The notes under the pieces were generated by a model. That model saw nothing but the letters and a program-made list of their open reading frames with translations, searched no databases and was not told the origin of the DNA. This document shows positions 1 to 45,558 of a DNA stretch of 45,558 nucleotides, piece by piece (within the stretch, counting starts at the first letter, position 1; every line of letters begins with the position of its first letter). This stretch comes from Tindallia sp. MSAO_Bac2 (lineage in GTDB: Bacteria; Bacillota; Clostridia; Peptostreptococcales; Tindalliaceae), in contig QYZZ01000115.1 in NCBI GenBank assembly GCA_003838145.1, positions 1 through 45,558 of the forward strand, in the 5' to 3' direction. Position numbers and translations under genes: made by a program.

Positions 1-71
1 AATTTGTACTTGGCTTTGCTGTTGTTTTTCATACTCTCAGTTTATCGTTCCTCTTGAAGTTTTCCAATAAC

Positions 72-91
72 TTATTCACAGCTTATCCACA
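72..91. promoter_or_regulatory. Pair of DnaA-box-like 9-mers
   Basis: TTATTCACA lies at 72-80 and the exact consensus DnaA box TTATCCACA at 83-91, in the same orientation and 11 bp apart start to start. Such close spacing is typical of origin or DnaA-regulated promoter regions (established knowledge of DnaA boxes). No replication gene is visible here, so the role is unknown. The pair sits just upstream of what looks like a truncated flagellar gene, so it may mark a rearrangement or assembly join rather than a working origin. Confidence 0.55.
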
Positions 92-110
92 TTTCTTTTG
101 CGCATGCTAT

Positions 111-206
111 TTCCTTATCCAAAACAAAACCGTTATCACGGCAGCTGTTGATGAACAATTAAAAGAACAAGCGTTTACGAATATCGATGGAGCTGTTATT
201 GTTTAA
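111..206 (+). pseudogene. C-terminal remnant of flagellar operon protein (TIGR02530-like)
   Basis: The frame ending in TAA at 204-206 encodes a tail containing QNKTVITAAVDEQLKEQAF followed by TNIDGAVIV. From memory this resembles the C-terminus of the small TIGR02530-type flagellar operon protein found between flgD and flgE in Firmicutes, and it sits in the expected place before flgE. Only about 30 residues look real. Upstream of about position 110 the same frame stays open but reads as Phe/Tyr/Cys-rich residues unlike that family, and it runs through the DnaA boxes. The gene therefore looks truncated by a rearrangement or a contig-join artefact. Family identity is from memory; the abrupt change of character is seen directly. 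Confidence 0.5.
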
Positions 207-298
207 AAGAAAAGTAAGATCAAGCCGGACCACTCTGTGGAGGCTTGTCACTTCCGACTGACAGACGAAGTGAACCAAAATACAGGAGGTCAAATATT

Positions 299-1702
299 AT
301 GATGCGATCAATGTTTTCAGCTGTTTCGGGCTTAAGCGCTCACCAGCTGCGAATGGACGGCATTGGTAATAACATTGCCAATGTCAACACCGTTGGATTC
401 AAAGCAAACAGAACCACTTTTCAGGATGTATTTAATCAAACCCTAGCCGGAGCCGGATCACCTCAGGCAGGCCGTGGCGGTACCAACCCTCAACAGGTAG
501 GCCTTGGGATGACGGTAAACTCCATGGACACGCTTCACGTTCGTGGTGCAGTAGAAACCACCGGTGTTAACACAGATATGATGATTAATGGAGACGGATT
601 CTTTATGGTTTCCTCGGATCCAAACTTTCAGGATAGAAGCTATACCCGCGCCGGAGACTTTGCCCTGGACCGTTCCGGAAATCTGGTAACACCAGGCGGT
701 ATGCGGGTGCTGGGATATATGGCGGATGAGCAGGGTGTTCTGGGAACAAACCTGGAAGGCCTTGTGATTTCCAGAGCCCAGACTTTTGATGCTGAGCAAA
801 CTGAGAACGTTGGGTTTGAAGGGAATCTAGATAGCACAACAGATGTTTTTGATGGAGATATAATTGGAAACGTTTTAAATGAAGATGATAATTTTCGAAT
901 ATTTTCGGGCATGGAAAATTATGTGGCGAGAGAAACAACCTTTGAAATTTTTGATAATCTAGGAGGCGAACATCGAATTAAACAGGTCTTTGTAAAATCG
1001 GAGCTGGGTGATAATGCTCCAGATACTGCTGCGAGCGCTTTTGATGTATTATCTTTTTATGTTGGAGATGATGGAACGCTGTATCCATTTGAAGATCCGG
1101 AAGTAAATCCAGTTGATCCACCTGATAATCCTGACATTGGACAACATAAGATATATTTCAATGAAGACGGAAAGATGGTAACCCCAGACACAATTGATTC
1201 AGATGGACCGATCAAGAGCCTATTAATTAATGCGGAAGCTACTAACGGTGCTGGTGAACTGAATTTCGACATCGACTTCTCCAAACTCACCATGTTTGCC
1301 AACGAATCCACAGCCGCAGCCCTTGACGTCGACGGTTACAAGCAGGGAAGTCTGGTAGACTTCAGTGTAGCCTCCAGTGGAGAAATTACCGGAGTATTTG
1401 ATAATGGTCAATCACGTGTCATCGGTCAGGTAGCATTGGCAAACTTTAGAAATCCGGCAGGACTGGAAAAAGACGGCAGTAATATGTACCGATCTACCAA
1501 CAACTCCGGTCAGGCAATGGTGGGAACGCCGGGGTCCGGCGGACTCGGTGCGCTGAATCCCTCGGCACTGGAAATGTCCAATACAGATCTTTCCAGAGAA
1601 TTCACTAACATGATTACCACTCAGCGAGGTTTTCAGGCTAACTCCAGAATTATCACCACCAGTGATGAAATGCTGCAGGAAGTTGTTAACATGAAACGAT
1701 AA
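299..1702 (+). CDS. flgE: Flagellar hook protein FlgE
   Basis: This encodes the hook subunit, which polymerises outside the cell into the universal joint between rod and filament after export by the flagellar type III system. The N-terminus carries the rod/hook signature NIANVNTVGFKA near residues 23-34, and the C-terminus has the matching helical motif with NTDLSREFTNMITTQRGFQ. Product length is 467 residues. I chose ATG 299 because AGGAGG at 284-289 is correctly spaced; a TTG at 245 would add 18 unlikely residues. The central, surface-exposed region (about 820-1240) is much more AT-rich than both ends, a mosaic discussed in the findings. It is followed by a strong intercistronic hairpin and then flbD. 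Confidence 0.95.
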   Translation: MMRSMFSAVSGLSAHQLRMDGIGNNIANVNTVGFKANRTTFQDVFNQTLAGAGSPQAGRGGTNPQQVGLGMTVNSMDTLHVRGAVETTGVNTDMMINGDGFFMVSSDPNFQDRSYTRAGDFALDRSGNLVTPGGMRVLGYMADEQGVLGTNLEGLVISRAQTFDAEQTENVGFEGNLDSTTDVFDGDIIGNVLNEDDNFRIFSGMENYVARETTFEIFDNLGGEHRIKQVFVKSELGDNAPDTAASAFDVLSFYVGDDGTLYPFEDPEVNPVDPPDNPDIGQHKIYFNEDGKMVTPDTIDSDGPIKSLLINAEATNGAGELNFDIDFSKLTMFANESTAAALDVDGYKQGSLVDFSVASSGEITGVFDNGQSRVIGQVALANFRNPAGLEKDGSNMYRSTNNSGQAMVGTPGSGGLGALNPSALEMSNTDLSREFTNMITTQRGFQANSRIITTSDEMLQEVVNMKR

Positions 1703-1720
1703 TTAAAATTCTATGAAAAG

Positions 1721-1758
1721 ATTTCAGAGATTCAGCATAGCTGCTGAATCTCTGAAAT
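1721..1758 (+). other. Perfect 17-bp intercistronic hairpin between flgE and flbD
   Basis: The arm 1721-1737 (ATTTCAGAGATTCAGCA) is the exact reverse complement of 1742-1758, with a four-base TAGC loop. No U-tract follows, so it is not a typical intrinsic terminator on the + strand. Such structures in polycistronic mRNAs often protect an upstream message from 3' exonucleases or mark a processing point (inference). It would separate the abundantly needed hook message from the downstream stator and switch genes. Confidence 0.8.
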
Positions 1759-1773
1759 ATAACAGGTGAATCT

Positions 1774-1977
1774 ATGATAAAATTAACAAGATTAAACAAA
1801 AGTGAAATCGTAGTTAATGCAGAGCTAATCCAATTTCTTGAGGAAACCCCGGATACAGTAATAACGTTGACCACCGGAAATAAAATTGTGGTTTTAGAGA
1901 GTGCTTCTGATATAATAGAAAAAGTTATAGAATATAAAGGTAAAATTAATAAGCAACAACTATATAAAGAAGACTAA
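1774..1977 (+). CDS. flbD: FlbD/SwrD family flagellar protein
   Basis: This 67-residue protein matches the small FlbD family (SwrD in Bacillus subtilis), opening MIKLTRLN and containing the typical E-L-I-Q-F-L-E-x-T-P-D-T-V-I-T-L-x-x-G pattern. It always sits between flgE and motA or fliL in Firmicutes fla operons, as here. In B. subtilis SwrD raises flagellar motor torque, and the gene directly precedes motA and motB here, which fits a stator-related role (family knowledge plus inference). The ATG at 1774 follows a modest AGGTG site. There is no signal peptide or membrane segment. Confidence 0.88.
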   Translation: MIKLTRLNKSEIVVNAELIQFLEETPDTVITLTTGNKIVVLESASDIIEKVIEYKGKINKQQLYKED

Positions 1978-2003
1978 AGCATTGAAGGAAAAGAGGTGCT
2001 GTT

Positions 2004-2792
2004 TTGGATTTAGCAACTATTGCCGGTATTATTGTCGGACTCATTTTTATCATCATGGGAATCATGCAAGATGGAGAGATTATTACATATCTAAATTTAC
2101 CTTCCATACTAATTGTTATTGGAGGTACTATTTCTGCAACCTTTGTTGCATATCCGCTTTTTAAGGTTGTTGAAGCTATTAAGGTTGTTAAAAAAGCATT
2201 CTCATCACACGTACTTGAAGCTGGAGTCATTATAGAAAAGATTATTGAATTAGCGAATACAGCGAGAAAAGAAGGTCTTCTGGCTTTAGAGGAAGCTTCA
2301 GAAGAAATAGACGACGCTTTTTTGCAAAAAGGTGTAATGCTTGTTGTCGATGGCACTGACCCTGAACTTGTTCGTAATTTGCTGGAAACAGAGTTGTCCT
2401 TCGTAGAGGAGAGACATAAAGAAGGTCAGGGGATATTTGAAACCCTTGGAGCTTTCTCTCCGGCTTTTGGTATGATAGGTACTTTAATTGGGCTTATCAA
2501 TATGTTAAGAAGACTGGACGATCCTTCCACCATTGGACCAGCAATGGCGGTTGCATTGATAACAACTTTTTACGGTTCTTTAATGGCAAACCTCTTATTC
2601 CTCCCTATTGCAAATAAACTAAAAATCAGAAGTCGTGAAGAGGTTTTATTAAAGGAGATTATGCTGGAAGGTATGTTATCAATTCAGGCTGGCGAAAACC
2701 CGAGAATTATTGAAGAAAAGCTTAAAGCCTTCTTGCCACCAAAGATAAGAGAGGAAATAAATCAGCAAAAAGAGAAAGGTGAGGAAGAGTAA
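2004..2792 (+). CDS. motA: Flagellar motor stator protein MotA (PomA/MotP-like)
   Basis: This is the four-helix membrane subunit of the stator, which couples ion flow to rotor torque. The 262 residues show two N-terminal membrane helices, a charged cytoplasmic loop (about residues 60-150), and two C-terminal helices with the conserved stretch PAFGMIGTLIGLINMLR. The motif TIGPAMAVALITTFYGSLMA is characteristic of MotA/PomA/MotP. The start is TTG 2004 behind AGAGGTG. The stop overlaps the motB start by one base, as expected for a co-translated complex. Its sequence style resembles sodium-type PomA/MotP more than E. coli MotA, but ion specificity is an inference. Confidence 0.93.
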   Translation: MDLATIAGIIVGLIFIIMGIMQDGEIITYLNLPSILIVIGGTISATFVAYPLFKVVEAIKVVKKAFSSHVLEAGVIIEKIIELANTARKEGLLALEEASEEIDDAFLQKGVMLVVDGTDPELVRNLLETELSFVEERHKEGQGIFETLGAFSPAFGMIGTLIGLINMLRRLDDPSTIGPAMAVALITTFYGSLMANLLFLPIANKLKIRSREEVLLKEIMLEGMLSIQAGENPRIIEEKLKAFLPPKIREEINQQKEKGEEE

Positions 2793-3538
2793 TGGCTCGC
2801 AAAAAACCTCAGGAAGAACAAAAACCAGGCGCGCCTTTATGGATGACTACCTATGGCGACATGGTCACATTGCTCCTTTGTTTTTTTGTGCTGCTATTTG
2901 CTTTTTCTGAAATAGACGTTGCAAAGCTGGATGCTTTTATACGGTCATTTCAAGGTGCTGTAGGTGTATTAGATGCCGGGAGAACAATCGAACCAAGCGA
3001 AGTCCTTTCAGAAGCTGCTATGGATGATTTGACAATGCAGGAGCTTCAGGAGCTGGAGGACTTTAGACATTTGCAGGAAAGACTTGAAGAGTTTCTTGAG
3101 GAAAGAGAGATGCAGGCTGATGTTTTAGTAACGCTCCAAACCAGAGGGTTAGTGCTTCGCTTTCAGGACAACGTTCTATTTGACTCAGGAAGAGCGGAAA
3201 TTAAATCAGAATCAGAAGAAATTCTGGAATTTATTGGTGAAGTTTTGGATGAACCTGAATTTATAGATAAAAATGTAAGTGTTGAAGGTCACACGGATTC
3301 AGATCCTCTAAGACCCGGCGCACCATTTCCAACAAACTGGGAATTATCAGTTGCACGATCAGCAACAGTGGTTCGATATATGATAGAAGATGTAGGTTTG
3401 TCCCCTGTTCGATTCCGTGCCTCAGGTTATGGAGAATACCACCCGGTTGCACCTAACGACACACCTGAAAATAAAGCTCAGAACAGAAGGGTTGATCTGG
3501 TGGTCCTGCGTTCGGAATACGCTGAATCTTCGCTATGA
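2792..3538 (+). CDS. motB: Flagellar motor stator protein MotB (PomB-like)
   Basis: MotB is the peptidoglycan-anchoring stator subunit with a single membrane helix. Asp23, in the context TYGDMVTLLLCFFVLL, is the conserved ion-binding residue. A coiled linker (about 65-110) leads to a C-terminal OmpA-like peptidoglycan-binding domain with FDSGRAEIK, VEGHTDSDPL and NKAQNRRVDLVV-type motifs. Length, 248 residues, is normal. The CFFVLLFAFSEID segment after the Asp resembles sodium-driven PomB rather than proton-driven MotB, which would suit an alkaliphile or halophile (inference). The start ATG overlaps the motA stop. Confidence 0.94.
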   Translation: MARKKPQEEQKPGAPLWMTTYGDMVTLLLCFFVLLFAFSEIDVAKLDAFIRSFQGAVGVLDAGRTIEPSEVLSEAAMDDLTMQELQELEDFRHLQERLEEFLEEREMQADVLVTLQTRGLVLRFQDNVLFDSGRAEIKSESEEILEFIGEVLDEPEFIDKNVSVEGHTDSDPLRPGAPFPTNWELSVARSATVVRYMIEDVGLSPVRFRASGYGEYHPVAPNDTPENKAQNRRVDLVVLRSEYAESSL

Positions 3539-3566
3539 TAATTAGTTACGTCAAGGAGTTGAACTT

Positions 3567-3980
3567 ATGGAATTAAAAAAAATAATTATGATTGCTTTAG
3601 TAGCTTTCCTAATAACTGCTATTATAGTTGGTGGAATTTTATACATTTTTGTATTCAGAAGTGTTGATGATGATCAGCCCCTTCCAACTTATGAGCATAA
3701 TCTTGGTGAATTTTCAACCAATTTGGGGAATCAAAGAAGTTTTTTTAATGGAGAAATCGTTGTTGAAACTACTAACCGTGACTTAATTCAGGACTTTGAA
3801 GAAAAAAATGTTGTGCTTCGTGACCGTGTTATCAAGACATTAATCAGCAAAACTCCGGAAGACGTCCTGACTCCTGATGGACAGCAAGATCTAAGACAGG
3901 AATTAATTGATATTGTTTCGGAAGCGGTCGGATCTGATGAAGTAACCAACGTTTACTTTATTGACTATATAGTTCAGTAG
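3567..3980 (+). CDS. fliL: Flagellar basal body-associated protein FliL
   Basis: This 137-residue protein has one N-terminal membrane helix (about residues 5-30, Ile/Val rich) and a periplasmic-side domain with the FliL pattern Y-E-H-N-L-G-E-F-S-T-N-L followed by alternating beta strands and a final helix. FliL surrounds the stator and supports torque and motor stability. AAGGAG lies just before the ATG. Position directly after motAB and before fliM is the standard order. Confidence 0.9.
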   Translation: MELKKIIMIALVAFLITAIIVGGILYIFVFRSVDDDQPLPTYEHNLGEFSTNLGNQRSFFNGEIVVETTNRDLIQDFEEKNVVLRDRVIKTLISKTPEDVLTPDGQQDLRQELIDIVSEAVGSDEVTNVYFIDYIVQ

Positions 3981-3992
3981 GAGGTGGCAACG

Positions 3993-4988
3993 TTGGCAGA
4001 CGTTCTGTCCCAAAATGAAATAGATGCGTTGCTGGCTCAGTTAAGCAGTGGTGAAGTTGACGCAAATGAAATGAAAGAAGATCCGGAAGAAACAAAAGTT
4101 AAGCTTTATGATTTTAGAAGCCCGAAAAAACTGGCCAAAGATCAGTTAAGAACTTTACAGATCATACACGAAAACTTTGCGCGTGCCCTTAATACTTTCT
4201 TATCCGGATATCTCCGCACGTACATTCATGCTGAGGTTATTAATGTTGAAGAATTAACTTATTATGAGTTCAGCAACTCTGTGGTAAATCCAGCTGTTTT
4301 ATCCATTGTAAATTTCGAACCATTATCTGGTCAGGTTATTATTGACCTGTCGCCCACTATTGCATTTAATATTATTGACCGTATTCTTGGTGGAAGCGGA
4401 AAACCCTTTAACGAAAGCAGGACATTTACTGAGATAGAATTGACGCTCTTAAAACGACTAAAACGACAGGTAACTGATTTGATGATAGATCCGTGGGAAA
4501 ATGTTATCGAATTAAACCCGAAGTTGGAAAAAATTGAGACAAACTCACAATTTGCTCAGATTGTATCACCAAATGAAACCATTGCGTTGGTAACACTAAG
4601 CCTGAAAATTGGTGATGTGGAGGGAATGCTTAATATATGCCTGCCGCATATTGTACTTGAACCAATCATAGATAAGCTTAGTACAAAATTCTGGTTTGCC
4701 AGTGTCAGCAAAACAGTCACTGAAGATGACAGAAAGAAGCTCCAAAACAGAATTGAAAAAACAAATATAGATATTATTGCAGAAATTGCTTCCACTCATA
4801 TAACGGTAAAAGATTTTTTGCAGTTGCAGGTTGGTGATGTTATTGAGCTGGACACATCTTTAGAAAGTGAAGTATTGCTATATGTTGGCGATAAAGTAAA
4901 GTATAGCGCCATACCTGGCACCAGCAGCAATAAACTGGCGGTTAAAATTGTTGGCAAGGAAATGAAAGGGGAGGATGACGATGAGTGA
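3993..4988 (+). CDS. fliM: Flagellar motor switch protein FliM
   Basis: FliM is the C-ring protein that binds CheY-P and sets rotation direction. The N-terminus MADVLSQNEIDALL is the canonical CheY-P-binding peptide. It is followed by the CheC-like middle domain (about 45-230) and a C-terminal SpoA/FliN-like domain (about 255-325, with LQVGDVIELD). I chose TTG 3993, giving 331 residues, because AGGAGGTGG at 3979-3987 is ideally spaced and the protein then begins exactly like its family; GTG 3984 lies inside that site. The end overlaps fliY by eight bases. Confidence 0.95.
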   Translation: MADVLSQNEIDALLAQLSSGEVDANEMKEDPEETKVKLYDFRSPKKLAKDQLRTLQIIHENFARALNTFLSGYLRTYIHAEVINVEELTYYEFSNSVVNPAVLSIVNFEPLSGQVIIDLSPTIAFNIIDRILGGSGKPFNESRTFTEIELTLLKRLKRQVTDLMIDPWENVIELNPKLEKIETNSQFAQIVSPNETIALVTLSLKIGDVEGMLNICLPHIVLEPIIDKLSTKFWFASVSKTVTEDDRKKLQNRIEKTNIDIIAEIASTHITVKDFLQLQVGDVIELDTSLESEVLLYVGDKVKYSAIPGTSSNKLAVKIVGKEMKGEDDDE

Positions 4989-6177
4989 TATGTTATCTCA
5001 GGAAGAAATAGATGCTTTATTAAGTGGAGGCAGTAATGATACCAAAACTGAAGAAGCTGAAGAAAAGGCTCCCAAAAAAGAGACCTTTACTGAACAGGAA
5101 AAAGACACTATTGGAGAAATAGGTAACATTAGTATGGGGACCGCAGCCACAACCCTTTCAACCCTGCTGAATCACAAGGTGGTAATTACAACTCCCAGAG
5201 TCTCGATGATGTCTTTGAAGGAAATATCAGAAGAATACCCGCTGCCATTTGTCGCTGTGGAAGTTAGGTACAAGGAAGGTATTGAAGGCACAAATCTAAT
5301 GGTTTTGAAGGAAAATGATGTAAAGATAATAACCAACTTGATGATGGGTCAGGAACCTGAAATAACAGAAGATCCAATTTCTGACTTACATTTAAGTGCC
5401 ATTGCGGAAGCGATGAATCAAATGGTAGGTTCAGCAGCTACTTCATTATCAGAAATGTTTATGAAAAAAATAGACATTAATCCACCCAAACCTTTTCGTC
5501 TTGATATGAAAACTCCTGACCTAAATGAATACTTTTCTGATTTAGATGAAAACATCATTCGGATTTCATTTAAAATGGAAATTGAAAACCTCATAGACAG
5601 CGAGATTATGCAACTTATTCCACTGGATTTTGCTAAGGAAATGGTTAGAACGCTAATGCCTGAAAGTGCAGAAGAAGAGGCACCCCAGACATCGGCTACC
5701 AAACCGGAAGAACCAAAAGCTCCGACACCGGAACCGACTCCGGAGCCAGCCTATGAAGAACCTGCTGAACCGCAGTCTGCTTCCGCTGATGATGGCGGAT
5801 ATGACTTTGATCTGAGCTTTGATAACGAGCCGGAGCCAGCAAACCAGATTAAAAAGAACGTTAATGTTCAGCCTGCACAATTCCAGTCCTTTGATGAACA
5901 ACCGGCTGAAAGGGGTATACCTGAAAACATATCTCTTATTCAGGATGTTCCGTTAAAAGTAACAGTTGAACTGGGCAGGACAGTTAAAAAAATAAACGAA
6001 GTGCTGGAGTTTGGACCTGGAACCATTGTCGAGCTTGACCGTATCGTTGGTGAGCCTTTAGACATTATGGTAAATGGCCAATATGTTGCCAAAGGGGAAG
6101 TAGTGGTGATAGACGAAAATTATGGAATTAGAATTACGGATATTGTTAATCCCAACAAACGATTTTCTAAAATCTGA
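4981..6177 (+). CDS. fliY: Flagellar motor switch phosphatase FliY (FliN domain)
   Basis: FliY combines a FliM-type CheY-P-binding N-terminal peptide (MSDMLSQEEIDALLSGG), a CheC/CheX-type phosphatase middle domain with two E-x-x-N active-site motifs (EIGNISMGTAATTL and AEAMNQMVGSAATSL), a Pro/Glu-rich linker (about residues 230-280), and a C-terminal FliN/SpoA domain containing VPLKVTVELGRT and RITDIV. It builds the C-ring and dephosphorylates CheY-P at the switch, as known in Bacillus. ATG 4981 is preferred over ATG 4975 because GGGGAGG ends at 4974. Length is 398 residues. Confidence 0.95.
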   Translation: MSDMLSQEEIDALLSGGSNDTKTEEAEEKAPKKETFTEQEKDTIGEIGNISMGTAATTLSTLLNHKVVITTPRVSMMSLKEISEEYPLPFVAVEVRYKEGIEGTNLMVLKENDVKIITNLMMGQEPEITEDPISDLHLSAIAEAMNQMVGSAATSLSEMFMKKIDINPPKPFRLDMKTPDLNEYFSDLDENIIRISFKMEIENLIDSEIMQLIPLDFAKEMVRTLMPESAEEEAPQTSATKPEEPKAPTPEPTPEPAYEEPAEPQSASADDGGYDFDLSFDNEPEPANQIKKNVNVQPAQFQSFDEQPAERGIPENISLIQDVPLKVTVELGRTVKKINEVLEFGPGTIVELDRIVGEPLDIMVNGQYVAKGEVVVIDENYGIRITDIVNPNKRFSKI

Positions 6178-6200
6178 TATATTATTTCTGAAACAATTTG

Positions 6201-6209
6201 TGATATAAT
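6201..6209 (+). promoter_or_regulatory. Extended -10 promoter candidate upstream of cheY
   Basis: TGATATAAT at 6201-6209 is a perfect extended -10 element (TG, one base, TATAAT). The gap between fliY and cheY is about 100 bases, much longer than the usual spacing in this operon. No good -35 is visible at the right distance, only TTATTT at 6182. It could give cheY and the export genes transcription independent of the upstream operon promoter. AT-rich intergenic DNA produces such matches by chance, so this is a candidate only. Confidence 0.4.
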
Positions 6210-6281
6210 GATTCACTGAGACTGATTACAGTTTTTTTTAACTGAGAAAGCCTTAATAACGAAACATAAGGAGGAAATAGA

Positions 6282-6644
6282 ATGGCCAATGGAATTTTAA
6301 TTGTTGATGATGCTGCATTTATGCGAATGATGATTAAAGATGTTTTAACAAAAAATGGTATGGAAGTAGTGGGTGAAGCCGAAAATGGTGCAATAGCAAT
6401 TGAAAAATTCAAGGAACTGGGTCCGGAGCTTACCATTATGGACATTACAATGCCGGAAGTTGATGGTATTGAAGCAGTTAAAAAGATAAAGGAAATTGAC
6501 CCGAATGCAAAAATAATTATGTGTTCAGCGATGGGTCAGCAGAGCATGGTTATAGAAGCAATACAGGCAGGAGCAAAGGATTTTATTGTAAAACCTTTTC
6601 AGGCTGAACGCGTTCTGGAAGCTGTGAAAAAGGTTATTGGATAA
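6282..6644 (+). CDS. cheY: Chemotaxis response regulator CheY
   Basis: This single-domain receiver is phosphorylated by CheA and binds FliM and FliY to change flagellar rotation. The full active site is present: acidic pair Asp9-Asp10, phospho-acceptor Asp54 in LTIMDITMPEVDG, Ser82 in the Thr/Ser position, and Lys104 in FIVKPF. At 120 residues it is exactly family length, with no output domain. AAGGAGGA precedes the ATG. Its place between fliY and fliO is the Bacillus/Clostridium order. Confidence 0.96.
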   Translation: MANGILIVDDAAFMRMMIKDVLTKNGMEVVGEAENGAIAIEKFKELGPELTIMDITMPEVDGIEAVKKIKEIDPNAKIIMCSAMGQQSMVIEAIQAGAKDFIVKPFQAERVLEAVKKVIG

Positions 6645-6665
6645 AACGGGGACGGGTGTTTTTTA

Positions 6666-7070
6666 TTGAGTGATAACTTTATGGGATCTATGATACTTTA
6701 CCTCATTACTACTATAGGGATTATTATAGCTGCTTATTATACTACGATATGGATCGCAAAAAAAAGCAAGCACATAGCCAGAGGACGACATATAAGTCTT
6801 CTGGAAAAAGTCCTTCTTCCCGGAGGAACTTCAATATCAGTAATTAAAGTAGGTGCTTTCGTGTATATTGTTGCCACTAATGGAAAAAATATGGAGCAGC
6901 TTGATCGGATGACTCTCGAAGAATGGAAGGAGTCAATACAACGGGATGAGTTCGACAGTTTTGATAACTATCAGGAAAAATATAACCATAATCCCTTCTC
7001 CATAACAGACTATATAAAAAAGTATCAGACTGGAAGAAAGGATGGCAAACAACGGAATGATGGGAACTAA
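6666..7070 (+). CDS. fliO: Flagellar biosynthesis protein FliO (FliZ in Bacillus)
   Basis: A 134-residue protein with one strong N-terminal membrane helix (about 9-31) and the FliO-type motif LEKVLLPGGTSISVIKVG plus FVYIVATNG, followed by a hydrophilic tail. FliO helps FliP assemble into the export gate. The TTG start at 6666 has only a weak GGGTG site. The 3' end overlaps fliP by 29 bases, suggesting coupled translation. Sequence conservation in FliO is low across bacteria, so location directly before fliP is an important part of the call. Confidence 0.85.
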   Translation: MSDNFMGSMILYLITTIGIIIAAYYTTIWIAKKSKHIARGRHISLLEKVLLPGGTSISVIKVGAFVYIVATNGKNMEQLDRMTLEEWKESIQRDEFDSFDNYQEKYNHNPFSITDYIKKYQTGRKDGKQRNDGN

Positions 7071-7872
7071 AGGCTTAAGTAATTTGTACATAAACATACT
7101 GCCTTCAAATATGCGACCACTTTTACTGGTTGCACTTATAATATTTGTATCCCTATTTTCTTTCTTCTCTCCCATGGAAGCTGAAGCTGCCCAAATTCCT
7201 ATTCCGGGAATGGAAATTAACTTCAATGAGGCTGAAAGTCCTGAAGATGTAGCTGTTACCGTTCAAATACTCTTACTGTTGACGGTGCTATCTCTCGCAC
7301 CTGCTATCTTGATTATGTTAACAAGTTTCACGAGAATTGTTATTGTTCTTGGATTTATTCGAAGAGCTCTTGCTACTCAAACAACCCCGCCAAATCAGGT
7401 TATTATTGGATTGGCAATTTTTCTAACCTTATTCACGATGCGAACCGTTATCGCAGATATTAATGAAAATGCGTTCCAACCATACTTAAACGAGGAAATC
7501 AATCAAATTGAAGCATTTGAAAACGCCATGGATCCTATCAGGGAGTTTATGTTCAGGCAAACCAGAGAACGTGATCTTGCCATGTTTATGGAAATTGCCG
7601 ATGAACCACCTACGGAGGACCTTGATTCCATATCAAATACGGTTTTAATACCATCCTTCATAATAAGCGAACTTAAAACTGCTTTTCAGATGGGGTTTGT
7701 CCTCTTTATTCCGTTTATTGTACTGGATATGGTTATTGCCAGTACATTACTCTCGATGGGTATGATGATGCTTCCGCCGGCAATGATATCCCTTCCTTTT
7801 AAACTGTTGCTCTTCATTATGGTTGATGGATGGAATATCATCATCAGGTCACTGGTTGGAAGCTTTAATTAG
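7042..7872 (+). CDS. fliP: Flagellar type III export gate protein FliP
   Basis: FliP forms the core of the export gate with FliQ and FliR. A cleavable signal sequence is visible: an unusually long positively charged start, a hydrophobic core around residues 26-42, and AEAEAA-type cleavage near residue 49. The mature protein has family motifs ILIMLTSFTRIVIVLGF, TPPNQVIIGLAIFLT, and the C-terminal GMMMLPPAMISLPFKLLLF. Length is 276 residues. ATG 7042 lies inside fliO; an internal start at residue 24 is possible because the first 23 residues are not typical of the family. Confidence 0.94.
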   Translation: MANNGMMGTKGLSNLYINILPSNMRPLLLVALIIFVSLFSFFSPMEAEAAQIPIPGMEINFNEAESPEDVAVTVQILLLLTVLSLAPAILIMLTSFTRIVIVLGFIRRALATQTTPPNQVIIGLAIFLTLFTMRTVIADINENAFQPYLNEEINQIEAFENAMDPIREFMFRQTRERDLAMFMEIADEPPTEDLDSISNTVLIPSFIISELKTAFQMGFVLFIPFIVLDMVIASTLLSMGMMMLPPAMISLPFKLLLFIMVDGWNIIIRSLVGSFN

Positions 7873-7884
7873 AGGAGGTTTTTT

Positions 7885-8154
7885 ATGAATGAGGGGCTAA
7901 TTATTGAACTTGGCCAACAAACCATGTTAACCATATTGCTGATGTCTGCCCCTATGCTTGGCTTTGGTTTAATTGTGGGCCTGACGGTCAGTATATTCCA
8001 AACGATAACCTCCATTCAGGAACAAACCCTCACCTTCGTTCCCAAGATCGTTGCCGTATTTGCATCCGTCATTATTTTTGCCCCTTGGCTTTTGTCTTTA
8101 ATCATTAACTTTACGAATGATTTATTTGGAGACCTTAGCAGGTTTATTCAATAG
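7885..8154 (+). CDS. fliQ: Flagellar export gate protein FliQ
   Basis: This 89-residue protein has two membrane helices and the FliQ signature around LTVSIFQTITSIQEQTLTF and PKIVAVF. It is a small helical component of the FliPQR gate. AGAGGAGG precedes the ATG with good spacing. Size and position between fliP and fliR are canonical. Confidence 0.94.
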   Translation: MNEGLIIELGQQTMLTILLMSAPMLGFGLIVGLTVSIFQTITSIQEQTLTFVPKIVAVFASVIIFAPWLLSLIINFTNDLFGDLSRFIQ

Positions 8155-8169
8155 TTTAGAAGGGTTCTG

Positions 8170-8952
8170 ATGACGATTATTGAATTTCTATTAACACAAG
8201 TTGATGTGTACTTACTTATTTTAGTGCGTGTTACAGGTTTGTTTGCTGTCGTGCCTGTATTGGGCAATGAAAATATTCCAATGATGGCACGTATTGGAAC
8301 TTCAGTAATGACATCTTTTATTCTTTTGCCACTGGTAGGAGAAACAACTGTTGTTGCAATGGATAGCTTTGCACTATTTGCATATTATATTATTCAGGAA
8401 CTGTTAATTGGGCTGGCTATTGGATTTGTAGGGACAGTTTATTTTGCAATGTTTTTTCTTGCTGGGACAATTATGGACCGTCAAACCGGGTTTGCACTGG
8501 CAAATGTTATAGACCCTTTAACAGATATGGAAGTACCCATTTTTGGAAACTTCTACAACATTTTATTCATATTGCTTTTTCTGGGAATCAACGGACATCA
8601 TATGTTTATTCGAGCCATTTATGACAGCTACGATTTTCTACCCATCGGTCATGCGCTAACAATTGATCTGAATTTAGTGGAACTAATGATTGGTTTTTTT
8701 AGAGATATAACAGTTCTGGCTTTCATTTTAAGTGCCCCTGTAATGATGACAGCTTTTTTGGCAAATGTGGTGCTGGGAATCTTTGCTAAAACAATGCCTC
8801 AGATAAATGTTTTTGTCGTTGGGATGCCGTTAAGAATTATTGTTGGCTTACTTACAATATGGATAACACTTCAAACAATCCTGCCTTTTTCAGAAGGGTT
8901 CTTTGAACGAATATTCCATGGAATTTATAATTTCATGAGAATTCTTGCTTGA
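8170..8952 (+). CDS. fliR: Flagellar export gate protein FliR
   Basis: FliR caps the FliPQ assembly in the export gate. The 260-residue protein is almost entirely membrane helices and carries the family patterns R-V-T-G-L-F near residue 20, a GLAIGFVGTVYFAMFFLAG segment, and DRQTGFALANVIDP. Translation starts at ATG 8170 after an AGAAGGG site. In several Clostridium species fliR and flhB are fused; here they are separate genes, with the FlhB start 11 bases after the fliR stop. Confidence 0.94.
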   Translation: MTIIEFLLTQVDVYLLILVRVTGLFAVVPVLGNENIPMMARIGTSVMTSFILLPLVGETTVVAMDSFALFAYYIIQELLIGLAIGFVGTVYFAMFFLAGTIMDRQTGFALANVIDPLTDMEVPIFGNFYNILFILLFLGINGHHMFIRAIYDSYDFLPIGHALTIDLNLVELMIGFFRDITVLAFILSAPVMMTAFLANVVLGIFAKTMPQINVFVVGMPLRIIVGLLTIWITLQTILPFSEGFFERIFHGIYNFMRILA

Positions 8953-8962
8953 GGATGATTTT

Positions 8963-10069
8963 ATGAACCTGATAATTAATCTGCAACTTTTTGCTGATCA
9001 GGAAAAAACTGAAAAAGCAACGCCAAGGAAGAGAAAGAAGTCCCGAGAAGAAGGACAGGTGCTGTTTAGCAAGGAAGTAAACACTGCATTTACCCTGCTT
9101 GCTGCGTTTGTCCTGCTTTTTTTGCTTTCCGGCTACTATGGCAATATGATGAGTACTATTACTGTCAATGTTTACGAAGACTTAATGCTAAACCATAACT
9201 TATATACGATTTCAAACATTCATCAGCTAACGGTCAGTCTTGTTGTTAATCTTTTTATGATCGTCCTTCCTCTTGCGTTAACAGTTTTGATTATTGGGTT
9301 AATATGCAGCTATTTACAAGTCGGCTTTCTGCTCACCACCAAACCATTGCAGCCGAAACTCAACAAACTTAGTCCCATCAAAGGGTTAAAAAAACTATTT
9401 TCCATGGAAAAAGTTGTTGAATTAATTAAATCATTAATTAAAATTGGGTTTATTACTTACGTTGTGTTTATATATCTAGCAGGGCAATTGGAAACGATAT
9501 TTAGTCTTACATCCCTCGAAGTTGAGCAGACTGTCGCAATTATAACCCAGATAACTTTTAATATTGGTATCCGTGCAGGAATTATTCTGATACTCCTTGG
9601 TATTTTGGATTATTTTTATCAACGATACGAATATGAAAAGAAGCTAAAAATGAGTAAGCAGGAAGTCAAAGATGAACAAAAGCAAATTGAGGGAGATCCC
9701 AAAATCAAATCAAAAATACGACAAAAACAAATGCAGATTTCTATGCGACGTATGATGGATGAGGTTCCAAAAGCCGACGTTGTTGTTACGAATCCAACTC
9801 ATTACGCCATAGCTTTGAAATATTCACCCGGTGAACATACAGCACCTTTTGTTTTGGCAAAAGGACAAAACCTTGTAGCGCAAAACATTAAAAAAGTAGC
9901 TGCGGAAAAAGGAGTACCAATGGTAGAAAACCGATATCTTGCAAAAACCTTATATCATACAGTTGAGATAGGCGAAGCTATTCCTCCTGAATTATATGAG
10001 TCTGTAGCTGAAGTACTGGCATATGTATATCAGCTGGACGAGTCTTATAAAAAGGGGGCTATTAGATGA
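8963..10069 (+). CDS. flhB: Flagellar export substrate-specificity protein FlhB
   Basis: FlhB interacts with the export gate and switches export from rod/hook to filament substrates. The N-terminus has the family pattern EKTEKATPRKRKKSREEGQV, four membrane helices follow, and the cytoplasmic domain contains the autocleavage site Asn277-Pro278-Thr279-His280 in VVVTNPTHYAIAL. ATG 8963 (368 residues) is supported by GAGG just after the fliR stop; TTG 8945 inside fliR would add six residues without a good site. The stop overlaps the flhA start in an ATGA arrangement. Confidence 0.95.
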   Translation: MNLIINLQLFADQEKTEKATPRKRKKSREEGQVLFSKEVNTAFTLLAAFVLLFLLSGYYGNMMSTITVNVYEDLMLNHNLYTISNIHQLTVSLVVNLFMIVLPLALTVLIIGLICSYLQVGFLLTTKPLQPKLNKLSPIKGLKKLFSMEKVVELIKSLIKIGFITYVVFIYLAGQLETIFSLTSLEVEQTVAIITQITFNIGIRAGIILILLGILDYFYQRYEYEKKLKMSKQEVKDEQKQIEGDPKIKSKIRQKQMQISMRRMMDEVPKADVVVTNPTHYAIALKYSPGEHTAPFVLAKGQNLVAQNIKKVAAEKGVPMVENRYLAKTLYHTVEIGEAIPPELYESVAEVLAYVYQLDESYKKGAIR

Positions 10070-12093
10070 ACAAAGGAGATATATTTGTAGTACTCGCAGT
10101 TATTGCCATCGTAGTTATCATCGTTATTCCAATACCCCTTGGTGCTGTGGATGTCTTGTTGAGTTTTAACATATCCCTGGCTTTACTAATTCTTATTTTA
10201 TCTATGTATATTAAAGAAGCTTTGGATTTTTCTATTTTTCCATCGATTCTACTGGTAACAACACTGATACGTTTATCACTAAATATTACAACCACACGCT
10301 ATATTCTTTCACAGGGTGACGCAGGCAGCGTCATAGATACCTTCGGAAACTTTGTTATGCAGGGGAACGCCATCGTTGGGTTTATTGTATTTGTAATCAT
10401 TGTTTTGGTGCAGTTTTTAGTTATCACGAAAGGATCCGAACGAGTTGCAGAAGTTGCTGCACGATTTACTCTGGATGCAATGCCCGGTAAGCAGATGGCT
10501 ATCGATGCGGATTTAAATACAGGTTTAATCGATGATGCCGAGGCACGAGACCGAAGAAAAAAAATTCAGCAGGAGGCTGATTTTTATGGTGCCATGGACG
10601 GGGCAAGTAAATTTGTAAAAGGAGATGCTATTGCGGGCATACTCATCACCTTAATAAATATCATTGCAGGATTTGTGATTGGAGTGGCAATTGGTGGATT
10701 GTCTTTTGCCGAAGCAATACAAAAGTATACCTTACTCACTGTAGGTGATGGACTTGTTACTCAAATTCCTGCACTTTTAATTTCTACTGGTACTGGTATT
10801 GTCGTTACCAGAGCAGCTTCCGAAGGAAATCTGGGTGGAGATGTTCTTAAACAGTTATTTCAACAACCAACTGTCATGTTGATTATATCTGGAGTTTTGT
10901 TCTTTTTTGGAATAACTCCACTCCCCACTTTTCCGTTTTTTTCTTTATCCATCGCATTCCTTATTCTGGGGCTAAGCCTCCGTAGAGAAATGCAACAGGC
11001 TTCCGAAGAAGCTCCCCCTGATGTAGTGGAAGAAGAATTGGAAGAAAAACGAAAACCCGAGAATGTTATGCCGCTATTAAATGTTGACCCCATTGAGCTG
11101 GAATTTGGATATGGTATTTTACCCCTGGCAGATGCAAGTCAGGGTGGAGACTTATTTGATCGTCTGGTTATGATAAGGCGACAGTGTGCTTTAGAGCTTG
11201 GAATTATTGTTCCCATGATACGTCTTCGTGATAATATTCAATTGGAACCCAATCAATATGTTATTAAGATAAAAGGAATTGAAATAACCTCGGGTGAAAT
11301 TATGTTTGATCACTATATGGCTATGAATCCCGGGATGGCAGAGGGTGATATTGAAGGAATTGAAACAGTGGAGCCAGCTTTTGGCCTTCCGGCAAAATGG
11401 ATTACAGAGCAGGAACGCGAAAAAGCTGAAACAGCAGGATACACTGTAGTTGATCCACCTTCTATTATAGCAACACACCTGACAGAAATTATAAAAAAAC
11501 ATGCTTTTGAATTAATGGGTCGGCAAGATGTGAAAAAACTGATTGATAATGTGAAAGAAGAAAACGCTGCTCTTGTGGATGAATTAATTCCTAATCAGAT
11601 GTCCTTAGGTGATATACAAAAGGTTTTAATTAACTTGCTCAAAGAGGGCATTTCCATTAGAGATATGGTGACTATTCTTGAAACACTGGCTGACTACTCT
11701 ACAATTACAAGAGATACAGACATGCTGACAGAATACGTCAGACAGTCTTTGGGAAGGGCAATTACTAAACAGTTTATTACTTCTCATCCTTCCAGAGTAA
11801 TAATACTGGATAAAAACCTTGAACAAACGATTATGGATTCCCTTAAAAAAACTGAGAGCGGAACCTATGTTGCACTTGAACCGGATTTAATCCAACAAAT
11901 GCTTAACAATTTGTCAAAACAAGTACAGAAGCTGATCTCTATGGGTGAACAACCAATAGTTGTTACAGCACCGATTGTCAGACTATACTTTAAGCGGATA
12001 TCTGAACAACTTTCAAATGATTTAATAATTTTATCCTATAACGAAATCGATCCGACAGTTGAAATCGAATCAGTTGGGGTGGTGAGTCTTTAA
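10066..12093 (+). CDS. flhA: Flagellar export protein FlhA
   Basis: FlhA is the large membrane export component, forming the nonameric ring that receives chaperone-substrate complexes and uses the proton or sodium gradient. The 675 residues show about eight N-terminal membrane helices (to about residue 310), the highly conserved cytoplasmic FHIPEP-type loop (RVAEVAARFTLDAMPGKQMA and IDADLNTGLI), and the C-terminal domain ending in SVGVVSL. Length matches the family. The ATG overlaps the flhB stop by four bases, preceded by AAGGGGG; the stop overlaps the flhF start by one base. Confidence 0.96.
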   Translation: MNKGDIFVVLAVIAIVVIIVIPIPLGAVDVLLSFNISLALLILILSMYIKEALDFSIFPSILLVTTLIRLSLNITTTRYILSQGDAGSVIDTFGNFVMQGNAIVGFIVFVIIVLVQFLVITKGSERVAEVAARFTLDAMPGKQMAIDADLNTGLIDDAEARDRRKKIQQEADFYGAMDGASKFVKGDAIAGILITLINIIAGFVIGVAIGGLSFAEAIQKYTLLTVGDGLVTQIPALLISTGTGIVVTRAASEGNLGGDVLKQLFQQPTVMLIISGVLFFFGITPLPTFPFFSLSIAFLILGLSLRREMQQASEEAPPDVVEEELEEKRKPENVMPLLNVDPIELEFGYGILPLADASQGGDLFDRLVMIRRQCALELGIIVPMIRLRDNIQLEPNQYVIKIKGIEITSGEIMFDHYMAMNPGMAEGDIEGIETVEPAFGLPAKWITEQEREKAETAGYTVVDPPSIIATHLTEIIKKHAFELMGRQDVKKLIDNVKEENAALVDELIPNQMSLGDIQKVLINLLKEGISIRDMVTILETLADYSTITRDTDMLTEYVRQSLGRAITKQFITSHPSRVIILDKNLEQTIMDSLKKTESGTYVALEPDLIQQMLNNLSKQVQKLISMGEQPIVVTAPIVRLYFKRISEQLSNDLIILSYNEIDPTVEIESVGVVSL

Positions 12094-13244
12094 TGAAAAT
12101 AAAACGTTTTACCGCTAAAGACAACCAGGAAGCTCTAATGAAAGTTAGGCTGGAGCTTGGGTCTGATGCGGTTATTATTCACCAGCGCAAAATAAAACCT
12201 AAAGGAATCTTGGGGTTTTTCAAGAAACCGATTATTGAAGTGGTTGCGGCTCGTGAAGAACAAAGTGAGACTGCACAAATCGAGCCAAAACCAAAAAAGG
12301 TAAATTCTGTCATATCTAGTCAACAATCAGCAAACAGCACTGGTCGGCCTACGGAAGAATTGGAATCAGAACTTCAGGGAATAAAACAAATGCTTTCCCA
12401 GTTAATGGAACAAAACGAACCATCAATAGAGCAAAAAAAAGCTTTGATTGAAAAGAAAGAAGAAATTGAAGAAAATATTCTTGATGTTCTCTTAAAAGAG
12501 CAAGAAATTGATCCGGAAATTGCATCTCGAATTCGCGCGGAAATTGGTTCATCTCACTTTGTCCCTCATGGGAAAAATTCTAATGAGCAACTTTCAGCAG
12601 GAATACGTCGGTTTCTGCAGGAAAACATACACATTAAGCCCTACGACCCACAGAAAAAAATCATTGTTTTTGTAGGTCCGACGGGAGTAGGTAAAACCAC
12701 AACCATTGCTAAGCTGGCAGCGCGAGCCACTTTGAATGAAGGTAAGAAAGTAGGTATGATAAGCGCAGATACCTATCGAATTGCAGCGGTAGAACAGCTT
12801 AAAACCTATAGTGATATTCTTAATATTCCCTTAGAAGTTATCTATAACGCAAGTGAAATCCATGAAGCCCTCAACCGGTTGAAAGACAAAGATATAATAA
12901 TGATTGATACAGCAGGAAGAAACCACAAAGAAGAGGCACAACTAAATGAACTGAAAACACTGTTAGATACGATACCAAAGAAGGAAGTTTATTTGTTACT
13001 AAGTTGCACAACCAGAAATCATGACATACAATCAATATTAAAGCATTATGAATTCTTGGAAGATTATAAGATTATAATAACTAAAATCGATGAGGCCTCT
13101 GCGTTTGGACCGGTGCTTAATGTTCCTGCCATAACGCAAAAACCCATTTCATTTTTGACTACTGGTCAAAGTGTGCCGGACGATATTGAAGTAGTCACGA
13201 TCGATAAAGTAATTACATTACTTATCAAGGAGTCTTTGAAATGA
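12093..13244 (+). CDS. flhF: Flagellar SRP-type GTPase FlhF
   Basis: FlhF is the third SRP GTPase beside Ffh and FtsY and directs where flagella are built. An N-terminal basic B domain (about 1-100, beginning MKIKRFTAKDNQEALMKVR) leads into the NG domain with P-loop GPTGVGKT at residues 195-202, SADTYRIAAVEQL, and DTAGRN (G3). The TKxD-type G4 is present as TKIDEA. Length, 383 residues, is normal. It overlaps both flhA and flhG by 1-4 bases. Confidence 0.95.
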   Translation: MKIKRFTAKDNQEALMKVRLELGSDAVIIHQRKIKPKGILGFFKKPIIEVVAAREEQSETAQIEPKPKKVNSVISSQQSANSTGRPTEELESELQGIKQMLSQLMEQNEPSIEQKKALIEKKEEIEENILDVLLKEQEIDPEIASRIRAEIGSSHFVPHGKNSNEQLSAGIRRFLQENIHIKPYDPQKKIIVFVGPTGVGKTTTIAKLAARATLNEGKKVGMISADTYRIAAVEQLKTYSDILNIPLEVIYNASEIHEALNRLKDKDIIMIDTAGRNHKEEAQLNELKTLLDTIPKKEVYLLLSCTTRNHDIQSILKHYEFLEDYKIIITKIDEASAFGPVLNVPAITQKPISFLTTGQSVPDDIEVVTIDKVITLLIKESLK

Positions 13245-14149
13245 CAGATCAAGCGGGAAAACTAAGAACATTGGTTAAAAACAGAATAAGTACAGAAAAA
13301 ACCGGCACGGAAAATGGTGCACTCGACACTAATCCGCCTACTAAACCTCACTTCATCTGTATTACCAGTGGAAAAGGCGGGGTAGGTAAAACGAATTTTT
13401 CGATTAATTTAGGTATCGCCTTAACCCGTCAGGGCATGAGAACTCTCGTAATCGATGCGGATTTTGGCTTGGCTAATGTTGATGTTGTCCTTGGAACCAT
13501 TACAAAATATACATTCATGAATCTTATGGATGAAAATTTATCTGTTGAAAATATTTTAGGCGAAGGTCCTGAAGGGCTGAAAATAATTTCCGGAGGCTCA
13601 GGGCTGTTAAATGTATTGGACATGTCAGAAGAAAAGCTGCAACGAATTATTCAAAGATTTAATGAGTTAAACACCTTATTCGATATTGTAATAATTGATA
13701 CCGGTGCCGGACTCACAAAAAATATTTTATCCTTTGTGAATGCCAGTGATGAAACAATACTGGTGACAACTCCTGAACCAACTTCATTAACGGATGCATA
13801 TGCTATGATTAAAGCTATTTCCAGAGAACCTGAGCGGACTAAGGTATCCGTGGTTGTAAACAGAGCAGAAACTCATGAGGAAGCTGACCAGAACTTCGAA
13901 AAACTATTGAACGCAAGCATGAAATTTTTGAATTTTCCCATACACTCATTGGGAATTATTTTAGATGATTACCGCGTAAAAAAATCTGTTCAGTTACAAG
14001 TGCCGTTTTTGATCAAATATCCAAACTCCATAGCATCACGTAATGTTGAATTGATATCGAGAAAAGTATTAAATCATAATATTGATGACGCACCTCATGA
14101 AGTCAAGGAAAGTAACTTCGTGAAAAGATTTATAAATATTTTCAAATAA
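13241..14149 (+). CDS. flhG: MinD-like ATPase FlhG (YlxH)
   Basis: FlhG is a ParA/MinD-family ATPase that stimulates FlhF and limits flagellar number. The N-terminal DQAGKLRTLV motif is the known FlhF-activating peptide. A deviant Walker A GKGGVGKT occupies residues 44-51, followed by VIDADFGLANVDVVLG and VIIDTGAG (Walker B region). The C-terminus ends in a basic amphipathic stretch (FVKRFINIFK), suitable as a membrane-targeting helix. Length is 302 residues. The ATG overlaps the flhF stop. Confidence 0.94.
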   Translation: MTDQAGKLRTLVKNRISTEKTGTENGALDTNPPTKPHFICITSGKGGVGKTNFSINLGIALTRQGMRTLVIDADFGLANVDVVLGTITKYTFMNLMDENLSVENILGEGPEGLKIISGGSGLLNVLDMSEEKLQRIIQRFNELNTLFDIVIIDTGAGLTKNILSFVNASDETILVTTPEPTSLTDAYAMIKAISREPERTKVSVVVNRAETHEEADQNFEKLLNASMKFLNFPIHSLGIILDDYRVKKSVQLQVPFLIKYPNSIASRNVELISRKVLNHNIDDAPHEVKESNFVKRFINIFK

Positions 14150-14163
14150 GGTGGTGGCACTTA

Positions 14164-14805
14164 ATGAATCATTTACTCTCAGCAGGCGATAAAGTAGATA
14201 TTGAAATAGAAAACAAAAACAATCCGGTTGATTCAAAAGTGCTTTACTCACAGGTTCTGGAACTAGCTGAAGATTCTTTTTACATTTCAGTTCCCATGAC
14301 AAAAGGCTTTGAATACCCTTTAAGAACAAATCAAAAACTAAATATTATTTTTTTTAATGATAAAGGAGTTTACACCTTTCGCGGCGAATGTAGAGGTAAG
14401 GTGAAAATAGAAAACTTAGATGCTTATGAAATTGTCCGCCTTTCAGAACCAAAAAAAAAGCAGCGAAGAGAGTTTTTCAGGCTTAAATATATGATTAAAG
14501 TATCCCTTAAGAGTCTTGAAAAAGATACAATAGCAAATGCTTTAACCCTTGACCTTAGTGGTGGTGGTTTAAAAGTTTTAACAGATCGGTCATTTTATGT
14601 TGGTGAAAAAATTGAAGCCACTCTATTTTTAGAGGAAGGTGATGTTACAGTTGCATCCGTTGTTGTTCGAGCCCACAAAAGATCTGAAGATAAACGGTTT
14701 GAATTGGGTATAAAATTCCATGATATTGGAGAGCAAAATCGAAACAAAATTGTAGCTTTTATCTTTCAAAAACAAGGTGAACTGAGAAAAAAAGGACTGA
14801 TCTAA
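14164..14805 (+). CDS. PilZ-domain c-di-GMP receptor, YcgR type
   Basis: This 213-residue cytoplasmic protein has an N-terminal YcgR-like flagellar-brake domain (about 1-95) and a C-terminal PilZ domain. The two c-di-GMP-binding motifs are intact: Arg101-Arg102 to Arg106 in QRREFFR, and Asp130-x-Ser132-x-x-Gly135 in LDLSGGGL. In Bacillus the relative YpfA/DgrA slows swimming by acting on the stator. Its location inside the fla/che operon, between flhG and cheB, ties c-di-GMP sensing directly to motility gene expression. AGGTGGTGG precedes the ATG. Confidence 0.88.
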   Translation: MNHLLSAGDKVDIEIENKNNPVDSKVLYSQVLELAEDSFYISVPMTKGFEYPLRTNQKLNIIFFNDKGVYTFRGECRGKVKIENLDAYEIVRLSEPKKKQRREFFRLKYMIKVSLKSLEKDTIANALTLDLSGGGLKVLTDRSFYVGEKIEATLFLEEGDVTVASVVVRAHKRSEDKRFELGIKFHDIGEQNRNKIVAFIFQKQGELRKKGLI

Positions 14806-14806
14806 T

Positions 14807-15889
14807 TTGAAAATTTCACAGAAATCGATAAAAGTACTTGTGGTGGATGACTCATCCTTTATGAGGAAACTTGTTTCTGATTTACTTGACGGAAATCCGT
14901 TATTTGAAGTTATTGGTCGTGCCCGAAACGGTAAAGAAGCTATCGAGAAAGCCGAGTTATTAAAACCTGATGTCATTACCATGGATATAGAAATGCCTGT
15001 AATGAATGGACTGGAAGCTCTTGAAATTATTGTTGAACAGTATGGGACTTCCGTTGTCATGATTAGCAGCCTGACCAAAGAAGGTGCATTTGAAACCCTA
15101 AAAGCACTTGAAAATGGTGCCGTTGATTTTATTGAAAAACCCACTGTATCTTTTATCATAAACGGGCAGGAGTTCAAAGATGAACTTTACCGTAAATTAA
15201 AAATTGCAGCAGAAGCTAACTTAAAACCTTTACTGGACACGAAAACAAAAAAAGAAACGTTACATCCAAGAAAAACTGAAGCTGAAATTTATGCCGAAAA
15301 AAATGGAATTGTGGCTATTGCTGTTTCAACAGGTGGACCAAAAGCGTTACAGTCGGTTGTTCCGGAATTCCCTGAAGATTTTCCCTTGCCAATTCTTATA
15401 ACCCAACATATGCCACCCGGCTTTACGCGATCACTTGCAGAACGCCTCAACCAAACCTCATTCATACACGTGAAAGAAGCAGTCGACGGTGAAATGATTA
15501 AGCCCGGTACCGCATATATCGCACCGGGAGATTATCATTTGGAGGCTAAGTTACAAAAAGATTCACATATAATAAAACTTCACCAGGAAAAACCGGTTAA
15601 TGGTCATAGGCCTTCGGCTGATCCAATGTTCAGATCTTTAATCAATTGTAACTATAATGTGGCAATTTGTGTTATCATGACAGGTATGGGATCTGATGGA
15701 ACAGAAGGAATCAGGGACCTTAAGAATAACCTTAAAACAATTACCATAGTACAGGATGAAAGCAGCTGCGTAGTATTTGGAATGCCTAAAAGTGCAATTT
15801 TGTCCGGTTTATCTGATGAAATTGTCACTTTAAACAGTATCACACAATCGATTATTAACAGAACAGGAGGCTTAAAAGATGGAAACTAG
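14807..15889 (+). CDS. cheB: Chemotaxis glutamate methylesterase/response regulator CheB
   Basis: CheB removes methyl groups from chemoreceptors (and deamidates some), providing adaptation. It has a receiver domain (Asp14-Asp15, phospho-acceptor Asp60, Lys in EKP) and a C-terminal methylesterase domain with catalytic Ser in VSTGGPKAL, His in ITQHMPPGFT and Asp in MTGMGSDGTEG. The 360 residues are normal for CheB. TTG 14807 starts right after the PilZ gene, with AAAGGA about ten bases upstream. No cheR gene is present in this window, so the matching methyltransferase must be encoded elsewhere. Confidence 0.95.
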   Translation: MKISQKSIKVLVVDDSSFMRKLVSDLLDGNPLFEVIGRARNGKEAIEKAELLKPDVITMDIEMPVMNGLEALEIIVEQYGTSVVMISSLTKEGAFETLKALENGAVDFIEKPTVSFIINGQEFKDELYRKLKIAAEANLKPLLDTKTKKETLHPRKTEAEIYAEKNGIVAIAVSTGGPKALQSVVPEFPEDFPLPILITQHMPPGFTRSLAERLNQTSFIHVKEAVDGEMIKPGTAYIAPGDYHLEAKLQKDSHIIKLHQEKPVNGHRPSADPMFRSLINCNYNVAICVIMTGMGSDGTEGIRDLKNNLKTITIVQDESSCVVFGMPKSAILSGLSDEIVTLNSITQSIINRTGGLKDGN

Positions 15890-17918
15890 TCAGTATTTTG
15901 ACGTGTTTATTGATGAAGCAAAAGAACATCTCCAAAAAATGAATGATATTCTTCTTATTTTGGAAAAAAACCCAAAGGATAAACAGCACTTGCATGAACT
16001 ATTTAGAATTGCACACACGCTAAAAGGTATGTCCGGTACGATGGGCTTTAATTATGTGCTCCAACTGACACATGAAATGGAAAACCTGATGGATCAAGTA
16101 CGAAACGATATTTTTTCTATTGATGAATCCGTAGTAGATCTATTATTTGAATGCCTAGATAAGTTAGAACAATACGTAATGAATATCGAATCAGATCAAA
16201 CTGAAGGTGATAACATTTCAGATAATCTTATTCAGGAGCTGAAGACACGTGTAAACGGCAGTGAAAATAGCAACCCAATTGCAAATGAAACTACACAGCA
16301 AGATACAAATGAAGGAGGTTTTCCATCAGCATTTAACGCAGATGAATACGTTAGAAGCATGATTAAAAAAGCGGAGGATAAAGACTACAATATTTTTCGT
16401 TTATATATCTGCCTTAATGAAAAGTGCATGCTTAAATCCGCAAGAGCCTACATAGTGTTCAGCACCTTAGAGCAAAACTGCGAAATAATATATTCAGATC
16501 CAAGTATTGAAGACATAGAAGATGAAAAGTTTGATCTGTGCTTCGAGCTTGCTGTCATAACCCAACACTCAGAGGTAGAAATCAGCCAACAGCTTAATAG
16601 TATTTCAGAACTTGATGCCGTCGAAATAGAATCAATTAACTCCAAAAACGTTATAACTAAAGACGAGGGAGAGAAGGATGGTTTTAGCACGCCTGCTTTA
16701 CTCGAAATGGACAGCAATGAAACAAGCAATTCTGCTAAAGATGAAGACCAACCCAAAAAAGCACGGGCCGGTAAAACTGTTCGTGTAGATATTGAGCGAC
16801 TGGACAATTTAATGAATTTGGTGAGCGAGTTAATAATTATCAAAACAAGACTGGAAGATGCTCATCAAATGACTCAGGAGAAATCTATCAGCGATACTAC
16901 TGAACAGTTAGAAAGAATCACAACCAGTCTTCATGACGCAGTCATGAAAGTCCGGATGGTTCCTATTGAAAGGGTTTTCAATCGTTTTCCAAGAATGGTT
17001 CGCGATCTTTCCAAGGAACTAGGAAAAGAAATTAATCTGATCATGACTGGTGAGGATACGGAAGTTGACCGAACCGTTATTGACGAAATTGGAGATCCGC
17101 TGATACACCTGATTCGTAATGCGCTTGATCATGGTATCGAAGAACCTGACACCAGAATAAGAAATCACAAGGATAAAGCCGGTAAATTGAAATTAACTGC
17201 CTTTCCTGATGGAAACAACGTAGTTATTGAAGTGGAAGATGATGGCAAAGGAATTGACACCGAAAAGGTTAAAGCTAAAGCAATTGCCAACGGTTTAATA
17301 TCAGAGTCTCAAAGTCAGTTAATGGAAGACAAAGAGTTGATTCAGTTTTTATTCCATCCCGGTTTCAGCACTGCAGACAAAATTTCTGATGTTTCCGGTC
17401 GTGGTGTTGGTCTTGATGTAGTACAAACAAAAATTGAACATTTAGGAGGCGAAGTTGAGATTGAGTCCCAGCCTGATAAGGGGAGCAGATTTATTATAAG
17501 ATTACCACTGACCCTTGCAATTATACAGGCCTTGCTGGTAAATGTGGAAAGTGAAAAGTATGCTATCCCACTTAATAATATCCGGGAAATATCTACTATT
17601 AAAGAAGAACAAATCCGAAAGGTTCAAGGAAAAGAAGTGGTACTCTTCCGACAGTCAACATTACCCATTTTAAGGCTATCAGGTATTTTGAATGTTCCTC
17701 CTCTTGAAGAGAAAACTCAGACTGATGAATACACTGTTGTTATTATAAGTCATGGAGACCGCACTTTTGGGCTTGTTGTAGATGAACTGATCGGCCAGCA
17801 GGAGATTGTTATTAAATCACTTGGTAAGTACCTGAATGGAATTCGTGGCATTGCTGGCGCAACCATTCTTGGAAATGGAACAGTATCATTAATTGTAGAT
17901 ACAAACTCTTTGTTTTAG
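15879..17918 (+). CDS. cheA: Chemotaxis histidine kinase CheA
   Basis: CheA is the receptor-coupled kinase that phosphorylates CheY and CheB. Domains in order: Hpt with His46 in RIAHTLKGMSGTMGF (1-110), a P2 response-regulator-binding region (about 150-250), dimerisation helices (about 295-355), an HATPase domain with N box HLIRNALDHG, DDGKGID and GRGVGLDVV, and a C-terminal CheW-like domain (about 545-679). Length, 679 residues, is usual. The ATG overlaps the cheB end by 11 bases with CAGGAGG upstream. Confidence 0.96.
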   Translation: METSQYFDVFIDEAKEHLQKMNDILLILEKNPKDKQHLHELFRIAHTLKGMSGTMGFNYVLQLTHEMENLMDQVRNDIFSIDESVVDLLFECLDKLEQYVMNIESDQTEGDNISDNLIQELKTRVNGSENSNPIANETTQQDTNEGGFPSAFNADEYVRSMIKKAEDKDYNIFRLYICLNEKCMLKSARAYIVFSTLEQNCEIIYSDPSIEDIEDEKFDLCFELAVITQHSEVEISQQLNSISELDAVEIESINSKNVITKDEGEKDGFSTPALLEMDSNETSNSAKDEDQPKKARAGKTVRVDIERLDNLMNLVSELIIIKTRLEDAHQMTQEKSISDTTEQLERITTSLHDAVMKVRMVPIERVFNRFPRMVRDLSKELGKEINLIMTGEDTEVDRTVIDEIGDPLIHLIRNALDHGIEEPDTRIRNHKDKAGKLKLTAFPDGNNVVIEVEDDGKGIDTEKVKAKAIANGLISESQSQLMEDKELIQFLFHPGFSTADKISDVSGRGVGLDVVQTKIEHLGGEVEIESQPDKGSRFIIRLPLTLAIIQALLVNVESEKYAIPLNNIREISTIKEEQIRKVQGKEVVLFRQSTLPILRLSGILNVPPLEEKTQTDEYTVVIISHGDRTFGLVVDELIGQQEIVIKSLGKYLNGIRGIAGATILGNGTVSLIVDTNSLF

Positions 17919-17929
17919 GAGGAATGAGT

Positions 17930-18394
17930 ATGAGCATTCAGGAACAGAAAATAAATGCAGACATGGATCAATTTGTTATTTTTAGATTGGATCAGGAGTC
18001 TTATGGGGTACCTATTAACTATGTAGAGATAATTGAAAAGGTAACAGCAATCACAAGAGTACCAAACTCAAGTGATTACGTGCTTGGCGTTATAAACCTT
18101 CGTGGAGAGATAGTTCCTGTTATTGACTTGCGTAAACGATTTAATTTGCCAGACTCATCGATCACAGACGAATCACGCATTATTATTTTAACTGTCGATT
18201 ATATGACAGTAGGAATACTGACAGATAGTTCATCGGAAGTGTTGAATATTCCAAAGTCACAAATTGAAAATACAGGAACAGTTTTGAGTATTGTAGACGA
18301 AGCTAGTATTGAAGGCATTGGGAAAGTGGATGACCGAATGATCATTCTTTTAGATATCCATGCCATACTGGACATTAATAATGCTGAAAGCTAG
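17930..18394 (+). CDS. cheW: Chemotaxis coupling protein CheW
   Basis: CheW links CheA to chemoreceptors. The 154-residue protein is a single CheW domain with FRLDQESYGVPI, the conserved VPNSSDYVLGVINLRGEIVP-like segment, and VDL-R-K-R-F. ATG 17930 is preferred over ATG 17924 because AGGAGG at 17917-17922 is seven bases before 17930 but only one base before 17924. It follows cheA immediately, as in Bacillus. Confidence 0.95.
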   Translation: MSIQEQKINADMDQFVIFRLDQESYGVPINYVEIIEKVTAITRVPNSSDYVLGVINLRGEIVPVIDLRKRFNLPDSSITDESRIIILTVDYMTVGILTDSSSEVLNIPKSQIENTGTVLSIVDEASIEGIGKVDDRMIILLDIHAILDINNAES

Positions 18395-18411
18395 GAAAGG
18401 AGTTTGCGTCT

Positions 18412-19047
18412 TTGAATCGATCAGTTGATGATTTAAATAGCATTCATTTAGATGTCTTGAAAGAAATTGGCAACATAGGTGCAGGAAATGCAGCTACTTC
18501 ATTGGCAATTATGATTCAAAAAAAAGTTGATATGCAAGTTCCTGTTGTTAAAATACTTGATATTCAGGAAGTTCCGATGGTGCTTGGTGGGGAAGAAAAC
18601 ATTGTTGCTGGCATATACTTTGGCATGACCGGTGAAATCAAAGGAAATATAATGGTGTTGCTGGATATCGTTTCTGCCCGAAAACTTACTAATTTTATGA
18701 TGGGCGGTACAAATGATACTCAAGAAAACGAAGATCATTTACAGCTTAATGAAATGGAACGCTCAGCACTTCAGGAAATAGGAAATATTTTATCAGGTTC
18801 ATATATATCATCGCTGGCTTCACTGACGAACCTTAGAGTTGAATTAACCACTCCGTCGTTATGCATTGATATGGCCGGTGCAATACTAAGTGTTCCAGCT
18901 ATACAATTCGGTAGTATTAGTGACCGTGTTTTAATGATTGAAAATACGCTGTTTGATGGCCATCAGGAGATGAAGGCAAACTTCTTTTTGATACCCGATG
19001 AAAATTCTTTTGATGTCTTACTACAGAGTCTGGGAGTGAGTGGATGA
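18412..19047 (+). CDS. cheC: CheY-P phosphatase CheC
   Basis: CheC dephosphorylates CheY-P and regulates CheD. Both active-site E-x-x-N pairs are present: Glu18/Asn21 in KEIGNIGAGNAA and Glu122/Asn125 in QEIGNILSGSY. At 211 residues it is standard. The TTG start at 18412 follows AAAGGAG. cheD begins directly after the stop, consistent with formation of the CheC-CheD complex known from Bacillus and Thermotoga. Confidence 0.94.
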   Translation: MNRSVDDLNSIHLDVLKEIGNIGAGNAATSLAIMIQKKVDMQVPVVKILDIQEVPMVLGGEENIVAGIYFGMTGEIKGNIMVLLDIVSARKLTNFMMGGTNDTQENEDHLQLNEMERSALQEIGNILSGSYISSLASLTNLRVELTTPSLCIDMAGAILSVPAIQFGSISDRVLMIENTLFDGHQEMKANFFLIPDENSFDVLLQSLGVSG

Positions 19048-19533
19048 ATGCAAGACATAATTAAAGTAGGTATGGCCGATCTTAGGGTAGCAAAGGCGCC
19101 TCAGATTCTGACAACTCTTGGTTTAGGCTCGTGTGTCGGCATCGCCTTATATGACAATGCAAATAAAATTGCTGGCCTGGCTCACATTATGCTCCCGGAC
19201 AGTACGCAAATAAAAAACAATTCTAACAAGGCTAAATTTGCTGACACTGCCATGGAAGTCTTGATACAGGAGCTTGAAAAATCAGGAGCAAATGTAAATA
19301 AGCTAACTTCTAAAATTGCTGGTGGAGCTCAAATGTTTTCGCTTGATACTCAGTCAGACATGATGAAAATCGGCGCCAGAAATGTACAGGCAACGAAGGC
19401 GTTGTTAAACTCTTACAAAATTCCGCTAATTGCTGAGGATACCGGCGGTAACTTCGGTCGTACAATCGAAATTTATCCTGATTCAGGTGTTTTACTAGTT
19501 AAAGCAATTGGAAAAGGAAAAACAGAGCTTTAA
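19048..19533 (+). CDS. cheD: Chemoreceptor glutamine deamidase CheD
   Basis: CheD deamidates receptor glutamines and, with CheC, adjusts CheA activity. The catalytic Cys29 in GLGSCVGIALYD, His46 in LAHIMLPDS and Thr23 are all present. Length, 161 residues, is typical. The ATG starts at the base after the cheC stop, preceded by a GGAGTG site in the end of cheC. Confidence 0.95.
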   Translation: MQDIIKVGMADLRVAKAPQILTTLGLGSCVGIALYDNANKIAGLAHIMLPDSTQIKNNSNKAKFADTAMEVLIQELEKSGANVNKLTSKIAGGAQMFSLDTQSDMMKIGARNVQATKALLNSYKIPLIAEDTGGNFGRTIEIYPDSGVLLVKAIGKGKTEL

Positions 19534-19559
19534 TATCTTCGTGCCAGGGGGAGTCGTAA

Positions 19560-20288
19560 ATGGATCGGAATATCCTATGGCAACAATATCAAAAAAGCAA
19601 AAATTCAGAAATTAAAAACCAATTGATCGAAACATACATAGAACTTGTGAAAATTGTTGCTGGTAGACTGTATGCTACCTATGGTAAACACCTTGAGTTC
19701 GATGATCTGGTCAGTTATGGTATTTTCGGATTGATTGACGCTATTGAAAAATTCGACCCAAATAAGAATGTCAAATTTGAAACTTATGCTCAAATTCGAA
19801 TAAGAGGAGCGATAATAGATCAAATTCGAAACCTGGATTGGATACCAAGATCGATCAGGCAAAAAGCAAAACTAATAGATGATGCTATATCGAAATTGGA
19901 AAATATGTCAGGAAGTGAACCAGTCACTGACAGCCGGATTGCAGAAGAAACCGGCATGAATGTTCAGGAACTTCAATCTGTACTGCAGCAAACAAGTGCA
20001 TACCATGTAGTTTCCCTGGAAGAAAAAATGCTGGATACAGCTGAAGAAAGTAAAATTGTAGACAACAAAGATGAATTACCGGAAGAAAAGTTAGTCAACG
20101 AAGAAATGCGGGAGGTACTGGTTAAGAGTATTAAAAACCTTCCGGAAAGAGAAAAACAGGTAATCACACTTTACTATTATGAAGAATTAACATATAAGGA
20201 AATTGGTGCGGTAATGGGTGTTTCAGAGTCAAGAGTGTCTCAGCTACATTCAAAAGCTGTATCAAGAATAAGGTTGCAATTACAGTAA
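19560..20288 (+). CDS. sigD: Flagellar/motility sigma factor SigD (FliA, sigma-28)
   Basis: This alternative sigma factor transcribes late flagellar and chemotaxis genes. The 242 residues contain region 2 (HLEFDDLVSYGIFGLIDAI and FETYAQIRIRGAIIDQIR), the sigma-28 linker WIPRSIRQKA, region 3 and a region 4 helix-turn-helix (YYEELTYKEIGAVMGVSESRVSQLH). The site AGGGGGAG precedes the ATG. It lies after cheD exactly as in B. subtilis. Confidence 0.96.
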   Translation: MDRNILWQQYQKSKNSEIKNQLIETYIELVKIVAGRLYATYGKHLEFDDLVSYGIFGLIDAIEKFDPNKNVKFETYAQIRIRGAIIDQIRNLDWIPRSIRQKAKLIDDAISKLENMSGSEPVTDSRIAEETGMNVQELQSVLQQTSAYHVVSLEEKMLDTAEESKIVDNKDELPEEKLVNEEMREVLVKSIKNLPEREKQVITLYYYEELTYKEIGAVMGVSESRVSQLHSKAVSRIRLQLQ

Positions 20289-20322
20289 TCATTGAAGTGC
20301 CTATCAGCAAAGGAGGGAAGAC

Positions 20323-21744
20323 ATGAACAACGGTGACAACTCCAATCAGAAGGAAATTGAAAATAATGATGGGACTGTATTGATTGAAACAGATGGTCAT
20401 AAGTTAAAGGCGACAATGAAAATAGTTGCTCCGGAAGGTGATGGAAAACCCATCGACACCGAGACAGCACTTAATGAATTAAGAAAACAAGGAATCATAT
20501 TTGGGGTTGACCAGTCGATTATTGAAGATAAGGTCAGCAGTCAGTATACAGAGGAGCCGTTTGTTGTTGCAAAAGCTAAACTACCTGAAGATGGAACAGA
20601 CGGAAAGGTTAATTACTTCTTTAACATTGAAGGGTCAAAAAAAATATCAATTAAAGAAGATGGAACAGTAGACTTCAAAAACCTTGATTTAATCCCAAAC
20701 GTGGAAGCAGGGCAGCTTTTAGCAGAAATGATACCACCTACTGATGGTACTCCGGGTACTAATGTAAAGGGAGAAACCATTGAACAGAAACCAGGCAAAA
20801 AACCGGTTTTTCATGCTGGAAAAAATGTCATTGTTAGCGAAGATGGTTTAAAAATTTCAGCAGAAATCGATGGCCAGGCACTTTTGCGCGATGGAAAAAT
20901 AATGGTTAGTCCTGTATATGAAGTACCTGCGAATGTTGACAACACAACAGGTAATATAAGGTTTAAAGGAAAAGTGGTCGTTAAAGGCAATGTTAAATCC
21001 GGCTTTAATGTTGAAGCTGATGGAGACATAGAAGTACATGGTGTTGTAGAAGGTGCAATATTAAGATCAAATGGAAATATTTTTCTGAACCGTGGAGTTC
21101 AGGGTAATAACCAGGCAGAACTATTCTGCAAAGGTGACTTGATAGCCAAGTATATAGAGAACACTAAAATAATGGCTGGGGGCAACATTGAAGCTGATTG
21201 TATACTACACAGCATTGCATCTGCAAAAGAGAAAATTATGATAAAAGGAAAACGTGGACTAATTGTTGGAGGTGTCGTTAAAGCCGGCGAAGAAATTGAT
21301 GCTAAGCTTATTGGTAGTTCGATGGGAACCCTGACAAAAATAGAAGTGGGCATAGATCCGGAAATTAAAGAAAAATACGATCAGTCCCAGGCAAAATTAA
21401 AGGAAACCGTTAAAAACCTTGATAATTTAAAAAAGACAATTAGCATACTTAACAAAATGAGTAAGAATATGCCACTACCAAAAGATAAGAAGGAAATGCT
21501 GGTACGATCTGTAAAAACTTATGAAGTTTTAAAAGACCAACAAATAAGCTTACAAGAAACGATACAATCCATGACTAAAGAAATGGAAAATGCAACCAAG
21601 GGTAAAATTCATGTTTCATCCATGATACATCCGGGTGTTAAAATCACTATTTACAATGCAACAAAACACATCTATGATGATGTGGAAATGTGTACAATGT
21701 TTTATAAAGAAGGCGATATAATTATAGGTTTGTATGAAAAATAG
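20323..21744 (+). CDS. FapA/DUF342 family protein
   Basis: The 473-residue protein belongs to the DUF342/FapA family: an N-terminal mixed domain (to about residue 165), a long Gly/Val-rich beta-helix-like region (about 170-345, with GNVKSGFNVEADGDIEVHG and similar repeats), and a coiled coil (about 350-430) before a short C-terminal domain. Vibrio FapA promotes polar flagellar assembly; the function in Firmicutes is not settled. Its location directly behind sigD suggests a role in flagellar assembly or its control (inference). AAGGAGGGAAG precedes the ATG. Confidence 0.85.
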   Translation: MNNGDNSNQKEIENNDGTVLIETDGHKLKATMKIVAPEGDGKPIDTETALNELRKQGIIFGVDQSIIEDKVSSQYTEEPFVVAKAKLPEDGTDGKVNYFFNIEGSKKISIKEDGTVDFKNLDLIPNVEAGQLLAEMIPPTDGTPGTNVKGETIEQKPGKKPVFHAGKNVIVSEDGLKISAEIDGQALLRDGKIMVSPVYEVPANVDNTTGNIRFKGKVVVKGNVKSGFNVEADGDIEVHGVVEGAILRSNGNIFLNRGVQGNNQAELFCKGDLIAKYIENTKIMAGGNIEADCILHSIASAKEKIMIKGKRGLIVGGVVKAGEEIDAKLIGSSMGTLTKIEVGIDPEIKEKYDQSQAKLKETVKNLDNLKKTISILNKMSKNMPLPKDKKEMLVRSVKTYEVLKDQQISLQETIQSMTKEMENATKGKIHVSSMIHPGVKITIYNATKHIYDDVEMCTMFYKEGDIIIGLYEK

Positions 21745-21755
21745 GGAGTGATCTT

Positions 21756-22073
21756 ATGACGATAAAACCCATCGATCAGCAAATCACCGTTCTAAACTCT
21801 GTTCAGGAGTCTAAAAATCAACATCATCAGAATAACAGAGCACATAATACAAACCAATTTATCCAGGGACAAAATCAAAATGATGTTGAAAAAAATAAAT
21901 CCCGTATAACTTCCTACGATGAATCTCAGGGTCAGAAAGTTAAATCGGATGAAAAGAAAGAACAAAATCAACAACATCAGTCCGGAAACAAAAAAAAGAA
22001 GAAGGACAATCCAGACAAAGAACAAACTAATAAAGATAATGGCAAAGGTTCCCTGCTTGACATCAAGATTTGA
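21756..22073 (+). CDS. Small charged low-complexity protein of unknown function
   Basis: I do not recognise a domain in this 105-residue protein. It starts MTIKPIDQQITVLNSVQESK, continues as a long Gln/Asn/Lys/His-rich region that is probably disordered, has a lysine cluster (GNKKKKKDN), and ends GSLLDIKI. There is no signal peptide or membrane segment. GGGAGTG precedes the ATG. It lies four-base-close between fapA and the SwrB-like gene, overlapping the latter's alternative TTG start. From memory, clostridial fla operons often contain a similar short protein with a conserved N-terminal block and LDI-type end, so it is probably real and motility-related. Confidence 0.65.
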   Translation: MTIKPIDQQITVLNSVQESKNQHHQNNRAHNTNQFIQGQNQNDVEKNKSRITSYDESQGQKVKSDEKKEQNQQHQSGNKKKKKDNPDKEQTNKDNGKGSLLDIKI

Positions 22074-22081
22074 GGTGCTAC

Positions 22082-22534
22082 ATGACAGAAGTACCGATTA
22101 TATATATTATTTCGATGGGAGTAATAATCTGTTTAATTTTAATCATAATATATTTTAAACAAATTAAACCTCTTAAGTCCAAATACCGAAAGCATAACAA
22201 TACAATGGAAGAGCATATCATTCTACTTCAGCAAAAAAATATAAGTATGAACGAAAGAATTGATCAATTAGAAAATGAACTATTAAAACTGGATCAAAAA
22301 GTTAATGAGTTAACATTCAAAGGTCAACCGGAATCAGATAAAAAAAATAGTGTAAGTTTTATAAAATCAACTCCAGAAACCTTTGACAAAACGATCCACT
22401 ACACACAGTTTTTACAAAAAAATCATGATATCGTGAAACTTTTAAGCGACGGGCGAACTACTGACCAGGTTGCACAAATGTTAAACAAGAGTATACGTGA
22501 AGTTGAAATGGTAAGTCGATTACTTAAAGGATAA
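22082..22534 (+). CDS. SwrB-like membrane protein with coiled coil and C-terminal helix-turn-helix-like motif
   Basis: The 150-residue product has one N-terminal membrane helix (about 4-25), a basic stretch, a coiled coil (about 38-75) and a C-terminal segment (IVKLLSDGRTTDQVAQMLNK, then REVEMVSRLL) that resembles a helix-turn-helix found in SwrB/YlxL-type proteins. In B. subtilis swrB sits in this exact position, last in the fla/che operon before rpsB, and promotes export-apparatus maturation. ATG 22082 is preferred over TTG 22070, which lies inside the previous gene. The stop codon is inside a 14-bp tandem duplication. Confidence 0.7.
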   Translation: MTEVPIIYIISMGVIICLILIIIYFKQIKPLKSKYRKHNNTMEEHIILLQQKNISMNERIDQLENELLKLDQKVNELTFKGQPESDKKNSVSFIKSTPETFDKTIHYTQFLQKNHDIVKLLSDGRTTDQVAQMLNKSIREVEMVSRLLKG

Positions 22535-22553
22535 AAACTAAAGGATAAAAACT
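22526..22553. repeat. 14-bp perfect tandem duplication over a stop codon
   Basis: AAAGGATAAAAACT occurs at 22526-22539 and again at 22540-22553. The first copy includes the last codons and TAA of the SwrB-like gene. A recent slippage-type duplication is the simplest explanation; it moves the rpsB promoter 14 bp further from the fla operon without changing any protein. Confidence 0.85.
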
Positions 22554-22555
22554 AT

Positions 22556-22584
22556 TTGCCTGTTTCTGGCTAGTGTGATAAAAT
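22556..22584 (+). promoter_or_regulatory. Sigma-A-type promoter for the rpsB operon
   Basis: TTGCCT (22556-22561) and TAAAAT (22579-22584) are separated by exactly 17 bp, and TG at 22576-22577 makes an extended -10. This is the expected point where vegetative expression of rpsB-tsf resumes after the sigma-A/SigD-linked motility operon. Transcription would start about 22591, giving a leader of about 100 bases. Confidence 0.7.
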
Positions 22585-22589
22585 ACTTT

Positions 22590-22629
22590 AGGTGACAAAT
22601 CGCACACCTTTGGATTTTGCTAAGTGTGC
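22590..22629 (+). promoter_or_regulatory. Candidate rpsB leader with alternative pairings
   Basis: Two mutually exclusive stems are visible: AGGTG (22590-22594) with CACCT (22605-22609), and GCACAC (22602-22607) with GTGTGC (22624-22629). A structured leader fits autogenous control by ribosomal protein S2, known for rpsB in other bacteria. No established Firmicutes S2 motif was matched, so this is an inference from base pairing only. Confidence 0.3.
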
Positions 22630-22691
22630 CTGAAAAGGTCTTGGCAAAACAAGAAAAAGGTGGAGGAAAAAACAAAACTGGAGGTAATAAG

Positions 22692-23405
22692 ATGAGTGTA
22701 GTATCAATGAAACAATTATTGGAAGCAGGTGTTCATTTTGGACATCAAACAAGAAGATGGAACCCCAAAATGGCAAAGTTCATTTTTACGGAAAGAAATG
22801 GTATTTATATCATTGATCTTCAAAAAACCGTAAAAAAAGTTGATGAAGCATATCGTATCATTAAAGAAATTGCAGAAGAAAACGGTAATATTCTGTTTGT
22901 TGGAACAAAAAAACAGGCTCAGGAGTCAATTGAAGAAGAAGCTAAAAGATGCGGTATGTACTTTGTTAATCAACGTTGGCTTGGTGGTATGCTGACGAAC
23001 TATCAAACTATTCGTAAGAGAATCCAGCGTTTGCGCGAACTGGAAAAGATGCAGGAAGATGGAACATTTGATTTGCTGCCCAAAAAAGAAGTTATTCAGT
23101 TAAAACATGAAATGGAAAGACTTGAAAAGTTTCTTGGTGGTATTAAAGACATGAAAGAAATGCCAAAAGCACTGTTTGTAGTAGATCCGAGAAAAGAGAG
23201 AATTGCAATCCTTGAAGCCAAGAAACTGGGTATTCCTGTGATAGCTATAGTTGACACTAACTGTGATCCAGATGAAGTGGACTATGTAATCCCAGGTAAT
23301 GACGATGCTATTCGTGCAGTGAAACTTCTTGCATCTACAATGGCAGATGCTGTACTTGAAGGTCGTCAGGGTTTTCAGTCAGATGAAGAATCAGCTGAAG
23401 CATAA
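22692..23405 (+). CDS. rpsB: 30S ribosomal protein S2
   Basis: S2 is a late-assembling small-subunit protein. The 237-residue product starts [20 protein letters not shown], followed by [19 protein letters not shown] and the conserved [12 protein letters not shown] and [12 protein letters not shown] motifs; the C-terminal IVDTNCDPD is also typical. ATG 22692 with GGAGG at 22680-22684 is clearly right; an upstream TTG in frame would add 25 untypical residues encoded by the leader. tsf follows, as in nearly all bacteria. Confidence 0.97.
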
Positions 23406-23468
23406 TCAAAGTAACGATTCAGTATAATTATATAAAACAACATACTTCATTAATACGGGAGGTTTAAT

Positions 23469-24113
23469 ATGAACATAACAGCAGGTATGGTAAAAGAACT
23501 GCGGGAAAAGACCAGCGCAGGAATGATGGATTGCAAAAAAGCACTGACAGAAACAGAAGGAAACATGGAGAAAGCTGTGGAACTGCTTCGGGAAAAAGGG
23601 TTAGCTGCGGTTGCTAAAAAAGCCGGACGTGTTGCCGCTGAGGGTTTAGTTGAAGCATATATTCATGGTGGAAGAATTGGTGTTTTAGTTGAAGTGAACT
23701 CTGAAACAGATTTTGTAGCCAAAAATGAAGAGTTTAAAGGATTTGTAAAAGACGTTGCTATGCAAATTGCAGCTTCAAACCCACAATATGTAAGCCGTGA
23801 AGAAGTGCCCCAAGAACAAATTGAGAGCGAAAAGGAAATACTGAGAAAACAAGCTCTTAATGAAGGTAAGCCTGAAAAAATTGTTGAAAAAATGGTCGAA
23901 GGTAGAATCGAAAAGTATTATAAAGAAGTATGCCTTTTAGAGCAGGATTTTGTAAAAGATCCTGATATTACTGTTGGAGATCTTTTAACAGATAAAATAG
24001 CCAAGATTGGTGAAAATCTGAACATAAGAAGATTTGCTCGTTTTGAAGTAGGCGAAGGCATCGATAAAAAAGAAGAAAACTTTGCTGAAGAGGTCGCTAA
24101 ACAAATTCAATAG
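23469..24113 (+). CDS. tsf: Elongation factor Ts
   Basis: EF-Ts is the nucleotide exchange factor for EF-Tu. The N-terminus has [19 protein letters not shown] (UBA-like, with the [12 protein letters not shown]-Tu-contact motif further on). The protein is 214 residues, the short form common in Clostridia, lacking the second half of the core repeat found in E. coli. GGGAGG precedes the ATG. A hairpin follows the gene. Confidence 0.96.
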
Positions 24114-24125
24114 TTAATAATAGAC

Positions 24126-24155
24126 GAGAACACTCTTGTGTTCTCTTTCTCTATA
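24126..24155 (+). terminator. Possible partial terminator between tsf and pyrH
   Basis: GAGAACAC (24126-24133) pairs with GTGTTCTC (24138-24145) across a TCTT loop, followed by the U-rich TTTCTCTATATCTT. The stem is only eight base pairs with four GC pairs and the U-tract is interrupted, so it probably lowers rather than stops transcription into pyrH. Confidence 0.5.
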
Positions 24156-24191
24156 TCTTATGATTAAATAAAAGATGAGGGAGTACATTTC

Positions 24192-24902
24192 ATGGATAAG
24201 CCATTATACAAGAGAATTTTATTGAAATTGAGTGGTGAAGCTCTGGCTGGTCCGAAAGGCTTTGGTCTTGATCCGGACACAATTCAGCAAATTGCACTTC
24301 AAATTAAAGAAGTTATTGAAATGGAAGTTCAAGTTGCCATAGTAGTAGGCGGAGGTAATTTTTGGCGCGGAAGATCAGGAGAGAAAATGGACCGTACCAC
24401 TGCAGACTATATGGGAATGATGGCAACGGTCATTAATGGACTTGCCTTACAGGACGCTCTTGAAAATGTTGGTGTTATTACCAGAGTTCAAACTGCCATT
24501 GAAATGAGGCAAATTGCTGAACCATATATCAGACGTCGTGCAGTTCGCCATCTCGAAAAAAACAGGGTAGTAATTTTTGCTGCCGGCACCGGTAACCCTT
24601 ATTTTTCTACTGATACAACTGCCGCATTGCGAGCAGCTGAAATTGAAGCTGAGGTTATTTTGCTAGCTAAAAAAGTTGATGCTGTTTACGATAAAGACCC
24701 AAACAAAAATGCTGATGCAAGTAAATTTGATGATGTGAGCTACATCGAAATTCTTAACCGGGGCTTAAAGGTAATGGACTCCACAGCTACATCTCTATGC
24801 ATGGATAATAAAATACCATTGAAAGTATTTGGTCTTGATGAGCCTGAAAACATTAAAAAAGTTGTTTTGGGTAAATCTTTAGGAACATATATACATAGTT
24901 GA
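24192..24902 (+). CDS. pyrH: UMP kinase
   Basis: This enzyme converts UMP to UDP with ATP, in pyrimidine nucleotide synthesis. The bacterial UMP kinase (amino acid kinase fold) motifs are present: KLSGEAL near residue 10, [41 protein letters not shown] and DAVYDKDP. Length is 236 residues. GAGGGAG precedes the ATG. The tsf-pyrH-frr order is canonical. Confidence 0.97.
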
Positions 24903-24920
24903 TTAAAGGGGGGCTTGTTG

Positions 24921-25478
24921 ATGCAACTGGATATTCATAAGGCAATTGAAGAAAAAATGAAAAAAACAGTTAAGGTTGTAAAAGACGAGTTTAACAGTAT
25001 TAGAGCAGGACGTGCTAATCCCGCAATGCTGGATCGTATCAGTGTTGAGTATTATGGTGCTGTTATGCCATTAAATCAAGTGGCGACAATATCAGCGCCT
25101 GAACCACGCATGATCACTATTCAACCATTTGATGTGTCTGTTTTACAAGAAATTGAAAAGGCAATTCAAAAATCCGATCTTGGTATAAATCCATCATCCG
25201 ACGGGAAAATTATTCGCTTAGTAATACCACAGTTAACAGAAGAAAGAAGAAAAGATCTTACAAAAATTGTTAAGGCAAAGGCAGAAGAAGGTAGAGTGGC
25301 GATCCGTAACGAAAGAAGATGGGGTAACGACACTCTGAAAAAGATGGAAAAAGATGGAGAATTAACTGAGGATGATCTTAAACAGGCACAGGAAGAAGTG
25401 CAGAAACTAACCGACAAATATATTGAACAAATAGAGGAACTTCTTGAAGCCAAAGAAAAAGAGATTCTGGAGGTTTAA
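24921..25478 (+). CDS. frr: Ribosome recycling factor
   Basis: RRF splits terminated ribosomes together with EF-G. The 185-residue product is exactly family size and has [19 protein letters not shown] and the C-terminal [17 protein letters not shown] helix pattern. ATG 24921 is preferred: the AAGGGGGG site is seven to eight bases upstream, and two TTG codons at 24915 and 24918 would give non-typical extra residues. The end carries the GGAGGT site of the next small gene. Confidence 0.97.
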
Positions 25479-25485
25479 TTTGTTG

Positions 25486-25671
25486 ATGGAGCCGGATGTA
25501 ACAGGATATCCAATCGATGCAGCTATAAGTATCCTCATTAATCATTCCTATAAATACCGGATTACTGAGACTGCATCTCATAGAAAAACCACTTATGACA
25601 GATGCAGAGTAGTAAGACAGCGATATAACAATACAGACAATGTTTTTGAATTAACAGTCTCATATTTTTAG
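25486..25671 (+). CDS. Small PASTA-like domain protein
   Basis: This 61-residue protein reads like one PASTA-type domain: PDVTGYPIDAAISIL (compare VPDVxGxxxxEAxxxL), a strand with YKYRITET, then CRVVRQRY and a final strand FELTVSYF. PASTA domains usually occur as repeats at the outside of Ser/Thr kinases or PBPs; a free cytoplasmic copy without signal peptide is unusual. GGAGGT at 25469-25474 supports a start at TTG 25483 or ATG 25486. It lies between frr and uppS, and a GC-rich hairpin overlaps its stop codon. Function is unknown. Confidence 0.7.
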   Translation: MEPDVTGYPIDAAISILINHSYKYRITETASHRKTTYDRCRVVRQRYNNTDNVFELTVSYF

Positions 25672-25690
25672 CCCCCTTAGCAGGGGGCTA
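25669..25690 (+). terminator. GC-rich hairpin overlapping a stop codon
   Basis: TAGCCCCCT (25669-25677) pairs perfectly with AGGGGGCTA (25682-25690) over a TAGC loop; the first three bases are the stop codon of the PASTA-like gene. Only TTT follows, so termination is probably partial. It may set the ratio of rpsB-tsf-pyrH-frr to the downstream lipid genes. Confidence 0.6.
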
Positions 25691-25716
25691 TTTGACAGTT
25701 TGAGGAGGTGCTTCGG

Positions 25717-26418
25717 ATGAATAATATACCACGACATATAGCAGTGATTATGGACGGTAATGGCAGATGGGCCAAACAAAGGAATTTGCCAAGGAGTGCC
25801 GGTCATAGAAAAGGTGTTGAAGCCCTTCGTGATGTAGTAAAAAAAGCTTCTGACCTGTCCGTGGAAGTATTAACGGTTTTTGCTTTTTCAACAGAAAACT
25901 GGAAAAGACCTACCGAAGAAGTAGGATTCTTAATGAATCTTCTGCGTGAATATATTCGTAAAGAGTTAGATGAATTACACCAAAACAACGTTAAAATTGT
26001 TACTATTGGTAACCTGTCAACTTTACAACCAGGTTTGCAGGAAGATATCAGTGCTGCGATTAAAAAAACGAAGCAAAACAGTGGGTTGATTTTTAATATA
26101 GCCCTAAATTATGGTGGAAAGGATGAAATTGCCAGAGCTGTTACCAAAATGTTAAAAGAAGAAAACATTGAAGACTTATCGACGGTTGATAAGATACAGA
26201 AGGCTATGGAAAAATATCTTGATACATATGGATTGCCAGAACCTGATTTGTTAATTCGAACAAGCGGTGAAATGAGAATTAGCAATTTTTTAATTTGGCA
26301 ACTAGCTTATGCGGAGTTTTATTTTACGGATACGTTATGGCCGGACTTTAATGGTCAGGAACTTGTAAAAGCAATTGACCAATATAATAATCGATCAAGA
26401 AGGTTCGGCGGGTTATAA
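25717..26418 (+). CDS. uppS: Undecaprenyl diphosphate synthase
   Basis: This cis-prenyltransferase makes the C55 carrier lipid precursor for cell wall synthesis. Motifs: IMDGNGRWAK with catalytic Asp13, GHRKGVEALRDVV, FAFSTENWKRP, and PDLLIRTSGEMRISNFL, ending with the RRFGGL tail. The 233 residues are slightly shorter than most relatives. ATG 25717 follows GAGGAGGTG; GTG 25708 lies in that site. cdsA starts 16 bases after the stop. Confidence 0.95.
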   Translation: MNNIPRHIAVIMDGNGRWAKQRNLPRSAGHRKGVEALRDVVKKASDLSVEVLTVFAFSTENWKRPTEEVGFLMNLLREYIRKELDELHQNNVKIVTIGNLSTLQPGLQEDISAAIKKTKQNSGLIFNIALNYGGKDEIARAVTKMLKEENIEDLSTVDKIQKAMEKYLDTYGLPEPDLLIRTSGEMRISNFLIWQLAYAEFYFTDTLWPDFNGQELVKAIDQYNNRSRRFGGL

Positions 26419-26434
26419 CCGAAGGGGGTTCCTT

Positions 26435-27226
26435 ATGATTAAACGTATTATTACAACTGTCATCGGCCTTCCTGTTTTATTCATTATTTTACATTTGGGA
26501 AATCCATATTTGCTGCCGGCACTATTTATTGTGACAGTTTTAGGATTAAATGAATTTTACGATGCTTCTGCCTCAATTGGTATCAGACCAATAAGTTGGG
26601 CAGGTTATTTAATTACCGTCATATATTATTATTTATTATTCATTGGTGTAAGCATACCTGGTGGTATAGCCCTTACGGTTCTATTGGTAATAATTAGCCT
26701 TTCATTTCAGGTTTTTCATAAAAATCCACATAGTATACAGGACATCAGCTTTACTTTATTCGCAGTTGTATATGTTGTTTTTACGATCAGCCACCTCGTG
26801 CTCATTGATCAGTTAACAACAAAAAACCTGATTTGGTTGGTTTTTATTATTGCCTGGAGCTGTGATACCTTTGCATATCTGACAGGGTTAACTATTGGAA
26901 AGCATAAATTGTGTCCATCTGTCAGCCCTAAAAAGACAGTCGAAGGTGCTATAGGAGGAGTATTCGGCTCTGTTATCGGTTGTGTGATTTTTTCGTGGTT
27001 TATAATGCCCAACTATATAGTATTAAATGCTATAATGGGTTTTGGTGGTGCTATTCTGTCACAGTTTGGTGACTTGTCAGCTTCCTCCGTTAAGCGGTAC
27101 TTTGGGATTAAAGATTTTGGAAATCTTTTTCCCGGCCACGGTGGCATTCTTGATCGATTTGACAGCATTTTATTCACAGCGCCTTACGTCTTTTACTATC
27201 TCCAGTGGATTAATCAGATTAACTAG
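26435..27226 (+). CDS. cdsA: Phosphatidate cytidylyltransferase
   Basis: CdsA makes CDP-diacylglycerol from phosphatidic acid and CTP, the branch point for phospholipids. The 263-residue protein has about seven membrane helices and the signature near the C-terminus with SASSVKRYFGIKDFGNLF and PGHGGILDRFDS. ATG 26435 has AAGGGGG upstream; an in-frame ATG at 26375 inside uppS would add a hydrophilic stretch not expected in this family. Confidence 0.94.
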   Translation: MIKRIITTVIGLPVLFIILHLGNPYLLPALFIVTVLGLNEFYDASASIGIRPISWAGYLITVIYYYLLFIGVSIPGGIALTVLLVIISLSFQVFHKNPHSIQDISFTLFAVVYVVFTISHLVLIDQLTTKNLIWLVFIIAWSCDTFAYLTGLTIGKHKLCPSVSPKKTVEGAIGGVFGSVIGCVIFSWFIMPNYIVLNAIMGFGGAILSQFGDLSASSVKRYFGIKDFGNLFPGHGGILDRFDSILFTAPYVFYYLQWINQIN

Positions 27227-27258
27227 GGTATTAATTAAGATAGAAGGAGTGTGTTTAA

Positions 27259-28410
27259 TTGAAAAACATTAGTATCCTTGGATCGACTGGATCTATCGGT
27301 AAACAGACTTTAGATGTAGTACGACAGCATCCGGATTCGTTTCAAGTTGAAGCTATGACAGCTCACCGAAATAAAGACCTGTTATTAGAGCAGATTTATG
27401 AATTTAAGCCTGCTATTGCCTCTATTACATCTAAAGAAGATGCGGAATGGCTTAAAGCCAATGCCGGTTCTGAAACAACCATCTATCATGGTATGCAAGG
27501 CATCATTGAAGCTGCTACTTGTACAGCTGCAGACCTGGTATTAAACTCACTGGTTGGCAGTATGGGGTTGCTCCCGACCTGCCAAGCAATAAAAGCCGGA
27601 AAAACCCTGGCACTGGCCAATAAAGAATCTCTTGTTGCTGGTGGAAGCCTTGTGATGAAACTGGCAAAAATACATAATGTTGATATTCTGCCCGTTGATA
27701 GTGAACACTCTGCTATATTTCAATGCTTGAGAGGAGAAAATACCAGGCAGGTCAGCAGAATTATTTTGACGGCTTCAGGTGGACCGTTTCGCACTTTAGA
27801 TAAAAATCAAATAGAATCAATGGATCCCTCCTGCGCATTAAAACATCCCAACTGGAGCATGGGTCAGAAAATTACCATCGATTCTGCAACCATGATGAAT
27901 AAAGGCCTGGAAGTCATAGAAGCAAAATGGTTGTTCAACCTGAATTCCAATCAGATAGATGTCTTAATTCACCCGGAAAGCATCATTCACTCTATGGTTG
28001 AATTTGTTGATACATCAGTTATTGCACAGCTTGGACTGCCGGATATGCGTGTGCCTATTCAATTCGCGATTTCGTACCCGGAAAGGATACCGTTAAAAAC
28101 TGAAAAATTGAATTTATCAAGTCTGTCACAACTTAACTTTGAAGAGGCAGATATGGATCGTTTTCCCAATTTAAAGCTTGCCTTTAATGCCATGGACATA
28201 GGCGGTACCATGCCTTGTGTGCTCAATGCCGCAAACGAACATCTTGTTCCCATGTATTTAGAAGGTAAGGTCAGTTTTTATCAAATGGCTCACATAATTG
28301 AAAAAACCATGCATAAACATAAATCATTTGTTTACGAATCCGTTCAGGAACTGCATGAAGTAGAAGAATGGGTAGAAGAACAGATTAATGCGATGGTTCA
28401 GGAATTATAA
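27259..28410 (+). CDS. dxr: 1-deoxy-D-xylulose 5-phosphate reductoisomerase
   Basis: Dxr catalyses the committed NADPH-dependent step of the MEP isoprenoid pathway. The NADPH-binding start ILGSTGSIGKQTLDVV, LANKESLVAGG, the metal-binding PVDSEHSAIFQCL, and HPNWSMGQKITIDSATMMN are all present. Length, 383 residues, is normal. TTG 27259 is the start, 10 bases after AAGGAG. With ispG it provides two pathway steps in this operon, supplying farnesyl precursors for UppS. Confidence 0.96.
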   Translation: MKNISILGSTGSIGKQTLDVVRQHPDSFQVEAMTAHRNKDLLLEQIYEFKPAIASITSKEDAEWLKANAGSETTIYHGMQGIIEAATCTAADLVLNSLVGSMGLLPTCQAIKAGKTLALANKESLVAGGSLVMKLAKIHNVDILPVDSEHSAIFQCLRGENTRQVSRIILTASGGPFRTLDKNQIESMDPSCALKHPNWSMGQKITIDSATMMNKGLEVIEAKWLFNLNSNQIDVLIHPESIIHSMVEFVDTSVIAQLGLPDMRVPIQFAISYPERIPLKTEKLNLSSLSQLNFEEADMDRFPNLKLAFNAMDIGGTMPCVLNAANEHLVPMYLEGKVSFYQMAHIIEKTMHKHKSFVYESVQELHEVEEWVEEQINAMVQEL

Positions 28411-28450
28411 AGATCTAACAGGATTTTAGGATTTTAAGGAAGGTGTATTT

Positions 28451-29452
28451 ATGACAACTGCTATTGTAGCAATTTTTGTATTTGGATTGCTTGTTTTCTT
28501 CCACGAGTTGGGACACTTTGCTGTAGCGAAGTATGTTGGTATAAAAGTGCATGAATTTGCTATTGGAATGGGTCCAAAAGTATTGCATCGAAAAAAAGAA
28601 GAAACCCTTTATTCTATTCGTGCGTTTCCAATAGGAGGCTTTGTTCGAATGGAGGGTGAAGACGAAAGCTCTGAAACAGAAAATAGTTTTGGACAAAAGA
28701 CTGTTGGACAGAGGATTAGCGTCATATTAGCAGGACCTTTGATGAACTTTGTATTGGGCTTTCTTTGTTTCTTCATGATTTTTGTAGCCATTGGAGTGCC
28801 TTCTACTCAGATAGATCAAATAATTCCGGACTCTCCTGCGGCTTCTGTTGGTCTTCAGGAAAAAGATAGGGTTATCAGTATACAGAACGAGGAGATAAAT
28901 GACTGGGATCAGTTAGTAACCAGGATATCCGAGGCAGAAGGCAGAACCATCAACATAGAAGTGCTAAGGAATAATGAAACCATCATGTTTGAGGTTACTC
29001 CCGAAGTTGACAGTGAAACCGGGAGAGCAATGATTGGTATTGTACCGGGAAGTGAAACTTCGGTGACCGGTGCTTTGGCAAATAGCTACCATCAAACCAG
29101 GTTTATTTTCACTGAAATCTTTAATTTTCTCCAGCAACTTATTAGGGGACAGGCAGATACGGCAGATGTTGCAGGGCCGGTGGGTATCATCAGCCTCGTC
29201 GGTCAGGCCAGCCGTTCCGGCTGGATTGATGTGGTTGGTCTTGCAGGCCTTATCAGTATTAACCTGGGAATAATGAACCTGCTTCCCATCCCCGCCCTAG
29301 ATGGAAGTAGAATCATTTTTCTGGTTTTAGAAGGTTTGCGCGGAAAACCCATAGATCCAGAAAAAGAAGCCCTTGTTCATATGGTGGGTATAACGTTGCT
29401 GATGATGTTAATGATTGCCATAACCTACAAAGATATTCTAACTTTTTTCTAA
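28451..29452 (+). CDS. rseP: Site-2 metalloprotease RseP/RasP
   Basis: This membrane-embedded zinc protease cleaves anti-sigma factors and remnant signal peptides within the membrane. The active-site motif HELGH is at residues 18-22, a PDZ domain occupies about 110-185, and the third zinc ligand lies in NLLPIPALDGSR. Four membrane helices are predictable. At 333 residues it is normal for Firmicutes. AAGGAAGG precedes the ATG. Confidence 0.95.
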   Translation: MTTAIVAIFVFGLLVFFHELGHFAVAKYVGIKVHEFAIGMGPKVLHRKKEETLYSIRAFPIGGFVRMEGEDESSETENSFGQKTVGQRISVILAGPLMNFVLGFLCFFMIFVAIGVPSTQIDQIIPDSPAASVGLQEKDRVISIQNEEINDWDQLVTRISEAEGRTINIEVLRNNETIMFEVTPEVDSETGRAMIGIVPGSETSVTGALANSYHQTRFIFTEIFNFLQQLIRGQADTADVAGPVGIISLVGQASRSGWIDVVGLAGLISINLGIMNLLPIPALDGSRIIFLVLEGLRGKPIDPEKEALVHMVGITLLMMLMIAITYKDILTFF

Positions 29453-29483
29453 TTATTAGCTGATGTCAAAGAAGGAGAATAGA

Positions 29484-30542
29484 ATGATCAGAAATAAAAC
29501 AAAATCTATTAAGGTAGGTAACCTTGGTATCGGCGGTACTGATCCTGTTAGCATCCAGTCTATGACCAATACAGATACCAGAGACGTTGATAAAACCGTT
29601 GAGCAAATTTTTGCTTTGGAAAAAATTGGCTGTCAATTGATACGCGTGGCAGTCCCGGATCATGAAGCGGCTTTGGCAATCAAAGAAATAAAAAAGCGCA
29701 TTACAATTCCTTTGGCTGCAGATATTCATTTTGATTATCGATTGGCAATCAAGGCAGTAGAAATGGGCGCCGATAAGCTTCGTATCAACCCGGGGAATAT
29801 TGGTGATTTTTCCCGAGTAAAGGAAATAGCAAAAATATGTAAAGATTATAAAGTGCCAATTCGGATTGGTGTGAATGGTGGTTCTTTAGAAAAAAAATGG
29901 ATTGATAGGTATGGTGGACCAACTTCAACAGCCATGGTGAAAAGCTGTATTGAGTCCGTTGTAAGTATGGAAGATATTGACTTTACTGACATAATTATTT
30001 CTATTAAATCCAGCAATCTAAATACAATGGTTCAGGCCTATCGGTCTATTAGCAATAAAGTTGATTATCCGCTTCACATAGGAGTAACTGAAGCCGGAAC
30101 CATAGAAATGGGAACTATTAAGTCCGCTATTGGTATCGGTAGTCTGCTTTTGGACGGTATCGGCGACACTCTCAGAGTATCGCTGACAGGTTCACCATTA
30201 CAAGAAATAAAGGTAGGCAAACAAATTCTTAACAGTCTGGGACTGCTTCAAAATCAGGTGCAGATTATTTCCTGCCCAACCTGCGGCAGATGCCAGATTG
30301 ATTTGGTTTATCTGGCAGAAGAAATCGAAAAAGCAGTCAGCAAGATTCAAAAGCCTATAAGCGTTGCGGTAATGGGTTGTGCGGTTAATGGACCCGGTGA
30401 AGCTAAAGAAGCGGATATTGGCATTGCAGGTGGAAAAGAATCTGCACTATTATTCCGTAAAGGTAAGATCATTAAAAAATTGAAAGAAAACGAAATCATT
30501 CCAGTTCTGCTGGAAGAAATACAAAAGCTTAACCCTTCGTAA
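29484..30542 (+). CDS. ispG: 4-hydroxy-3-methylbut-2-en-1-yl diphosphate synthase
   Basis: IspG is the [4Fe-4S] enzyme that reductively opens MEcPP to HMBPP, the penultimate MEP pathway step. The TIM-barrel start has VSIQSMTNTDTRDV; the C-terminal cluster cysteines lie in CPTCGRC and MGCAVNGPGEAKEADIG. The 352-residue length is typical of the bacterial form. ATG 29484 is preferred because AAGGAG at 29470-29475 is eight bases upstream; ATG 29463 precedes that site. Confidence 0.95.
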   Translation: MIRNKTKSIKVGNLGIGGTDPVSIQSMTNTDTRDVDKTVEQIFALEKIGCQLIRVAVPDHEAALAIKEIKKRITIPLAADIHFDYRLAIKAVEMGADKLRINPGNIGDFSRVKEIAKICKDYKVPIRIGVNGGSLEKKWIDRYGGPTSTAMVKSCIESVVSMEDIDFTDIIISIKSSNLNTMVQAYRSISNKVDYPLHIGVTEAGTIEMGTIKSAIGIGSLLLDGIGDTLRVSLTGSPLQEIKVGKQILNSLGLLQNQVQIISCPTCGRCQIDLVYLAEEIEKAVSKIQKPISVAVMGCAVNGPGEAKEADIGIAGGKESALLFRKGKIIKKLKENEIIPVLLEEIQKLNPS

Positions 30543-30559
30543 ATAGGAGGAAACACCAG

Positions 30560-33500
30560 ATGAATAAAAAGACATATACCCTGGATTATCTTTTCCAGCA
30601 TTTTGGCATGACTGCCGAAGAAAGCTGGCTGAAAACATGCATAGTAGAACGAGTACAGTTCTATTCAAATACCAGTAAAATGAATTTGCAGCTATCTTTT
30701 ACCCATGAACCAACCATCAGCCAACTGGAATATCAGCTAAACATGTTAAAAGAACATTTAAAGCTGCAATTTCCAGTCACATATAGTACAAAAGACATAA
30801 TGGGAATCTCAGATATCTGCGACCTACATAACTCCGATGTCTTTCTGAATAACCTAGTTTATTTTGTGGGAAAAAAAATGCCAGTTTCCACCACTCTTAA
30901 TGACAGAATCAATATTGAAATACATCATAAAAACCTGAACCTTTATGTTAAGGATCAGGTTTTCTATGATAAAGCCAAAGAGAGAAATCTTGAAAAATGG
31001 ATTAAAGAGTCACTCAAACAAAGTTATGGAATTTCTATACCTTGTCTTATTCACCATGCTAAAACAACTGCTGATTCACAGCATAATTTTTATAAACAGC
31101 GTCAGGACCTTGAGAAGACAATGGTTGAGAAAATAAGGTTTGAAGAGAAACATCATGAAAAGAAAGAAAAACCACCTATAATGGATAAAGCTGCAGATAA
31201 GAAAAAATATGCAAATAAAGCGAAGGACGATAGTTCTGTGCTATGTGGTCGTAAAATTAGTGACCCTCCAATCCCCATCAGTAGTATCACTGAAGAAGAT
31301 ACTTCTGTCGTAATACATGGTGAAATTTTCAATGTTGATCTTCGAACATTAAAAGACGACCGAAAGCTATTTATCATTGACATCACAGACTATACAGGTT
31401 CAATGACAGCAAAACTATTTGAACCGCGCAAAAACGAAAAACCATTGGAAGATCTGATTACAACAGGTACAACGGTGTCCATCAAAGGGTCACTACAATA
31501 CGATCATTATAGCCGTGAAATAAATATGATGATCTCTGATATCAATAAAATAACTATAAAAGAGACTCTGGACAGTGCACCGGAAAAGAGAGTTGAACTT
31601 CACTGCCACACATGTCTTTCACAGATGGATGGTATTTCTTCTCCACGGGATTTATTTGCCTTAGCTGCAAGGTGGAAACACAAAGCGCTTGCTATTACTG
31701 ATCATGGTGTGGTTCAGGCTTTTCCGGAAGTTCATCAGGCTGCGTCTAAGTATGAAGTAAAGCCTATATATGGCATGGAGGGTTATTTAGTTGATGATGA
31801 ACGGAAAATTCTGGAAGGAGAGGGAAATGTCGAATTTACGGATACTTTTGTAGTATTTGACTTGGAAACTACCGGTTTATCAAATGTTCACGATCGCATC
31901 ACCGAAATAGGTGCTGTTAAAGTATCAAATGGAGAGATTATAGATGAATTCAGTACTTTAGTGAATCCGGAATGTAGTATTCCGGAGAGAATTACTAAAT
32001 TAACAGGTATTGATAACGAAATGGTTCGAGAGTCTCCCACCATTGAATCTGTAATTCCTTCCTTTGTTAAGTTTATTAAAAACTGTATTTTAGTAGCACA
32101 TAATGCTGATTTTGACACTGGTTTTCTAAGAGAAAATATGCAAAGATCTGGTTATTTCTTTGACTATCAAATTTTAGACACTCTTAAACTGTCTCGCCAA
32201 TTATTAAAAAACCTAAAAAAATACAAGTTGAATACCATTGCTAAAGAATTGGACGTTAAGCTTGAAAATCACCATCGAGCGGTATACGATGCAAAAGCAA
32301 CAGCTGAAATATTTCTTAAACTAATCCAAAAAATGAAGGACTTAAATATTAATAACTTCATGGAAATGAACCAATTAACTAATAACCAGAAAGATATAAC
32401 CCGTCAAAGAGCAAATCATGTTGTTATATTGGCACAAACCCAGGAAGGCCTTAGAAATCTTTATGAAATTGTTAGTACTTCTCACATGGATTATTTCTAT
32501 AAAAAACCAAGAATACCAAAAAGTTTTCTGAGAAAACATCGCCGGGGGCTTTTAATCGGTTCCGCCTGTCAGGATGGTGAATTATACCAGGCGGTCTTAA
32601 ACCGCGAACTTGAAAAGCGTATAGAGGAAATCGCCTCTTTTTATGACTATCTGGAGATACAACCGGTTAATAATAATACATTTCTTATAGAAAAAGGCTT
32701 TGTTAAAAACATTGACGAATTAAAAAAACATCATCACGATATTGTGAAATTAGCTGAAAAGCTAAATATTCCGGTTGTTGCGACTGGCGATGTTCATTAT
32801 GTATCAAGAAAAGACAATAATTATCGTCAAATTTTACAGGCTGGCATGGGCTTTGATGATATTGAAGAAGACAGCGAGCTACATTTTAAAACTACTGAAG
32901 AAATGCTTCAGGACTTTGCTCATTTAGGGGATAAAAAGGCATATGAAGTAGTCGTAAAAAATACAAATAGCATCGCTGACAAAATTGAAACGTTAAAACC
33001 AGTACCTGATGGAACTTTTCCTCCATCTATTGCTGGCTCTGAAGAGAAATTACGCAGCCTTTGCTACGACAATGCTCATCGTATCTATGGCAAACCTCTG
33101 CCGGAAATTGTTGAAAAAAGGCTTGTTAGAGAGTTAAGTTCAATTATTGATAATGGATATTCTGTCATGTATATGATTTCGCATCAATTAGTCACAAAAT
33201 CCCTTGAAGACGGATATTTAGTTGGATCTCGGGGATCAGTTGGATCATCCTTTGCTGCGACTATGAGTGACATTACAGAGGTTAATCCTTTAGCACCACA
33301 CTATGTATGCCCTAAGTGCCAGCATTCTGTCTTCTTCACAGAAGGAGAATATGAGTCAGGAATTGATTTGCCTGATAAAAGCTGTGAAAATTGCCAATCA
33401 CCTTACAAAAAAGACGGCCATCAGATACCTTTTGAAGTTTTTCTAGGTTTTGAAGGCGATAAAGAACCGGATATCGATCTGAATTTTGCTGGAGAATACC

Positions 33501-34906
33501 AGAGTATAGCCCACCAATATATAGAGGATTTATTTGGCAAAAATCACGTATTTCGGGCAGGTACACTTGGCACTATAGCCAACAAAACAGCGTTTGGCTT
33601 TGTTAAAAAATACAGTGAGGCATTTTCAATTCAAATGAACAATGCAGAGATAAAGAGACTCATTGAAGGTTGTACTGGTGTGAAAAGAACGACTGGACAG
33701 CATCCTGGCGGTGTTATGATAGTTCCCCAGGACAAAGATATTCATGAATTTACTCCAATTCAGCATCCGGCAAACGATTCTGATTCAGGAGTCATCACCA
33801 CACATTTTGATTATAATGCTCTGAGTGGTAAATTACTTAAATTGGACATACTTGGACACGATGTGCCAACAATTATAAGAATGCTGGAAGACTTTACCAA
33901 AACCAATGCGTTAAATATTCCGCTTGACGATCCTGAAACCATGAGTTTATTTCGGAATGTGGATGCCTTAAATCTTGAAGCGGATAGTTGGAAACCCGAA
34001 GTTGGAAGTCTGGGTATCCCTGAGTTTGGCACAAAGTTTGTACGACAGATGCTGCTTGACACAGAACCTACAACTTTTGCTGAACTGGTCCGTATAAGTG
34101 GACTTTCTCACGGAACCGACGTGTGGCTCAATAATGCGCAGGAACTTGTTAGAAATGGTACTGCAGAGTTAAAAGAAGTCATTTGTACCCGCGATGATAT
34201 AATGAACTACCTCATTTTAAAAGACGTTCCATCGAAACAGTCATTTAAAATAATGGAAAAAGTACGCAAAGGAAAAGGATTGACAGATGAAGAAGAGGAG
34301 CTGCTTAAAGAGCATCATGTTCCTAAATGGTATATTGAGTCTTGCAAGAAAATTAAATATATGTTCCCCAAAGCCCACGCTGTTGCTTATGTGATGATGT
34401 CTTTTCGAATAGCATATTATAAAGTACATTATCCAGAAGCTTTCTACGCTTCTTACTTTAGTATGAAAGTAGATGATTTCGATGCAGAACTTGCATTAAA
34501 GGGGATCGATTCAATTATTAAGTTTATGAAAGAGCTCGATAAATCCACACAAAAGCTAACAGCAAAAGAGAAGAACCAGATGGTTGTAATGGAAGTTGTT
34601 GTCGAAATGCTTAGTCGTGGAATAACTCTACTACCTGTCGATCTTTATCAATCACACGCTGAACGCTTTCTGTTAGAGGAAAACAAAGTCAGACCTCCAC
34701 TAACGTCATTGCAGGGGGTTGGGCAGACAGCTGCACGAAAAATAGCAGAAGAAGCTCAAAAAAGGCCATTCTTATCCATCGAAGAGTTGAGAAATAGAAC
34801 GGGTGCATCAAAAGTTGTAATCGAAACCTTAAAAAATCACGGTGCATGTGAGGAATTGCCGGAAACGAACCAGTTATCACTGTTTCAGCTTGATTTACCA
34901 TCATGA
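30560..34906 (+). CDS. polC: DNA polymerase III alpha subunit, PolC type
   Basis: PolC is the essential replicative polymerase of low-GC Gram-positives with built-in proofreading. The 1448 residues hold an N-terminal domain, an OB fold (about 235-345), a PHP domain split around a DEDD 3'-5' exonuclease (Asp434 and Glu436 in FDLETTGL), a zinc-binding module with Cys917 and Cys920 in CPKC, polymerase-palm aspartates Asp971 and Asp973 in PDIDLNF, and fingers and helix-hairpin-helix regions near the C-terminus (PPLTSLQGVGQTAARKI). AGGAGG precedes the ATG. The promoter of the next operon is within its last codons. Confidence 0.97.
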   Translation: MNKKTYTLDYLFQHFGMTAEESWLKTCIVERVQFYSNTSKMNLQLSFTHEPTISQLEYQLNMLKEHLKLQFPVTYSTKDIMGISDICDLHNSDVFLNNLVYFVGKKMPVSTTLNDRINIEIHHKNLNLYVKDQVFYDKAKERNLEKWIKESLKQSYGISIPCLIHHAKTTADSQHNFYKQRQDLEKTMVEKIRFEEKHHEKKEKPPIMDKAADKKKYANKAKDDSSVLCGRKISDPPIPISSITEEDTSVVIHGEIFNVDLRTLKDDRKLFIIDITDYTGSMTAKLFEPRKNEKPLEDLITTGTTVSIKGSLQYDHYSREINMMISDINKITIKETLDSAPEKRVELHCHTCLSQMDGISSPRDLFALAARWKHKALAITDHGVVQAFPEVHQAASKYEVKPIYGMEGYLVDDERKILEGEGNVEFTDTFVVFDLETTGLSNVHDRITEIGAVKVSNGEIIDEFSTLVNPECSIPERITKLTGIDNEMVRESPTIESVIPSFVKFIKNCILVAHNADFDTGFLRENMQRSGYFFDYQILDTLKLSRQLLKNLKKYKLNTIAKELDVKLENHHRAVYDAKATAEIFLKLIQKMKDLNINNFMEMNQLTNNQKDITRQRANHVVILAQTQEGLRNLYEIVSTSHMDYFYKKPRIPKSFLRKHRRGLLIGSACQDGELYQAVLNRELEKRIEEIASFYDYLEIQPVNNNTFLIEKGFVKNIDELKKHHHDIVKLAEKLNIPVVATGDVHYVSRKDNNYRQILQAGMGFDDIEEDSELHFKTTEEMLQDFAHLGDKKAYEVVVKNTNSIADKIETLKPVPDGTFPPSIAGSEEKLRSLCYDNAHRIYGKPLPEIVEKRLVRELSSIIDNGYSVMYMISHQLVTKSLEDGYLVGSRGSVGSSFAATMSDITEVNPLAPHYVCPKCQHSVFFTEGEYESGIDLPDKSCENCQSPYKKDGHQIPFEVFLGFEGDKEPDIDLNFAGEYQSIAHQYIEDLFGKNHVFRAGTLGTIANKTAFGFVKKYSEAFSIQMNNAEIKRLIEGCTGVKRTTGQHPGGVMIVPQDKDIHEFTPIQHPANDSDSGVITTHFDYNALSGKLLKLDILGHDVPTIIRMLEDFTKTNALNIPLDDPETMSLFRNVDALNLEADSWKPEVGSLGIPEFGTKFVRQMLLDTEPTTFAELVRISGLSHGTDVWLNNAQELVRNGTAELKEVICTRDDIMNYLILKDVPSKQSFKIMEKVRKGKGLTDEEEELLKEHHVPKWYIESCKKIKYMFPKAHAVAYVMMSFRIAYYKVHYPEAFYASYFSMKVDDFDAELALKGIDSIIKFMKELDKSTQKLTAKEKNQMVVMEVVVEMLSRGITLLPVDLYQSHAERFLLEENKVRPPLTSLQGVGQTAARKIAEEAQKRPFLSIEELRNRTGASKVVIETLKNHGACEELPETNQLSLFQLDLPS

Positions 34907-34918
34907 TTATGCTATAAT
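34890..34918 (+). promoter_or_regulatory. Sigma-A-type promoter for the rimP-nusA operon, inside the end of polC
   Basis: TTGATT (34890-34895) and TATAAT (34913-34918) are exactly 17 bp apart, with TG at 34910-34911 giving an extended -10. This is one of the best promoter matches in the window. The -35 and spacer overlap the last codons of polC. Initiation near 34925 would give a leader of about 120 bases containing the hairpin at 34979-35001. Confidence 0.75.
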
Positions 34919-34978
34919 TGTTTGTGAAGTAATGAAAGATTTGGATGTTATGACATTAATCGCAGAGTTATTCATGAG

Positions 34979-35013
34979 AAGAGTGGGCCAACCCCACTCT
35001 TTCATTTTCGTTT
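34979..35013 (+). terminator. Leader terminator/attenuator candidate upstream of rimP
   Basis: AAGAGTGGG (34979-34987) pairs with CCCACTCTT (34993-35001) across CCAAC; the downstream TCATTTTCGTTT is U-rich but interrupted. It lies after the promoter at 34890-34918 and before rimP, so it can end polC transcripts and also attenuate the rimP-nusA operon. An imperfect U-tract is typical of NusA-stimulated terminators, and B. subtilis nusA is reported to be autoregulated by such a leader terminator. Confidence 0.65.
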
Positions 35014-35047
35014 AGGCTCTTTTGTTATAAGAACTGGAGGAAGCATA

Positions 35048-35515
35048 GTGAAAAAAAAAGATCTTGAAAGCAATATCGAGAATGTAGTAAAAAAATATTT
35101 GGAATCAGATATTATCGAGCTTGTAGATGTTGAGTTTGTGAAAGAAGGGCCCAATCATTATCTTCGAATTTATATTGATAAACCTAACGGTGTTACTATT
35201 GATGATTGTGAAAATGTTAGTCGGTACGTTGATGAGTACCTTGACATGAATGATGAGCTGATTACCGTGCCATACTATCTGGAAGTATCTTCACCGGGGC
35301 TTGACAGGCCATTAAAGAAACCGGCGGATTTTCAGCGGAGCATTGGTAAACACATTGAGGTTAAATTGTATCAAAACCTTGATGGCAATAAACTTATTCA
35401 GGGTATATTGAAAAACTATGATGATAATGCACTGACAGTCATACTGGAAAATGAAGAAGAGCTGGTACTTGATCACAAACAAATTGCACTGGTAAAACTG
35501 GCCATTATATTTTAG
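35048..35515 (+). CDS. rimP: Ribosome maturation factor RimP
   Basis: RimP assists maturation of the 30S subunit. The 155-residue product has the two-domain RimP pattern: VDVEFVKEGPNHYLRIYIDKPNGVTIDDC, then the LEVSSPGLDRPLKKP hallmark, and an Sm-like C-terminal domain. GTG 35048 starts after TGGAGG. It opens the conserved rimP-nusA-rnpM-ylxQ-infB-rbfA cluster. Confidence 0.95.
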   Translation: MKKKDLESNIENVVKKYLESDIIELVDVEFVKEGPNHYLRIYIDKPNGVTIDDCENVSRYVDEYLDMNDELITVPYYLEVSSPGLDRPLKKPADFQRSIGKHIEVKLYQNLDGNKLIQGILKNYDDNALTVILENEEELVLDHKQIALVKLAIIF

Positions 35516-35527
35516 GAGGCATGAAAG

Positions 35528-36646
35528 ATGAACACTGAGTTTATTGAAGCACTGGAACAAATTCAGCAGGACAAAGGAATTTCCAAGGAAGTTCTTATAG
35601 AGGCAATTGAGGCAGCATTGATTTCCAGCTATAAGCGAAATTTTGGTTCTTCTCACAACGTGCGTGTAGAAGTAAACAGAGAAACAGGTGAAGTTCACGT
35701 ATACGGACAAAAAAATGTTGTCGATGAAGTAGAAGATGAAAACGTGGAAATCTCTCTTGAAGAAGCAAAAGAAATCAGCCCGAAATTTCAGACAGGTGAT
35801 GTGGTTGAAAAGGAAGTGACGCCCAGAGATTTTGGACGGATAGCAGCACAAACGGCAAAACAGGTTGTTGTTCAAAGAATTCGTGAAGCTGAACGTGGTG
35901 TAGTATTTGATGAGTATGTTAATCGGGAATCCGACATTATTGCTGGAGCGGTAGCTCGTATAGCCCGTGGAACTGTGTTTATAAACCTGGGTAAAGCAGA
36001 AGCCATACTGGCTCATAGTGAGCAAATGCCTGGAGAGACGTACAATCCCGGAGATCGGATTAAAACGTATATAGTAGAAGTTAAGAAAACCACAAAAGGA
36101 CCACAAATTTTAGTTTCCAGAACTCATCCCGGTTTAATTAAGCGACTTTTCGAACTGGAGGTACCGGAAATACATGATGGCATTGTGGAGATAAAAAGCA
36201 TTTCTCGGGAAGCCGGTTATAGAACTAAAATTGCCGTTAACACAAATGATCCAAACGTAGATCCTGTAGGTGCCTGTGTCGGTCAAAAGGGTGTTCGTGT
36301 ACAAGCTATTGTTAATGAACTCCGGGGAGAAAAAATAGATATTATTCGTTTTAGTGAAAACCCGATGGAATATATTACAAGCGCACTGAGCCCCGCAAAA
36401 GTTAGTGAGGCAATAGTAGATGAAGACAACAAGTCAGCCCGTGTTGTTGTACCTGACTACCAGCTGTCATTAGCTATAGGGAAAGAGGGTCAAAATGCTC
36501 GTTTAGCTGCAAAACTAACAGGGTGGAAAATTGACATAAAAAGTGAAAGCCAGGCTAAAGAATCTGATAGTGTGAAAATTGAACCGGAATTTTCTCCTGA
36601 AGCTAATGATGATGTGGAAGGATTAATGCTGGACTCTGAAGAGTAA
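35528..36646 (+). CDS. nusA: Transcription termination/antitermination factor NusA
   Basis: NusA modulates RNA polymerase pausing and termination. Domains: N-terminal RNAP-binding domain (1-130), S1 (about 135-200), KH1 and KH2 (about 205-345, with VGACVGQKGVRVQAIVNEL and SLAIGKEGQNARLAAKLTGW). It lacks the C-terminal acidic repeats of E. coli, as expected in Firmicutes; 372 residues. TAGGAGG precedes the ATG. Confidence 0.97.
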   Translation: MNTEFIEALEQIQQDKGISKEVLIEAIEAALISSYKRNFGSSHNVRVEVNRETGEVHVYGQKNVVDEVEDENVEISLEEAKEISPKFQTGDVVEKEVTPRDFGRIAAQTAKQVVVQRIREAERGVVFDEYVNRESDIIAGAVARIARGTVFINLGKAEAILAHSEQMPGETYNPGDRIKTYIVEVKKTTKGPQILVSRTHPGLIKRLFELEVPEIHDGIVEIKSISREAGYRTKIAVNTNDPNVDPVGACVGQKGVRVQAIVNELRGEKIDIIRFSENPMEYITSALSPAKVSEAIVDEDNKSARVVVPDYQLSLAIGKEGQNARLAAKLTGWKIDIKSESQAKESDSVKIEPEFSPEANDDVEGLMLDSEE

Positions 36647-36675
36647 ATGAAATTTTGTTTGTTGGAGGACTACAG

Positions 36676-36951
36676 ATGAAGAAGAAAAAGATTCCTTTGC
36701 GAAAATGTATTGGCTGCCAGGAAATGAAGCCTAAAAAAGAATTAATACGTGTTGTATGTGATAAAGAAGGTAACATAAGTCTTGACAACACAGGCAAAGC
36801 TCATGGTCGTGGAGCATACATTTGCAACGACTTGGAATGCTTTGAAAAGGCCCGAAAAAGCAGAGGCTTAAATCGCTCTTTTGGCAAAGAGGTGCCAGAC
36901 GAGGTTTACGAGCATCTAAAATCAAAACTGAGCAACGGAGAAACGTCATGA
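36676..36951 (+). CDS. rnpM: RNase P modulator RnpM (YlxR)
   Basis: The 91-residue YlxR-family protein has PLRKCIGCQEMKPKKELIRVV at its start and GRGAYICNDLECFEKARK in the middle. In B. subtilis this protein binds the RNase P RNA and dampens tRNA processing. ATG 36676 has GGAGG seven bases upstream; TTG 36655 precedes that site. The stop overlaps the following ATG in an ATGA arrangement. Confidence 0.92.
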   Translation: MKKKKIPLRKCIGCQEMKPKKELIRVVCDKEGNISLDNTGKAHGRGAYICNDLECFEKARKSRGLNRSFGKEVPDEVYEHLKSKLSNGETS

Positions 36952-37250
36952 GCAGAGAAAAAATTTTAACAATGCTGGGTTTTGGTGAACGGTCCAGAAA
37001 AATAGTTTCCGGGGAAACAGGTTGTCGAATTGCTATTCAGAAAAAGAAAGCCAAATTACTAATAATTGCATTGGACACTGCTGAAAGCAAGAAAACTGAT
37101 TTTAAAAATTTAGCGACACACCATCAAGTTCCTATTCTGGAATTTGGTTATAAGGAAACGCTCGGAAAAGCTATTGGGAAAAGTTCACGCTCTGCAATCG
37201 CAATTTGTGATGACGGTTTAGCCGAAACGATAGATCAACTGATAGAATGA
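36948..37250 (+). CDS. ylxQ: L7Ae/L30e-family RNA-binding protein (YlxQ)
   Basis: A 100-residue L7Ae-like protein with MLGFGERSRKIVSGE, LLIIALDTAESKK and the C-terminal SRSAIAICDDGLAETI pattern of the YlxQ group. These proteins bind kink-turn RNA; the exact role of YlxQ is not settled. It overlaps rnpM by four bases and infB follows within about 40 bases. Confidence 0.9.
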   Translation: MSREKILTMLGFGERSRKIVSGETGCRIAIQKKKAKLLIIALDTAESKKTDFKNLATHHQVPILEFGYKETLGKAIGKSSRSAIAICDDGLAETIDQLIE

Positions 37251-37286
37251 TTGACCACAGAGCAAGATAATCTGGAGGTGAGATAT

Positions 37287-39428
37287 TTGTCAAAAATGAG
37301 AGTTTATCAATTGGCAAAAGAACTAAATATAGGAAGTAAAGAGCTTATTACCAAGCTGCAGGACTTAGGTGTCCAGGTAAGCAGCCATATGAGCACACTT
37401 GAAGAAGAAGATGCTGCTTTGGTAATTGAGCTTATGGAAGAAGAAAAGAAAAGCAAAACACCCGTTGAAGAAGATCCATCAGATGATAAAGAAAAAAAAG
37501 AGTCTGATAAAATTGTTAAGGAAACAAAAAAATCTAAATCTAAGCCTAAAGATCCTGAAAAAGAGGAAAAACAACACACTAAATCTTCGAAAACCAAATC
37601 AAAAAAAGAACCAGGCAAACAGACCTCAGGTAAGGAGTCTGCAAAACGAGCTGATTCTCAGAAAGAAGGAAGCGATATTATCGAAATTGGTGAAAAAATC
37701 ATTGTAAAGGATTTTGCAGAAAAAATCAAAAAAAATCCAAATGAAATCATTATGAAACTTATCCAAAAAGGGGTAATGGCTGCGATTAATCAGGAAATTG
37801 ATTTTGAGTCTGCACAAGCCATAGCATCTGATTATGAAATAGAATTGGAAAAGCAAACTGAAACCGCTGTGCCGGAAGCTTCAACAGACCTTAAAATTGA
37901 AGCTGATGATGAAAAAGATCTAAAACCAAGAGCCCCTGTTGTAACGGTTATGGGTCATGTTGATCATGGTAAAACTTCTTTGCTTGATGCAATTCGAAAG
38001 ACAAAAGTAACGGAAAAAGAAGCTGGAGGAATCACACAACATATTGGTGCCTCAGAAATAATTATCGATAAAAAACGAATTGTTTTTCTTGATACACCAG
38101 GTCACGAAGCATTCACTGCAATGCGAGCCAGAGGAGCTAAAGTTACGGATATTGCCATATTGGTTGTGGCTGCTGATGATGGTGTAATGCCACAGACACT
38201 GGAAGCTATTAACCATGCAAAGGCAGCAAAAGTACCTATTATTGTTGCTATTAATAAGATAGATAAACCAGGAGCCAACCCTGATAGAGTTAAACAGGAA
38301 TTAGCTGATCATGGTGTTATTATTGAAGAATATGGTGGCGAAGTTATTTGTGTTCCGGTATCAGCGTTAAAAGGCTCAAATATAGACGGTTTACTGGAAA
38401 TGATATTGTTGGTTGCTGAAATGGAAGAATTAAAGGCTAATCCAAATCGAAAAGCAACTGGCATCGTGGTTGAAGCAAAGCTGGATAAAGGACGCGGAGC
38501 CGTTGCAACCGTGTTAGTGCAAAATGGCACATTAAAAATCGGAGATTCTGTTGTTATTGGTAATACCTGTGGAAGGGTACGTGCGATGATTAATGACAAA
38601 GGTAAGAACGTCAAAGTTGCAAAACCCTCTACAGCTATCGAAATAACAGGTCTTTCTGATGTGCCGGACGCTGGCGATCAAATGGTTGCTGTTGAAAATG
38701 ACAGGGTAGCCAGAGATATCGTAGAAGATCGTAAAAACAAAATTAAAGAAGAACAGCTGAAAGCCAGTCAAAAAATATCCCTTGATGCATTATACCAACA
38801 AATGCAAGATGGAAAACTTAAAGAACTAAATATTATTTTAAAAGCAGATGTCCACGGTTCTGTAGAAGCTGTAAAGCAGTCATTAAATAAGCTTACTAAC
38901 GAAAAAGTTGCGATTAAGACTATTCATGGCGGAGTAGGTGCCATCACAGAAACAGATGTTATGCTGGCATCGGCATCGAATGCAATTATTATTGGTTTTA
39001 ATGTAAGACCAACAGTTAACGCAACTGCCTTGGCAAAAAAGGAAGATGTGGATATCAGACCATATCGTATAATATATAACGCAATTGAAGATATAGAAGC
39101 GGCTATGAAAGGAATGCTGGATCCGGAGTTTAAAGAAGAAGAACTTGGAAAAGCAGAAGTGAGAGCCGTATTTAAAGTTCCAGGCAGCGGCATGGTAGCT
39201 GGCTGTTATGTAACAGAAGGAAAGATTCTCAGAAATGCTAAAATAAGACTTGTAAGGGATGGAATTGTTATCCACGATGGTGGTATTCAGTCCTTAAAGC
39301 GATTTAAGGACGACGTTAAGGAAGTTGCCACAGGATATGAGTGTGGTATTGGTATTGAGAATTTCAATGATGTAAAAGAAGGAGACATTATTGAGGCTTA
39401 TCATATGAAAGAAATGAAACAGGTATAA
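37287..39428 (+). CDS. infB: Translation initiation factor IF-2
   Basis: IF-2 brings fMet-tRNA to the 30S subunit and drives subunit joining. An N-terminal IF2_N module ([20 protein letters not shown]) is followed by a very Lys/Glu/Ser-rich linker (about 50-125), a second IF2_N-like module, the G domain with GHVDHGKT at 223-230, DTPGHEAF and NKIDKP, then domains II, III and C2. I chose TTG 37287, 713 residues, since GGAGG at 37274-37278 is eight bases upstream and the start then matches the family; TTG 37251 does not. Confidence 0.95.
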
Positions 39429-39474
39429 TCACAAATCTGAATTTCTTGTTATAAAAATAGAAAGGATGAGACAT

Positions 39475-39885
39475 GTGTCCTATCCGCGCGTAAATCGTGT
39501 AAATGAAGAATATAAAAAAGCTATTAGTCAATTATTGCGAACTGAGCTGAAAGATCCCAGGATATCTTCCATGACCAGTGTAGTTTCTGTAGATGTGACG
39601 AGAGACTTTAGTTATGCATATATTTATGTCAGTGTTCTTGGTTCAAAAGAAGAAAAAGAATCAACCATTGAAGGCCTCGAAAAATCAGCTGGGTTTGTTC
39701 GTAGAGAGATGGGGCGAAAAGTTTCACTGCGACATACTCCTGAAGTAATCTTTAAACTTGATGAATCTATCGAATATGGTGTTAATATGGCCCAGAAGAT
39801 CGAGGAGTTAAATCAAAATAAATCATCTGAAAATAAAAAAGTTTCCATGGATGAGGACGATAATAATGAATCTGGACTGGAATAA
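39475..39885 (+). CDS. rbfA: Ribosome-binding factor A
   Basis: RbfA helps 16S rRNA 5' end processing and cold adaptation of the 30S subunit. The 136-residue protein has [21 protein letters not shown] and the KH-like [19 protein letters not shown] motif. GTG 39475 gives the family start and has AAAGGATGA upstream; ATG 39466 lies in that site. A charged Asn/Asp/Lys tail overlaps the start of nrnA by 20 bases. Confidence 0.94.
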
Positions 39886-40864
39886 AACATTCCAAAAGAT
39901 ATTAAAAAGTAATAAAATCGCATTAGCAACTCATGTTCATCCGGATGGAGATGCCTATGGATCTCTTTTGGGAATGTGGCATTTATTAAAAAATAATGGT
40001 TCTAATGTAACTGCCTTTGTTGATCATACGAATCATAACGGAAAGTATTCTTTTTTACCTGGATACAGTGAATTAATCGAAATATCTCAGGATAACCATG
40101 AAATGTATGATCTGGCTGTTACCTTAGACTGTGGAGATAAAGGCAGAGTGACTGGCAGCGAGTGGTTATTCAGCCATTCCAGGCAAGTCATTAACATTGA
40201 CCACCACTATAGCAACCCTATGTTTGGCCATGAAAATATTGTGGACGACCGTATTTCCTCTACATGTGAACTCTTATGGAAGCTATCAGTTGATTCAAAA
40301 ATAAATATTTCAAAAGAAGCTGCTACTTGCCTTTTTACCGGCATCATGACGGATACCGGTAATTTTCTTTACGAAAATACAAGTCCCGAAACGTATCGTT
40401 CAACTGCTGATCTAGTTGAAAAAGGAGCCGATTCTGAAACGGTTAAATTTCATCTTTATCATAATAAGCCCTTGGCAAATATTCAGTTTTTGGGATTTTT
40501 AATTCAACAAATGCAGGTTTTACTAGATGGAAAAGTTATTATTCTTAACATAAGCAGAGAAATACTTGATAACTATGGTGTTTCATACGAAGATTTGGAT
40601 GAATTTGTTGCTTTTGCACGCGATATAAAGGGAGTTGAAGTATCTGCGTTGTTAAAGGAGATGAAAGATGGAAATATTAAAATAAGTCTGCGTTCAAAAT
40701 CTTATTTTGACGTAAGTGAGTTGGCACAGCAATTCAACGGCGGAGGTCATCAAAGAGCTGCCGGAGCTGTAAGTCCGGTGGATATGGAAAAAACAAGAGA
40801 ACAATTGAAAAACCTATTAGAAATTTATTTTCAGGAGAAGTACTATGACAATTGGAATACTTAA
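39866..40864 (+). CDS. nrnA: DHH/DHHA1 family nanoRNase/pAp phosphatase NrnA
   Basis: NrnA degrades very short RNAs and cleaves pAp. The 332-residue protein shows the DHH metal motifs [27 protein letters not shown] and [10 protein letters not shown], and the DHHA1 hallmark GGGHQRAAG near the C-terminus. ATG 39866 has a GAGG site nine bases upstream; ATG 39851 would add five residues. It overlaps rbfA and truB by about 20 bases each, suggesting coupling. In organisms with c-di-GMP signalling, such enzymes can also clear pGpG, relevant to the PilZ receptor upstream (inference). Confidence 0.93.
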
Positions 40865-41759
40865 CTTACTGAAACCACCTGGCATGACTTCCCACGATGT
40901 CGTGAGCAGAGTTAGACGAAAAACTGGAATTAAACGGGTAGGACATGCTGGAACCTTAGATCCGGAAGCAGCAGGAGTGCTTCCGGTTTGTGTAGGGTCC
41001 GCGACTCGGTTGATTCAATATTTGGATCACCGGAAAAAAATATATCGTGCTGAGATGCAATTAGGTGTGGAAACTACAACTCAGGATTTAACTGGCGAAA
41101 TTTTACGAACAACAGAGTATACACCGGATTTAGAGTTGATTATTAATACTTTAAATAATTTTATCGGTGAATATGATCAGACTCCCCCAATGTATTCATC
41201 CGTAAAGAAAAATGGGAAAAAGCTTTATGAACTGGCTAGAGAAGGTAAAGAAGTAGAACGGAAAGTAAAAAGCAGATTCATTTACTCCATTAATCCGGTA
41301 TCTTTCAATAATAAAAAAGCACTGTTTGATGTAGTATGTTCTGAAGGTACCTATATACGCACACTCTGCCATGACGCTGGAAAAATAATGGGATGTGGTG
41401 CTACTATGTCTTTCTTGCTCCGAAAAGAGTCATGTGGACTTTCATTGGAGCATTCCCAGACATTGGAAGAATTTGAAGATGCTAAAGACTGGACAGTGTA
41501 TTGCCTTTTGCCTGATATGCCACTAAAACACCTTCCTGCTATAACTATTGATCAAAAACAATCACATAGGGTGCAAAACGGCAACCCCATTTCTCTTAAT
41601 GATGCAAAATTTCTTCAAAAGGTTAAAGATTCAAATACTAAAGAAGAGTTATATTATCGATTATACCTGGATAATTTATTTGTTGGAATAGGGATAGTTA
41701 AAGAGTCTGAAAGCTTAGTGAAATTTGCAATGAAATTTAATTCAGAAGAGCTTAAATAA
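40845..41759 (+). CDS. truB: tRNA pseudouridine-55 synthase
   Basis: TruB makes the near-universal pseudouridine 55 in the T loop of tRNA. The start [22 protein letters not shown] and catalytic Asp39 in GHAGTLDPEAAGVLP are clear, with the later SCGLSLEHSQ-type motif and a PUA-like C-terminus. Length, 304 residues, is normal. CAGGAG precedes the ATG, which lies inside the end of nrnA. Confidence 0.95.
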   Translation: MTIGILNLLKPPGMTSHDVVSRVRRKTGIKRVGHAGTLDPEAAGVLPVCVGSATRLIQYLDHRKKIYRAEMQLGVETTTQDLTGEILRTTEYTPDLELIINTLNNFIGEYDQTPPMYSSVKKNGKKLYELAREGKEVERKVKSRFIYSINPVSFNNKKALFDVVCSEGTYIRTLCHDAGKIMGCGATMSFLLRKESCGLSLEHSQTLEEFEDAKDWTVYCLLPDMPLKHLPAITIDQKQSHRVQNGNPISLNDAKFLQKVKDSNTKEELYYRLYLDNLFVGIGIVKESESLVKFAMKFNSEELK

Positions 41760-41774
41760 AGACATATTTCCATG

Positions 41775-41780
41775 TATAAT
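41775..41780 (+). promoter_or_regulatory. Possible -10 element upstream of ribF
   Basis: An exact TATAAT lies in the 68-bp truB-ribF gap, the longest between rbfA and ribF. TTAAAT at 41752-41757 gives 17-bp spacing but is a poor -35. It may allow separate ribF expression; chance is also likely in this AT-rich gap. Confidence 0.35.
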
Positions 41781-41827
41781 TAAACTAGCAATCTTGCAGA
41801 TAATTTGTTAATCAGGGAGCAATAATT

Positions 41828-42781
41828 ATGAAAGTAATGGAAGACTATCATGAAATAATATACGACACCAACCCTCGAGGAGTTGCCCTCGGTAATTTTG
41901 ATGGCATTCACAAAGGTCATCAGACTTTGCTGAAACAACTGGTTCAAAATAGCAGAGAGCGCAATATATTACCTTCAGTATATACCTTTCAAAATCATCC
42001 GGGAACAGTACTGGATCGATACAATAAACCGATTTTTCCATACAAAATAACACCAATTCCTTTAAAAAAGAAAATTATGGAAAAATTCGGTGTAGACCTA
42101 TTGTTTTTGGACACATTTACTAAAAAGCTTATGGTGCTGTCCCCGTCTGAGTTTGCAAAAACTATCCTGGTGGACACCCTAAAGGCGAAATTGGTGGTAG
42201 TGGGTGAAGATTTTCGCTTTGGTTACCAGGCCTCTGGAGATGTAACCTTATTAAAAAAACTTGGCAAAGCCTTCGGGTTTGATGTAATAATTGTTTCACC
42301 TGTATATGAAGGAAGCATAAGAATCAGCAGCTCTCAGATCCGGAGATTTATCGAACAGGGAGATCTGGAGTCTGCAAACAAATTACTAGGTCGGCCTTTT
42401 ATGATGTTAAATCAGGTGGAAAAGGGATTTGGCAGAGGTAAAAAGATGGGTTATCCAACTGCCAACCTGGTATTAGAACACAATCAGCTGGTACCTTCTG
42501 AGGGAGTTTATGCAACCAGGGTAAATATTGACGGACGAATATACATGGGAGCTACATCCGTTGGTAAAAATCCAACATTTAAATCTGAAGACATTACTAT
42601 TGAAACTTATATTATTGATTCAAACTTAATGCTATATGAACGTGAAATTGAATTGTATTTCTATAAAAAAATTCGTGATCAAATAACATTCGAAAATGTT
42701 GATGACCTTAAACATCAGATTTATGAAGATGTTCAAACAATAAAGAACTATTTACAAAGTAAAAAAACTATGATAGTATAA
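41828..42781 (+). CDS. ribF: Bifunctional riboflavin kinase/FAD synthetase
   Basis: RibF phosphorylates riboflavin to FMN and adenylylates FMN to FAD. The N-terminal nucleotidyltransferase domain has GNFDGIHKGHQ and RISSSQIR; the C-terminal kinase domain has GFGRGKKMGYPTANL and GVYATRV. The 317 residues are standard. CAGGGAG precedes the ATG. No FMN riboswitch is visible in the short upstream gap. Confidence 0.95.
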   Translation: MKVMEDYHEIIYDTNPRGVALGNFDGIHKGHQTLLKQLVQNSRERNILPSVYTFQNHPGTVLDRYNKPIFPYKITPIPLKKKIMEKFGVDLLFLDTFTKKLMVLSPSEFAKTILVDTLKAKLVVVGEDFRFGYQASGDVTLLKKLGKAFGFDVIIVSPVYEGSIRISSSQIRRFIEQGDLESANKLLGRPFMMLNQVEKGFGRGKKMGYPTANLVLEHNQLVPSEGVYATRVNIDGRIYMGATSVGKNPTFKSEDITIETYIIDSNLMLYEREIELYFYKKIRDQITFENVDDLKHQIYEDVQTIKNYLQSKKTMIV

Positions 42782-42782
42782 T
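42777..42782 (+). promoter_or_regulatory. -10 element of a likely rpsO promoter
   Basis: An exact TATAAT overlaps the ribF stop. TTTACA at 42751-42756 is a fair -35 but at a long 20-bp spacing. A start near 42789 would place the structured rpsO leader at the very 5' end of the transcript, which supports the call. Confidence 0.45.
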
Positions 42783-42794
42783 TAAGTCAGGAAC

Positions 42795-42845
42795 CTATTC
42801 TCGGTAGATCGATTCACCAACGGCTACTTAGGATATGGGGATTAA
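42795..42845 (+). promoter_or_regulatory. Candidate S15-responsive leader of rpsO
   Basis: Between ribF and rpsO, CCTA (starting about 42795) can pair with TAGG, and inside it GTAG with CTAC around a 16-base loop, leaving an asymmetric internal loop. Autoregulation of rpsO by S15 through short structured leaders is known in several phyla, including Firmicutes. The stems are short and I could not match a known S15 consensus, so identification rests on position and pairing. Confidence 0.35.
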
Positions 42846-42864
42846 TATGAGGAGGTGAAGAATC

Positions 42865-43128
42865 ATGGAAGAAAACAAAAAGAAATCGATTATTGAAGCA
42901 TACAAGCTACATGAGAGTGATACTGGTTCTCCAGAAGTGCAAATTGCTTTGATGACTGATCGAATCAACCATCTGAATGAACATTTAAAAACCCACAAAA
43001 AAGACTTTCACTCAAGACGTGGATTGCTTAAAATGGTTGGTAAAAGAAGAAATCTGCTGAATTATCTTAAAAAGAAAGATATTGCTAAGTATCGTCAGTT
43101 AATTGAAAAACTTGGACTACGTAAATAA
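42865..43128 (+). CDS. rpsO: 30S ribosomal protein S15
   Basis: S15 is a primary 16S rRNA-binding protein that nucleates the platform of the 30S subunit. The 87-residue sequence has the family motifs [26 protein letters not shown] and [29 protein letters not shown] precedes the ATG. It is followed by a strong hairpin and pnp, the usual order. Confidence 0.97.
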
Positions 43129-43132
43129 TCAC

Positions 43133-43164
43133 AAGATAAGAGCGGGATTTCCCGCTCTTATCTT
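43133..43164 (+). terminator. 14-bp hairpin between rpsO and pnp
   Basis: AAGATAAGAGCGGG (43133-43146) pairs perfectly with CCCGCTCTTATCTT (43151-43164) over an ATTT loop. There is no U-run after the stem, so it may act as a partial terminator or as the RNase/PNPase-sensitive element known to lie between rpsO and pnp in other bacteria. Confidence 0.6.
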
Positions 43165-43222
43165 CTATGGAGAATAATGAAAATTTTTATTCATGAACGC
43201 TCGAAAGGAGGAGTAGTTTTAT

Positions 43223-45379
43223 ATGATTCATAATTTTAAGACTGAGCTCAACGGGAGAACTTTGTCGGTTGAAATCGGAAAAGTTGCTTTACTCTCCGGT
43301 GGCAGTTGTATGGTTACTTATGGAGATACAGTTGTTTTAGTGACTGCTAACAGATCTCCAAAACCTAAAGAGAACATTGACTTTTTTCCACTGACTGTTG
43401 ATTTCGAAGAAAAGCTTTATGCAGCTGGAAAGATACCGGGAGGTTTCATCAAGCGTGAGGGAAGACCTTCTGAGAGGGCAATTCTTTCCTGCAGACTGAT
43501 AGATAGAACCATACGTCCTTTGTTCCCCAAAGGGTATCACCATGATGTACAGATTATTGCAACTGTTCTTTCTATGGACAATGACTGCGTACCAGACATT
43601 GTGGCGATGATTGGTGCTTCTATTGCATTATCTGTTTCGGACATTCCATTTATGGGACCTATTGCCGGCGTTTACATTGGATGCGTTGATGGTGAATTTG
43701 TTATTAATCCCACCAGTGTTCAAAGAGAAGAAAGCACCCTTAATTTAGCTGTTTCAGGTACTGATGAAGCTGTTATGATGATTGAGGCTGGTGCCAATGA
43801 ACTGAATGAACAGGAAATTCTGGATGCCATCCTATATGGACATGAAGAAATTAAGCGATTAGTTGAATTTATTAAAGAAATTCAACTGGCTGTAGGAAAA
43901 GAAAAGCAGCAGGTTGAACTGGCGCTACCAGATCCGGACCTTGAAGAAAAAGTGCGTACTGATGCTACGGAAAAACTTATTTCAGCTATTAAAACTGTAG
44001 ATAAACTGGAAAGAATGGAAAATATCGACAACGTACAGGAATCTATTGTTGAACAATATAAGGAAACGCACGAAGAAGAAATTGGTGATGTTAAAAACAT
44101 ATTAAAGCAGATCGTTAAAGAAGAAATGCGACGTATTGTCATTAATGACAAGAAGCGAATTGACAATCGCAAACTTGATGAAGTGCGTCCAATTTCCTGC
44201 GAAGTTGGTTTGCTGCCCAAAACTCATGGATCCGGACTTTTTACTCGTGGAGAAACACAGGTGCTCACTGTTGCAACGCTAGGAGCCCTTGGTGATGTAC
44301 AAATAATTGATGGTATTGGTGAGGAAGAGTCCAAGCGATACATGCATCAGTATAATTTCCCTCCCTTCAGCACAGGAGAAGCCAGGTTTATGCGAGGGCC
44401 CAGCCGTCGTGATATCGGACATGGCGCATTGGCTGAAAGAGCACTTGAGCCAATGGTGCCAAGTATGGAGGAGTTTCCATACACCATTCGTCTTGTTTCT
44501 GAATGCCTTGCTTCAAATGGTTCTACATCTCAGGCAAGTGTGTGCGGCAGTACTTTATCTATGCTGGATGCAGGTGTGCCTATCAAGAAAATGGTCGCCG
44601 GAATAGCTATGGGGTTAATTAAAGAAGACGATGATGTAGCAATTTTAACTGACATTTTAGGCATGGAAGATTTCCTTGGCGATATGGACTTTAAAGTAGC
44701 AGGAACAAATGATGGGATTACAGCCATTCAAATGGATATTAAAATTGGTGGTATCAGTCGTGAAATCCTTGAAAATGCTTTGGAACAGGCAAGAGTAGGC
44801 AGACTTCATATTCTAAAAGAAATGCAAAAAGTCATCAGTGAACCCAGACCGGAGCTTTCACCTTATGCTCCTCGCATAATGAAAATGAGCATTCACCCGG
44901 ATAAAATCCGAGAGGTTATTGGAGCAGGTGGAAAAGTCATCAACAAAATCATAGATGATACAGGTGTTAAAATCGACATTGAAAATGATGGCACCATATA
45001 TATTGCTGCTGAGTCTAAAGAAGCGGGCCAAAAAGCCTGGGATATCATCAGTGATATTATTAAAGAGCCTGAAGTAGGAGAAATTTATAAAGCGCGTATT
45101 GTAAAAATAACTAATTTCGGCGCTTTTGCAGAGTTTATGCCTGGTAAAGAAGGTTTAATTCATATTTCCAATCTTTCTCATAGCAGAGTAAATAAGGTGG
45201 AAGATGTTTTGAAAATTGGTCAGGAGTTGGATGTAAAAGTTATTGAAATAGATCCCCAGGGCAAAGTAAGCTTATCGCATAAAGCAACTTTACCAGCCCC
45301 ATCCGGAGGAGAAAAAAGCGATAGTCGAAGCTCCGGTCGAAGTTCAGAACGCAATAAAAAAGATTTTAAAAAATCCTGA
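43223..45379 (+). CDS. pnp: Polyribonucleotide nucleotidyltransferase (PNPase)
   Basis: PNPase is a phosphorolytic 3'-5' exoribonuclease of the RNA degradosome. The 718 residues contain two RNase PH domains (about 10-215 and 305-545; second-site [16 protein letters not shown]), an all-helical linker, a KH domain with [14 protein letters not shown] and a C-terminal S1 domain ([27 protein letters not shown]), ending in a Ser/Lys/Arg-rich tail. AAAGGAGGAG precedes the ATG. Confidence 0.97.
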
Positions 45380-45401
45380 TTAGTATTACAATGAATAAGA
45401 G

Positions 45402-45434
45402 CATAAACCTGCACCGGGTTTATGTTTTTATTTC
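45402..45434 (+). terminator. Intrinsic terminator after pnp
   Basis: CATAAACC (45402-45409) pairs with GGTTTATG (45417-45424) over a seven-base loop, followed directly by TTTTTATTT. This is a typical Rho-independent terminator and ends the rimP-pnp transcription unit. Confidence 0.8.
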
Positions 45435-45469
45435 GTTGTGATGTTAGAATAAAATAAGGACATATTAAA

Positions 45470-45498
45470 TTGAGTCTTTCCGATGTCAACGATATAAT
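45470..45498 (+). promoter_or_regulatory. Sigma-A-type promoter after pnp
   Basis: TTGAGT (45470-45475) and TATAAT (45493-45498) are separated by exactly 17 bp. It lies between the pnp terminator and a new gene start, so it very likely drives that gene. Confidence 0.75.
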
Positions 45499-45523
45499 GA
45501 GGATGACAAAGGAGACGATATGA

Positions 45524-45558
45524 ATGGGAACAAACAGAAAACAACAATACAGTAGCGA
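45524..45558 (+). CDS. Start of a gene cut by the window edge
   Basis: ATG 45524 follows AAAGGAG (45508-45514) at nine bases and opens MGTNRKQQYSS before the window ends. A second ATG at 45520 in another frame meets a stop after 11 codons and is rejected. Too little is present to identify a family. Confidence 0.5.
   Translation, partial: MGTNRKQQYSS

Follow-up and report, generated by a model that had tools for sequence, protein, structure and literature searches.

The rimP-nusA-infB operon is preceded by a general rimP-leader, which Naville and Gautheret published in 2010 for most of the species that they examined, Firmicutes included (PMC2965389, Figure 2b). In B. subtilis, nusA is autoregulated by NusA-stimulated termination in its leader (PMC12288461). 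In S. agalactiae, the operon gbs0413-gbs0418 yields a short RNA, whose terminator lies 31 nt downstream of where transcription of the operon starts, and a feedback has been proposed for it (PMC4448216). In E. coli, a feedback by NusA has been proposed (PMC2965389); there, the terminators t1 and t2 lie before rimP, and transcripts rise when NusA termination is reduced (PMC6511841). The Rfam family RF01770, rimP, is named the Gammaproteobacteria rimP leader (PMC5955585).

The DNA analyzed here is a 45,558 nt stretch from Tindallia sp. MSAO_Bac2 (contig QYZZ01000115.1), called the window, where open reading frames and Pfam matches identify rimP and nusA, followed by codirectional genes as far as pnp (Table 1). 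Judged by its sequence, the hairpin upstream of rimP is the leader that Naville and Gautheret described as the general rimP-leader: it occupies the 5′ UTR before rimP-nusA-infB, it has a G-rich 5′ arm, a C-rich 3′ arm and the leader-specific motif, and it is followed by a T-stretch, though a broken one. The leader probably acts as a transcription attenuator of the rimP-nusA operon through a NusA-stimulated feedback, as its sequence and those of its relatives suggest. A sequence-only reading of the window had proposed such a leader terminator with NusA feedback, which is the best-supported interpretation in view of the genomes that lack rimP (9 of 13) and the conserved break in the U-tract; its presentation as an undescribed counterpart of the B. 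subtilis leader is not supported, since the leader was published in 2010.

Table 1. Coordinates of the features of the polC-rimP-nusA-pnp region within the window.
Feature	Position	Strand	Evidence and remarks
polC, DNA polymerase III alpha, PolC type	30560..34906	+	ORF; Pfam DNA_pol3_alpha, RNase_T, PHP, DNA_pol3_a_NII; 3′ end contains the -35 box
Sigma-A type promoter TTGATT-17-TATAAT with TG extension	34890..34918	+	Promoter scan; similar site in 107/123 leaders
5′ spacer of the rimP leader, about 60 nt	34919..34977	+	Between the -10 box and the hairpin
rimP-leader hairpin GAAGAGTGGG-CCAAC-CCCACTCTTT	34978..35002	+	Terminator scan, model R1, folding
Interrupted U-tract TTTCATTTT, likely termination zone	35000..35008	+	U-tract comparison
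Shine-Dalgarno-like GGAGGAAG of rimP, not sequestered by the hairpin	35036..35043	+	By eye
rimP, GTG start at 35048	35048..35515	+	Pfam RimP_N 3.2e-24, DUF150_C; start by eye
nusA, probable feedback regulator	35528..36646	+	Pfam NusA_N 1.9e-47, KH_5, S1
ylxR, L7Ae-type gene, infB, rbfA	36655..39885	+	Pfam
DHH/DHHA1 gene, truB, ribF, rpsO, pnp; codirectional	39851..45379	+	Pfam
Related hairpin AAGATAAGAGCGGG-attt-CCCGCTCTTATCTT in the rpsO-pnp interval; no U-tract follows it on the + strand	43132..43165	+	Model R1 and comparison

The terminator-like hairpin before rimP is present and highly conserved, with 10 pairs (nine Watson-Crick and one G-U at the base) where 9 bp had been counted before. 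Its folding energy is -14.9 kcal/mol, with a z of -4.75 relative to shuffles. A search of the 2.48-Mb genome for the core pattern, GAGTGGG-N3..9-CCCACTC, gives a single location, and the reversed control pattern gives none. A terminator scan finds 16 sites, compared to 10.0 (sd 3.6) in shuffles, so that the weight rests on the hairpin's conservation. The tail after CCCACTC contains 7 U in nine positions with a longest run of 4, and some other hairpins of the Tindallia genome have similarly broken tails (by eye).

The DNA upstream of rimP was taken from 7 family genomes and from a class sample, where RimP_N was found in 139 of 148 genomes, resulting in 137 loci; beyond the loci first given, the class sample held 108 RimP loci, from which 100 were taken (left out were G019, G025, G037, G051, G056, G090, G101 and G111). 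A loose motif score is passed by 135 of the 137 loci (131 of these 135 are distinct), and a stricter score by 123, while the exact GAGTGGG...CCCACTC core is found in 85 of the 131 distinct leaders. In an alignment of 93 class relatives (A1), 96% of the cells are paired, 7 of the 10 pairs change in compensatory fashion on both sides, and 3 pairs are invariant. The choice of rows raises this apparent conservation, as A1 was built from 103 non-redundant leaders by removing 11 with a diverged or other-register stem (L046, L062, L066, L069, L087, L097, L103, L108, L116, L123 and L126) and adding L003, the window's nearest relative. Together, the pairing, the compensatory changes and the invariant pairs indicate that the structure is kept and that some letters are kept beyond the needs of pairing.

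The class model R1 detects the leader in most of the loci. In particular, 86 of the 100 loci and 37 of 37 others have a sense-strand match of at least 20 bits before rimP, counts that are partly circular since many of these loci are training rows; the window's hairpin, itself one of the 93 training rows, scores 39.9 bits. Among 80 named NusA loci from Clostridia, Negativicutes and Bacilli, which may partly overlap the class-sample genomes, 74 have a plus-strand match of at least 20 bits, and 3 of the 6 without a match are cut at most 240 nt upstream of nusA. The other 14 of the 100 loci (L039-L138) score below 20 bits on the sense strand, several of them with another hairpin in place. Two genomes of the window's order (G128 and G152, family f4; L096, L061, L224 and L225) lack the leader hairpin, though rimP and nusA are adjacent, and no R1 match lies near rimP in three genomes of one genus (G064, G091 and G141); these loci count against the attenuator reading. 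One genus (L123, L124 and L116, from G106, G050 and G011) has the hairpin in a shifted form, GAAGTGGGCA...TGCCCACTTC, which the model misses.

The promoter has 10 of 12 matches, with TTGATT at 34890-34895, a 17 nt spacing, TATAAT at 34913-34918 and the TG extension. The earlier placement of this promoter inside polC is correct for the -35 box, but the -10 box lies just beyond the polC stop. A scan of 30000-45558 yields 55 such sites, and shuffled sequence gives 47.7 on average, so that a single site means little; the window's promoter becomes credible because it is conserved across leaders. Of 123 leaders, 107 have a promoter-like site with a score of at least 10 in the 110 nt that precede the stem, whereas such a site occurs in 4 of 112 stretches taken 220-330 nt upstream and in 6 of 123 shuffled sequences. 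From the -10 box, transcription is predicted to start at about 34925. In the 107 leaders with a site, the -10 box and the stem are separated by a median of 30 nt, so that most species have a leader with too little room for an aptamer; in the window, the separation from the GAGTGGG stem is 62 nt.

The U-tract that follows the stem has a regular defect. In 96 of 123 leaders, CCCACTC is followed by U at +1, +2 and +3, and a non-U letter occupies +4 or +5 in 115 of 123. The interrupted tract noted earlier in the window is thus shared by its relatives and is not peculiar to this locus. A run of at least 5 U occurs in 5 of 123 leaders, whereas 13 of the 17 look-alike hairpins from other places in the class have one, with a mean of 5.97 U in nine for the leaders and 7.35 for the 17 look-alikes; these controls were off-target hairpins chosen by a model whose training rows had broken tails, a bias that works against the observed difference, and the own-genome hairpins after genes were too mixed for a clean comparison. 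NusA-dependent terminators frequently have distal U-tract interruptions (PMC8060035, citing Mondal 2016). By analogy, the conserved +4/+5 break is the kind of flaw reported for such terminators, and its regularity gives an easily read sequence signature of a terminator expected to be factor-dependent. A weak hairpin is another mark of NusA-dependent terminators, which the window's hairpin does not have, given its folding energy and z; its U-tract is also better than the class mean.

The mechanism that we infer, from the start and stop points to termination at this hairpin at all, NusA as the effector and a protein's reading of the near-fixed stem letters, would proceed as follows. RNA polymerase would start at about 34925 and make about 50 nt before producing the GAGUGGG hairpin, which alone would terminate poorly, as the U-tract is broken after three U. 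Abundant free NusA on the polymerase would favor hairpin completion and pausing, and an RNA of about 80-90 nt would be released near 35006-35010. When NusA is scarce, the polymerase would read through into rimP, nusA and the genes behind them.

A fixed partial terminator, setting the operon's basal level or blocking read-through from polC without any feedback, is an unlikely explanation of these observations. The hairpin sits downstream of polC, but it is not merely a polC terminator because a promoter precedes it. With UUUCAUUUU, it may terminate unaided, and a conserved antiterminator was not found, with an alternative pairing at p<=0.05 in 4 of 123 leaders. Ordinary terminators, however, do not keep stem letters, whereas 3 pairs are invariant here in 93 sequences, and 80 of the 82 R1 matches with E<=1e-5 in the 148 genomes are at the rimP leader, a hand count that speaks for specificity only, since the model was trained on many of them. 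Moreover, feedback on the B. subtilis operon is published (PMC12288461).

Genomes that lack rimP bear on the identity of the regulator. An R1 match, also seen among the off-target matches (L176), lies before nusA in G130, a genome without a RimP_N match. Its family, f8, was sampled with 59 small genomes, where RimP_N was found in 43 and NusA_N in 57. The 16 genomes without RimP_N include both sampled members of several genera, and this spread suggests a real loss of rimP. Excluding two genomes without a NusA_N match (G202 and G207) and a contig-edge artefact (G200, where the upstream frame is the RimP C-terminal domain by Pfam, so that the end of rimP is present), 13 genomes are informative, and none was used to train R1. 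The motif is found before nusA in 9 of these 13 genomes without a detectable rimP: 35-63 nt before the NusA_N match in G205, G214, G203, G178, G191, G130 and G164, at 60 nt in G217 and at 260 nt in G189. By R1 alone, 7 of the 13 score at least 20 bits on the sense strand, with G217 at 18.4 bits and G189 not listed. In the other 4, the motif before nusA is diverged (G206 and G166) or was not found (G181 and G177). The gene upstream of the motif is an exonuclease/OB-fold gene in G130 and G205 (Pfam); 2 of the 9 have a different upstream gene, which encodes a class II tRNA synthetase in G189, while G217 has an SLT gene there.

The hairpin therefore stays with nusA when rimP is gone, and these genomes constitute a natural experiment against RimP as a necessary ligand, tying the hairpin to nusA and the genes behind it. 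As sequence evidence, they disfavor RimP as the regulator and favor NusA or some other product that the operon encodes. All 8 of the rimP-less loci inspected have ylxR after nusA (by eye; Pfam in one), so that the genes behind nusA, YlxR included, could still be a source of the signal. YlxR is an RNA-binding protein, and the near-fixed stem letters suggest a base-specific reading; still, a feedback in which RimP, YlxR, the L7Ae-type protein or a ribosome-assembly signal reads the GAGUGGG hairpin is quite improbable. To our knowledge, ylxR and the L7Ae-type gene are absent from the E. coli operon. The 2010 publication nevertheless reports the motif in Gammaproteobacteria, which argues against these two, and RimP, which Naville and Gautheret called possible with NusA as the best candidate (PMC2965389), is opposed by the 9 rimP-less genomes above. 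This attenuator is among the most widespread in bacteria, and its regulator has so far been argued from work on B. subtilis and E. coli. The retention of the hairpin with nusA after the loss of rimP, often seen in these sequences, is added here to the 2010 description, together with the conserved U-tract break and the promoter-like site close to the stem; a literature search, with most subscription journals outside its reach, recognized no publication on the rimP-less cases or the conserved tail break.

A translation-coupled attenuator, in which a leader peptide or an antiterminator controls the hairpin, is very improbable: the window has a 27-codon frame through the hairpin (ATG at 34933, MKDLDVMTLIAELFMRRVGQPHSFIFV, stop at 35014-35016) and a 9-bp pairing of AATGAAAGA with TCTTTCATT (34931-34939 with 34998-35006, shuffle p of about 0.02), but the frame has no convincing Shine-Dalgarno sequence and its start is not kept in L003, the pairing shrinks to 5 bp in L003, the best pairing across 123 leaders does not exceed that of shuffles in length (5.47 against 5.33), and the usual 5′ spacer is too short. 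Both candidates were rejected, the antiterminator because its pairing is lost in L003 and is not conserved among the leaders, and the peptide because no start, Shine-Dalgarno sequence or peptide is common to the family. An ATG frame runs into the stem in 61 of 123 leaders and a frame with any start codon in 99 of 123, counts that have no control set.

Further, a related hairpin lies between rpsO and pnp. In a profile search of the Tindallia genome, it is the second-best place for R1 after the leader, with E 8e-4 on the minus strand and 0.008 on the plus strand, ahead of a third place at E 0.99. Its stem, GAGCGGG, differs by a single letter from that of the rimP-leader, which it resembles, and GAGCGGG...CCCGCTC is found between rpsO and pnp in 7 of 7 family genomes. 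Of 88 class loci, 38 have a GAGCGGG-like hairpin after rpsO (16 of 27 and 22 of 61), a sample that is not random, as the 27 were partly chosen for earlier matches and 40 of the 61 were hand-picked after an earlier result had been seen. The hairpin may be no more than a terminator of rpsO; the rpsO-pnp interval of E. coli and Streptomyces contains a terminator and an RNase III hairpin (PMC5872136). It is a speculative and improbable idea that both hairpins share one code, GAGYGGG-loop-CCCRCUC, read by one protein with NusA as the first guess; if true, a transcription factor would tune its own operon and an RNA-decay enzyme at the cluster's far end. Most of the 20 off-target R1 matches that were inspected look by eye like ordinary terminators, located at gene ends and flanked by A- and U-rich sequence; the exceptions include the nusA leader of G130 and two hairpins before infC. 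In the latter (L174 and L175, from G009 and G129 of one genus), GAGAGTGGG...GCCCGCTCTTTTGTTTT at locus positions of about 1500-1540 directly precedes infC, with IF3 identified by Pfam in L174, and this hairpin is probably the terminator of an infC leader.

Overall, the Tindallia leader is closest to the general rimP-leader, with which it shares its place before rimP-nusA-infB, a short terminator, a GGG...CCC stem, a U-stretch, the absence of a visible antiterminator and an occurrence in Firmicutes; in contrast, its loop edges are GGGc...cCCC where the published ones are GGGc...gCCC, and the Tindallia genome is apparently outside the 2010 set (PMC2965389). RF01770 represents the same operon and the same idea in a two-hairpin gammaproteobacterial form. 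It has no matches in the window at its gathering score (47 bits), none in 34850-35100 up to E 10 and none in 21 related genomes, and of 14 controls only E. coli matched; no Rfam family matched the window at its gathering score, and only weak, unrelated matches appeared in 34850-35100 up to E 10. The B. subtilis nusA leader (Mondal 2016, via PMC12288461) likewise places a terminator before rimP (ylxS)-nusA, with NusA as a product of the operon, while NusA dependence in Tindallia is predicted by analogy. The S. agalactiae gbs0413-gbs0418 leader also has an intrinsic terminator before rimP-nusA, with short and long transcripts from one start, where termination occurs 31 nt after that start, compared to the about 80-90 nt predicted here (PMC4448216).
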